64,000 nucleotides of DNA, from the NCBI RefSeq assembly GCF_000189635.1, contig NW_002476250.1, forward strand, positions 124,001-188,000. Reading direction: 5' to 3'. How positions within the stretch are numbered: the first letter of the stretch is position 1; each line of letters starts with the position of its first letter. This DNA comes from Tetrahymena thermophila SB210 (lineage: Eukaryota > Ciliophora > Oligohymenophorea > Hymenostomatida > Tetrahymenidae). Shown piece after piece: positions 1 to 64,000 of the stretch. A model generated the notes under the pieces. It did not search any database, was not told the DNA's origin, and saw only the letters and a list, made by a program, of their open reading frames with translations. A program made the position numbers and the translations under genes.

Positions 1-300
1 TTTAATTAAAATTAAATACAAATTAATACAATTTATCTATCTAATTTATAGATTATAAATAAGCAATAGCTAATATTGTTTTGTTTTGAATTGATTTAAT
101 ATTCATCACTTATTCAATTTAAAAATTGATTTTATAACATAAAATAAATTAAGCTGAATAAGCTTTACTGTTAAATATTAAATTTGAAATGTTGAAATGA
201 TGATGATGGTGAATTGATAGTTATTTTTAAAAAATTTAAGTTAAGTACTAAGATATATGACACGTAATACTTGAATAAATTAGTGTAAGAGTAAAGTATA
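1..300. other. 3' flank of the carboxykinase gene
   Basis: This AT-rich stretch lies beyond the TGA of the minus-strand carboxykinase gene and probably carries its 3' UTR. I see no coding signal in it. Confidence 0.5.
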
Positions 301-3000
301 TCAGAGAACGGGACCAGCATTAATGACTTCCTTAGTGGCCTTATCTTGATACTTCTTGAAGTTCTTTTGGAACATACCAGCGAGCTTTCTTAATTCAGCA
401 TCGTAAGCAGCCTTATCAGTCCAGGTATTCTTGGGCATTAAGATAGAAGAGTCAACACCAGTAATTTGCTTGGGAACCTTGAAGTTGAATAATTCTAAGT
501 TAGTGTATTCAGCCTTTTCTAATTCACCACTGTGGATGGCATCGATAATCTTTCTGGTAACCTTGAGACTCATTCTCTTACCAACACCGTACTTACCACC
601 AGACCAGCTTTTTTATTAAATTATTACATAAATAAATATTTGATTTTTATATTAAATCTTACCCAGTGTTAACAATCCAGACGTGAGTGTTGTGCTTTTG
701 AATCTTCTTGGCGAGCATATCAGCATAGAAAGTGGGGTGGAGGGGCAAGAAAGCTTCACCGAAGCAAGCGGAGAAGGTAGCTTGGGGTTCAACAATACCA
801 ACTTCAGTACCAGCAACCTTAGCAGTGTAACCAGAGATGAAGTGATACATAGCTTGTTCAGGGGTCAACTTAGCAACGGGAGGTAAAACACCGTAGGCAT
901 CACAAGTTAAGAAAATGATGTTGTTAGGATGGCCACCAACAGAGGGGAACTTAGCGTTGGGAATGTGTTCTAAGGGATAGCAAGCTCTAGTATTTTCGGT
1001 GATAGAGATATCAGTGTAGTTGACTTCTCTAGTACTCTTATCAAGGAATTTAACGTTTTCTAAGACAGCACCAAATCTGATAGCATCGAAGATTTCAGGT
1101 TCTTTTTCTCTGCTGAGATCAATAGCCTATTAATAAAGATTAAAGATAAATAAATTTTTTATTAATTTTTTTATTAAAATTGTTCTAGATATTAGTTATA
1201 TATATCTATTTATCTTTCTAATCTAAACTTTATCTGATTTGAATAAATTTTAAATCGTTAATGTTGGGGATTATTACTTACTAACTAAATAAATAACTAG
1301 CTAATTAATTATCAATCGATTTCTGATACTAATCCAGAAATCAAAAAAATTTTATTTTAATTTTCTATTTATTTTTTGCTAATTATTTCTAAATTTTAAG
1401 TGTTTGGTTTATTCTAAAGCTATCAATTTGTGTTTGGCTTTAATTTGCTTTTTTTTTAGTAAGTATATATTGAAAAAAGTTATTTGTAATTACCTTAGCG
1501 TAGCAACCACCTTCGATGTTGAAGACACCATCATCACTTTTATATAAAAAAATATATCAATAAGTTGCTTAGTCATCATTATATAATTATAGTCAGCAAT
1601 TATAATAGTAAAATTTAAGATTACCTCCAGCAGTGTTCATCATCACCCAATAATTTTCTGTTGGGATCAGCAGAAAGAGTGGTCTTACCAGTACCAGAAA
1701 GACCGAAGAAAAGAGTAATATCACCCTTAGCACCTTCAGTAGCAGAGGAGTGGAGAGAGAGAATACCCTTTTGAGGCATCTTGTAGTGCATAACACCGAA
1801 AACACCCTTTTTCATTTCACCAGCGTATTAAGTACCTAAGATAACGATTTCGTTACTCTTGAAGTTGACTTAAACGGTGGTTTCACTGGTAAGATCCTTA
1901 ATGGGGACGGGGGCCTTCATTTCACCAGCGTTGAAGATGTGGAAATCGATGTTCTTGTCATCGGAGAAGTCTCTAGCTAATTCTTCAGCGGTAGGTCTAA
2001 TTAACATATTCTTCATGAAAAGAGCGTGGTAAGATCTACTGCAGACAACTCTAACTTTTAATCTGTACTTAGGATCCCAACCAGCATAACCATCGATAAT
2101 GTAAACCTATTTATTAGAATTATGAAAGTGTTCAATAGAAGATCTCCAAGTTAAAATGCTTTCAAGAGAAGCAATCTTGAACAAATAAATAAAATAATTA
2201 CTCTCTTCTTTTGGTTGAGGTACTTGAGGGTCAAATCTCTGCAGAATTAGTGAGATTCTTCACAAACAGGGATGTTGACATCACCCCACCAGATGGTGTC
2301 CTTTGAGGCTTCGTTGAGGACGATTCTCTTCTCCTTGGGGGTACGACTATATATTGATAAAAAGAAAATATTAGATTGATTTTTAAAATTTTTGGAACAC
2401 AACTAAGAATATTTTTTTCATATCCAAAATGGAATGTTCCTAATATCAAAAATAAAATGAAGGTTACCCAGTTCTTTGACCAGAGTAGGCGACGAGAGCA
2501 CCAGTGGAACCTAATTTATGATTGGAAAATGTATTATAAATATGTTTATGAACATAATGTCAATTAATTTAAGAGAATCAGCATTTTTTGTATCTATTGA
2601 AAGGAATTAGAACAAGTATGTTCTTTAGATAAGCAATATGGTGATATCTCCTAAATGAATTTTTTAAATTGTGAGCGTACTGATTTGGTTGGTGGCAGTC
2701 CAGGGATCAGAGGGAGGAATGCAAGAAGTGGCAATTTCGTATAATTAGGCAACACTATTATTAGTAAAAAGTAGGATGAGAATTAAGCATTTTTAAATGT
2801 AGAGATTAATTTATGAAACTTAACGTTGTCATTATGGCAAAAAGTTTGAACAAAAAAGACGAAGCAAGGGTAAATGTAAATTTTAAGTACCTGGGGTTGT
2901 AGAGGATGTTCTTATTGACGATACCGAATCTATCAAGACCGTAGTATTTACCAGTACCTTGAAGAGTAGCACCGTTGAACTTAAGAAGTTTGCTAAGCAT
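301..3000 (-). CDS. PCK1: Phosphoenolpyruvate carboxykinase (ATP), 8 exons
   Basis: This enzyme converts oxaloacetate and ATP to phosphoenolpyruvate and CO2, the committed step of gluconeogenesis. Exons on the minus strand are 3000-2891, 2754-2681, 2510-2468, 2346-2202, 2106-1625, 1536-1494, 1126-663 and 607-301. They total 1668 nt, giving 555 residues plus TGA, close to the usual 530-550 of the ATP-dependent family. Visible motifs are [14 protein letters not shown] near residue 126, the P-loop [11 protein letters not shown] near 259 and the metal-site GDDEHCW near 278; [15 protein letters not shown] follows further on. Introns are GT...AG, and the one at 2201-2107 is placed because it joins LNQKKR directly to VYIIDG as in homologues. 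No obvious mitochondrial presequence is seen, so the protein is probably cytosolic. Codons are strongly biased (GGT, AAG, AGA, ATC), as expected for an abundant enzyme. Identification is firm. Confidence 0.96.
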
Positions 3001-3130
3001 TTTTAGAATTTGTCTAAGATTTTATTTTTTTATTAAATTTTTTATTTATTTAATTATCTAATGATCTTTGTTTTTAAGCCATAGCACTAGGGAGATAGAT
3101 CTATGTTTGCTTAATTTAAAAAACCTGTTT

Positions 3131-3161
3131 AAATAATCTGTCATTTGTGCACAGATTATTT
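3131..3161. promoter_or_regulatory. Perfect 11-bp inverted repeat upstream of PCK1
   Basis: AAATAATCTGT at 3131-3141 is mirrored by ACAGATTATTT at 3151-3161 across a 9-nt loop. It lies about 130 bp upstream of the PCK1 ATG. A dyad of this size could bind a dimeric regulator or form a hairpin; either role is inference. Confidence 0.3.
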
Positions 3162-4988
3162 ACTTTATGACGAAAGCTTATCAGCAAGTTTTACCAATAA
3201 AAACTAGCAAAATCCCCCCACCTTGCAGCTTTAAACCTAGGTAACTCTGTTATACATTACAATGCAATAGTGCTAGAATAGTTAAAAAAAGAAAATTTTA
3301 TATTTCTTACCTTATATGAATGAAATTCTCATACTAAATATTTGTGTCAGAAATAATGCATCAATTAAAATACTTAATCTATCATTAATTGATAAAGAGT
3401 GAATATTTGATAACAATAATCAAATTGGTAAAAAGGTAATTGATATCTATTTATTTATTTTTTATATTTATTTTGAAGTTAATCTCTTGATTAAAAGTAC
3501 GTCAGTATTGAAAAATTCCGCATTAATAATATTGTCAAGCATACCCATTTTTGAAATTTCTTATACACTTTAACATGAAAGATATATAGAATCATACTAT
3601 TTAATGTGTACGCTTTAAAATTCACAAATATCAAAGCTAAAATAAATAAGGTAAAGCATATCTTTATTTTAGCGATTACAATTTATAGATAAAAAAAGAC
3701 AAATACTTTCAATAGTATCTCACAATTCTATCTATTTTAAAACTCAATTTCCAATCTTATAATTTTAATATATTAAAATATGTATTTTTTTCCTATATTT
3801 TGCTAGCTATTGACGAAGTTATCTTTGAATTTTCAAACCAATTATTCTATAAAAAAGATAGTGAATAAAATATTAATTTAAGTGAAATTAGGAAATTAAT
3901 TCTATCAGCAGCTCTTTATATATTTGGATATAACAAATATATCCTCAAGGAATGAATAATACTCATATATTTTTAAAAGATAAATAAAAATTGTTTTTTT
4001 CAAAAGAGAATAAATAAAATAAAGATAATCAAAATTAGGATATCAAAGTATTAGCTAATATCTCAATTTTATACGTATTTATTCCATTAATGTGAATTAA
4101 ATTAGAAATAATGCTAAAAGAATGATTCACATGCATTAAATAGATATTTAAATTGAAATGAAATAGAATCAAGAAGATGATAAAATATTTCTATACAGAA
4201 TTCTTTTAAAATTGTTCATTTGGTATTACTATTTTATATTTATCAGAAAGTAAGTTAATAATGCAACGTGCTTTTAATCAAAATAAATAAACAAATCTAT
4301 TTTACCTCTTAAAAAATTTAGATTGCAAATATTCATACATTAACAAATAAAATTCATTTAATGAAATTAAATTATTTTATTCCATTTGTGCTTGGTTATT
4401 TTAAAAGATTTTTCAATAAATTTTACTATTTTAAATTTTAATTCCAACAATTTCAACAATTTTGATGCTATTTATAAATTCCATTTTTAATGATTGCCCC
4501 ATTTTATACCAGTAAAAATAAATAAATAAAATAAAAATTCAAAATAAAAGATACTAAGTTAAGAATAAATAAATCTTTTATAATTACCCACTTTTATATT
4601 TTTTATAATAATAGTTTTCTTTAATCTTTTAACATAACTAAGGATTTTCTTTTAATTTTTAAAATTACTAAAATGCACACTCGCTCTCATCAACTTTACA
4701 CAAATATAATTATTATATTTATTTGAATTTAAATTATTTTAATTTTTAAATAAAAATATACTGAAATATTGAAAAATTAAATGGGTTTCTTTACATTCAT
4801 TTCTATAATTTTAATGATTTATTGTAAATAAATATAAATATTTTTTCTAAATCTTTTGCATTTTTTTAAGCTTGCATTTAAACTAAGCATACAAATTTTA
4901 TTAAAAATAAATATGTACTTTAATCCTTATTAATAAACTTTTAAAGTGTAAATTTAAAATTTAATTAATTAATTATTATTATATGTAA

Positions 4989-5135
4989 TCATGAGAAAAT
5001 TAGTAATTTATTTTTTGAGGCTGCTATTTGAATTGTTTCTATTTCTTATTTCAGTTCTGGCTATTTCTCTTCTATTTGTTCAGCATTTACTTCATTATTT
5101 TCTTTTACGGTTTTTTAGGGTATAATTTTAGGTTG
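4989..5135 (-). pseudogene. Orphan coding-like segment, possibly a relic exon
   Basis: Read on the minus strand with TAA/TAG as Gln, this segment gives a charged E/K/Q-rich peptide containing KENNEVNAEQIEEKQPEL and ending in TGA at 4991-4989. It has a possible acceptor (AAG) just upstream but no in-frame ATG. It cannot be joined in phase to the last exon of the neighbouring LRR gene, which has its own stop at 5428. It may be a leftover exon, an exon of an unseen gene, or chance. Confidence 0.3.
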
Positions 5136-5427
5136 ATTTGAACCTTATGGCAATATATAAAAGGAAATTTTATATTTTGTATTGATATTTTTAAAATATC
5201 AAAATATCTTTTTAATTTAAAAAAAAAAATGAAAATCTAAATAAAATTAAATCAAAGATGTATATAAATGTAAATTAATTAATTATAGCTTACAAATGAA
5301 ATAAAATATATAAAATTAACTTATTATATTAAAATATATAAACATATTTCTATTTTTAGTTTGTAGATTTGTTAATTTATTTTTTTGAGATAATTTAACT
5401 TATTTTTTCTTAGAATTTACTATTTTA

Positions 5428-7564
5428 TCATTTAAAAAAAACAAACTTTACGAGTCTCTTCAACTTTAAATATTTTCTTTTTATGTTTTGAATTTCTCCC
5501 CTTATTAAAAAAAATATAAAAAAACTTCTAATTAAATTTAATAAAATATTTATTTACTATGCCAATATAATTAAACTAAGAAGATGAGGTAAATGGGAAG
5601 TAGCTTTATAAAGTCCATTTTCAACAAAATCTCCAATATCACAATACCTTTATTTATTTTTATTTTATTAAAGGGAAAAAATGTATTTATTGAAAATAAA
5701 TACTTCATTGATATAAATAATTCTTTGAGGTTTTTGCATTTTGAGATCTCCTAACTCAGTTTAAGGGCACCTTGTTTTTTAATTGAGCTAAAACTTTTAA
5801 TTTAGAAATTTTAACTAAAAATTAATTTTATTAATCTAAAAAATAAAACTTTGATTAAATGTAGAGTGTTTTAAGATTTTAACAACTAGAAATTCCTTCA
5901 GATATTTTAATTACTCCATTGACATCAATTTAGAGTTTACTTTTAATAAATAAGTTTGGTGAATCTAATTTTAATTTTGTAAAATACCTCATAAACATTT
6001 TTAATGCAGAGAGATTATGGTAATTTTTTAAATTATCATGCATCAACTTTAAAAATTTCTGATCTACCTACTTTTCACTAAATTTAATTAGCTAAAAATT
6101 TACATTTTTACAATATTTACATATGTTGCATGGTAAGAGATGTTAAGTATTTATAAGCTTATACTGGTAAATTTTGTAATCCTATTTATCCATTTAAACT
6201 AATTTTGAGATAATATTATTAAGTATTAATATTACACAATATTAAAATTTTATACGATATCGATATCTCTAAGCTTTCAAATGTGCTTATTTCGTTCAAT
6301 CCTAGACATAAATACTACAGACCTATATCTCCAACATTTGTATATCTGAATTAAACATTAATTAAAATACAATGAATATAAAAAAAATAATCAACTCAAG
6401 CTAAAGATTTAATTTTTTTAGTTTCCTGCATTTAGAAATTTATTTTGCAAAATTTGCAATTCCTTCATCCCCAAATTAATTTTCTCTATTGATAGGAATA
6501 TGATTAAGTAATCTTCAAAGTTTAAATTAATATACTTAAAAGATAAGTAAAGCTATTCAAGTTCCAAACATTTGCTAATCTACTCAGTTAAAATTACTAA
6601 ACCTTCAATGTTTAATTAGTTAGAGCTAAGATTTATTTAGAAATATTTTTAATAAGTTTGGTTCTAATTTTAACTACCTAAAACTGAAGGTTAAGCTGTT
6701 TAATTCACTGAAACTTCTAACCATTACTCCCATATGCTCAATTGTTTCATTATCTATTTGATTACCTCTAGAAAATACATGTTATTTTTGCAGAAAATTA
6801 AATTTTATAAATCAAAAAAATAAATTGAAATAAAATAATAAAATATAAAAAGGAAAAAACAAACATTTTTTACCCAATATTAATATCTAAATTATTAATG
6901 AATTGAAACTTTTTCAATGTTTAACACAGCAATTTTATTCCTTCTTACTAAACTTCTGTGTAGCTAAAAAAATAAAAAAATTTTATTTTTTGTTAATTTA
7001 TCAATAATTTACTTTAAATTAAGAGAAATCTGTTAAAGCTGAAGACAGTTTTTTATTCCTTAGCAAAAAATTGAAAGTCCTTAATCTTTGATCTTAAATG
7101 TACTTAAAATATTTTAATTTTTTATAAATTTAAATGGTTTTATAAGCTGACTACCTGAGATCGAAGTTAAAAGAAATAAGATTTTCTACATTTACCATTT
7201 TATTAAAAATACTAAATAAATAGTAAAGACTCACTTCATTTATTTAATTGAATCTAATTTTATTTTAATCTTAATTTTTAGAATTTTAAAATAACTTTGA
7301 AAATACTTAAAGCTTATGTGCAAAATATTCGGGTTTCTTTAGACGAACTTGCTGATTTCTTCTATTTCTGGTTATTCTATTATTTATTATCTTTTTTTTT
7401 GCGATAAAATTATTTTAAATAAACTTTAATCGTGATTAAATTTAAATTTTAAGAAGATACTTGCATTAGCTTAGATCAAAATTAACTGTTGAGAGGTTTG
7501 AAATTTCCAAATTATTTAACTTTTGATAATAAATAAAATAAATTTATATGAAATCTGAAATCAT
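5428..7564 (-). CDS. Leucine-rich repeat protein, about 15 exons
   Basis: This is a ciliate LRR protein of roughly 430 residues. Almost every exon encodes one repeat of about 28 residues of the type D.G...L...I..C..L..L.L..N. Clear examples are IKDQGLSIFCQGIKNCLQL near 7040, GDEGIANFAKQISKCRKL near 6440, VNGVIKISEGISSCQNL near 5900 and KKQGALKLSQEISKCKNL near 5750. Introns are about 34-80 nt and fall after the second base of the codon at the same point in each repeat. When spliced this way no TGA or frameshift remains, so the gene looks intact. The last exon gives KLKRLVKF then TGA at 5430-5428. The N-terminus is uncertain: I take the in-frame ATG at 7564, but the frame stays open further upstream. 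Such proteins serve as protein-binding scaffolds; the partner is unknown. Confidence 0.6.
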
Positions 7565-10500
7565 TAAAATACTTTTGAGATGCTCCTGATTATCATTATA
7601 TAAAATAGTTTTATTTTGTTTTTTTTTATCTTTTTGTATATTTTTTTTTTATTAAACTTTGAAAATTAAATAGAATTTTTACTTTTATAAGAATTTGAGA
7701 TATTAAAATAGATTTTATCTGATTCATTAAACTAATTAATTTTTTAATGAAGAATAGAGAAAGTTTATCTATGTTTTTATCATTTAATATTAAAAGATGA
7801 ATTTGAATTCTAGTATGCTAAAAAAAAATCAAAACATATTTCCTTCACATGTTATTATTAAATTTGATTAATTTTAGTTTAAAAGTTATAAAATAAATTT
7901 AAAAATTATTCATAATATCAGATGAAAACTTAGTGAGTTTATAAAGATCTTTTATTTTTTTGAAAATAAAAACTATTTTAATTTTTATAAAATTCTTACT
8001 TTTTATCTTTAAATATTATCAAATAAATTTGAATTAATTTTATGATAATTTTTATGTTTTATATAAAAAATGAGGATATAAATTTTTAGTTAAAATATAT
8101 TTAAGCTTATTTAATTTTATTGTTTCATATTTGTAATTGATTTTGTTATTAACTAATTTTTATAAAATTTATGAATTAACTAAAAAATTGTATTTATGAC
8201 TTAGTGAGATAAATTTATTTTTGATGTTTTTTTCTTTTAAATTTTGAATAAAAAAAATAAAACTCAGCTATAACATTTATCAAAAAAAAAAGTTAATTTT
8301 ATATTTTTAATAGTTAAATTATTAATTTTAATAACAATTTAGATTTAATGACTAGTGATTGATCTAAAATTAACTTCATAAAAAGTTACTATTATTTTTT
8401 TTTGAAATATAAAATTGTTATTTATTTGAGTTTAATTTTACTGTACGAAAACAGAATAACTCATTTTAGTAGAAATAAAAATTTTCATTATTAATTAATT
8501 AATAAAGAATTTTTTGATCTAAAGTAGGATCTGATGAATTTCAAGAAATAAAAATTTAATTTGATTCTAGCTTTCCTTAAATTTACTTTAATTAAAATAA
8601 TAAATTGATAGGAATTTTTGTTTAATAATTTAGGTGATATCAGTAAGATATAAAAAAATAAGATATCACGAGTATTTTAATTTAATATTTAATTGTGAGA
8701 CACACGTTTACTAAGCACAAAAATAAATATATATTTATATAGCGGATATCAAAGTGGGAAAAGGAGATATAATAGAGCTAAAATACCAAATATAAAGTAC
8801 AATTTCAAAATATTTATAAGTATCTTATGGAGCAATGAATGATATTAGCTACATAGTAAATGAAGTTTAAATCGCATTTTTGGTGTTTGCAGAGTGGTAT
8901 ATGAAAGCAATTCTTGTATGTAGAATCATAATGGAGTATGTAGAATTTATAATTAATTCTAGTAGAAGGCTCTAATTTCTCCTTTCATTAAGATTTGCTT
9001 TTCTTTCAATTTTTTTCTCTTAAGATAGCGGGGGAAATTAGCGTTTATTAAATTTTGGTGTTTTAACACAATAAAAAATAAATATAATATTAGTAGTAAA
9101 TGGATTTTAAGTATTATACTTTTGTTTTTACCCTAATCCTTGTAGATACCGCTAAAATTGTTTTTATTATAGCCTTTGGAGTTTTGTATTTTTTTAACTG
9201 CTAAATATTTATCATAGTTTATTTTTGATTTACTCTTTTTTACAAAAAAATTTTTAAAAATAAATGATATTCTTTCATAAATGTCAAATTGCTATAATTT
9301 AAAAAGCTGTCAATCGAATTAAAGAGAAGCAAGATAGCAGTTTAGAGTGAGCTTAAAATGGATTTGATACGTTTTATATGAATAAAAATACAATTTATGT
9401 TGCTTTTATTAGAAGTGATATCAATTTTTTTACTGAAATTTTTATTTTTAGGCATTTTATTTAGGAGGATATAAAGATTATGTAAAATTCTATCTAAATT
9501 TAATGACTTAGGCGATGATTAAAGTAGAGGAAATTATCAGGTGAAAAAAGATTAACAAAATTAGTGATATGAAATAAGAGAAATAGCAAATAAATAATAT
9601 ATAATAATAAATGAATAAGAAGTTGAGTGCTTAGCTATTAATAAAAAAGTGGGTAGGAGCTAAGTAGGAGGAAGAAAGGAAGGAAGTAAAAAAGATAGAA
9701 GATTTGGGGAAAATTAAATTAAATAATTTATTTATTTAAAATGAATGAAATTAAATAAATAAATAAAAATATAACTCAAGTAGGACCTACCTACTTATCT
9801 AATTATTTATCAATTTTATAATTTCTCCTTTTAATTTTATATGAAAATAGATAAAACAAACAAGCAATTTTTTAAATTTTGAATTTGAACTTAAGTTTTT
9901 TATGGCTGAAATAGCAACTCGCCATTTATTTTTATTTTCATTTATGTCTCTTGTAAGGCATGATTTGAGAAATAAAGGCAGTATATTTTATAATTAATGG
10001 AATTATAAAGAGTGATTAAGCTTGTTCGCTCGCTTGTCTTTCAAGTGAAGAGCAAAGTAGAAATTAGTGATTGAAGAGCAGAAATAAAATTTCTATTTAA
10101 GAATTAAAGTGAAAAAATAAACACTTTTAAATTTGGGTCATTGAAAAATCAATAAGATCCAGCAAATCTTAAATCAAAATTCTAAATTTGTATTAAGTTA
10201 ATTTAAATTATTATAAGACTTTCTTCACTGAACATCTTTTTTTTTAAATTTTTAAAGTTTTGCTATTATAAATTTTTGTAAGTACTTATTATCAGTTATG
10301 ACTTTTAAAAAATATCAAGGGAAAGTTAAGAAAAATATTCTGTTTTATCCTAAGTGTATTGCGATTAATGAGAATCAAAGAAGTCGCAATTAGAATATTT
10401 ACCAGTTTGAAATTAAAATACTTGCATTTACTGTATATTTGTATCAAATAAAAGCTAAAAAAACATAGTTGCATGTTACTAATTCAACAAATTATGAATT

Positions 10501-11594
10501 TTAGATAGAGCTAATAATCATTCAAATATTTGAAATATTTTTGTTATTTTCTGTGTATTTTTTCCTCTTTATTATTTTCTGAAAATAGAAGTAAGAAAGG
10601 TAAGCTGAGGCGTATAGTAAAGTATTTACAAAAGAATTGTTAGCTTATTGAAAAAGAAAATTGTTATTGAGAATTAATATATATTTTTTATTAATGCATC
10701 GGATGAGGTGGGGAGTTAGATAAAAAATAGAATCTATTTTTTTTGATTTGTTTCAAAGAGAAGAGAGTTATAAAACAAGCTTTATTTGCTATATAAAATC
10801 AAAGAGGTAGACTTAATGCTCATACAAATTATTAAAGAACGAACATATGGAAAAATATTACAGACATTTAGCAGTGCTAAATATTGATTTATTAGATTTG
10901 TTGCTGATAAGAAGAATTTAATAATAATAAATAAATCACAGCTCTCCTTAAGAAAATAAAATAAGGAATAATTTATTTGCTAACTAGCTAACTAACAAAC
11001 TATCAATCTATTTATTTATTTTTATATTAACTGGTTGACTGATTGATGATCAATTTATGAAGGATAGGAAAGTAGGAAAAACAAAAATAATACGACAAAG
11101 GAGGAGTATCTTAATAATAGATACTTAAAAATATTAAACCACATATTTATTAGATGAGGAAAAATCAAAAAAATAAATAATTAAATAAATAAAATAACAA
11201 ATCTCTAATACCTTCGTTCTGCTTGCTTGCTACTCTTCATTTAGAATACTTAATTGTATTTTACCTTTTAATATTAATTTAACTATGTTAGACTGATAGG
11301 ATTTATTGATATATAGATGTAATGAAAGAAGGATAGGTAGGAAGAGGGGAAATAAAAAAGAAAGAAAAATTGAAAGAATCCAACAAAAAATAAAAAAATT
11401 TCCACATATTTAAAAAATATAGTAAGAAAGAAAAAAAAAATCAATATTAGTATATATCTTTAAAAAAATAGAGCAATAAAACAAAGAAAAACACAAAATA
11501 AATAACAAAAAAAAAGAAAACATAATAGTGCCTTTTTGGCAATAGAAAAGAGAAAGGAAATCAAAAAAAATATATTTTGCATCAATACCAAAAA
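7565..11594. other. Gene-poor AT-rich interval of about 4 kb
   Basis: No gene could be supported here on either strand. There are long A and T tracts, a purine-rich patch around 9640-9710 and short TAAA/TTTA repeats. A 171-codon frame at 8835-9350 is open only in the ciliate code and lacks protein-like composition. The last 400 bp before 11595 are A-rich and probably form the promoter and 5' UTR of the next gene. Confidence 0.5.
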
Positions 11595-14589
11595 ATGAGT
11601 TTAGTGATGCAACCTCTCGTTATCAAAGATGAGGTTAAACAAGAAAATGTCATCATCGAATAGCCTAATCCTGTCAAGATTCCTATTCCAGTCGATACTC
11701 AACTTGTTTCTTAAGCTAAACAAATCGCCTAAACTTTATCTGCAGCTGCTACCTCTACTTCTTCTGCTTCTTCTTTAACTTAGCAAAATACTTCTTAGTA
11801 GGGTTCTTCTGCTTCTATTTCCAATTAATAGACTACTATTTCTGCTCCTACCTAAAATACACAACAGACCATTAAAGCAAGCATAATTTAATCAACTTCT
11901 GCTACTACTCCTACTCTCAAAACCTAGAAATCTTTCAACCCAACTGAGAGCTACTTGTCTAACTTTACTGCACCTCCCGTTAATCCTACTTAAGGTAAAA
12001 ATTACTTCTATTTATTTTAAAATTAATTCATCATTAGTAGCATTTCAATCTAATTTCTAAAATTTCAAAAATAAAATAGGAAACACAAATGTCATCGTAG
12101 GTTCATCCAGTAGTCGTATAGGATAGAATGGGATTGGATCATCCTCTATTTTCTCTTCACTTGCAACTACATTTAAGCCCTCTTAGAATACTACTACACA
12201 GGCTATAATCGCTCCTTCAAATAATACCTCTACCTCTTCAGGTGTTTAAGCAAATAATTTAGGAGACTCCGCTGATGTAGCAAATTTCACTAACCACATT
12301 TTCTCTTAGCCTTACTTATTCTACTAGAGCAATAATATGAATATCCCTCAATTAGAGGCATCCATGGATGATTTGTATACCGTCTTTACCTTCATCGTTC
12401 CAAACAAACCATACCCAAATAACTCTACAAACTCCTAGTTACAAAAAAATAATAGTAGCAGTAGTAATAATAATAACAACAGCAATAATCCTAGCTCTTC
12501 AGCAAATGGTAGCTCAACTAGCACAAACGCAGCTACTGGAAATGTAAATACAACACCATTGATTAACAATAGCACTAAAGCTAATGGTGCCTATACAAGC
12601 TATAACTCATCCAACAATTTAAGTTCCTTATCAAGTAACTCTAATACACCTATAATTTAGCACTCTTCACTTTTAAATGCCTCCTCTAACTTAGCAAACT
12701 CAAATAATACAACAACCAGCAGCATATCACCAAAAGGATTCTAAAAGAGCGTCGATGGATCTAGTAAGTCACACAGAAATAGCTTTAGCAGCGCAACCAC
12801 TACCCCTAAAGTTCCTCACTTCGGACTCTCTGGGTAGAATAAAGAAGAAAGAAAGTCAAGCGCAAAAGGCTAGAGTCTAGTTGATATTATTAAGCAGCAA
12901 TGCACTGAAGACGAAAGTAAATTAATTATTTTATCAAATAGATCCAAAATCCTATCAAAATCTTCCCTTTCACTAATAATACCCCCAGAATATATAATGC
13001 TTCATAACTTGATTCGAAATTACTATTTTGATTTTTAATTCTATTAATACTCTTCTTCACTTTTTTCTTTCTACTTTTGATTCGCTCACTCACTCAATCA
13101 ATCAATCACTCACTAATTCATTCCTCCCTTTTTAAAGGCGCTTAGAAACAATTTAAAAGTTGAGTTTCTTTTTTTATTTTTTATTTTTTTTCCCTTATTT
13201 TTTCAGTCACTTTTTTTTGTTTTTTCAATCATTCATCGTCATTATCTCCATCTTAAAAATAACTTGCCACTCATAAAAATTTTGTCACTTAAAAAGGATA
13301 ATTTTATAAAAAGACCCTACCAACTGCTTGCTTTTACCATTATTAGTTCCACAAATTTTTCTTCACCATTTTATAAATCTTTAAAATTTTTTCATCTGCT
13401 TAAAAAATCAGAAATATATTTTGAAAGGGGATTCATCATAATTTTTCATTAAATTTGTTTCCATCTATTCTAAATTTTTTTTTTTTTTCAATAAATAGAA
13501 AGAAAGAAATCTGATTCCATTCCAACATTTAATAACTTGGGATCTGGCTTCAAAAGTAACTTCAATTCATCGAGTAACTTAGGCAGTTTGACCCAACTTC
13601 CAATTGGTGGATTAAGTTAAACATCTATCACCAGTTTACTCAACTTATCATTGAATCAATTAAATAATAATGCTACTAACAACCCAAGCGGATTTAATCC
13701 AGTTAATTCTACTAATTTTGGTTTAAATAATTCTAGTTAAAATAATAATGATATTATGGAAAGTGAAGAAGCTGCCGCTATCGCATTTTTACAGTAATAA
13801 ATTAAGCAAGAATAGCAATAGTAAGCTGTAAAGCAAGAACTTCAAATACAAGAGAGTTAATCATAGCTAAATGCCATGGCTGATGAAGAGGAAGAAAAAG
13901 TAGTCATGCCCGATTCTAATGATGATGACGATGAAGAATGCGAAGAAGAAGCTGAAGATGATGACAAAAAATCTGGAGAAGATTCAGGTAATGACGAAGA
14001 TGAAGAAGCTCGTTTGATCCGTGAAATTAAGGAAATGAAAAAGAAAAAAGCTGGAGGATAGTCTATGTTTGCAAAGAATTTCAAAAAAGATGGTAGTTTC
14101 CTCTTTGGTGGCGAAGGTTAAGATGGTGATATCTTTGATTTTTGTGAAGAAAAGCTTGGTGGCGGAAGCAAAAAGTAAAAGAAAAACGGCAGTGGAGGAC
14201 ATAAAAATAAATTTGATACTAAAAACTTAGTTAAAAATTTCCTTAACTCCTTCATTTCTTTTGCTCATCACCCTGATGAGGAAGCTGCTATCATAGATGT
14301 TTTAGGCTTTGAAAGTAGTCCTTAACTCAATGACTTCCGCAGCAATCTCCGTAATTTTTTCAAAGGAAAAAAATTCAACCGTGTTCTCTTAAAAGAATTT
14401 ATCTTTGAAGATTTATTTAGACCTCTCTTCCTCTTCTTCCTTGAAAACAGAGCACTTAATTGGATTGAAAGTGGAAGAATGAAAGATAAGGCCTCTCATT
14501 TACGTGCACTTAAAAATTTCATATTCGTCTGCTAGCATTACGATTAAATTAAATCATGGCGCTTTAGATACAATTTTGTATAAAACTGA
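11595..14589 (+). CDS. Low-complexity protein with acidic stretch and compact C-terminal domain, unknown function
   Basis: Three exons (11595-11994, 12080-12916, 13499-14589) give 775 residues ending in TGA. The N-terminal two thirds is rich in Ser, Thr, Asn and Gln with poly-Asn/Ser runs and is probably disordered. Around 13880-14040 lies a strongly acidic block (DDDDEECEEEAEDDD) followed by a Lys-rich patch (EIKEMKKKK). The last 130 residues change character, becoming folded-looking and aromatic, with motifs such as FLNSFISFAHHPDEEA, FEDLFRPLFLFFLENRALNW and HLRALKNFIF. I do not recognise this domain. The second intron, at 582 nt, is long for this genome. Acidic plus basic tracts fit a nuclear protein, but that is inference. 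The start is the first ATG after a long A-rich leader. Confidence 0.8.
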
Positions 14590-16535
14590 TAAACTTAAAA
14601 AATAGTTTTCTTTGCTTTTGAAAATTGATTTATTTTAGTTAGTTAGATATTTCGATTTGAAATATCTATAGATCGATCTATCTATCTATCTATGCTAGAA
14701 AAAAAATGCTTTAATCATTTAATAAATCATCCTTTAAATTAATAAATTCAAAGCACATTTTGAAAATTAATAAAAGTAATATCAAACCACACATTTTACT
14801 ACAAATACTTTTTGAAATCTAAAGTATTTTCAATATCGATGGATTTAAATTAATTACTCACACTTTTAATTAGGATCAAATCAAATTTTGAATTTTAATA
14901 ACAAAAAATTATAAAATTAACCTTCCTCTATTTATAAAACTCAAATAACAATTCCTTCAGAAAAAGATATCTATTACATTTTCAATTAAAACTGAACAAA
15001 AATGAAACCCTCAAACTTGAGAAAGAACCAACCAATCCCTGTTTCCTACAAAAATGATCTGCAATAGAAAGATGACTAGCTGATTGACTAACTTATAAAT
15101 TTTGAAAAGAATTTTAATCTCTGTAATCAAATATTTATCATCTTAGGAGAATCAAAACATTTTGTTTATAAGTAGAAAGAAAATTTTCAAATAAATAAAT
15201 AAAGTAAACAACTTAAAATATCCACATAAATAAATAAATAAAATAAAATATCAAAATCCTCATTTTAAATTTTAAATAAAAACCTTCCAACATCTTTGAT
15301 CTCTAAATTAACAACAAATAAACTACTTATAATTCCAAAAAAAATTTTCATTTATTGTAAAAAATATAATCTAAAATTAGAAGATAAATCCATCACTTAT
15401 GTAATAAAATTAAATTCATTATATTATCTCGTAAATCATTTAAATTTATTCATATATATCATATTGTAAAAACTTCTTAAATTTAATTTCACCCAAGCTT
15501 ATCAATTGATTTACATTCAATAATTATTCAAAACTTGCTATTGTTGTGATTGTTTATGTCTAATTATAAAACTTAATTATCAATTTAAAATCTGCTTTTT
15601 TAATTTTTGAATTTATTTATTCTTTATTCCTACACAATTTATTCTTTATTCCTACACAATTTATTTTTAAAAATAAGAAATCAAAGAATAGATTTGAATT
15701 TTTTCACCTCGCTATTTAAATAATAAATATAATTAATTACAAAAATTATTTATTATAGATTTTTTAAAAACAAATATGCAATTTTTAAATTTAAAATTAA
15801 TCTTATTTATAGCAAGATCAAAAAGTAATTACTTTTTTTTCAAGAAATTTTATTTAAGGCTAATTTTAAAAAATTTTTCATGTTTTGTTAAATATTATTT
15901 AAATCTTAAAATGTAGGACTCTCTTTAATAGAGTCTTTACCAAAGAATTATAATTAAATAAGTACATATTTTTAACAAATCCTTTTAAATTTTGTTAACA
16001 TAATTTTAATCTAATATATTTTGTAATACAAACCATCTCAAAATAATTTGAAATAATTCTTAAATTTCTAATTTTGGTTTGGTTTTAAAAATAAATATTT
16101 AATCAACATTTTTTGTAAAATATTTATCTATTTGGATGCTTTTACAGTCTTATTTTTAAATAAGGAAAATAATAAAAAATAAATAATGAATGCATATAAA
16201 TTATTCAATTAATCTATTTTATGATTTAGCAGAAAATATTAATTATTAAATGTTTCTACAAAAATAACTCATAATAATTCAATTATTATTTTCACACAAT
16301 GGAAGCATTAATTTATTTATTAATAGATAATTCAAAATATTGCATAGTTAGAGAATAAATTCTTAATTACTATATTAGTAGTTATTTAGTAGCAATCATT
16401 TCAAAGTAAATTTTTTATTTAATTAATAGTAAGTAGAAAGTTTGATAGTTAGTTAGTTATTTAGTTATTTAGTAAGTTAGCTAGTTTCGATACAATCAGT
16501 TATTTATTTTTTTTGAGATTACAACAAACTGAAAT
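14590..16535. other. Intergenic
   Basis: About 1.9 kb between two plus-strand genes. It holds a CTAT run near 14675-14693, a perfect 22-nt tandem duplication at 15619-15662 and a TTAG/TTAT-type run near 16443-16482. No coding signal is seen. Confidence 0.6.
15619..15662. repeat. Perfect 22-nt tandem duplication
   Basis: The unit ATTCTTTATTCCTACACAAT plus TT occurs twice without any mismatch, head to tail. It is more complex than the simple A/T repeats elsewhere in the window, which points to a recent duplication. Confidence 0.85.
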
Positions 16536-18648
16536 ATGAATTCAGACGCTTAAGGTTTGAAAATTGCATAAAAGTATTAAGTAGGTTAATAATTTGGTTA
16601 GGGTTCCTTTGGTTCTATCCATTTAGGTAAATTTAACATCTTTTAACAAACCATTGAACAAATATTTAAAAATTATTATTTTTAAAATATATAGCTACTA
16701 ATATAGAAACAGGAGAAATAGTAGCTGTCAAAATGGTAATATTGATATAAATTTAAATGTTTATTTACTATTTAGGTTATTGCCAAGTTGAAAGACTAAA
16801 AAAATAGCAATCCATTTATAAAATACTTTAAATTTTACAACTCTACTTCTAAATAAATATGAATTTCTTTGAATTAAAATCTGAATAAAAATAATAGGAA
16901 GACAGCAAAACTAAGCATCCTTAACTTACATTTGAAGCTAAAATATTTAAAGTGTTACAAGGCAAAGGTATACTAATATTTTCATACAGCTTTAGGTTCA
17001 TTATTATATTCTTCTAATTTATTAAATTAAGCTGGTATTCCTACTCTTTATCATTGTGGTTAAGAAGGTGGCAAAAATGTTATGGTAATTGATTTGTTAG
17101 GGCCTTCATTAGAAGATCTTTTCAATTTGTGCTAAAGAAAGCTCTCTTTAAAGACTGTACTGATGATTGTGGACTAAATGGTATTTATAATATATAAAAA
17201 GTTCAATATAAACATTTATTAATGAATTAATTTTAAATAACAAATAAAAAAAGCTACTTAGAATAGAAACTTTTCACAGTTCTGGCTTTATACATAGAGA
17301 TATTAAACCAGATAACTTCTTGATAGGACTTGGTAAAAAATCTAATTTGCTTTACATAATTGATTATGGTTTGGGTAAACGTTACCTTGATTCTAAAACT
17401 AAGTAGCATATTCCTTATAGAGAAAATAAGAATTTGACAGGTACAGCAAGATACGCTAGTATAAATGCCCACTTAGGTATTGAGTAATCAAGAAGAGATG
17501 ATATGGAGGCTATTGGTTATGTCATAGTGTATCTTTTAAGAGGATCACTACCTTGGTAAGGTATAAAAGCATAAAATAAACAAGAAAAATACAATAAAAT
17601 TATGGAAAAGAAAATGTCAACACCAGTAGAAATGCTTTGCAAAGGATTACCAAGTAACTTTATTGATTTATTTTGTTCGATAAACTAATTAAATTATAAT
17701 AAAATAGTTGAGTTTTCTACTTACTTAAATTATTGCAGATCATTAAGGTTTGACGATAAAATTGATTACCTTCATATTAGAAAGATGTTTAAAGAGCTTT
17801 TTTATAGAGAAAAGTATGACTGGGATTATTTATTTGACTGGTGTCTTCCAATAGATGTAAAACTATTTTAATAAATCAAGTTAATCAATGTTTTTCTATA
17901 TTATTAGTAATAAGTTAAATCATCTTGGAAAAATAACAAGATTACTATCAATGTTAGTTCTTAATAGCTAGAAAGGGCAAACAATCAAGATAAACTCAAT
18001 GCAGAAGATAATGACTAAATACATTTGACCACAAATAGTTAATTCATTTATTTTTATTGAAAAATTAGATCTAATTAATGTTTAATTATTAAAAAATAAG
18101 ATGATAATGATAAAATGAATGAAGAAGGCAAACCAATTAAGTCAGATTACCTTCAAAACAACGAAGATGCCCAAAAGGTTGTTTATCTTTCTGGTTAAGA
18201 TAATAAATATGATGAGAATATAAATGATTCACATATAGCTGATGCAAATTAAATTCAAGAATTTTAGAATAATGTTTATTTGCCTGTTGATATTAAACCT
18301 GAAGAACTTTCAAGCGGATAAAATTATAATTATAATTACAATTATGATATGTATGCTACTCCTGCAGGAAATTATATGACTCCTGGAAACGGTTTACTTG
18401 ATTTATCTGCTTCTAACTAATATGATCCAAACCAAATTCAACAGATGATAGGCTAAGTTTCAAACAGATCTGATGGCAAAAATAATTCTATGAATTAAAA
18501 TCTAGATAATACACCTGAAGGTTACAAGCCTGGTCCTGTCCAACTAGAAGATATAAAAAGCTAGAATATCTAAAATCACGATGAAAAAAATAATAGCAAT
18601 ACTGTAGACAAAAGTGGATAAGAGGCTGTTTTCAACATGAATGACTGA
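16536..18648 (+). CDS. Casein kinase 1 family protein kinase
   Basis: This Ser/Thr kinase has seven exons: 16536-16626, 16695-16735, 16898-16967, 17032-17180, 17254-17856, 17908-18037 and 18101-18648. They total 543 residues. Kinase marks are the glycine loop [15 protein letters not shown] near residue 17, VAVKM with the catalytic Lys, the CK1-typical [17 protein letters not shown], the catalytic loop [10 protein letters not shown], and [12 protein letters not shown] where other kinases have the APE motif. The domain ends near [12 protein letters not shown]-rich, probably disordered tail of about 240 residues with a [10 protein letters not shown] run follows. Splicing from 16735 to 16898 restores [11 protein letters not shown] as in homologues. 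The last two introns are less certain: the final one uses a GTTAAT donor but is needed to avoid a TGA at 18058. CK1 enzymes act in membrane traffic, cell cycle and ciliary processes; the specific role is unknown. Confidence 0.9.
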
Positions 18649-18916
18649 CCAAATATACTAATTAATTAAATAAATAATAATTTGTGTTTTTTTGTAAATT
18701 TACATTTTTCTTATTAGCCCATTTAACTCATTTTGTTATCTCATATTTCATTAAATTATTTGAGTTTAAAATTACTTCACTTTTTATTGGTTATTTGTAT
18801 TGAATTAAATTATATGTGAGCGAGCATGAGTAGACAAATCAATTTATATTAAAAGTAGATACTACCAATTTTTAATTGAAATTTTATAAAAAAAAGCATA
18901 GTAATAAAATTAGAAA

Positions 18917-19933
18917 ATGAATCACTAATAGATTTTAGATAAGCAGAAAGTTAGGACAAGAGATAAATACTTACTGAAAGAAAAATATGAAATATAGCCA
19001 ACTAAAAAGGTGAAAAAGGAAAGACCTAAAAAATTCACTGATTTGGAATAAAAGTTGCATGATATTTAAGAATAAAATATGCCAAATGTGGATCCAAATA
19101 AGTTGTTTGATACTCTCAAAACTGCAGATTTCTCAGAATTTTTGAAGGAAGATAGTTAAAGATAAGAATGCCCTAATTGCAAAAAAAAGAGTAAAATTTA
19201 TTGCGCTGATTGTTTAACTGTCTTATGCGAGCCCAGTTAGATTCCAAAGGTTTAACTTCCTTTCAGACTAACAATTGTTCATCACGATTAAGAAAAAACA
19301 AAAAAAAGTAGTGCTCTACCAGTCAAGTTATTGATAGAAAACAACGAAGAAAATTGCAAAATAATTCATTACCCATCTCATGAAATACCTGAGTTTGATC
19401 CTGACACTACTTTAATTTTGTATCCCCATAAAGACTCAACTAGAACTTTAGATTTAGATTTAGAAACAATGAAGCAAATAAAAAATGTAGTTGCTATTGA
19501 TTGCACTTGGAACCAAACTAATAGCATATTAAACAATTTCACTAATCCAAAGTACAAGTATGTTAGATTAGAAGAGTATAATACCACATTTTGGAGATAC
19601 TAATTCCACTAACCTAACTGCTTGGCAACAATAGAAGCTATTTACTACTTTTTCAAAGAATTTGATTGCAATTTCTCTTCAAAATAAATCAGCTAAAACT
19701 ATGTATACGATGGCAAATATGATAATTTAATGTTTTTTTATCATTGGTAATATGAAATGATTTAAAACCATTATAAGTATAAAACAAGTAATACCTTTAG
19801 GAAAATTAAAGATTATATTAAGTACAATGAAAATGAACAAAAATAGGAAGTATAAAATGAATAAAACATTGAATAAAATTAGTAACAGTAAAATAACGAA
19901 AATAGTAATACAGAAGGGAAAGACAACGAATGA
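18917..19933 (+). CDS. DTWD1: DTW-domain tRNA-uridine aminocarboxypropyltransferase
   Basis: Single exon of 338 residues ending in TGA. The DTW-domain family transfers the 3-amino-3-carboxypropyl group of S-adenosylmethionine to tRNA uridines to make acp3U. Visible are an N-terminal zinc-like cluster (CPNCKKKSKIYCADC, near residues 90-105), the stretch DTTLILYPHKDS, the signature DCTWNQ near residue 195 (Asp-Cys-Thr-Trp in place of the usual DTW), and CLATIEAIYYFF, matching the family's LSTIEA segment. The zinc-like Cys pairs and order of motifs fit DTWD1 better than DTWD2. The C-terminal 40 residues are a Q/N/E-rich tail. The start is the first ATG after the upstream gene's 268-bp spacer. 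Confidence 0.88.
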
Positions 19934-20974
19934 AGAATTAAATTGTTGATCAATATGTAAAACGTATGAATCCATAAAAAATATATTATCAAAATCAATA
20001 TATTATATTATTTTATTGTTTGTTAGTTTGTGCTTGTTAGAATAAGAGGTTTAAAAAAATTAAAGTCAATATTTTACTTCAAAAATTATAATATTTTTGA
20101 TTGAAAATCATCTTAAAGTTTCTTAAATTAATTCTAAATTCAATAAAAAACTCTGTGACATTCATCATCAAATTTTACCTAAAATATTTTTTTAATTTTT
20201 GACAATCGAAAATTAAGAATTGTTTCTTTGCAATTTTTTTTTTTTGCAGGTATTTTCTCAGATTTTATATCATATTTTATAAATAAAAAATACTTGTCAA
20301 TCCTTAATAGATTTTAAGGAATTTATTTGATGCTAATTAGCAAAACTTTACTAAATTAATAATATTTTTGAGTAAATTAATTAATAATCTTTATAAGACC
20401 GTTAAATTGACTATCCTAGCTAAAGCTAATTTTGAATTACATTTAACTTAAATAGAGGTAGTTTCTAGAAATATAAGAACAAGAGTTTTTTTGATTGAGG
20501 GTATTTTTAAAGATATTATTAAATAAGAGGTTGATTATTCATTCTAACAAAGTCTACAAATTTAAAAGCAATTATTCGAGGAAACCAGACAACAAACTAA
20601 CAAAGAAATACAAATATACTAAAATAATTAAAATATTAGTAGGAATTTTATAATATTTTTCAATTCCTTCAAATAAATAAATAGATAAATAAATAAAAGT
20701 TCTTGATTTCACTCATGTTAAATTTAATAATATACTCTGATCTTAGATTATTTTATTTCTATATTACTTCTATTATTAACAGTTAAAAATAAATAATTTT
20801 ATTCATATCCTACCTTCATTTAAAATAAATTATTTAAGTTAAATTAATAATATTTAAATTTTTCTATTTTAAAGTCTACAAAAAACGTGAGCTGAGGATA
20901 TTCAAAAATCACATTTTTTGATAAAAAATAATTAATTAATTAACAAGTAAAATAAAGAGAATTTTAAAATTGCT
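19934..20974. other. Intergenic
   Basis: About 1 kb of A/T-rich DNA between two plus-strand genes. I see nothing in it beyond homopolymer tracts and short TAAA repeats. Confidence 0.6.
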
Positions 20975-22807
20975 ATGGATTTCAGCTGTCTTTATAAATA
21001 AAAAGAGGTAAAATGTTAGATTATTTCAACATTTTAAAGTAAAAGTCATGACGTATTAACAAATGAATTCGATTATAAAGGTATCTATAAAGATATAAGT
21101 GGTATCAGTAATCTTTTGACTACTTTATAACTGATAGTGTGTAATCCTGTTAGTTTAGATAAGCATGACAGCTAAAATAAAAATAAAGTTGCGGAGACTC
21201 TGTCTAAATTTTTTAATATGGAGGGATCTTAAGGTAGTATTATTTACTTTAATGGTCATGGAAACAATAATGGTGATTGGATTTTAAGCAACAAAGAAGA
21301 TAGAGACGATTTAGATTCACTATATGATACAGATCAAGTGATGGAATTTAATGAACTATATAACTTATACTGGAAATAAAGAAAAAATGCTGAATAAAAT
21401 GATCATTTATTTTTAATTATTGACTGCTGTTCTGCTAACAAATGGGTTGAAAAAGCTAGGAAGTTCTAAGATATATCAATCATTACAGCTCAATAACAAA
21501 TATATTAAGATAAATATGTAGCAAAAATTTAAAGAAATATTGGCTCATATTTTACAATCTATTTCTGTAATACATTTAATCCAGTATAGGAAAATCAATA
21601 AAAGCTGAAAGATTGTATTTCAAAGAAATTCTTAAAAAGTATATGCCCAAAAGCATCAAAAAAATGCCATTAATAATTATTTTGCAAACATAATCCAATG
21701 GAAATTTACTGTCATATGCCTTAGCCATAAATTCTGAAGAGTAAATTTAATTTTTAAATAGATGCATAACTTAAAGAATGGTCAGAACTAGATACAATCA
21801 GAAAAAATCTTATAAATCAATACCATGATAATTCTACTGAATATTTAGAAAATATATTTAGCTTATACAGAGGTAAGAATAGAGTATCAGTGTTAGAAGA
21901 ACTAGGATATGACTAAGATGAATGTATTAATCCCTATTCTGTCCACTTCGTAAATATTATCCTTTATTTAGATGAAAGGAGCTTTAAAGATTTAAGTACT
22001 TATTCTGAAAATCAGAAATAACAAAGCAGAAAAATAACATTTTAATTTGATGATCTATATGATTAGGCTAAATAAGATTATTTTAAAAAAATGATAGGAC
22101 TAATATCAAAAAGAGATCATGTTTCTATTGATATGCGCTACTGCTAAATTAACGATGACTAATTTAAAGTAATAATTGATAGCATAGTTTAAAATTCAAA
22201 GGGTAACTTAAAAACGCTTGACTTAAATGTTTCATTCAATTAGATTACTTAAAAATCAATCAAATACTTGTTCTAAAAAATTTCAGATGTAAAATTTTAG
22301 AATTTAGAGAATCTAATTTTGAATTTTGCTTGGAATTAAATAAATGATAATGATATTACTGAAGAAGAAGTTAAAATTCCAGAATTAAATCAATTAAAAT
22401 CTCTTTGCATTTCTTTTAATTAAAATACATTTTAAAACTGTAATTTAGTAAATTAAATATTCTCAAAAAATCTATTAAATATTAAAACATTGCAATTGCT
22501 ACACATTTGCTTAGAAAATTGTGGTATAGAAGATAAATTTATTTATACTTTAAAATCATTTATTTTAAAAAATAAAACACTAAAATTTTTTTATTGCAAC
22601 TTGAGGTAAAATAAGATTACTGCTGAGGGTGGCAATACTATATAATAAGTATATCGTTTAGCTTAAATTAAGGGTAGATATCATATTTAATTATATGGAA
22701 ATAAGTACCTGGCAGAATAAGGATAGTAAAGTATCAAAGCAGTAAATATTAAGGAATAGGATAGCTTTTTAGAATTATTTCGTAGTATAAAATATTATAA
22801 TAAATGA
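20975..22807 (+). CDS. Caspase-like peptidase domain fused to leucine-rich repeats (copy 1)
   Basis: Single exon of 610 residues ending in TGA. The N-terminal 180 residues look like a clan CD caspase/metacaspase fold. Strand segments lead to IIYFNGHGNNNGDW (catalytic His in GHG, near residue 95) and about 50 residues later to HLFLIIDCCSANKW (catalytic Cys in DCC, near 155). The middle carries a Cys/His-rich stretch with KKCHQQLFCKHNP near residue 235. The C-terminal 240 residues carry LRR-like units such as GNLKTLDLNVSFNQIT and LNQLKSLCISFNQNTF. The next gene has the same architecture. There is no signal peptide, so it is probably cytosolic. Possible roles are regulated proteolysis or cell death; neither is shown by the sequence. 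The His/Cys pair is intact, which argues for activity. Confidence 0.8.
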
Positions 22808-22854
22808 CTTTATTTTTTTATATTTTATTTTAAGTTTTTTAATTTTGCACATAG

Positions 22855-22876
22855 TTGTTTGTTTGTTTGTTTGTTT
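22855..22876. repeat. GTTT simple repeat
   Basis: Five GTTT-type units in a row lie just downstream of the first caspase-LRR gene, in the short spacer before the second. It is one of several 4-nt microsatellites in this window. Confidence 0.7.
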
Positions 22877-23074
22877 TTTCGTTTAGTAATGGTTTAAACT
22901 GTTTTTATTAGATTGTGTTAGAAAGTTTAGGAGTTTAGATTTGTGGTAAAAATATCCAAAAAAAACTATTATTTAATAGCTTAATAAAAATATCTCATTC
23001 ATTTATTTAATCACTCAAATTAATCAACAAAATAAATAATTAATAATATTCTAAACTTTTTAATCATTAAAAAA

Positions 23075-24889
23075 ATGATCTAAAGCTATTACAAGTATCT
23101 AAATCAAAATGATAGGTAAAGCTAGCAATATGAACTAGCGAAATCAAAATATTTAATTGTAGCTGCATCTAAAGACGCGTCTATTAATTAGAAAGGATAA
23201 CATGATTTTGACTATAAGGCATCCTAAAATGATACAGATGAAATGGGGCTATTATTTAAGATAAAAAAGATTAAATCTCCTAAATAAATAATAAATTTCA
23301 ATAAACTTTCTTTTGAGACAATTTAAAATCTCTGTAGAAGTCTAATTGGGCTATTTAATTAGCCTGATTGCTGCGGTAGTCTCGTATATTATAATGGACA
23401 TGGAGACAAAGAGGGAAATTGGTTACTCTAATGCATGAATGATTAAACTTAAAAAATTGAATTAGTCAGGTTCACATTAAGTGATTTATTGACTCTTTGG
23501 GAAAAGCGTGCTTCAAATATGAAACACCTATTCCTGATTATGGATAGTTGCTATGCTGGCAAATGGGTAGAAAGTTTAAAAAACTAAAAAAATACTTCTG
23601 TTTCTATTTTATCTGCTTGCAATTCTACAGAGCCAACCTTTTTAATTGATGGATTTGGTTCTTATTTTACAAACTATTTGGTTTGGACATTTGTTGAGTC
23701 GTTTGCTAGTAAGCAGAAGTATTTGCTACCTCACAAAAACTTGCATCCTTGCTCATATAGTTATGATTATTCCATATTAAAATCAGTATTTAATTTTGAA
23801 ATTAGCAAGGATATAACAGGCTGGTAAGATTTTGATTAAATACATTAATTTATTATTGAAGCTCCAAAAAAAAAAACTCAAGGCGAGTTGCAGAGCTTAC
23901 TATAACGAATAGGATTCCCTGAAGACTGCTTCATAAAATAAGAAGAGTTAGAAGAAGATCATATTAATCCATTTTAAGAATAATACTTGGTGCTAAATAT
24001 ACCTATAAGCTTAGACTTTTGCTAAAAAATGTTAGCATTTTCGCAATAAAGATCTCTATTTTAACAAAAGTTGTCTTTTAAGATTGATATGGAGAAATCA
24101 AAAGATCCAATTGCACTATAAACAATATTAAAACAGATTTCGCATTTAGAATATATATCTATAAATGTCTCAAGTTGCTAGATTGACTAAAAATTAGCTG
24201 CTACAATAGCTAACTGTGTTGTTTAATATTAAAATGCAATAAGTTTTGATATAGATTTGAGTTAAAACGAGCTTAAAGGAGAAATATTTTAAGTTTTTTG
24301 CATTATTTTTACAAAATTATGTAAGACCCTTAAAGAGTTATTTATAAATTTTAATTGGAATTACATCTAAAATGATAATATTTTGCCTCTAATTAATGTT
24401 TTTTAAAGCTAGAAGACTTTAGAATGTCTTTCTTTAGGTTTATCATAAAATGATATTGGAGATTAAAGTATGGCTAATGTTTTTTCAGAAATTCGCTAAA
24501 TGGTTAAATTAAATTAGCTGGTACTTCATATTTCAAATACCTAAATTGGAAATTAATCTCTAAAGTCATTAGCAGAATCACTAAAAAGCCTTAAAAACAT
24601 TGAAGGTGTTAAATTGATTGCAAAATGGAACCAATAAATATCAAGTGAAGGTGTTATGTATTTAGTATCTGCAATAAAAGGCATTACAAATCTTAAAGAA
24701 TTAATTTTAGATTTTGAGTTCAATAGCATAGATGATTAAGGGGCCAAATAAATCATAGATATGCTAGATTCTTTAAAAAATATAGAAAATTGTGAAATTA
24801 ATGCTGAGGCAAATCAAATTTCAGAGTAGCTTTTACAAGAAATTAAAAATCGTCTAAAATAAAAAAACTACTAACAAAAAAAAATATGA
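23075..24889 (+). CDS. Caspase-like peptidase domain fused to leucine-rich repeats (copy 2)
   Basis: Single exon of 604 residues ending in TGA, 267 bp after copy 1 and in the same orientation. The catalytic His lies in SLVYYNGHGDKEGNW near residue 110. The catalytic Cys lies in LFLIMDSCYAGKW near 155, which is closer to the canonical metacaspase DSC than copy 1. The C-terminal half holds better LRRs, including LKELILDFEFNSIDDQG and LECLSLGLSQNDIGDQ. The two copies share domain order, spacing and length but are far from identical, so the duplication is old. A divergent substrate specificity or a receptor-like sensing role for the LRRs is inference. There is no NTPase domain between the two parts, unlike animal or plant NLR proteins. 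Confidence 0.82.
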
Positions 24890-26243
24890 CCAGATTAAAA
24901 TGAATAAATCAATAAATAAATATATTGTAAAAAAAAAAATCTTATAATTTTATCACAGAATTTAGATAGATTATTAGTTCGAACATTTTTTAATGTAAAA
25001 GAGAAGAAATCTCTATATCTTTAAATATTGCTCTAATTGCTTCGTTAAGTATATTTTTAGAATTTTTTTTAATTACCATGTAAATAATACTTATTTTTTG
25101 AAAAATTAAAAATAGTCCATACCATACCACACCACTCAGAAGTTTTTTAAAGTGAAAATCAATCTTTTTGATTACTAATTTCAGACTAGAAAAGAAGATT
25201 AAATTTTATTAGAATATCTTTATTATTATTTAATAAAGTAGAACTGAATTATATAACAAATTTTAATTTAATCATTATAATTACATTAATTCTTGATTAA
25301 TTTGTAAATTTTTAAGGTTAAGAATAGAGAAATATTTTGTGCTTGGTAATATTTATCGAGCATCTGATTTGTTGAAAATTAAAATATTTGACATATTTTA
25401 AGATCCAAGGTTGATTTTATATATCCATACAATTTTAATTAATATGAAAAATTACGCTTCTTATTCAATAATTGAAAAATTTTGTGGTAGCTCAATAATA
25501 ATTATAAGGTAAATCAAATAAAAATAAATAAATTTAATTCTTAATACGTAGATTTGGGCAATTTTCCAAATGATTTTAACTAAATCAAATTAAGAGTTAA
25601 TAAATTACTTTTTTACAAATAAAAACAAAATTAGAACAATAATTTTATCTTAAAAAACTATTCAGTGGCACTGGATTTATTACGCAATTTATAAAATACA
25701 ATTTCATATATGTAAACCAATTTTAAATATTTGGAATAGTGCAAGAAAATGGTTATAAAATTTAAAAAGTGAGTAAGCCAATAAAAATTTTAATTAAAAA
25801 TAAGGGGAAAACCCTAGTTTATTTATTTACTTATCTATCTATCTGTATATGTTGATCAATTTTAACAATCTCACTAAATGAGATAGAAATTAAAAAATTA
25901 AGTGCTAATACTGTAATGATTATTATGGAAAATTTTGCAAAAAAAAAAAATAAAAGCTCCTAATTTCATTAGAAACTAAGAAATAAATAATTGTTAATAG
26001 ATAGGATAACAAAATATTGTCAAGTAGGCAGCAGTAGATAGAAATAATTAAAAAAATTAATTATCGAATAGGTTGAATAAGATATTTAAAAACTTATTGT
26101 TTAACCTTTCAAAAAAGAAGTAAGAAAAAATTAAAAACCAAACAAAACACATATATACATTCTTTAAATTAAAGATTTCAGCAAACAATTAAGAAAATAA
26201 ATAGGCTTTAATAATTGAAAGGCAGCTCATAAAAGTAAATTAA
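24890..26243. other. Intergenic
   Basis: About 1.35 kb of A/T-rich DNA. Short ATCT microsatellite units occur near 25828-25843. No coding or RNA-gene signal is seen. Confidence 0.55.
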
Positions 26244-28153
26244 ATGGAAAGCGGATAACAAACTAAATAAGAAATTATTAATCATGAGCTCTTTAAGACA
26301 GCAACATTTTTCGATCCAGATGTCTAAAAAGAATCTGTCTAACAAAATTAGCATGATGTATCCTCCAAAAAAAGCTTGCATCAACGTCATCCAGCCAATC
26401 CCTAAATTTCTTCTGCCAACATTTTTAAATCATATGATTAATCTGTTAATTCTGCTTTACTTCAAAATAGTTTGTAAGGAAATAGTACAATGACTAATAA
26501 AAATCCACTCATTTCTATATAAGATAATGTTAATGAAGAGTTATAACACGATCAGCAGCCAGTAGTACCTCAAATGCAAAGCTTTTAGTAGAGTATGCAC
26601 TCTTCTTCAAATCGCAAAAGACCTCTATTAGCTTTCAAGTTAAGTCCTAGTAGTACAAGATCTTATCAACAGTCTACTAATTTAGAAGACGTAAAAATAG
26701 TTTATTTTTGTTTAAATACTTTACTTAAATCCTAGATTTAGGAGTTTATAATAAAAAATAGCCAAAAAATTTATATAAATTTGATGTTTTTGTTGATATT
26801 TATGAATAAAATATTCATTTTTAACTTAAAAATTAGAAATAATTGGACACAGAATTTGATTTCATTCAATCCGTTTAAGATGCAGAGTTTTGGAATAAAG
26901 TGAATATGATTATATCTGAAAAGGATGAAAACAAGGGTAAGTCTCAAGGTAGACTCATTTCACTTCCATCTATCCACTAAAAAGGAAGTGAATATACTAG
27001 AAAATAAGAGAAAACGATTAGTAAAAGTTCAATAAATAACTAATATCTGCAAGGATGGGAAATGAGCTCATCTTGCTCTACAAGAGATTCATTGCGCTAA
27101 AACTAATAATAACTAAATCCTCCTCTCAGCCAGTAAAATTAGCAAATATAAAATAAGTAACTCAATCAAAGATAGCCTCTATAAAAGCCAATTCTGCAAT
27201 TCTCTTAGTCTTCTGTTGCTCTTAAAATGAGTCCTTAAGCATCTTCTTTTGGCGGTCATTTAAATTCCGTTGATTATTAAAAAAGTTTATTAAGCACACC
27301 TTCAGTTAATTTAAAGAATTTGATATCTTCACCTTAAAATCAATAAAATTAACATTCCTTTTAACTAGAATCTTTAAGGACTGAAGAGTCTTCTCATATT
27401 CTTTCTCCTGAATCTAATGCTTATCCATCTCCTATCATGGATTCATTTAATCCTAGCAGTAATTACTCAGATTAGCTTTCTACAAATCCTAATACAAATT
27501 CAACAGTATCATAGTCTCACAGTATGTTTAATTCCTAGTTTTCTTAGAATTCTGCAGGATAGCCTTACATTCAGAACAATTTACTTATGAGATAAAAATC
27601 TCCATAGAGCGAAAAGTTTACTTTTTCAGCTCATGTTTTCTAAAATGCAAAGCAATAAAAACCAGAAAATTAATAAATTGGGACTACTATTTCTAATAGT
27701 TAGTATACTTATGCGCAAATATAATCAGAGAGAATACCTACAAGGGAAGATGTTTCCTACCCAAGTATAATTTCAAAGAACAACTAAGCAATACCTCCAC
27801 CCCTAAAATTAGGAAATTTACAATAATAAAGAATCAAGAGAGACAACCATATGTCTCTAAATTAGAGTAATCAAAACGATTTTTAAATTTTGGCTTCTTC
27901 AAAAAGAAGTTAAGCTATGCAATCATATAAATCACAGTAAGTATTCAAAAACGAAGAAAAAAGCAATTAGCTTAATCAGGTAAATACTTGTTTTTTCTAT
28001 AATATTTGGCTGAAAATTTCGTTCGAGTATAATTTAATTCAATAATAATCTATTTATAGATATTTTTATTAATATTTAGCAGATTAAACAAAAATAAACA
28101 AATTAATTAATTAATAGATAAGTAAGAAACACTAAAAAAGCAAAATTCAGTGA
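26244..28153 (+). CDS. Gln/Ser/Asn-rich protein of unknown function
   Basis: Exon 1 is 26244-26690 and exon 2 starts at 26837, joined in phase 0. The frame runs about 530-590 residues with no recognised domain. It starts MESGQQTKQEII and contains long Gln runs (near 27090-27200), many Ser-Pro sites and basic patches, so it is probably disordered and phosphorylated. The 3' end is uncertain. I extend to the first in-frame TGA at 28151, but GTAAGT at 27937 and GTAAAT at 27980 are both good donors, so the true end may differ. The ATG at 26284 opens a 69-codon frame in another register that is only a shadow. Confidence 0.6.
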
Positions 28154-28397
28154 AAAATTTTTATTTAATTATTGCTCCATTCCAAAATTTACTGAACAAT
28201 TAATTAAATAAATTTTTATTTCTCTTAAATATCTTTTCACTCTATTTATATCTTGATGAAATTATTTGGCTTTTTTTATTTATTTATTTGTTTCTTCATC
28301 TCTTCTTTGATTTATTTTACTCATCTAGATTAATTTTAAATAGGATATAAAAAGGAAGAATGAATTCAAATAAAATATTCTCTTGAAAGACAATAAC

Positions 28398-28952
28398 ATG
28401 AGCAGCGTTAGCACTTTCTTTAAAAGAAATATTTAGCTTGAGCAACTTACTTCTCCAAGGCAAAGAACTGATTCAAATACATTATAGAATTAAAACTATG
28501 ATATTTTTGACAACTATCAATTTTTAAAGTGCAACGAAGACATATCCCATCCACTTTATCTAAACAATGACAACTATACACCTAATAGCAAATAATTATA
28601 AACAGATTAATTCAATCAAGTCCCATTTGGGAAAATAAACAAATTAGCATAATCAAATAATAAAGCAGAAGATCCTTTAAGAAGAAGCCTTTTCAATAAT
28701 GGTTAATAATTAAAAAACGATTTTAGTTTCTGCGAAGATGGTTCCAATAATTTATTAAAAATATCTCAATCAGCTCAAGGCTATAGAGAACAAGCTAAAA
28801 AAATAAATCTTAGAAGCAAGCAGCAAGAAAACCTAGTAAAAAAATTATTTAAAATCGAAGAAAAATCATAAAATTTAACTAAAAACAATTACTTAAATAA
28901 CTCCAACTAATAAAAGTAGTAATAGGGCTAACAAGATCAAAGTCATTAATGA
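28398..28952 (+). CDS. Small Asn/Gln-rich protein, unknown function
   Basis: Single frame of 184 residues beginning MSSVSTFFKRNIQLEQL and ending in TGA. It is rich in Asn, Gln, Lys and Ser with no recognised domain. A basic stretch (EQAKKINLRSKQQENLVKKLF) could form a short amphipathic helix. It lies 245 bp after the preceding gene on the same strand and could instead be a terminal exon of it, though its own ATG and separate stop favour an independent gene. Confidence 0.55.
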
Positions 28953-30106
28953 GTAAAATCAAAAAGAACCAAACATTATTTCAATCATTTATACAAAACA
29001 TATAAGTATAGGGCAACTAACTAACTAACTAACTTAATAACAAACTAACCAAATAAATAACTAAAAAAACCAAAAAGTAAATAAATAAATAAATAAATCA
29101 ATCAATAAATTCCAAAACATGAATAATTAATATAAAATGCTGAATAGTAATATAGTAAAATAAAATATTATCTATCTAATTTAACTAAAATAATAATTAA
29201 ATACGAAATAAACTTCACTCTAAAATTAGGTTTAAATAATAAAATACCTTAAATATATATAATAATTATTAAATTTTTAAATATTTAGAAAAATGATACT
29301 ATTCTAAAAATAAAGATTTTAGTCATTTAAATAAATATAATAAAACTTAAACTTATTATTTATTATACCACTTTATTTATTTAGCTATATATATTAAAAT
29401 TATTAGTTTTCTCAATCAATACTTTTTAATTATTAATTTATTAAAAATTTATTTTTTTTTAGATAAATTTTTATATTTTACAAAGTTACATATCTGCTTT
29501 TAATATTTTTACATTTGCTTACACCAAAGACTGATTATAATCTTAATTTTCTTCGACAAATCTTTAAAATAACTTTTTTGACAAATCCTTAATCAATTTA
29601 TGAATAATTTTTGGATGTAAATTAATTAATTACTTTACTTTAATCATAAACTCCGTAAGCATGGATATTTTTATCTTATCTTTAATAAATGAATTCTTAC
29701 CGAATATATTTTAGATAAAGAATGTGAAATTAAATTTTATAACACTTCTATAAAATAGTTTCTTAAAAATTACTTTTAAAGGTTAAGGATTTATAAATGG
29801 GTTTTATTTAATAGAGTAAATTAAATTTTTAAGAGAATAAAAATAATGCATTTTGATTCCTAAATATTGTTTAGTAAAGTAAACACTTTTATATGTAATT
29901 TTATTTAGATAAAAATAACCAATAACAAATTATCAATATGTTTAACAATCACCATCTAATTTTATTTATTATTTATTATTTAATAAACAAACCATAGAAA
30001 ATTAATTCTGCAAAAAAATACTTCTTTGTAATAATTAACACAACAAAATGTAATTTTTTATAATTAATAATTTGGTATAATTAATTATTATTGTACAATA
30101 TTTTAA
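28953..30106. other. Intergenic with AACT and AAAT microsatellites
   Basis: About 1.15 kb. Positions 29017-29035 are tandem AACT units and 29081-29108 are AAAT/AATC units. The remainder is A/T-rich with no coding signal. Confidence 0.6.
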
Positions 30107-31102
30107 ATGAAAACTTCTTTTTTCTCAATTCTTTAAAGCCCTAGAAAAACAGTTTAAAGTAAATTTGACCATAATAAACAGTAATAGATGCTTTTATAGT
30201 CATTTGAGTTATATACTATTGAGAGAGAAGTGCTTAAAGAGCTTGATTCTTTGTCTAAAAAGCATAGCATTTAGTTTTTTCCATCTTAGCCTGGCTCTAA
30301 ATCTAAAATAAAAAATGGAAATAATTTTAAAATATCCTTTCCTGTTAAAAATAATAATTTAATACTCTCTCCTAAAGAGATAAAGTAGACCCAAGAAAAT
30401 GAGTAGAAACCAAGTAGATTTAATCATTTTGATGCTTTTCAAAGCACATTAAAAGAATAAAACAATATCTAACAAGATAAAATCAGTATAAATAGGGATT
30501 TTAATGAGAACAATTAAAAAAAAAGAATAGTTATTCAAAAGAAAAGCTGGGTTTCTCCAATTGTATAAAAATAGAATTAATTAAAGCGCTAATAACAACT
30601 ACTACATTAAAGGTAAATATAATCTATTTCTACTAATAGATCATAAGATGTTTCTTTTCAAGTTGAAGCTACTTCCTCTTCAATTTATTCATTAGGAGAT
30701 AAAAAGAAGTGCATAGAGCAAGTAAAAAAATAAAGTCACTCATTTTACGGTGAAGCAAAAGCAAAATCAAATGATAATAATAAAAATATGTCTCAATTAG
30801 CACCAACTTAATTGAGTAATTTATGCCATCTACCCAGCTTTAATAGTTCATTTAGGGTATAAAAAATGAATAAACATTCTTTCTGTTCATCTAACAGGAA
30901 CATAGATAGATAGAGGAGTCTTTCAAACACAAGCTACAGCTTATTAGAACCTTGGGTTAAGTAAGAGCTTTATAAGACAATTACAGAACCTAAAAATAAA
31001 AATAATAATTCGTTTGATTTTTACTTTTATGATGATAACATAGGAGTAAATGTAAAAACTGATGTGTCATTTTACAAAAAATCAATTGACTTAAAAAAGT
31101 GA
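30107..31102 (+). CDS. Lys/Ser/Gln-rich protein, unknown function
   Basis: Single frame of 331 residues beginning MKTSFFSILQSPRKT and ending in TGA. The N-terminal 60 residues may contain a helix (LLQSFELYTIEREVLKELDS). The rest is basic and low in complexity, ending in a more ordered segment (NNSFDFYFYDDNIGVNVKTDVSFY). I recognise no family. It is the third low-complexity protein in a row on this strand, but the three share no visible sequence. Confidence 0.65.
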
Positions 31103-33455
31103 ATTAGAATTAAAATGTTTAGATCAATATTAATAATAAAAAAATAGTTAGTTAGGTAATTGATTAATTGGATAGCATTCACTAAAATAAAAAATCTAAT
31201 TAAAATATTAAATTAATGAAATATGCAAAGAGATAAATAAACCTGATATAATTAAATAATATAAAATAATTATTTATTCATTTTAATTACAAATGATTTA
31301 AATAGTTCTAAAAAGTGAAAAAATAACCCAATTAATTTATGATTAACTTAATAAAAAAAAGTAAATTATCAAAAATCTAAATTTAACAAAATATATAAAA
31401 TAAATTATCATAAGTATTTCAAATAAATAAGTAGGGGCAAACTATTCTTTTGGCGTTAGTCATAATAAATTAATTTTAACAAATGTAGAGTAATTATTTT
31501 AGTTTTAATTGTATTTTTTATACAGTAATATTAAAATCCTAAATTCATAAATTTAAAAATTTATTTTTATTTGACTAATTTTAATTTATTCAAAATAAAG
31601 TTTCAATTTATTGTAGTTTTTATATTATTGCTTTAAATTAATTTTATAAAATTATTTAGTAAATAAACTTTCATAATTATTGATTGAAATAAACTTACTT
31701 AATTTCTTAATATCAAATAATAATACTAAATAAAATCTGATTCTATTTTACAAAAACAAACTGTTAAAGAATAAAAACTTAGAGAATGAAATTTTACAAA
31801 TAAAATAATCTAACATTAACTTTAAAATAGAAAAAAATTCTAAAAATATTAAATTTAACAAAGAAGTTACGAAGAAATATTTCTTAGTCTTCCATTTTGA
31901 AAGCAAATCAGCTCATAAGACTATTATATTGTTAAATAGTTCATTATTTTAAATTTTTTTATTTAAAATATTGTTTAATTGTCATGATTTATTCATATTT
32001 TATATAAAAAATTTGATTAAAATATTTAATTTTTTTTATTTTCTTTCTTTAAATTTTTATTTAAAAGAATATTTTTTATTGTTGCTAAAAAATTTATTGG
32101 CTAGGATAAAAAAATAAAATTAATTGATTAATTTTTAAGATTTTTTTAACTAGTGTAAATTTATTTGTTTTTATTTTCTTCCTTTTTTAGAATAATTTAT
32201 TAAAAGCAGAAAAAAATAAGATTATTTTTATTTTAAAATACTTTTTAATGAGAGTTAAATAAAAATAAAAAAATGAAAGATATTCTAAGGCCTACTAGTA
32301 CAAATCAAATAGAAGTTGAAGTGCACTGCGAACCTTTGATAATTTATTTATCGCTCTTATTCATTTATGAATACATAATTAAGTTTTCACAATTAATTTG
32401 AATTTGAGCGATATTATTTCTTTTAACTAAAAAGTAATTAACTTTACTTATTTTATTTTAAAAATAAGATAAGCTTTACTAATTGTACCTTTTTCTTATT
32501 ATGGGTTTCTTTTAAGTGAGTTTTATTTTTATGCAAGGCAGACAGAAAGAATAACTTCAAATGAATAAATAAAAAATGAATATTTATTTTCCAATAAAAT
32601 AAAAATATTTTTTTCTATGAAAATTAGAATGTTTTGAAATAACATTTTATATAGAATTTAAATTTAAATATTTCTATTTTTAAACTGATTTGAATAAATC
32701 AAAGGTAAAATTTTAAAGTTGAAATATGTATTTTAATTATAAAATTTAAGAATATCTACATAAAAGATAATTAGGGATCATAAAATTTGTGCTTTGTTGG
32801 AGTAAAATAGTTTTTCTATATAATAAAGTATCCACATATTTAGTAAAAATCAGGATTAAAATAGAAACAATGGTTTTCTGGTATGATTTAGGTAGTGATT
32901 CATATTTGAAAATTTGTAAAAATATAGTATCCTTTAATTTATATTAGATATACAATATTGGTCTATCAATTTTTGTAGTAATATATGAATATTTATCTGT
33001 ATTTATGCATGTAAATTTTTCACAAATTTTTAATCTGTTTATTTTCCCTAAAAATGTTTGCAGTGACATAAAATTTGCGAATTTCATTAAACTAATCTTG
33101 ATGAAAAATATTTTTAAAATAACCTACTTCATCTTTATTTGTTTTATTCATAAAAATATATAAATTTTAGCCAATGTTTTGAGAATTTCTGAGTAATATT
33201 TTTGCACAATTAAACCTATAATATTTCAATTTTATTTATGTTGAACGCTAACTATAAATTAGTATGATTATGATAAAAGACTACGAATATATTAATTAAC
33301 GTACTTATACAACAATAATTCCTAATTGCTATATTATTTAATGCCTATTTAGTAATTTTAAAACCTATAAGGAGATTAAAGATGAATGCTAATTGAAAAT
33401 TGCTTTCTGTAATAATTTAATATCTCCTTAAATTTGCTAACTAATTTAATCCAAA
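31103..33455. other. Intergenic
   Basis: About 2.35 kb between convergent genes. It is A/T-rich with many short poly-A and poly-T tracts. A 42-codon frame at 32273-32401 is open, but its hydrophobic second half and small size make it unconvincing. Confidence 0.55.
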
Positions 33456-34028
33456 TCACTTGGTAAGCTTTTCCTTATGGAGATTCTTGGGGAAGGAAGC
33501 AATATCGACTAAAGGTCTAGAGGATTCTTCTTGAGGATAGAGTAAACCAGCGAAGAAACCATTTCTCTAGTTGTATAATTGTTATGTTCTTCTGTTGTAT
33601 TCTTATGAAGTAGTCCATCTAGGAAGAGCGTCATTAAGATCCAAAACATTAATACCAATACGAGATTCCAAAGTATCAAGCAAGTATTCCTTTTCGTTTT
33701 CTAACTTTCTGTAGAAAGGACTGAAATTCAACCAAGCCAACCATGAAGCAGCGACGGTGGCAATTTTGAAACAGTGCCATTCAATAGCGGGTCTAGTTAA
33801 CAAAATTCTTTGAGCAAAACCGAGCTTGAAGATAGATTAGTTAAATAAAGGTAAGGCAATCAAAGGGAATACCCAAGTGGAAACATTATTAATTCTATTG
33901 GCACGAAGGAATGAAGGTAAATCTTCACTTTTTAAAATACGCTTTTCGTATGCACTGAAGATAGCATGAGATCTTTCTTCATCGGTCCAGTGGAACCAAG
34001 GCTTCAATCTTAAATTATTAGTGCTCAT
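33456..34028 (-). CDS. Small membrane protein, probably mitochondrial, unidentified
   Basis: Single exon of 190 residues from ATG at 34028 to TGA at 33458-33456. The sequence starts MSTNNLRLKPWFHWTDEERS and has two moderately hydrophobic segments near residues 50-63 (TWVFPLIALPLF) and 85-105 (ATVAASWLAWLNF). The rest is charged and aromatic. Codons are strongly biased (CTC, GGT, AAG, AGA), matching the carboxykinase and cytochrome b5 genes here, so it is probably abundant. The size, Trp/Arg-rich termini and high expression resemble ciliate-specific accessory subunits of mitochondrial respiratory complexes or ATP synthase. That assignment is inference; I do not recognise the family. Confidence 0.85.
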
Positions 34029-34960
34029 TTATATTTCTTTTTGCTTTTTCTTTAATACCTTCTTTTGTTAAAAGATTAATCTTTTTCGTTTGTAATAATT
34101 TTTTATTTTTTAATTCCCTTAGTATATCTTAAGAAATTCATATTGAATAAAAGAAGACATAAGTATTCATATTTCATTTTATTAGTATGTGCTTATTTAA
34201 TAATTTTTCCTCTATTGATCTTTCTCTTTCTTCTTTAATAAACATGCATTCATGATCAATTGATCTCCTTTTATATTTATTTTAAAGATAAATAAATGGA
34301 TAAGATATTTATTTGCAAAACAACTATAATAGTTTAAAAAAATATCTTTATGTTTCTGTTATTATCTTCAATGTCAAACATTCTATTGGCATTAAAAATT
34401 ATTCTTTTTAAATCTAATATCAATAAAATTATTATCTTTAATTAAAATCTTTAGTCAAGATCTTTTATTATTTTTTTATTTTAAAAAAAATAGGTTGGTT
34501 ATTGATTGCATAAATTTAATTAACGAATACATGCCAAAATCAATTTAAAGTTTTTGCTAAACAATATCTGCTAGCCAATATAATAATTAATTAATACATC
34601 TGACTGAGTGTTTTCATCATATTGAATTCTAAAAAGTATTTTAAAATTACTGAAAAATATGTGTAAATGTTGAATGAACTTATTAAATATTTAGAAAAAA
34701 AATTGAAAATCTCAATCTTCTTTATGAAAGTTGATTAAGATTGTAAAAAGAAAATATATTTTCTATATAAAAGAAATATTTTTGATGTTTAATTCATAGT
34801 AACTTAAAATATTATTTTTTGATTAAATAGTAGAATCGATCTATTTAAGATATATTTAAATATCATTTCAAAAATACTTTTTTATAATATAAATTTGAGT
34901 ATAAACTTAATTCCAAAAAAAAATTAAATAATTTAGTTTACAACAATAGGCTCATTAAAT
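34029..34960. other. Divergent promoter region
   Basis: About 930 bp between two divergently transcribed genes, which must hold both promoters. T-rich pyrimidine stretches lie next to the minus-strand gene. No specific element could be named. Confidence 0.5.
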
Positions 34961-36448
34961 ATGGAAGAAGAAGAAGAAAAATTTACTTTAAACGAGCTGA
35001 TGGGAAAAAATAAAGCAGGCGGTTTAAGCCTTAAAAATAGTCAAAAGAAAAAATAAAATTAAAAAAAATAGTAAATCTAAATATGTAATTTGTAAAATAG
35101 TTTAAATGCTGAGTAGAATTAATAAATCTAAGATTCTAATAATGAATCACTAGATAGATACTTAAAAAGAGCATTTATTAAATGCAAAACTAAAAAGGAG
35201 AGGAAAGAAATGAAAAAATTGATAGAATAAGAAATAAAAAATGTTAGTTAGGTATCAAGTTTATCAGATTTTGAATGGGATAATAAGGAATTGCCACTTT
35301 TAAGCAGAGAAGATATTGAAAAAAGGCTATTTAATGATCCAAACGCAGTAAATTAGTTGATTAATCCATCAGAATAATAAATAAAAATAGTAGATGCTAT
35401 AGTTAAGAAAATAAAAGAGGAGTTATTAGGTAATAGCATAATTAATTAATAATAGACAGTAAATGAATAAAATATTACAAATTTATAGGAATCTATCAAT
35501 TTAAATCAATAGTAAAACATTCTTAAAAGCAACACTTGCACTTAAAATGAATAAAAAATTTCAAACAAATTAACAACAAATAATTTATAAAATGATATGG
35601 AAATCGAAGCTTATGAAAGCAATAAATATTTTGATGAAGATGATTTTGATGTTGAGAGAATGAAAGTGCCTATTATTGGAACAAGTACAAAGCTTGAAAA
35701 AGAATATCTTAGATTAACCAGCTATCCAAAAGCGTGTGATGTTCGTAGTCCAGAAACATTAGTCAAGAGTTTTGAGTTTATCACTAATAAATATGCTAAT
35801 AAATCTGAAGATTATCATTATTTTTAAAGCCAATTTCGTTCAATTCGTTAAGATTTGCTTATTCAAAATATTAAAAATGACTTCACATTTTAGGTACTAG
35901 AAGTAAATGCAAGAATATGCTTAGAAAATTATGATATTCAAGAATATAGTCGATGCTTAGGCTAATTAATTTGGATGTATAAGGAGGTGGATGATTTAGC
36001 AAAAACTAATTACAAAGAATTTATTTATTATAGGTTAATATAATTTATATTTGAAGACAAGAAAGATAATCTTCTTGCCTGTCTTCAAGAAATAAATTAA
36101 GACGAATTGCTATTATCTAATGAATTTGAAACAGCTATGAAATTTTAGCATGCTATATCTATGGGAAATGTTAAAGGATTCTTTAATCTTTTTAACAGTA
36201 CTAAAGATTATGGCAAATATATAATGAGTTTATATATTAAAAAATGGAAAATATGGGGCATTAGAATAGTATGCAAAACCTATGGCCCATAAGCCATTAG
36301 TTTGTCGCTTTTCTAAAGTGTTTTTGGGTTTGAATCAATCGAAAAAACAAAAGAAGAGCTTAAGAATCTCAACTGCGTTTTAGATTAAAATGAAGAAAAA
36401 ATCCTTGTTAAAGACACAATAATTTAAATAGATTAATAAAAAATTTGA
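34961..36448 (+). CDS. THP3: SAC3/GANP/THP3 family (LENG8-like) protein
   Basis: Single exon of 495 residues ending in TGA. Family members form the PCI-like scaffold of mRNA processing and export complexes (THP3-CSN12 or TREX-2). The N-terminal 210 residues are charged and Q/N-rich, with a basic helix (KCKTKKERKEMKKLIEQEI). The domain begins at EYLRLTSYPKACDVRSPETL, near residue 245, and continues through YHYFQSQFRSIRQDLLIQNI, FTFQVLEVNARICLEN and YSRCLGQLIWMYKE, which are the hallmark blocks of the SAC3/GANP region. The order KEYLRLTS...VR...SIRQDL..Q is closer to THP3/LENG8 than to SAC3 proper. The domain runs to about residue 470 and lacks the long C-terminal extension of SAC3. The role in splicing-coupled nuclear events is from family knowledge. 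Confidence 0.88.
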
Positions 36449-36890
36449 CTTTTCAATTTAATTTAAACTATTAACTAAAAATATTAAATTACTATTTTAC
36501 ATTTAAGTGTTTTTTCTCATAATTATTTAAATAATCAAAGAAAGATACGTTAACGAACGTAGATAAATATTTTTTTTATTTTTCGGTATATATATTTTTA
36601 TATGATGATTCCTACATATATTTAAATCTACAATATTTAAAGCTATATATAAATAATTAGCTATATTTAGCTTAAAAAATTTAATATGTTTAAAGAAGAG
36701 GTAAATATTTTATAATTTAAATGACAAGAGCGCAAGTGATATTTTCATTTAGTTATAATTGAAATCTCTTTTTTATTATTAAATAACTTTCAAGTGAACT
36801 TAATATTTATTTGATAAGTCAAATAAATAAAAATTCTTATTTGTGTATCTTTAATAAGCGATAAATATTATTGTAGATAAGACAAAATAA
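36449..36890. other. Intergenic
   Basis: About 440 bp of A/T-rich DNA between two plus-strand genes. I see nothing specific in it. Confidence 0.5.
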
Positions 36891-38468
36891 ATGCAAGAAA
36901 ACTCATAGATTTAAAATGATGTCGTTGACATTTAGTAGCTCAATAGTAAAATTAACAAATATGAGCGTGATATAATAAAGCTTAAGGAGAAAAATTAAGA
37001 ATTAAAGACAAGTGTTAGCGATGTTAGTGAAAAGTATAAATCAGAAAAAAATAAAAATGACGAGTACGAGTTAGAAAAGAAACATTTTGCATTTTTATTA
37101 TAGTAAAAAGATGAAGAACTCAATAGATTATAAGAACATAGCAAAACATAATAACTTGAATTACAATATTTTGAGAACATATTGTATTAGCATGCTGAGA
37201 CTTAGTAGCAAGAGAAGCAAATAGTAGAAAAACAAATATAGCATTATAAATAAATATATAAGAAGTATGTTGACTTAGAAATATAGATTGAAAATGTTAA
37301 TAAAGAAAATTTGCTGCTAAAAAGTGATTTAAAATTGGCTGAGTCTAAATTCCTAAACTAGAAATAATAATGTTAAGATATATAGCAAATATATAATAAC
37401 CGTTTGATAGAGTTTTAACAACAATTTGAAAGTATGAACTCAACTATATCTATTCTTTAGAGACAAGTGGATGAAAATAAGTATTTTAAGGATTTTATGC
37501 AATCTTAAATATAACTCAATTAAGATATTGAAGCTAATATAGAGGAGTCTTCAATAGCATACAAAAATATTAATAGTCATGATGATTTTAATGAAAATGT
37601 AAATAGCAGACTTTCCTCTTAAAAAATGATTCCTGAGTATGACCAAAATTAAATAAATAATTTACTTGAAGAAAATATGCTCCTCTCTTAACAGCTTTCT
37701 GACTATGAAACAAAAATCACTCCTAAAATATTGTAAAAAGAATAGGAATTAAAAGTTTTGTAAGAGTAGCTTAAAGATTTGTAGAAATATAATTAGCAAT
37801 TGAATAAGGAAAATGATTTAAACAAAAAAGAATTACAAGAAATAAAACAAAAGTAAATGGCATAAATGGAAAAGGAAGAACTTTAAAATATGCCTGCCTC
37901 TCAGTTTACTGAAAAAGATATTTAATAACTGCAAAAGGCTTACATAGAAGAAAAAGAGAAAAGAATAAGCTATTAATAAACTCTCAAGGAAATTTAAGAG
38001 GAAATGAAGCGTAAAAACCCAATAATTAGAAAATAAAATGAAAAATGGCTTAAATTGAATCAGGAATTCTTAAGATTTGAGTAGGAATATGGAGAAATGT
38101 AAAAATTGTTAGCCTAAAAAAATAAAAATGTAGATAGCTTATAAGATGAACTAGAAAGATCGTTAAACGAAAATGTGTAATTGTAATCGTAGATAAGCTT
38201 TTTAAAAGAAGAAATTTAGCGTCTAGCAGTATAAATAAACCACCTTCTAAAAATAAATTCTAAGTTCAAATAAAATATCAGTGCTAAATTTGGTAAGAAT
38301 TAATTGGAAGAAATAATGTAGCAAATAAAGAAAGAAAAGAACCAACAATTCGGCATTAAAGATATAGATGAAATATATTAAACTAACTACTAATCAATAT
38401 ACAGTGATATCTAAGAAGTAATAGAGATGAATATGGCGCTCTCTAAAAAGCTTAGAGAAAGAAGTTGA
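36891..38468 (+). CDS. Coiled-coil protein, unknown function
   Basis: Single exon of 525 residues beginning MQENSQIQNDVVDIQQLNSK and ending in TGA. Nearly the whole length shows heptad-like Leu/Ile spacing in an E/K/Q-rich sequence, indicating a long coiled coil. Breaks near residues 215-260 (around SSIAYKNINSHDDFNENVNSR) separate two helical halves. The composition resembles ciliary or basal-body structural proteins such as CCDC and centrosomal families, but no specific family signature is visible, so no function is assigned. Confidence 0.8.
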
Positions 38469-39037
38469 AACAAAAGACTTAATAAAAATTTAAAGCATTT
38501 TCTTCATATTTTAGTTTATTTGCTACACTAACTAACTAACTAACAAAATAACTAGAAAAAATATTTAAATCAAATAGTAAACACTATATAAAATAATTTA
38601 TACATAATTAGACTGTCAGTCAATCATGACATTTTTAAAAAATTAAGTTAACCATTTCAAATATGTAAATATAGGCTAAAACTAATGTATTTATATTCCT
38701 TTATTGAATAGCATTCAACTCTTATTACTCACTCTTAATTTAATATTTTTATATTTATTTGAAAATTATGTAAATAGAAAATATTTTAATTTATTTTGTA
38801 AAATATGTTCAATTTTTTCTGAAAAGTTTTTAAAATTTTTTCAACTCTTGAATAAAAAAAGATTAATGAAAATTATACATTTCTATTTTTTATTACCTTG
38901 CTTAAAATACACTAAAAGACTCATATTAAAATATCAAATATTTTAAATTAAAAACAAAAATTAGCTAACTATCATTGCAAATTATTTATTTAGAAAATAA
39001 ATATTTTTAAAACTTTCATTTGATAAAGCAGACTAGA
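38469..39037. other. Intergenic
   Basis: About 570 bp between two coiled-coil genes. An 80-codon frame at 38704-38946 is only Leu/Ile/Phe/Lys-rich A/T sequence and is not convincing. A short AACT run lies near 38530-38543. Confidence 0.5.
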
Positions 39038-39544
39038 ATGAATTAATAAAATAACACATAGATTTCCAACTTAGAATTATTTAAAGGAACTATTAGTGCA
39101 AGCAAAGAATTCTATTTAGAGAATATAAGTAGAAATAGTGAAAATTACCCAAGCGCTCACATTACTTTAAATGATTTAGAAAAGAATGAAAGAAAGAAAA
39201 AATACAAAGAAGCCGTCAAGAATATAAAAAAAGAACTGGATACCTTACTCAAAGAGAACACAGAATTATATAGATAACATAATTCAAAAGAATTCTACAT
39301 TAAAAAAAGTGAATAGCTATAAGAATATATTTATTGCTAGGAAGATATGATCAAATAAATTAATAAATTAGATAAATAAGAAGAAAATATTATTCAAAAA
39401 TGTGAAGATATAAATGAAAACTTACAACTAATTGACAGCATAAATAACATAACCAAAGAACAATAAAATTTAAAAGGAGTATTGAATTAAATTTAAAGAG
39501 AAAGTGAGAAATCTCTTTATCTTTTGAATAAAGAAAAAAATTGA
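39038..39544 (+). CDS. Small coiled-coil protein
   Basis: Single exon of 168 residues beginning MNQQNNTQISNLELFKG and ending in TGA. Residues 48-168 form a continuous charged helix with Leu/Ile at coiled-coil spacing (LKENTELYRQHNSKEFYIKK and following). I recognise no family. It follows another coiled-coil gene in the same orientation at 570 bp, but the two do not look like duplicates. Confidence 0.7.
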
Positions 39545-40952
39545 GGCAACTTAATTTATACTAATTAATATTAATAGATATATAAATTAATTTATCGTGT
39601 TTGTTTAAGAATATTTTATTTTTAAGTTAATTTATAAATATTTTATTAAATCTATTATTACATTTATTTATTTATTTTTTAAGATCACAATTAAAACATT
39701 AGCAAACTTTTTCTCAAATAATTATAATATAATTTCGATAATGATACTATAAATAATAAAATAACTATAGCTATATTTACTAGATAATAGTTAGCTAAAA
39801 TTAAATTATTAGCAGTGATCTATCTCTCAAAAAAATAATTACTTTTTGTCTCTAAGAAATATTCCTTAAAAATATTTAATAAAATAATTACTAAATTAAA
39901 ATATAAACATTATAATTACTTTATTAATTTAATACTAATAAGCAAAAATTGTTAAATTTATAATTTATTATAATAGTAAATATGTTTATAATTATTTAAA
40001 AGGTAAAGTTAAACAATAAACTACCTCAGTATTTAACATCAACTTTTTTGCATAAAATTTTTATTTATATTTTTAATTTAGTAAATGTTGATAAATAAAT
40101 ATTCATAATAGTCATAATAAAAATAAATAATAAATTATTATCGTTTATTATTGCTTTAAAACTATTATTCCATTAAAAAAGAAATGAATGAATTTTTAAA
40201 AGCTTTTAATTTAATAATCTAAAGCAAATCACCAAAATTAAATTTATATTTTAAAATAAAAAGTAAAATTCTTTTTTTTTGATTTGAAATTAGATCAATT
40301 TAATTTTAAGTTTAAAATATAAAATAAATAAATAATTTTATTTTTAAATATAATTTTCCTTTTTTAATACACAACTTTAAAAGATTTTTATGTTAAATAA
40401 TTTCCTTTTTTAATTTTTGTTAAAAATAATTACTTAAATAAAAATAAGAAAAAATAAATATTTTCCTTAAATTAAAAAAATTATTGTCAATGTTTGTTAA
40501 TATTTAATTAAAATGTTTTTATATACTTTAGAATGTCATTTATTTTTTATTTGATTTTAAATTTTAAATAGAACATGCTTCAAAGAAAATACAATTATAT
40601 ATAAACTAAGAATTTAATTTTTTTAAGGTTTATTTTAAAGTTTAATAATGTAATTATTATTTATTCATAAAATGTGTTTGAAGAAAATCTTTATAATTAG
40701 ATGTGATTTCATTTGCAACAATTAATTAATTAAGGGGAAATTTGCAATTATAAATAAAAATTTCTACATAAGTCAGTCATCTATCAATAACTTAAAAGTA
40801 GAAGAATTAAAAAGTTAGTAAACATTTGTTTAAATAAACGATAAATAAATAAATAATTAGTTAAAAATAGGCATAAATTTTCTAAGAATAAGAAGCTTCT
40901 TAAGGTAAATTTTAGATAGATAAGATAAAGCGAAATACCTTAGCTCTTGGCG
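39545..40952. other. Intergenic
   Basis: About 1.4 kb of very A/T-rich DNA. It includes an extended low-complexity zone from 39880 to 40520. No coding signal is seen. Confidence 0.55.
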
Positions 40953-43900
40953 ATGAACAAATACACTTTATTGTTTAATAACCCTATTTAAGAGAACCAG
41001 TACAGGAGTTACATCACTATTGAAAGAGGCAAGTCGTTAAAAATGATAGTTACTTTACAAGCTTTTAATGAGTTGATAATATTTTCAACAGTATTTTATT
41101 ATTTTTTAGCTGGTAAAAATAACTTTGGAGGAGCATTAGATTATGTGATTTATTAGTTTGTCGTCTTTATTTTAAATGCTCTTATTTCTATTATGATGCA
41201 GTATAAGTTCATTAGTTTTGGAATGAGTCTTTATGCCTTTATTTTCGTTCATACTATCAGAGTTACTGTAACGCTCTACATTCCTGGATTTTTTAATCAC
41301 ACACTTTAATTTTTCGGACAGTTTCAGTATGGATACAGCGTTTTTTTAATAATTATTGTTTTGACATTTTCTTTCCATTTTTTATTTAAGGCAGCTATCA
41401 TTTTATCTTTGAATTCTGTTGTTTTTTTTCTTTACGAATATGAATATAATAACTTCTATACGATGACTTTTATATCTTCCGTTCTCTGCTACAAAGTATT
41501 TACTGACGAAAGAATTTTTAGAGAAGACTTTTTAATCAAATAAAAAATGGAAAAGTGGATGCTCATTATTGATAAAGTGATTCCTTCTTCTGTTTTTATT
41601 ACAAAATTCAATCCAAGAGAAGAAACTATAGAACTCTCTTAGTCAAACTAAAAAGCAAAGAACTAATTCGAAGTTAAGAATAGCGAATAATTGTAAACCT
41701 TTATGGCTAAAACTTTTCTTGATAAAAATAGTGAAGCAACTTTAATTCTCAACAATTCGACTTAGCCCAACAATTTAAAAAAGAAGATAAGGACTCTCAT
41801 TGAAAGAGAAAAGATAAATAACTAAAAAAAGCTTTATTAAAAAAGAATTTAAGACAATGTATAAAAAATGAAATCGATTGGCGATATCAATTCTCATAAT
41901 AACAATAATAAGATTCTCTAACAGGCAAATACAATTACAAATATGCTTAACTTTAAGAATAGAAGTAGAATAGATAGCAAAAATTCTGTTTTCACTGATT
42001 AGCAAACACCTTACTCCCTTGAAAACTCAAGGAAAATTTCAAATAACGGAAATCAAAATATGAATAATATTCCATTACCATTTCGTAATCTGGTAATGAA
42101 GAACAAAAGAAATAAAGAAAGCTATGGAAATATAGATGAAGTAAATAAAAATAATAGTTTACCTCTTCTAGCTTAAAATCAAATAAACGAAAATCTAGAG
42201 TAAGAAAATCTAAATAACAGTTATACAAGTTAGCCTGTGCAAAGGAAAGGCAGGAGAATGAGAACAATTAGAAATAGGCAGTATATCATTAAAAACTAAG
42301 AAAACCCTTCTTAAAATAGCAATTAAATTTCTGAAAATATCAATAACAACAATTTTATTTTAGGTAAATATTCCAAATTAATTTATTATTTTAATATTTT
42401 TATTCTATTGGCATTCATTTTTTTAGTTATTTTTGAGAGAAAATGTTTTAAAATATGAAAAAATGTAGTAAAAATAAATTAAATTAAAGAAGTTAAGTTT
42501 ATTTTTGTTACCAATTAATAAATAATTAGAAATTTTTATACTTAAATAATTTTTTTTGTCTTTTTTTCTTTATTAAAATAGTTTTTTTAACTTAAAATGT
42601 AAAATAAATATAGGATATTATCGAAAAGATGAATTATCGGAACAGTAGACTTTTTCTATAAAACTTTATAGCTATTATCTCGAGGAAATATACGTAATAG
42701 TTGTTATTGATGAGGAATCTTATGAATAGAAAATGATTAGAGAAAAGAATAAATTAAGAGAATTTTAGCTAAATTCTATAAGATTTGTCAATGAGCTAAG
42801 TTAACAAGCAAAGAATATGTTTGCTGAGCTAAGAAACTTGTAAATCTCTTATATCAATTTAGATAATTCCTAGAAAGAAAGTGTTGTTGAATTGAAAGAA
42901 TAAAATTTGAAGGCAATCAACTATTGCTTTGCAATTATAAATAACATTGACAACCACATCATTAGTAACAGCTATATCCCTACAAATATAGTTGAAGAAG
43001 ATATCAAAGAAATTGATTTAAACTAGCTGATAAGTAATTTATTGCAAGTATTGTAAATACATAAAGATGAAAAGAACCTAAAATGTGTAATATACAATAT
43101 CTATAAAGAGAGGCTATAGTCGTCATCTAAATACTTGACTTAGCTCCTTTACAATATTTTAAATCTTAGTTTTCAAATTTGCGCTGACCAAGGACTTGTG
43201 CAAATAGAAATCAAAGAGGTCAACAAAACATTTTATACATCTTACATTGAATTTTGTATTAAACATACACTTAAAGATGATCTATTTAGCATATTCAATT
43301 TCAATGAAGATTAAAAACTCATCTTTGAAACATCTAAAAAGCTTCTTGAATTTATTAGTCCCTATAGCAAATTTTTCATTAAGCAAAGAAAAAATTTCTA
43401 TGCCTAAATAAAATTCTATTTATATAAGGATTTAAATGAAATCAACGTATTTAATAGAACTAGATAGACTATGCTGTAATATACTCTCAAAGGAAACGAA
43501 GGAAATCACTTGATTGAATAAGAAGAATGTTTAAGTGAAGACTTGTCAATCGACTTTGATGATGTTTGTGCAAACAAGATGGGCTCACATAAAGAGACAA
43601 ACAAGAATACAAGAAACGCTTTAAGGACCTATACTACCTAGAGATAAAACACAGATTAACAAACAAAATTAACTTAAGAATAAACAGATGAGGATATACG
43701 TCAAAGAAAAGATACTTATTTAAGTCAGTAGAGTAGATGTGCTCCACAAATTACTTCTAGTGTATTTGTTGAAGGAATCTCTGGGTATAAAATACCTTTT
43801 GGAAAATTATTTGCTGAATAACAAAAAGAGAATCAGTACTAAGTGAAATAGTAAATGCAATATCATCATAATGATGATTAAGAAGGAATTTCAGATGACT

Positions 43901-44550
43901 ATGAATGTGATGAAGATCAAGAAGAGACATCAAAAGTTGAAGATTTTAACACAAACCGTTAAATTGAAACTAAAGTATACAGATAAAGAAATAGTAATAA
44001 TAAAAAACTAGGTAAAATGCAAAGAGATTAAGATTCTAGTAAAGAATAAAGTGAAGAAAATAAGATAGAAAATGATGAATAATCTCAAAATGTATCAAAA
44101 AAGAGATTCTCTTCTCGCTTGGATACCAGGAATACTTCTCAGAGATCTCAATATAATATAAGATCAAAAAAGAATTCATGTTTCAATGAAAATAATAATG
44201 AAGCAAACTAGCTTTATTTCCATGAAAGATAAATTTCGTCTGCAATAAGAGAAGATGATGAAGAAATTACATTAACAAAATCAAATAATTCTAACTTTAA
44301 TCAACTAAAAATTATATAAAACGATGACATGCAAAATAACAGTGAATTTGAAAACAAGCATAAAATGACACCTGAATAATTTAATTCTCCATCAACTTCT
44401 ATTCATACAGACTTCATTCATGAAAACAAAGATGAGATAAAAGAAATTATTTAAATTTAAAATTCAAAACTAAAGTATAAAGAAAAATCCATTTTTTAAA
44501 GTAGATATAACAAAGATAATGAAGCCAAAAATTTATTATCAGAATAGTGA
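40953..44550 (+). CDS. Membrane protein resembling a degenerate sensor histidine kinase
   Basis: Two exons (40953-42363 and 42614-44550) give 1115 residues ending in TGA. Residues 28-190 contain five or six hydrophobic membrane segments (for example ELIIFSTVFYYFLAG, QFVVFILNALISI and VFLIIIVLTFSF). A disordered N/K-rich linker follows to about 470. After it comes a segment ordered like the input and dimerisation region of ciliate histidine kinases: YVIVVIDEESYEQKMIREKN, then LNSIRFVNELSQQ near 524-534. The usual phospho-acceptor motif is FSHELRTPL, so Asn 530 sits where the His should be. Near 645-665, QLLYNILNLSFQICADQG resembles an N-box without its catalytic Asn. The last 330 residues are disordered, acidic and Ser-rich. 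If the homology is right, this is a pseudokinase. Otherwise it is a ciliate membrane protein of unknown function. Confidence 0.72.
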
Positions 44551-45414
44551 CATAAATTACTATATATGATATTATTTTAAATAAGTTATAAATATAAACA
44601 AATAAACAAATAAACAAACAATAAACAAACAAACATTATTATTTCTTATTTATTGTCTCTTTATTTATATAATTTTATACATTACTAAAATATTTTATTG
44701 CCATAATTTAATTTTAAATATTGAGATATTATTAATATATTATATAAAATTATGACACACAATTTAACAGTGAACTACAAACAACCAAAAAATGATCCCT
44801 GAATAATTTAATTCTTCACAAAATATTATTTTTTGAGATTCCTTTGATAACAAAGATGAAATAAAAAAGAATTTATTCAATTTAAGATACAAAATAAAAG
44901 TATAAAGAAAATTAAACTAAAAATTTATTATCATACTATACATCAAACACTTTATACAATACTATTTTAAGTAAATTAAAAACATAACAAAAAATAAAAA
45001 TTATTATTATTATTATTATTTAATCTGTCTTTGTATTAAATTAATTTTATACATAGCTAAAATATTTTTTTTCATCATAATTTTATTATAAAAATTGATC
45101 AAAGAAGAAACAAAAAGCTTGGAAAAAAAATACTTATTTTTACAATATGAGAAAACTGGTAAAAAATAATATTTCCTCAAAATATCTCACAAAATTTAAA
45201 TTTACTAAAATTGATTAAGTGAGTTAAATGAATCTAAATATGTAAGAGTAATCAACTTAATATTTTGAATCGGAATCTGTAAAATAAAATAATCACCTGA
45301 ATTTAAAGAAATTCTTTAATTGATGTTTACTAATTTCCTAAATAAATTAAAATAAATAGTTAATATCTTCTCAAAATAATAAGTTAGGAAAGAGGAATAC
45401 TGAAATTTATCTAT
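44551..45414. other. Intergenic, mostly a decayed copy of the upstream 3' end
   Basis: This interval holds AAAC/AAAT microsatellites near 44590-44635, a diverged duplicate of the preceding gene's end (entered separately) and an ATT repeat at 45002-45019. An ATG at 45147 opens only a short frame. Confidence 0.6.
44745..45095 (+). pseudogene. Decayed tandem copy of the 3' end of the kinase-like gene
   Basis: This block aligns, with many small gaps, to 44320-44745, which is the last 230 coding bases plus 3' UTR of the preceding gene. Anchors are an 18-nt identity (CCTGAATAATTTAATTCT) at 44371-44388 and 44798-44815. Another is the AACAAAGATGA stretch near 44425 and 44849, and ACTAAAATATTTT-type sequence near 44683 and 45057 extends the match. 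The offset is steady at about 425 and 375 bp, consistent with a direct duplication that has lost bases. The copy carries in-frame TGA codons and no start, so it is non-functional. Confidence 0.7.
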
Positions 45415-48400
45415 ATGAAAAGACTAACATCTCTTTTAGTAATTCATTTTTTTATTTTAGTTTCAAAAGTGTTGTGCTAACAGCCTTCCAGCTAATGTGA
45501 TCTACAAATTAATTAACTAATTCAAGGTATTCAAGGTCCTTTATGCTCTAGTTAAGGATATATTTCAAATTTTAAATTAGATATACTCAGTAAATAAAAT
45601 TTTGTTAATTATGGATTTTCCTTTTGGATTAATCCACAATTAAATCCTACACCTTCAAGTAAAAATCAAATAATTGGGGTTGTGCATTCTGTCACAGATT
45701 TAAATTCTTTTAAAGACCCATATTTAGCTTTAAAGATAGACTAAAACACAATAATATCTGTTGTGTTTTTTTCAAATGGTAAAAAAATGATACTCATCAA
45801 TTCAAGTTAATTAAGAAATAACTAATGGAATTATATATTAGTCACAGTTTCATAAATTGGCACTAACAACCTAAGAGTAGCAATTATTTATAATTCAATA
45901 AGTAATATTTAACAGTAGTAAGTGTCCTAAATCGATTTCTCAACTTCTGGATAACAATTAAGATTAACTCTACTTTCTCGCTTTGATAGTGATTGTTTAT
46001 AAAGTAGTATTGGTGGATTCTTTTTTATTTAGAATATATAAACAAATGAATTAAATTGGGAATCCTCAATTTTTAATTACTTTTTGTAAGGTGGACTATT
46101 ACCTTCTTAAATTGTTGCATGGTATTCCACTAAGTTCTAGGATAATACTTCTGTAATACCTGATCTTTCAGGAAATCTTAGATATCTAATTTCATAAGTA
46201 AATTGATTTTTTAAATTTTTATTTTAATAAAAGCTCAAATCAAATTAATTTTTTTATAATATCTATTAGCCTTCTCCATCAGCATAGTATTTACTTAATT
46301 ACTCGATTGGATAATCATAGAGTAGTCTTATTACCTTTTAAGACTAATGGTGGTAATATAGTAAACAAGATTAAGATATATAAAATAATTTTATGATAAG
46401 CTTTTAGATTTAGCCAAATTCTTCAAAAGATACTTAATACTTAGTAATCTCTGCAATTAATGTTAATAACATTGTATTTGATTTATATTATATATTTAAC
46501 TCAAAATTTCAATAATATTAACTTATACATAACAGTGGCTAATAAAATATTATTTATTCTTCTTCGATTATTAGTGATAGTAACTGGACTAGAATTTTAA
46601 TAAAAATCTATTTCGATCCTACCCTGAATTAGCATGTAATATACGTTGAAGAAAATGACATATCTTAACCAGTGTAAAATAATGTAAATCCATTTTTCTA
46701 ATTTACAGTTTTTAAATTAAATTTAAAATTTATTTAGAATTTCTCTTTTTAGAGTCTTTAGAATTAGAAAAACTCAACTGTCTATTATGTAGGATTCGGA
46801 TATAATCCTTATTTTAAAAATTTTGTAATAACTTAAGGCGCTTTTACTTCTAGTTCAAATAATTCAGTTTTCAAACCTTAGAATTGCTAATATCTCAGCT
46901 AATGTTCAAGTATATTGAATTAATTCTCTAAATATTTTACAAAACGAATTTATTTTTATTAGGTATTTAAGGTATTTTAGGATCTTAAAATGAGTATTGT
47001 AAATCTTGTATTTATGGTAGTTATTTCGATGGAAGTAGCATGAAATGTATGAATACTTGTCCATCTAACAAATAACAATTAAATGGAGAATGCATTTCAT
47101 CTATGTTTAACTGGTATTGTAAGGTAAAAAAAAAATTTATATAATACCTAAAAAGATAAAACTTTTGTTATTTTTAAGAATAAAAATTTATAATAACCAT
47201 TATTTTATTTTTAAACATCATTTTATTGTTAATTGAGAAATAGTTTATGGAGCTTAATTTTATCTAAAAACTATTTTTTAAAAATTAAATTCAAGTATTT
47301 TAAAGTCTAAGAATTTATAGATTGGAATATTGATATTAATTAAATATATAAAAAAAGGAGTATGATTTATTAAAAAATAAATGCTTACAGTGTAATGAAG
47401 GTAGAATTTTTAATTCTGATTAGAGCTATTGTTAGTGCTAGCAAGGATTTTTCGATGATAGGTTACAAAGTATTTGTTAATAGCAATTTCGACATAAAAG
47501 TATTTATAAAGGGCAATTTAATTTTTTAGCAAATAAAAATAATTTAAGTGTTTGCAACTCATAAATTTATACAACTAATACGAAATATACTTGTACATTA
47601 AATAATTAATTTTCTCAAAAAGGATAAATAATAACTTCAGTAGTCGGTATTGATCTTAAGACATAAGATAAATCTTAAAGTATAATTTACTAAGTCAGTG
47701 GTTATTTTTAGCAGCAAAATTTTGTCATTCAAATTGTTATTAATGATTAATAGCTCATATTAAATGAATTTGTCATCGAATATATGATAATTTAAGATCA
47801 ATATCTTTATTAAACAAATAATTTATCATTAGATTTCACAGTCTAAAAATATAAATCTTTTAACACTACTTTAACATTAAATCAAAATTTTATTGATCAG
47901 TACTCCATAGCAATATTTTTGTCTGGAGCTACAATTCTCCCAGCTCCTAATGGATAAACTGATGCAGCAAGCTCATAAATCAGCTCAAAATTTAATCATA
48001 ATACAGTTTTATAATCAACACAGTAGATATTTAACTTAGAATTTACTGTTAGCTAAAGAATTTAAACACTTTAATACTAGATTCTTTATTTCCCTAATAA
48101 GCCAAATTATAACTATGAAATAGATTTAACTTAGCCTATGGATGCCGTGTTACAAACCTAAAATCAAGATATATCATATTCACCACTTTTTTAATATTAA
48201 TATGTATTTTAATAACCATTTAGCTTTAATGATCTCTTTATTTTTGGTATAAGCACGTTCAACTTTTCATATCCAAAAAGTTATTAAACAAATATTAATT
48301 AATTTACATACTCTTTTTATAATACAAATTTTTAATTACAGCCTTTAAGTATCAGTAATTAAAATGGATAAGATTTATAATTGTATACTTAATAATAATA

Positions 48401-50369
48401 GATCACTTCAGTCAATATTAGCTTGACTACTAAAAATTCTAACTTTATTATTAGTAACTTTACTCTGAGTCTAGCTTCTTCTTTTACTAAATGCTCTAAA
48501 AATTGTCTTTCATGTTATGAAAGTCCTGAAATGTGCTCTTCATGTAGTAACCCATTGATGGATATTAGTTTTCCTTATTGCACTAAATGCCTACCAAATT
48601 ATGTAAGCATTGGAGCTTTATAATGTAGATTTGGTTAAAAATGTGGATCTGTAAACTAATAAGTCATTTACAATTGCAAACAGTGCAATCCTTATTCTAG
48701 AGAGGCGCTATGCTAGTAATGTGTAGATGGATATGAGCCAAATTAATATTACTCTTCTTGTGTCAAAATTTAGTAAGGCTCCAATTAAACAAGTTGTCAT
48801 GTTACATGCAAAACTTGTTTCGATTCGGATTTCAATAGCTGTTAAACTTGTTCTTCTTCTCAAAATAATATTTTGATTTCAGGAACATGTTATTGCAACT
48901 TCTTTTCTTACAGGTTTAAATTAACTCCAGCTTGTTCAGTAATAAATTTTTTAATATTTAAATTTCTTACCATTTTCTACCAATTATAATTATTAAAACA
49001 GGAAAGTAATATTTTAGAAATAGTGTTTAAATTTGAATATATTCTGATATCGCTTTTAGTTCTTTTTTCTATCACTTAGACAATTTTACAAGAGACTTAT
49101 CATTTGTTATGGAAATATATCGAAATAACACAAATTATAAGTAGCTTTTTTTATTTCAATACATATGGACTTACTCTTCTAGACTTTGTATATAGGCTAG
49201 CTTATTTATACAATCTATCACCTATCTTCCCTAACCCATTCAACATATCTATCCTGAACAATCAAAATTTTGAAACTCTTTTAAATGCTTTTGGTTAAAA
49301 CACTCCAAGTAGATTCATAGCTAACTATAAATCTTCCTAGATCACTTAAAATATCATTCCTACATTTCTTTTTTATGCATACTTATTATTTTTAGTAATG
49401 ATTAAGTAATTTACATTATTTAGAACCCGCAAAAGTGCTTCCTTTTTTGAGGGATTTAAGGACAGGTAATTATTATTAATTAATTAAAATAAATATTTTT
49501 TTAAATTTAAATTAAAAAAAATAAGGATTTTAAATGTATTTTTTTTTGGCTTTTTCTTTTAAAGCTAAGAGTTGATGATGCTAATATTGATGAATTTTTC
49601 TAGGCTCTAAGAAAGCTAATCTCTTTCATATCAAGATTTAGTTTTAGCCTTAATCCTAATCGTTATATTACTATCAGTGCTTTTCTTATTTTTCTTTAAA
49701 ATAAAAAGTATATTAATAAGAAAACCCATAATTGAATTTGTTGGAACAATAAATTAAATTAAAAAATATACTTTGTATTGGCCAGCTTTAAGAATAGTTT
49801 GCAAATTTGTTGGGTCGACTTTACTAATATTTTTATAGGCTAATCCTAAAGCATAAGCTAGTATAATCATAATATATGGATTAGAGTACGCCTATTTTTA
49901 TATCACAAAACCATACAAAAATTAATAAACTTAAATACATATTTAAAGATATGAAATAATTTTGTTAGTGAATGTGCTACTGATGTGCTTGATTTTATTA
50001 ATTGATAACTCCTCTTTTTCTTAAGTAGGATAAGTAATTTTGGTAATATTAACTATAGCTTAGCTTATACACATATAAATTCTATAGTTTTTATTAATCT
50101 TATATTAATTTAGTTCCAACTCATCAAAAGTGTGGAAAAAATGCTAATTATATTTGATAAAACTGAATATTCTCGAGTTGAACAATTAATAATAAAATCC
50201 TAACACAAACTTATCAGATTTATCAATGGAACTTTAGAATAATTTGAGCATAATAAATAATACAATTTTAGATGAGGATTTCAAATAATAAAACATCCAA
50301 GTACAATGGCAAGTGAACCCAATCAATGCATTCAATAAAAAACATATGACCAATAAAAATTAACAGTGA
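45415..50369 (+). CDS. Secreted/membrane protein with LamG-like and cysteine-rich regions
   Basis: Five exons (45415-46197, 46270-46909, 46963-47123, 47358-49465, 49565-50369) give 1498 residues ending in TGA. A signal peptide is visible (KRLTSLLVIHFFILVSKVLC). Residues 45-215 resemble a concanavalin/LamG fold: YGFSFWINPQLNP, then QWNYILVTVSQIG and GGFFFIQN. Cys-rich stretches follow near 475-580 (NEYCKSCIYGSYFDG and KCLQCNEGR) and 900-1070 (CSKNCLSCYESPEMCSSCS and following). They have the Cx2C spacing of furin-like or growth-factor-receptor repeats. About ten hydrophobic segments lie between 1070 and 1420, ending in a short cytosolic tail. This architecture is common in large Tetrahymena surface-protein families. 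It probably sits in the plasma membrane with a long extracellular part. The ligand is unknown, and there is no kinase domain. Confidence 0.85.
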
Positions 50370-50715
50370 TAAATTTGAATTACCTTAAAAAATTTCATTT
50401 TAAAAAATAAAAACATAAGAAATAATTATTTTTTATCAAAAATAAATTTACAAACAAACCATATTACTAAAAAATAAAATAAGACTTATAAACCCTACAT
50501 TTTAAAGGATATCAAGCATTCTATAATCATAATAGCTTTATTCAAGAAAAATATATTTTTTTAAAATTATTATTAAATTTTAATGAGTTTATATATAATG
50601 AATGTGTGTCTAGTTATTCAAATTTTTATAAATTCTAAAAATAAAATTAATTTTAAAACAATAAATAACACACAATCTTTTATATGACTAGTCTACTTAT
50701 TAATGATAATATACT
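50370..50715. other. Intergenic between convergent genes
   Basis: About 350 bp of A/T-rich DNA shared by the 3' ends of the cysteine-rich protein gene and TFB4. I see nothing else. Confidence 0.5.
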
Positions 50716-51771
50716 TCACTATTTACAATTTATGCAAACTTCATTACTTTCTTCATTTTATTTACAATACAAGAAAAGACAATCTGAGCATACATAAGCT
50801 ATATCGGAATCCATAGGTGTATTATGACAAGAACAGTTTACACGAAACTGTACTTTTTCATTAATAGCAGGACGAAAAACTGGATTTTTGGTTAATTATT
50901 ATTCTGGTTTGGCTAACATATCACCACTAGTAAGCATTAGTATTGAAATGTAATTAAATAAGTCAAAGGGATTGATAGAAACTCTTGCACTGGAGCTACT
51001 TTAACTTTTTTTATCTTCCTTTTTATCATCTTTTTTTTAGTCTTTTCTATCATCCTTTTTCTCTTCTTTTTTTTCATCATTTATTTTTAAATAGAATCCT
51101 TATGTCAAAGAGCATAACTGTTTTAGATAATCCTATGTGTTATCAGATAAGTTAGCTTCAGGAATCTCAAACACAAATATCTTTACTTTATGTTTAATAG
51201 CTGTTTCTATTGCACTCATTAAGTTAATGTAAGAACTTGAATGAATTTCGGAAACAGTAAACATTAAAATGGAAGAATAATATTTTTCATTTTCAATTTA
51301 ATTAGCAAGTTTTTTTTCTAACTAAATTCCAACTTTATTTATTTTGCAAAGTGATTGCGTTAATGCAGGGATGAGTCTTGAATAATTGATGTTATCAGCC
51401 ATATTTTGCTGCATAAATTCAATGGTCCTCTTTTGAATTCTTGCTTGAATCTCTGAGTAATCTAGATTATCAATTCTATTTTAATCACTATCCTCATCCT
51501 TAGAAATATTAGAATTTATAGGAAAAATCATTTTTGACTCCCTTGAGTTTGTTAAGTAAATGTAGGCACTATTATATATACTTTTAATCAGATGTGAATT
51601 TAAAGTTTAAGAAACTAGAACGAGCAAACCCTCTATACCAAGCTGTTTTTTTTGTAACCAAAAACATGTATTCAAATCCACAATTAAATAGAGATTATTT
51701 CCTTTATACTATCTCATTTTTACATATGGATTATCTTAATCAGACTTATTAACAGATCCCCTTGAGCTCAT
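50716..51771 (-). CDS. TFB4: TFIIH core subunit p34/TFB4
   Basis: Single exon of 351 residues from ATG at 51771 to TGA at 50718-50716. This subunit scaffolds the TFIIH core for transcription initiation and nucleotide excision repair. The N-terminus has the von Willebrand A-like start NNLYLIVDLNTCFWLQ, near residue 26. Next come SSILMFTVSEIHSSSYINLM and KVKIFVFEIPEANLSDN, then DYLKQLCSLTQGFYLKI. The C-terminus holds the family's zinc cluster VNCSCHNTPMDSDIAYVCSD followed by CLFLYC and CINCK. A Lys/Asp/Glu-rich insertion (EEKKDDRKDQKKDDKKEDKK) between the two parts is unusual. It sits where other species have a short loop. Confidence 0.94.
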
Positions 51772-52360
51772 TTTTAAGTTTCTACTTACTAAATTAGAAT
51801 TAAAAATATTTTGTTAGACAAAGTATATTAATTAATTATGTATTTTTTTATAGTTTAGTTTGATAGAAATAATAAAAATAAATATCTAATTAGATAGCTA
51901 ATTGTTTCTAGTAAATTTAATATAAATCATTTCAAAGAAATTCATAAATTGCGGTAAAACTATTTTTAATGTTTATGCCATTTTTCAAAAATTAAAAAAC
52001 TATTTTAAAATTTTAATGAAATTTATTTGAATTGTTTAACAGTTAAACTGTTTTTATTAACATTAGAAATAAAAATAAATTCTATTTTTGATCAAATATT
52101 CTCAAGCTAAAAAAAAAAAAAATTAAATCTAGCAAAATATTTTTCTTAAATTATACTGGTTTTTTAAATAAAGAGATTGAAAAGCTTGTAAACATTTTTA
52201 ACTGAAAAATGAGTTTCAAAATATTTCTACATTCGTTACTAACTAACATTTCCATATTATATTGAATTTTTAAAAATAAAATAATTATTAAATTATTTTC
52301 AAATCAAATAAAAACACATAATTTGTGCATAAATTTTATACTAATAAATAAATTTTTTCT
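51772..52360. other. Intergenic
   Basis: About 590 bp between two minus-strand genes. It contains a run of 14 A near 52110-52123 and otherwise plain A/T-rich DNA; it should hold the TFB4 promoter. Confidence 0.5.
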
Positions 52361-53005
52361 TCATTTATTCTGAACAAAGAAGTAATATCCGATAGCTGCT
52401 AAGAGAAGAGCTAATATTATATGAACGACTGAAAAACCGCCTTCTTTATTTGATGTTTCTGGTTCTTAGGGTCCATATACAACACCAATTTGAAGATCTT
52501 CTCTTTCAACGTAAGCACTCTTTGGGTGCTTGGCTTCTTCGAAAGCTCTGGTAGCATCTTTACCTGCTCTAGCGAGAATAGGAGAAGGACCACCAGGATG
52601 TTTTTCGATGTAGGCGGATAAATCGTAAACTTTACCATCAATAACAACCCAACTATCACCTTGCTTGTTGTGCTACTTTACTTGAGCCCAAGTATACTTG
52701 TTATTTTACTTGGCAGTTTTTTATAACCATTCCTTATACTCTTATGGTTATTCACCTTATTCGATAACACCAATTAATCTTTAGTCTCTAAGTGAAACGG
52801 CATAATCTGTGTGATTAACATCTCTAAATTATTGAGTGCTATCTCTACCAGAGCACTTCAAGAGAATATCATCACCACCAGGATGTTCAGCTAAATAAGT
52901 AGTAACGTCAAAGACTTTATCATCTACCAAAATCCAGCAGTCATGCTTGGTGGTGTGCTTCATTAATTCTAACCAAGTAATAACTTTATTTTTATTGTCA
53001 GTCAT
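52361..53005 (-). CDS. CYB5: Tail-anchored protein with two cytochrome b5 domains
   Basis: Single exon of 214 residues from ATG at 53005 to TGA at 52363-52361. Cytochrome b5 carries electrons to desaturases, elongases and P450 enzymes on the ER or outer mitochondrial membrane. Domain 1 (about residues 8-82) has the heme-binding [10 protein letters not shown] and the second axial His in DVNHTDYA. Domain 2 (about 100-175) has [11 protein letters not shown] and the second His in EAKHPKSA. Both heme ligand pairs are present, so two hemes are expected. The C-terminal segment [20 protein letters not shown] is a membrane anchor followed by NK. Ordinary cytochrome b5 has one domain and about 130 residues, so the tandem arrangement is notable. 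Codons are strongly biased. Confidence 0.95.
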
Positions 53006-54490
53006 TTTTCCTTTTAATTTTGAACCTTTTTTAATAATGAATTTATTATTGTTTTAAATATTATAAATAATTTTGATCAATATTCGTATCTTTATTTCCA
53101 AATGAAAAAAATGATCAAAACAAAAAAAAAAATATGTTTTGTTTGATTTTTTAATTTATAATTGTAAAGGAATCTATGATAGCATCATCACAAATTGTTT
53201 ATTTAAAGCATTTAGACATAAATTCTAAGAAAACATCAATATATCTGAATTTTGTTAAAAAGCTCACTTAATTTATAATAAACCTTATATAAGAAATATC
53301 TTCCAAAAAAGATTTTACCATAATTCAAAATTTTTTGCGTCATTTATTATTATTACAATCGTCATCTAATAAATTACAAATACATATCACAGCATAAAGA
53401 CCTGTAGAAATGAAAGCTAACTTGCTAGATTAGTTTTTTAACTTTTCTTTATATCAGACATATCCATTTTAAATTGTGTGCAGTTTTTTATCATATTAGT
53501 CTCAAAACTGAACTTCTAATTTTTTCGTATATTGCTATTATAAAAATAAATAAAAAATTACAGTTTATCATTAATTCCTTTTTTATGCAAAATAAATGAA
53601 ATTTAGAAATGCTGAATCAAATTTTGAAATTTAATTAATTAACTCTTACAAATAAGAAATAAACTGCTTATATTTGCATTTCAAAAATAATAATAAAATT
53701 TCTAAATGAATATTATTTTATATACTGTAGACATTCAGTGATTAAGTTAAACCTTAGTTAGATAGTTTTTTAGGGGAAAAAAAATTATAATAATACAAAT
53801 ATATTTTTAAAATTAATTGATAGGCCTTAATTAATCAGAGTTTATGTTACACTTAAGTATGATTAAGTAGAACATTTCTTGATTACTATATTGCAATATA
53901 ATCGTCATCTTTATAATATATAACTTAAGCTTGAATAACAAATATGATTAATTAACCCTTACAAGTTTTATGTTGAAAAACCTTACTTTATTTGTAATAT
54001 GAAAATTAGAAAACTTAAATTTAAATAAAAAATATTAAAATAATTTTAAAATATTTAATTGATTTAAAAAAAATAATTTAGCATTTTTAAAAAATAAAAT
54101 TTAATAAGATTAGATAAAAAGAATAATCAATCAAGCTTTTATTCAACCACAATTATTCTGATATATGTTATTTTTATACAATTTATGCAAAATTTATTAT
54201 TTTTAGAATTTAAAATACTTGGTTGTTGTTATAAATTTTGAATCTTTAGTTTTCATTAATTTTTAGAGTTGAATTTGAACTTTATTAGATTAAAATGTTT
54301 TGAGAAGTTTTGGTTAGTGTTTTGTTGTTTATAAAAGATAAAATTTATAAAATAAATATACAAATAAATAATAATAAAAATTTAATATAAATTAAAATAA
54401 AATAATTATTAAACTAGATCAACATTTTGTTTGAATAATTTAAACTTTTAACAACCAAGTATCTTTTGTTTTTTTATTAAAAGTTCCTAT
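53006..54490. other. Intergenic
   Basis: About 1.5 kb between two minus-strand genes, holding the cytochrome b5 promoter. No coding or RNA-gene signal is seen. Confidence 0.55.
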
Positions 54491-57390
<2,900 letters not shown>

Positions 57391-57854
57391 GAGTTTATCA
57401 AAATGAGTTTTTTTAATGTCTGATTTTAATCAACCTTCCTTTTAAGTATTAGCTTTTAGTATGCCCTGTATTAAGAATTATTATTATTATTTTTTTTTGC
57501 TATTTAAAAATCAATATTTGTTACAAATAATTAAATTATGTGGATTATAAACTCAGAAAATTAATAACTCTTAATTATAATAAATAAGATATTCTTATTA
57601 AAAGTAGAAATTTGGATAAATTGTATGCATGAAATTAGTTGACTGTATATATTTTCTAATTTATTAAATTAATACTAATTTAAGCAATATAAATAAGGTA
57701 GATCAAAATAAGACGCTTTATTTTATTTTTATAATAATTATTACTCATTTTGTGGAATATTTTACAAAGGCATAAAATAGTTAAAAATCTGGTTAATTTA
57801 GGGAATAAATCAATCATTTTATATTAAGATAGCGAACATTGAAACATAAAATTA
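57391..57854. promoter_or_regulatory. Divergent promoter interval, kinase and POP5
   Basis: These 464 bp separate the starts of the minus-strand kinase and plus-strand POP5, so both promoters must lie here. The DNA is A/T-rich with no element I can name. Confidence 0.5.
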
Positions 57855-58504
57855 ATGGTTAGGTTTAAAAATAGATATCTTCTATGTGAAATCGTTTTCG
57901 ATTAAGAAGAATGCTCAAATTCTGAGCAGGAATTATAATAGATTTTATAGCCAGTTTCAATTAAAAATGTAAAAATAATAAAACAATAAGATTTATTTCC
58001 TTAATATATACCCTTATTATATTAAATTAAACAAATGCTAATTTGTTTTTACTACTTATATAGGCTATTGCTGAAGCTATACTGTTAAATTATGGAGATT
58101 TTGGAGCAGCATAGACATAACTAAATTTATAAAGTATATTATAGTTAGTTAATTCAAATTTAGATTAATGAAAATTTGATTTGTTATTAAAATCTATAAA
58201 TTTTTAAAAAGTAAAGTATGCAGACAGCACAACTAGGTTATTTATTGTTAGAATGGCTCGTGATAATTTAGATATTGTTTGGAATTCAATAAATTTCATT
58301 TAACTATTAGGCCTATACAGAGTTAAAATTAGAGTTCTACATAGTAGTGGCACAATAAAAAAATAAGAAATTATGGCGAAAAGGTATCTAAGTAGATGGA
58401 TTCACAAAATGCTTAATAATAAAAATATTTTAGAAAGTGTAAAAACTAGTTTGTTGTAAAAATATTAATAAGCAAAGGCTGAATTGGAGTAATTAGATTA
58501 ATGA
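57855..58504 (+). CDS. POP5: RNase P/MRP protein subunit POP5
   Basis: Three exons (57855-57968, 58064-58133, 58212-58504) give 158 residues ending in TGA, the usual POP5 length. POP5 is a core protein of the ribonucleoproteins that mature tRNA 5' ends and process rRNA. The N-terminus MVRFKNRYLLCEIVFDQEE matches the conserved MVR.K.RYLL.E start. AIAEAILLNYGDFGAAQTQL follows. The third exon has IKYADSTTRLFIVRMARDN, VWNSINFIQLLG and VLHSSGTIKKQEIM, the conserved VW.sI..i and V.GTIk blocks. The C-terminal tail is a charged helix. The gene diverges from the kinase gene. Identification rests on the block pattern and is strong. Confidence 0.9.
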
Positions 58505-58950
58505 AATAAGAAATAAACTGTTCATTTACAAATTCATTGAAAAAACTTAAGTAAATTATAAAATGAATAGTAGTGATTAATATAAAATGAAAATGGGAAG
58601 TAGTTAATTCTTATCAAAAAAGATAGATATATAGATGACTTGCTAATAAATGGAAATGAAGGAAGATTATCTAAATATCAATACAATAATAATATTAAAT
58701 GTATTGATTATTAGTAGCATTATTAGTAACTTAAGAATTAATTTATATCATTGCAAATGTCAAAATAAATACTATAAAACAAAGCATTTAATTAATTAAT
58801 TAATTATTTAGTAACTAACTTTGTTATATTAATTGTTAAAATAGAATTTAATTTTTTAAAATACTTAAATTGTTTGAAAGTTTACAACTTATCACTAATA
58901 TTTAAGTGAATTAATATTTTTGTCAGATTGAGGTATGGAATTGTGTACTT
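58505..58950. other. Intergenic between convergent genes, with a weak small ORF
   Basis: About 450 bp. An ATG at 58563 opens a 104-codon plus-strand frame to TGA at 58875. Its first 35 residues look protein-like (MNSSDQYKMKMGSSQF) but the rest is Leu/Ile/Gln low-complexity. I consider it more likely to be 3' UTR of POP5 than a gene. Confidence 0.45.
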
Positions 58951-61900
58951 TCATTATGGTTATTATAATTGCTATGCTTTTTACTAATCCATAACAACAA
59001 AAACTTCTGAAGATACCTACTTCTGCTATTTTATTACCTATTTTTACTTTTAGGTGATTTTTTCAATTTGTTCATTTAGTTGTTTCATCTAATTTAATTA
59101 AATTTCATTTAATTAATATAAGCATATTAAAAAAAGAAAGTATTTATTTATTTATTTACTGTCTGATTTATCTGTTTAACATATTTTAGTTTCTCTTTCT
59201 CAATTTCTTAATCATCTATTATTCTCTTGGTCCTTTTCTTTGGAATCCAGCTGATGTCATTTTTTTCTATCTTTTTATATATATACATTTCATCTCCGTT
59301 GTACATGACCTTGTCTTTCAATTATAAGTAAGCCATATAAAATATGTAATTCCACATGTAGTGTTCTTGCTAATTTAAAAAATAATAATTACACAATTTA
59401 TTAAATTTAAAAAATTTACTCGAATATGATAGTAGAAACCTAGAATATCATCTCCCTTATCAAGAGTTTACCTATCAAAACCACATATAAAGCAATTCTT
59501 TTTTTCGTCTTATTGCTTTCTATTCTTTGCATCTTTAAGCTACCTGTACTTATCAATAATTATACCTAAAAAATATTGATAAATTTGATAATTCGTTAGA
59601 AATTTTTTTTATTTTTACCTCCGAAAATATAGATTATAACATGAGCAAGTACAATATTGAAAATATTATCATAGAAGAATCTTGAAAAATATTTATCTTT
59701 AAAGTTTTAATTCACTCCTAAATACTTAGATGTGTCTCCTCCAACTTCGCTAAGTGATTGAGGTTCATACAAAAAGTGGCCTATTTTTAATTAATTTTAA
59801 TTCATAAACTTTTTTAACATTTTAAAGTTTTTAATAGATTTTGCTAATCTGTTTAAAAAATTTTACCTAACGCACCAACACTTTTAAAGGTGTAATCAAA
59901 ATTTTTTAAGTAGCACTTCCAAAATGTTTCGCACTCTTCGTGTATATAATGGTTGTAAAATATTAGATATGCAAATATAGTAAAATAGTATTCAATTATT
60001 GCAAATAGAAGTAATGTCAAACCCAATTCCATCTTTGGGTCATATACAGCATGAAAAACATTACTTAGGACATTAAACCTAAGCATGTCGATTAATAGAC
60101 CACAAAAATAAAAAGGATGCGCGAATAAACCAAGCATTACAAAAAAGAGCTAAAACAAATAATATATTATATCAAAATCTTACATCAGAAGGTAAATTGA
60201 ATAAATTGATTTGAGGATAAAGAAAACAGATTTTTTCCAAATTGGTAAAGAGGAGCTTAAAAATCCATACCAAATACTACCTAAGATAAGAGGTGCTCTT
60301 TTTAAAATAAAAAAGGCAACTATCACACTAATTAAAATAGAGCTAATAGTTCCGAGAAGTATAATTAAGTTTCCAGTATTATCATAATAAGTATCGTAAA
60401 AAAATCTAGGCTATTGGCGACGTGCATATTATAAATTACTTTTATTTTTCTCAGCTGATAAATCGCTATTGTAAACAAAACTGGCATCGCTGTATGATGC
60501 TATTATTAATGCATTTATTGCTAGTGATAAATAAAATGATATTCTTTGCCATAGATGGTTGTACATAACAAAAATACCAACAAATTTGTATTCTTCAACA
60601 ATCAGCCTTACATTTTCTTCATGAGTGATTTTATCAATAATATTGCCAGATTGGTCAATTAGGTAAGATAATTTTTCCTTATGCGAAGATCTATTTACAT
60701 TAGTTTTAAAATCATCTTTTATTTCATCACTTAAAGTAAAACAAAGAGGCATTTTTGGAAAGCTTATTGTTTATAGACATCCATTTCTTACTATCTCTAT
60801 ACTACAAGTCTTGTTTTTAAAGAAAATCAAAGCCTTTTTATTATGATATAAATAAGTTACTTTTATTTTTTTTACAAAATATTATTCAAACAAATGATTA
60901 ACTAAATACATTTTTAATTAGCTCCTTCTTTTCTAATCTTTATTTTTCCTGTTACTCACTTTTGTTAAGCTAGATGACACCAAACTTGTAAGCATTTTCT
61001 TTGATTTCCTATGAAAAATTAACTTTTAAACAACTATAAAATATTTTTAAAATTTACATTTATAGCATTCTTCCCTACAGTAATTAAATCCCTACCAAAC
61101 TTCATCATGTTGCTAAAAATATTATCTTTCTCTTTTAACATTTCTGTGAAGATGTTTTCTTCTGATTTTTTGAATTCATTCAAAATTGAAGTCATATCTT
61201 CATCTTCCTCATCTGTTTCAATCAGAACTATTTTGTTTAAGAAAATTATGTTAATAAGATAAATGTTGATATAAAAAGAATGAATGAATCAATCAATACC
61301 ATTATTTTAAATATACAACTAAATCAGCATGTAAACTAAAAACCCATTTTCAATAATGAACTCATAGTAATCAGGTGGTTTATTATAATCTATTTAAGCT
61401 TTCATTTATTTGAAGAGATAAATATTATAGTCTTGCTTTTTAAAGTGCTTTTTATAAAGCTAGTAAACTCTAGTCAAATTTTTAGTCAAGACAGAAACAG
61501 GTATAATTCTCATAATTTTTGAAATCAAGTCTTTTTTACTGTAGTTACACTCGAGAATGCTGATAATAGTGAGAAGACATTTGTATTTCAATCTTGCTAA
61601 CTCTCCTAAATGTATCTAAAATTTTTGTTATCTTAAATATTCCTCATATTTTATAGTCTCTTCTTTTGATTATTTCTCTTCACTAGTTTGATCTATATCA
61701 ACAGTTTATTATCTTAATAAATTTTTTTATTTATTTTTATTGGATTTCTATTGATTGTAGTCTTCAGTTTTTGAAAAGTCATATTCACGATGGGAATCTG
61801 TATTTATTTCAGGGTTTTTGGAGAGACCATTACTTGTGGTTGGTTAATCTGTTTGTTAAAAATGTATCTTTTTTGATTAATTTTTCTTTTATTTATTCAT

Positions 61901-64000
61901 AGTTGCTTCAATATTTGTTTCATCATTTTAATTTAAACCATTTCTATTTGTTTCAAGCTTAATATTTGTTTACTCCTGTTTTTATTTTATTATTTACAAA
62001 AATTTTTTAATTGATGATTTGTAGAAAAAAATCTTAATAATTGCCAAAAAAAATAGCTTATTATAATAAAAAATATAATGCAGCTATTAATATCTTTCAT
62101 TCATTTTAGGAAAAAGTTATCGAAAAGTTAAATTTTTACATTTTATAAAAGCAAAAGCTACCTTTATCTTTCATCTTACTAAACATCAGTTTTCAGAAAC
62201 AGTTTTTCATCTTCAGAAAGTATTTAGAATGCATATTCTAAAAATTTAGTATTTGTTATTGTATCCTAATTTTCTGTACAAGGACCTTAAACAAACTCAG
62301 TCAGGGTATTAAAACATTATTTAATTGTTTTATAAGTTTCCTTAGAAACTCTATATGAAATAAGCAACTTAACTGTAGTAGAAACAAGATCATATGAATT
62401 TTTATTACTGATTTATTTTCGCATGTAATTTTGTAAGTCTTAATTATGATTCAAACACAGTAGTTAAAACAATTTCAGAATTTTGAGAATCATTTTTTCT
62501 GAGTTCTTCCTTCCAAACAAAGAGTTTTTAGTAATCTGAGCTTGAAAAATCCTGTTTACTTTGGCAAAAAATTTTTCGCTAGCTTAAGATCCTAAAAAAT
62601 ACTCATAGATAGTTTTTTGAACTGACACATTACCTCCTTTAAGCATCAAATTCATAAACTTAAAAAGAGAATTTCTAAATTAAAAATTTAATTTAATATT
62701 AAAATAAAATGTATTCTTTTAAATGACAAATTACAAATATTCAGCGTTATTTTCACACTCTTCCCATATCAACATGATTACAATTTTAGAAGAATTCAAC
62801 CTGTCCAATTAGTCTTATCTTTCTTATCTAATTTTAGTTTGTTCATTTTTTTAGATTTTTTAACTACTTTATTTAAACACATCCATCAAATTTTCATCTT
62901 CTTCTTAAATAGAAAATGCATTTTTGATTATATAATTCATAATTTTCATCACGAAGATAACACTTTTCATAGGTACATTTTTTTATCTCCAAAATTCAAT
63001 AAATTTAAGTATTTTAGAAAGAATGTCGTCAGAAGTTAAAATAATATCTCTCTTTCTTTATTGATTAGGAGTCTAAAACATATTTTAGATCTTCAATATG
63101 CTTTAGCAAAGAATTTTCTTTTCATCTTTTAAAATAGATTTAAATCGTACATCTTCTTACAATTTTTTTTTAAAATGAAGCCAATATTCTACCATATTTA
63201 TATTTCTTACTGTTTAATCCTTTTACTTTTTACTTTTTGTTTCTTTTGGTTCTTCTTCATTTATCATCGTTTTAAAGCTCTTTTTCTTTAACCTATTCTT
63301 GTTAGGTAATAACTATAACTCATCATCATTTAACTCATAAAATTTATCTGAGTTGCTATCTAAATTATTTTTTTCGCCCATAATGTTAAAAGGGATTTAG
63401 AAATCGTAATGTTTAGATAAAACTCTTAATTGTTTTCCCCTATCATTTTCAAGTAGATCTTCTTATTTGAAATTCAAAACCCTAAAACACACAAATTAAT
63501 TATTTATTAACATTTTTCTTATAAATTGAATATTTTACTTATCAAGAGAGTTTATAAAAGTATAGGCAAACTTATAGAGCTTCTTACGTTGATCTATTTC
63601 GTTTGAATTTTCAGAAAATAATAGATCTTTCAAATAATTTTCTGAATAATAATTTATTAATGGCAGTAAATTATCTATTAAATAGAATTTATATGATTCA
63701 GAATATGTCTAAGCTCTTTCTAGTTTCATAGTTTCAAACTCTACTATTTCAACAATCAATTTAGTGTTTTGTGGAAGGGTTTATGCAAACTCTTTCGAAC
63801 TTGACAAGAAAAGAATCAAATCAATGATAGCCGCATTAACTTTGATGTTCTATTCAATCACTTGAATGTCTTTAATATTCATTTAACGGTAGCTAACAGT
63901 TCTTTCTCTTAAGTATTTCAATAGCTCTAAAGCTGGTATAAAATAACTCACTTTCATTATCTAGCTTTGCTCCATTTCGTCACTCATTAACCTAGAAATT
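58951..64000 (-). CDS. ITPR: Inositol 1,4,5-trisphosphate receptor, C-terminal part (continues beyond window)
   Basis: This is the pore and regulatory end of an IP3-gated calcium-release channel. Exons traced are 59088-58951, 59369-59160, 59565-59420, 59780-59619, 60833-59867, 61008-60910 and 61227-61058. The next ends at 61300, and further exons run past 64000. Family marks include LTEFVQGPCTENQ (RIH-associated domain, near 62268-62307) and IEIVRNGCLQTISFPKMPLC before the first membrane helix. Channel helices include FVGIFVMYNHLWQRISFYL and FVMLGLFAHPFYFCGLLIDM; the last one, NIVLAHVIIYIFGGIIID, is followed by NCFICGFDR and HIRQEHYMWNYIFYMAY, the C-terminal zinc-finger and EHxxWNY hallmark. 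The filter region is divergent (see findings). The final 60 residues are a Lys/Gln-rich coiled coil. Location is probably ER, alveolar sacs or contractile vacuole membranes. Confidence 0.93.

Follow-up and report, generated by a model that had tools for sequence, protein, structure and literature searches.

Fusions of leucine-rich repeats (LRRs) with caspase-type domains have been described in amphioxus, where the LRRs are joined straight to a caspase domain with a QACXG active site, and these hybrids have been read as a possible direct link between pathogen recognition and apoptosis (PMC2575513). NOD-like receptors (NLRs) recruit their peptidase (PMC2575513). In bacteria, the caspase domain is followed by variable C-terminal domains, including repeats that form superstructures (PMC7159879). 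Other protists are well known to carry metacaspases (e.g. PMC3077326), and proteins matching the Pfam C14 model PF00656 have been surveyed with Tetrahymena and Paramecium among the genomes (PMC5982838). The LRR gene family of Tetrahymena has been treated in a paper whose main text contains neither "caspase" nor "peptidase" (PMC6564038). Among the matches listed, the titles and abstract openings of the open-licence PMC literature yielded no ciliate caspase-LRR fusion. This kind of fusion is already published in amphioxus, as is the LRR expansion in Tetrahymena; the tandem gene pair described here is a differing variant.

The window analysed is a stretch of 64,000 nucleotides from Tetrahymena thermophila SB210 (contig NW_002476250.1, positions 124,001 to 188,000). 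Under the ciliate code (table 6), a head-to-tail pair of uninterrupted ORFs is present exactly where an initial annotation had placed it; translation with table 11 gave zero ORFs of 150 aa in the window. The features of the pair are as follows.

20975..22807, + strand: gene 1 ORF with peptidase-like domain and LRR array; uninterrupted, 610 aa, ciliate code
21008..21760, + strand: gene 1 predicted clan CD (C14-like) peptidase domain, approximately residues 12-262 (hhalign, NF047832, PADLOC caspase)
21254..21262, + strand: gene 1 GHG motif (residues 94-96) with candidate catalytic His95, in register with H171 of gene 2 and with the GHG of the bacterial domains
21422..21430, + strand: gene 1 DCC motif (residues 150-152) with Asp150 and candidate catalytic Cys152, aligned with gene 2 D219/C221
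21950..22696, + strand: gene 1 LRR array, approximately residues 326-574; about nine strand-helix units, one helix missing (predicted secondary structure, Foldseek)
22889..24889, + strand: gene 2 ORF, 666 aa; the G+C step places its probable start at 23075 (M63)
23141..23803, + strand: gene 2 predicted clan CD (C14-like) peptidase domain, approximately residues 85-305 (hhalign, NF047832, PF01650)
23231..23233, + strand: gene 2 Asp115, candidate S1-pocket acid, which aligns to the bacterial C14 ND motif
23396..23404, + strand: gene 2 GHG motif (residues 170-172) with candidate catalytic His171 (motif scan, alignment)
23543..23551, + strand: gene 2 DSC motif (residues 219-221) with Asp219 and candidate catalytic Cys221 (motif scan, alignment)
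23987..24883, + strand: gene 2 LRR array, approximately residues 367-665; period of 30-31 residues (481, 511, 541, 571, 602) and nine to ten strand-helix units

In gene 2, the G+C content is 17.2% over the opening 62 codons (22889-23074) and 27.3% over 23075-24889; the three intergenic pieces measured range from 17.3 to 18.8%. Because the G+C content steps up at 23075 and the codons upstream resemble intergenic DNA, translation of gene 2 probably starts at M63. Gene 1 has a G+C content of 24.1%, with flanks of 18.2% and 17.3%. ORF length is weak evidence in DNA this rich in AT, since in 300 Markov copies of the region the longest stop-free stretch had a median length of 326 codons and reached as many as 580. 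Chance ORFs were instead rejected on homology: the two proteins are collinear, with 25% identity over 560 positions (E = 6e-27 for this single comparison), and each protein alone matches clan CD peptidase profiles. A single-exon structure of both genes is suggested, resting on the uninterrupted ORFs and the end-to-end homology.

By profile comparison, both proteins carry a clan CD, C14-like peptidase domain at the N-terminus, as the initial annotation had proposed. In hhalign comparisons with a set of bacterial C14 domains, gene 2 scored 94% with the domain alone and 93.0% with the whole ORF, and gene 1 scored 87% and 73.1%, respectively. When the bacterial C14 profile was run against 81 ORFs, gene 2 ranked first and gene 1 second, and the third scored 0.88%. 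A profile of the pair matched 16 hand-picked bacterial C14-like domains at 95.9% (P = 6e-9) and a subset of the bacterial set at 95.1%; one reversed and 29 column-shuffled control profiles all remained at or below 0.26%. The model NF047832 (caspase_w_EACC1) matched gene 2 with E = 2e-5 and gene 1 with E = 7e-4, at 24.1 and 19.2 bits and thus below the family threshold (curated cut-off 140). The PADLOC caspase profile matched gene 1 (E = 2e-3), and the clan CD peptidase model PF01650 matched gene 2 (E = 6e-5, 23.0 bits against a cut-off of 22.8, but only 21.8 bits in the genome search). Neither protein was listed for PF00656 at E up to 5, and because the cut-off of that model was not reached we use the term C14-like rather than C14. 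Sequence searches of the PDB with each protein and with the pair profile matched no peptidase. A match of the N-terminal half to a non-peptidase family would have spoken against a peptidase; all library matches of this half with E < 0.05 are peptidase families, and the non-peptidase NudI matched that of gene 1 at chance level (E = 0.96). The pair shares the core GHG and D-x-C motifs with the bacterial EACC1-associated, C14-like caspases (NF047832), and it likewise places the caspase-like domain before a repeat-type C-terminus (PMC7159879). It differs from the EACC1-associated proteins in its LRR C-terminus, its eukaryotic origin and scores far under the family cut-off.

The GHG and DCC/DSC motifs, said to lie about 55 residues apart, are present in both proteins; their distance is approximate, with 57 residues from His to Cys in gene 1 and 50 in gene 2. 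The active-site strings read D-S-C-Y-A-G in gene 2 and D-C-C-S-A-N in gene 1. The C14A feature QACxG, in which Gln gives the Asp-binding pocket, is absent, with Asp-Ser-Cys or Asp-Cys-Cys in its place, and in this the pair differs from the amphioxus hybrids with their QACXG site. In the metacaspase (C14B) TbMCA2, Asp95 on helix 1 and Asp211 are the S1 acids (PMC4357240). By alignment, both proteins contain such an acidic pair, formed by D219 (gene 2) and D150 (gene 1) at Cys minus 2 and by D115 and D40, respectively, on the first helix, where they align with Asp95; D40 was placed by the pair alignment only and is less certain than D115. In both proteins the Asp two residues ahead of the Cys corresponds to Asp211, with the catalytic Cys of TbMCA2 taken to be residue 213. 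We read the remaining S1 counterparts with its presumed His158 as a reference. Of the four S1 residues of TbMCA2, Cys92 and Ser156 are not kept as such: gene 2 has Ser112 and Asn169 in their places, and gene 1 has Ile37 and Asn93. The pair also differs from metacaspases in the missing PF00656 listing. Type I and type II metacaspases are characterised by a zinc-finger or proline-rich prodomain or by a long p20-p10 linker. The Tetrahymena pair has neither such a prodomain nor such a linker. Since Asp rather than the caspase Gln stands two residues before the Cys, cleavage after Arg or Lys, i.e. a basic P1 specificity, is predicted. Gene 2 also keeps an S-I-L-x-A ... F-T stretch seen in bacterial C14-like caspases, whereas in gene 1 the C-Y-A-G motif has lost its Gly and the p10 stretch its Glu. 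Catalytic activity is presumed for the pair, although the gene 1 peptidase may be weak or inactive, given the lost Gly and Glu.

Comparison of the two copies agrees with an old tandem duplication in which both dyads were retained: the His, the Cys and the preceding Asp are common to both. Identity reaches 22 of 38 positions (58%) in the catalytic blocks, compared with 121 of 494 (24%) elsewhere (Fisher p = 2.7e-5). Conservation of the catalytic blocks thus exceeds the background, and the Cys block, with 12 of 17 residues identical, is the most conserved among seven segments measured. In clan CD, strand 3 ends at the catalytic His and strand 4 at the Cys (PMC4357240). The fold of the clan is a six-stranded alpha/beta structure that makes these two residues neighbours in space. 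AlphaFold models built from two-row alignments had mean pLDDT values of 46.0 and 43.7, with block means of 22-54 over the peptidase half, values too low for placing the dyad. The low-confidence gene 1 model places a strand at 88-92 before H95 and another at 145-150 before C152; in the equally low-confidence gene 2 model, strand 102-107 precedes H109 and strand 151-157 precedes C159 (add 62 for ORF numbering). The His-then-Cys order at strand ends is that of clan CD, the order being clear from the sequence and the strands being low-confidence predictions. Among the best 50 of 1038 and the best 50 of 652 Foldseek matches of these low-confidence models, none was described as a caspase or peptidase.

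The C-terminal LRR array noted initially was recovered in both proteins as strand-helix repeats of the ribonuclease-inhibitor type; the period in gene 2 is 30-31 residues, and Foldseek matched both arrays to LRR structures. The Pfam LRR models remained under their cut-offs (LRR_6, 22.0 and 18.2 against 23.4; LRR_14, 20.8 against 40). Among the matches listed, the gene 1 array resembled NLRP1, NLRP3 and ribonuclease inhibitor (E 2e-4 to 6e-4), and the gene 2 array NLRP3, NLRC4 and axonemal LRR proteins (E 2e-4 to 1e-3) as well as RanGAP (3e-3); across sequence and Foldseek searches, the listed matches of the LRR half also included cytoskeletal LRR proteins. The pair thus shares with NLRs (NLRP3, NLRC4, NOD2) a C-terminal LRR of the same type, and NLR chains are among the best listed Foldseek matches. 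Unlike NLRs, it has the peptidase in the same chain and no NACHT or NB-ARC domain. The reported absence of a nucleotide-binding domain was borne out, in that neither protein contains GxxxxGK[ST] or GK[ST] and Pfam gave no NTPase at E up to 5. "An NLR without its switch" is therefore apt as a description of the architecture, but the proteins are not NLRs, as the defining NTPase is missing. The 30-residue period is also that of the Tetrahymena LRR gene family, as in its 90-bp exons (PMC6564038). In contrast to the 90-bp exon arrays with phase 2 introns of groups II and III, however, both LRR arrays lie inside uninterrupted ORFs; without introns or 90-bp exons, the pair differs from the young genes of that family, and its exon structure fits the oldest group I (PMC6564038). 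As in the amphioxus hybrids, an LRR and a caspase-type domain share one chain. The peptidase is N-terminal in the Tetrahymena pair, and for amphioxus the order is given only by the name "LRRs-caspase" (PMC2575513).

In our judgement, the locus is probably an anciently duplicated tandem pair that encodes intracellular, caspase-fold, C14-like cysteine peptidases with ribonuclease-inhibitor-type LRRs, gated by these LRRs and cutting after Arg or Lys. The LRR surface would bind a partner or ligand, and this binding would either bring two peptidase domains together or lift an inhibition. The peptidase would then cleave after Arg or Lys through its His-Cys dyad. An Arg common to both linkers (R340 in gene 2, R303 in gene 1) might, speculatively, be where the proteins process themselves. 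We infer the intracellular location, the regulation by the LRRs and any substrate. More tentatively, and with real doubt, the pair may represent a ciliate, NTPase-free, single-chain sensor-protease of metacaspase-like type that arose independently of the amphioxus fusions, is activated by LRR-triggered dimerisation and self-activation, and reads different signals through its two paralogues. If the LRRs do gate the protease, this would be a second origin of the amphioxus-type fusion, with a different active-site type. The two proteins are testable candidates for regulated proteolysis in Tetrahymena, and because the adjacent genes can be removed together, a role of the caspase fold in a ciliate is directly testable.

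The caspase fold might instead have been kept as a binding module, so that the proteins would serve as pseudoproteases or scaffolds with a structural role like that of ciliary and cytoskeletal LRR proteins. The listed LRR matches include axonemal proteins of Tetrahymena and other organisms, CARMIL and RanGAP, gene 1 departs in the residues following the Cys, and about 70% of caspase domains are inactive in one bacterial effector position (PMC7159879). We nevertheless regard a scaffold as unlikely: His, Cys and the preceding Asp persist in both copies at an overall identity of 27%, and a scaffold offers no obvious reason to keep the Cys block above all other segments. A role as an immune or food-sensing receptor, in which intracellular bacterial products are recognised and proteolysis follows, would parallel the proposal for the amphioxus hybrids (PMC2575513) and the discussion of the Tetrahymena LRR expansion as bacteria recognition (PMC6564038), and would suit the NLR LRRs among the best listed fold matches. 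An arms-race receptor would, however, be expected to be more numerous than the two copies detected, which are intronless and unlike the young 90-bp-exon LRR genes; such a role seems improbable. Self/non-self sensing, named as a possible role in the initial annotation, would be a conjecture.

A caspase-like, inhibitor-sensitive activity has been reported in the programmed nuclear death of Tetrahymena conjugation (Ejercito and Wolfe 2003; Kobayashi and Endoh 2003, cited in PMC4021357), and protists are said to lack caspase homologues (PMC2829475). The pair comprises the only C14-like peptidases detected by our searches of this genome, so one or both proteins could supply that activity. We consider this very improbable, since the Asp before the Cys predicts a basic P1 residue as opposed to the Asp P1 of caspase substrates. 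Four legumain-like genes and one CHAT-like gene are also present in the genome, and other divergent caspases may exist, because even the pair escaped our genome searches for the C14 family (PF00656 gave no match). A placement of the peptidase domain among the legumains (C13), as a divergent member and not as C14-like, is scarcely credible. The PF01650 score of gene 2 just above the cut-off would favour it, but fell under the cut-off in the genome search. Moreover, the pair has GHG and D-S/C-C where the four legumains of the genome have DHG and E-A/T-C-ESG, and hhalign scored the pair at 0.78% against these legumains, compared with 95.9% to the hand-picked C14 set, although the comparison is uneven in that few diverse sequences underlie the legumain profile (Neff 1.6); for scale, the same legumains score 24.6% against the bacterial C14 set. 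The C13 identity was set aside on motifs and hhalign. On the same grounds we set aside a CHAT identity for the domain.

A tblastn search of plasmids and phages with the gene 2 domain returned nothing at E up to 1, and a search with the two-row alignment gave 79 pattern matches in viral contigs and 59 in genome contigs, with zero confirmed. The DNA pattern for D-x-C-Y-x-G-K-W occurred at eight loci in genome contigs. At seven of them the frame with the motif did not look caspase-like (six frames were 34-71 residues long, and the seventh, at 518 residues, had no HG upstream), and the eighth locus yielded no such frame. Seven of the eight loci served as a route to bacterial genomes, and the pair profile gave two weak matches (E 0.002 and 0.005), in the p10/linker half, among 398 genomes of one bacterial phylum. 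Within the 101 Mb Tetrahymena genome, domain searches found the peptidase domain only at this locus, and the LRR half matched 51 other stretches.

With genetic code table 6 (TAA and TAG read as Gln), the window contained 98 ORFs, many of them overlapping, whereas table 11 gave no ORF of 150 aa. The window was therefore read as ciliate DNA. In the genome that contains it, a 139-residue piece of an axonemal protein of Tetrahymena thermophila (PDB 8th8) was identical at all 138 aligned positions, with only its first residue outside the alignment, and the match spanned an intron. The DNA thus comes from T. thermophila or a nearly identical source. ORF calling with table 6 recovered exactly the coordinates that the initial annotation had given for two adjacent genes:

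20975–22807, + strand, gene 1 (610 aa)
22889–24889, + strand, gene 2 (666 aa)

Within the gene 2 ORF, the G+C content steps from 17% to 27% at position 23075. The stretch 22889–23074 is open in frame, lies upstream of this step, and has the base composition of intergenic DNA. Because the G+C content steps up there, the true start of gene 2 is probably at 23075, and the start first claimed, at 22889, is likely 62 codons too early.

Direct profile matches of the N-terminal domain were weak, yet all pointed to a peptidase. In the Pfam scan of the gene 2 protein, Peptidase_C13 (legumain, PF01650) matched just above the cut-off (E = 6e-5); in the genome search, the same profile scored 21.8 bits, under the cut-off. 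The caspase profile NF047832 gave E = 2e-5 and 7e-4 for the two proteins, both far under the cut-off, and the PADLOC caspase profile gave E = 2e-3 for gene 1. PDB sequence searches with the pair matched no peptidase. Since neither protein reached the cut-off of Pfam C14 (PF00656), we call the domain C14-like without assigning a family.

We compared the pair with bacterial C14-like domains using hhalign. The source set comprised 31 matches, namely 30 of the 35 NF047832 matches (those given loci) in 198 genomes of one phylum and one PF00656 match. Twenty-seven were usable, the other four being empty or fragments, and 16 were kept by eye. The 11 dropped as partial, degenerate, or near-duplicate included L067, an almost complete sequence in which both motifs are present; a few of those kept are partial (e.g., L070 and L071). 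The alignment reached 95.9% (P = 6e-9) and placed GHG on GHG and D-x-C on D-x-C, while one reversed and 29 shuffled versions gave at most 0.26%. An 11-sequence bacterial subset gave 95.1%, and the single domains reached 94% (gene 2) and 87% (gene 1). The wider background consisted of 81 ORFs, each trimmed to 1000 residues: 54 window ORFs of at least 200 aa, including the pair, and the longest frame at each of the 27 loci L004–L030, out of 30 loci from the gene 2 genome search (L001 and L003 contain the pair; L002 was omitted). Gene 2 ranked first (93.0%) and gene 1 second (73.1%), followed by 0.88% for the third. In the multiple alignment, the similarity of gene 2 extends into the latter half of the caspase core, with SVSILSACNSTEP then GSYFT, compared to GVSILTASRSSEP then GVFT in the bacterial sequence L065. 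Judged by these alignments, the N-terminal domain of both proteins is a clan CD, C14-like domain, as initially proposed.

The two proteins aligned with 25% identity across 560 positions (E = 6e-27, single comparison), which agrees with the claimed old duplication. Conservation is uneven. The Cys block is identical at 12 of 17 positions and the GHG block at 10 of 21, compared to 121 of 494 in the remaining five segments (gene 2 residues 85–660, gap positions omitted). The difference between blocks and rest (Fisher p = 2.7e-5) applies to regions picked around the motifs and is not that of a blind scan.

Both proteins carry Asp at Cys minus 2, where caspases have the Gln of QACxG (PMC2575513), which together with two Arg binds the P1 Asp (PMC4357240). 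The metacaspase TbMCA2 carries Asp211 on the equivalent loop, and helix 1 contributes Asp95 (PMC4357240). Asp115 of gene 2 aligns with ND of the bacterial C14 domains, and Asp40 of gene 1 occupies the Asp115 position in the pair alignment. From the Asp at Cys minus 2 and Asp115/Asp40, we predict that the pair would cut after Arg or Lys. What counts against this prediction is that neither protein keeps the residues equivalent to Cys92 and Ser156 of TbMCA2.

AlphaFold models built on two-row alignments had mean pLDDT values of 46.0 and 43.7. In the peptidase half, predicted strands stop just before His and Cys, with block means of only 22–54. The LRR half was modelled better (mostly 46–75, lower toward the C-terminal ends). 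With Foldseek, it matched NLRP3, NLRC4, NLRP1, ribonuclease inhibitor, and axonemal LRR proteins (E 1e-4 to 1e-3) as well as RanGAP (E 3e-3 to 6e-3), all with low TM-scores. Owing to these matches, the modelled C-terminal half is assigned as an LRR solenoid of the ribonuclease-inhibitor type, consistent with the LRR array noted initially; the matches do not imply an immune receptor.

A search of this genome (101 Mb, 445 contigs) with the peptidase domain at E up to 10 matched only the domain itself and its neighbour, a search that a relative more diverged than gene 1 is from gene 2 could escape. Whole gene 2 gave 53 matches at E ≤ 0.001. Two were the pair; the remaining 51 were spread over 30 contigs, in some cases with several in one gene, and all began at residue 386 or later, within the LRR half. 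Genome searches with Pfam C14, NF047832, and a single bacterial caspase had no matches and missed even the pair, thus leaving room for other divergent caspases. Further matches were:

C10, 401533–405421, and C13, 516172–519890 (L031–L042): four legumain-like (C13) genes with DHG and E-A/T-C-ESG motifs, forming two tandem pairs by grouping of exon matches
C339, 107715–108179 (L090): CHAT-domain match over the cut-off (E = 7e-12), the sole one found in the genome
C437, 73589–73783: weak Peptidase_C13 match (20.6 bits, under the cut-off), possibly another legumain-type gene

The pair differs from the four legumains in its GHG and D-S/C-C motifs, and hhalign found no match between them (0.78%, with a thin legumain profile). 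These four genes are further clan CD candidates that may account for protease activities in Tetrahymena. The CHAT match carries C-H-G and N-A-C-H motifs and represents another caspase-fold family in a ciliate.

Direct LRR-caspase fusions with QACXG active sites occur in amphioxus, where they are seen as possibly connecting recognition to apoptosis (PMC2575513). They share the LRR and caspase-type fusion with the pair, whereas the QACXG site is that of amphioxus. Bacterial conflict systems combine caspase domains with variable C-terminal partners (PMC7159879, PMC8195603). The LRR expansion of Tetrahymena has been published, and the intronless pair fits its oldest class by exon structure; the main text of that paper mentions neither caspase nor peptidase (PMC6564038). 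Among the papers listed by our searches of open-licence PMC, none dealt with a caspase-LRR fusion in a ciliate. As LRR-caspase fusions are known, the pair is regarded as a variant of an established fusion type, moderately interesting since it lends itself readily to experiment.

Our best reading, toward which we lean, is a putative LRR-controlled peptidase. The main rival, a pseudoprotease or scaffold, appears unlikely. Two narrower readings are less probable still. We give little credence to a candidate receptor for bacterial products and very little to a candidate nuclear-death protease. The latter is attractive because caspase-inhibitor-sensitive activity is on record for nuclear death (PMC4021357) while protists are said to have no caspase homologues (PMC2829475), but the basic specificity predicted for the pair argues against it.

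Among 18 other window ORFs scanned, 12 had no Pfam match at E up to 0.01, and six contained a family over the cut-off:

18917–19933: DTW-domain protein upstream of the pair (E = 1.5e-19), also with a zf-B_box match under the cut-off
524–1579: PEPCK
13756–14589: DUF4441
34961–36448: SAC3/GANP
50716–51981: Tfb4
62101–63999: RIH_assoc (RyR/IP3R homology associated)
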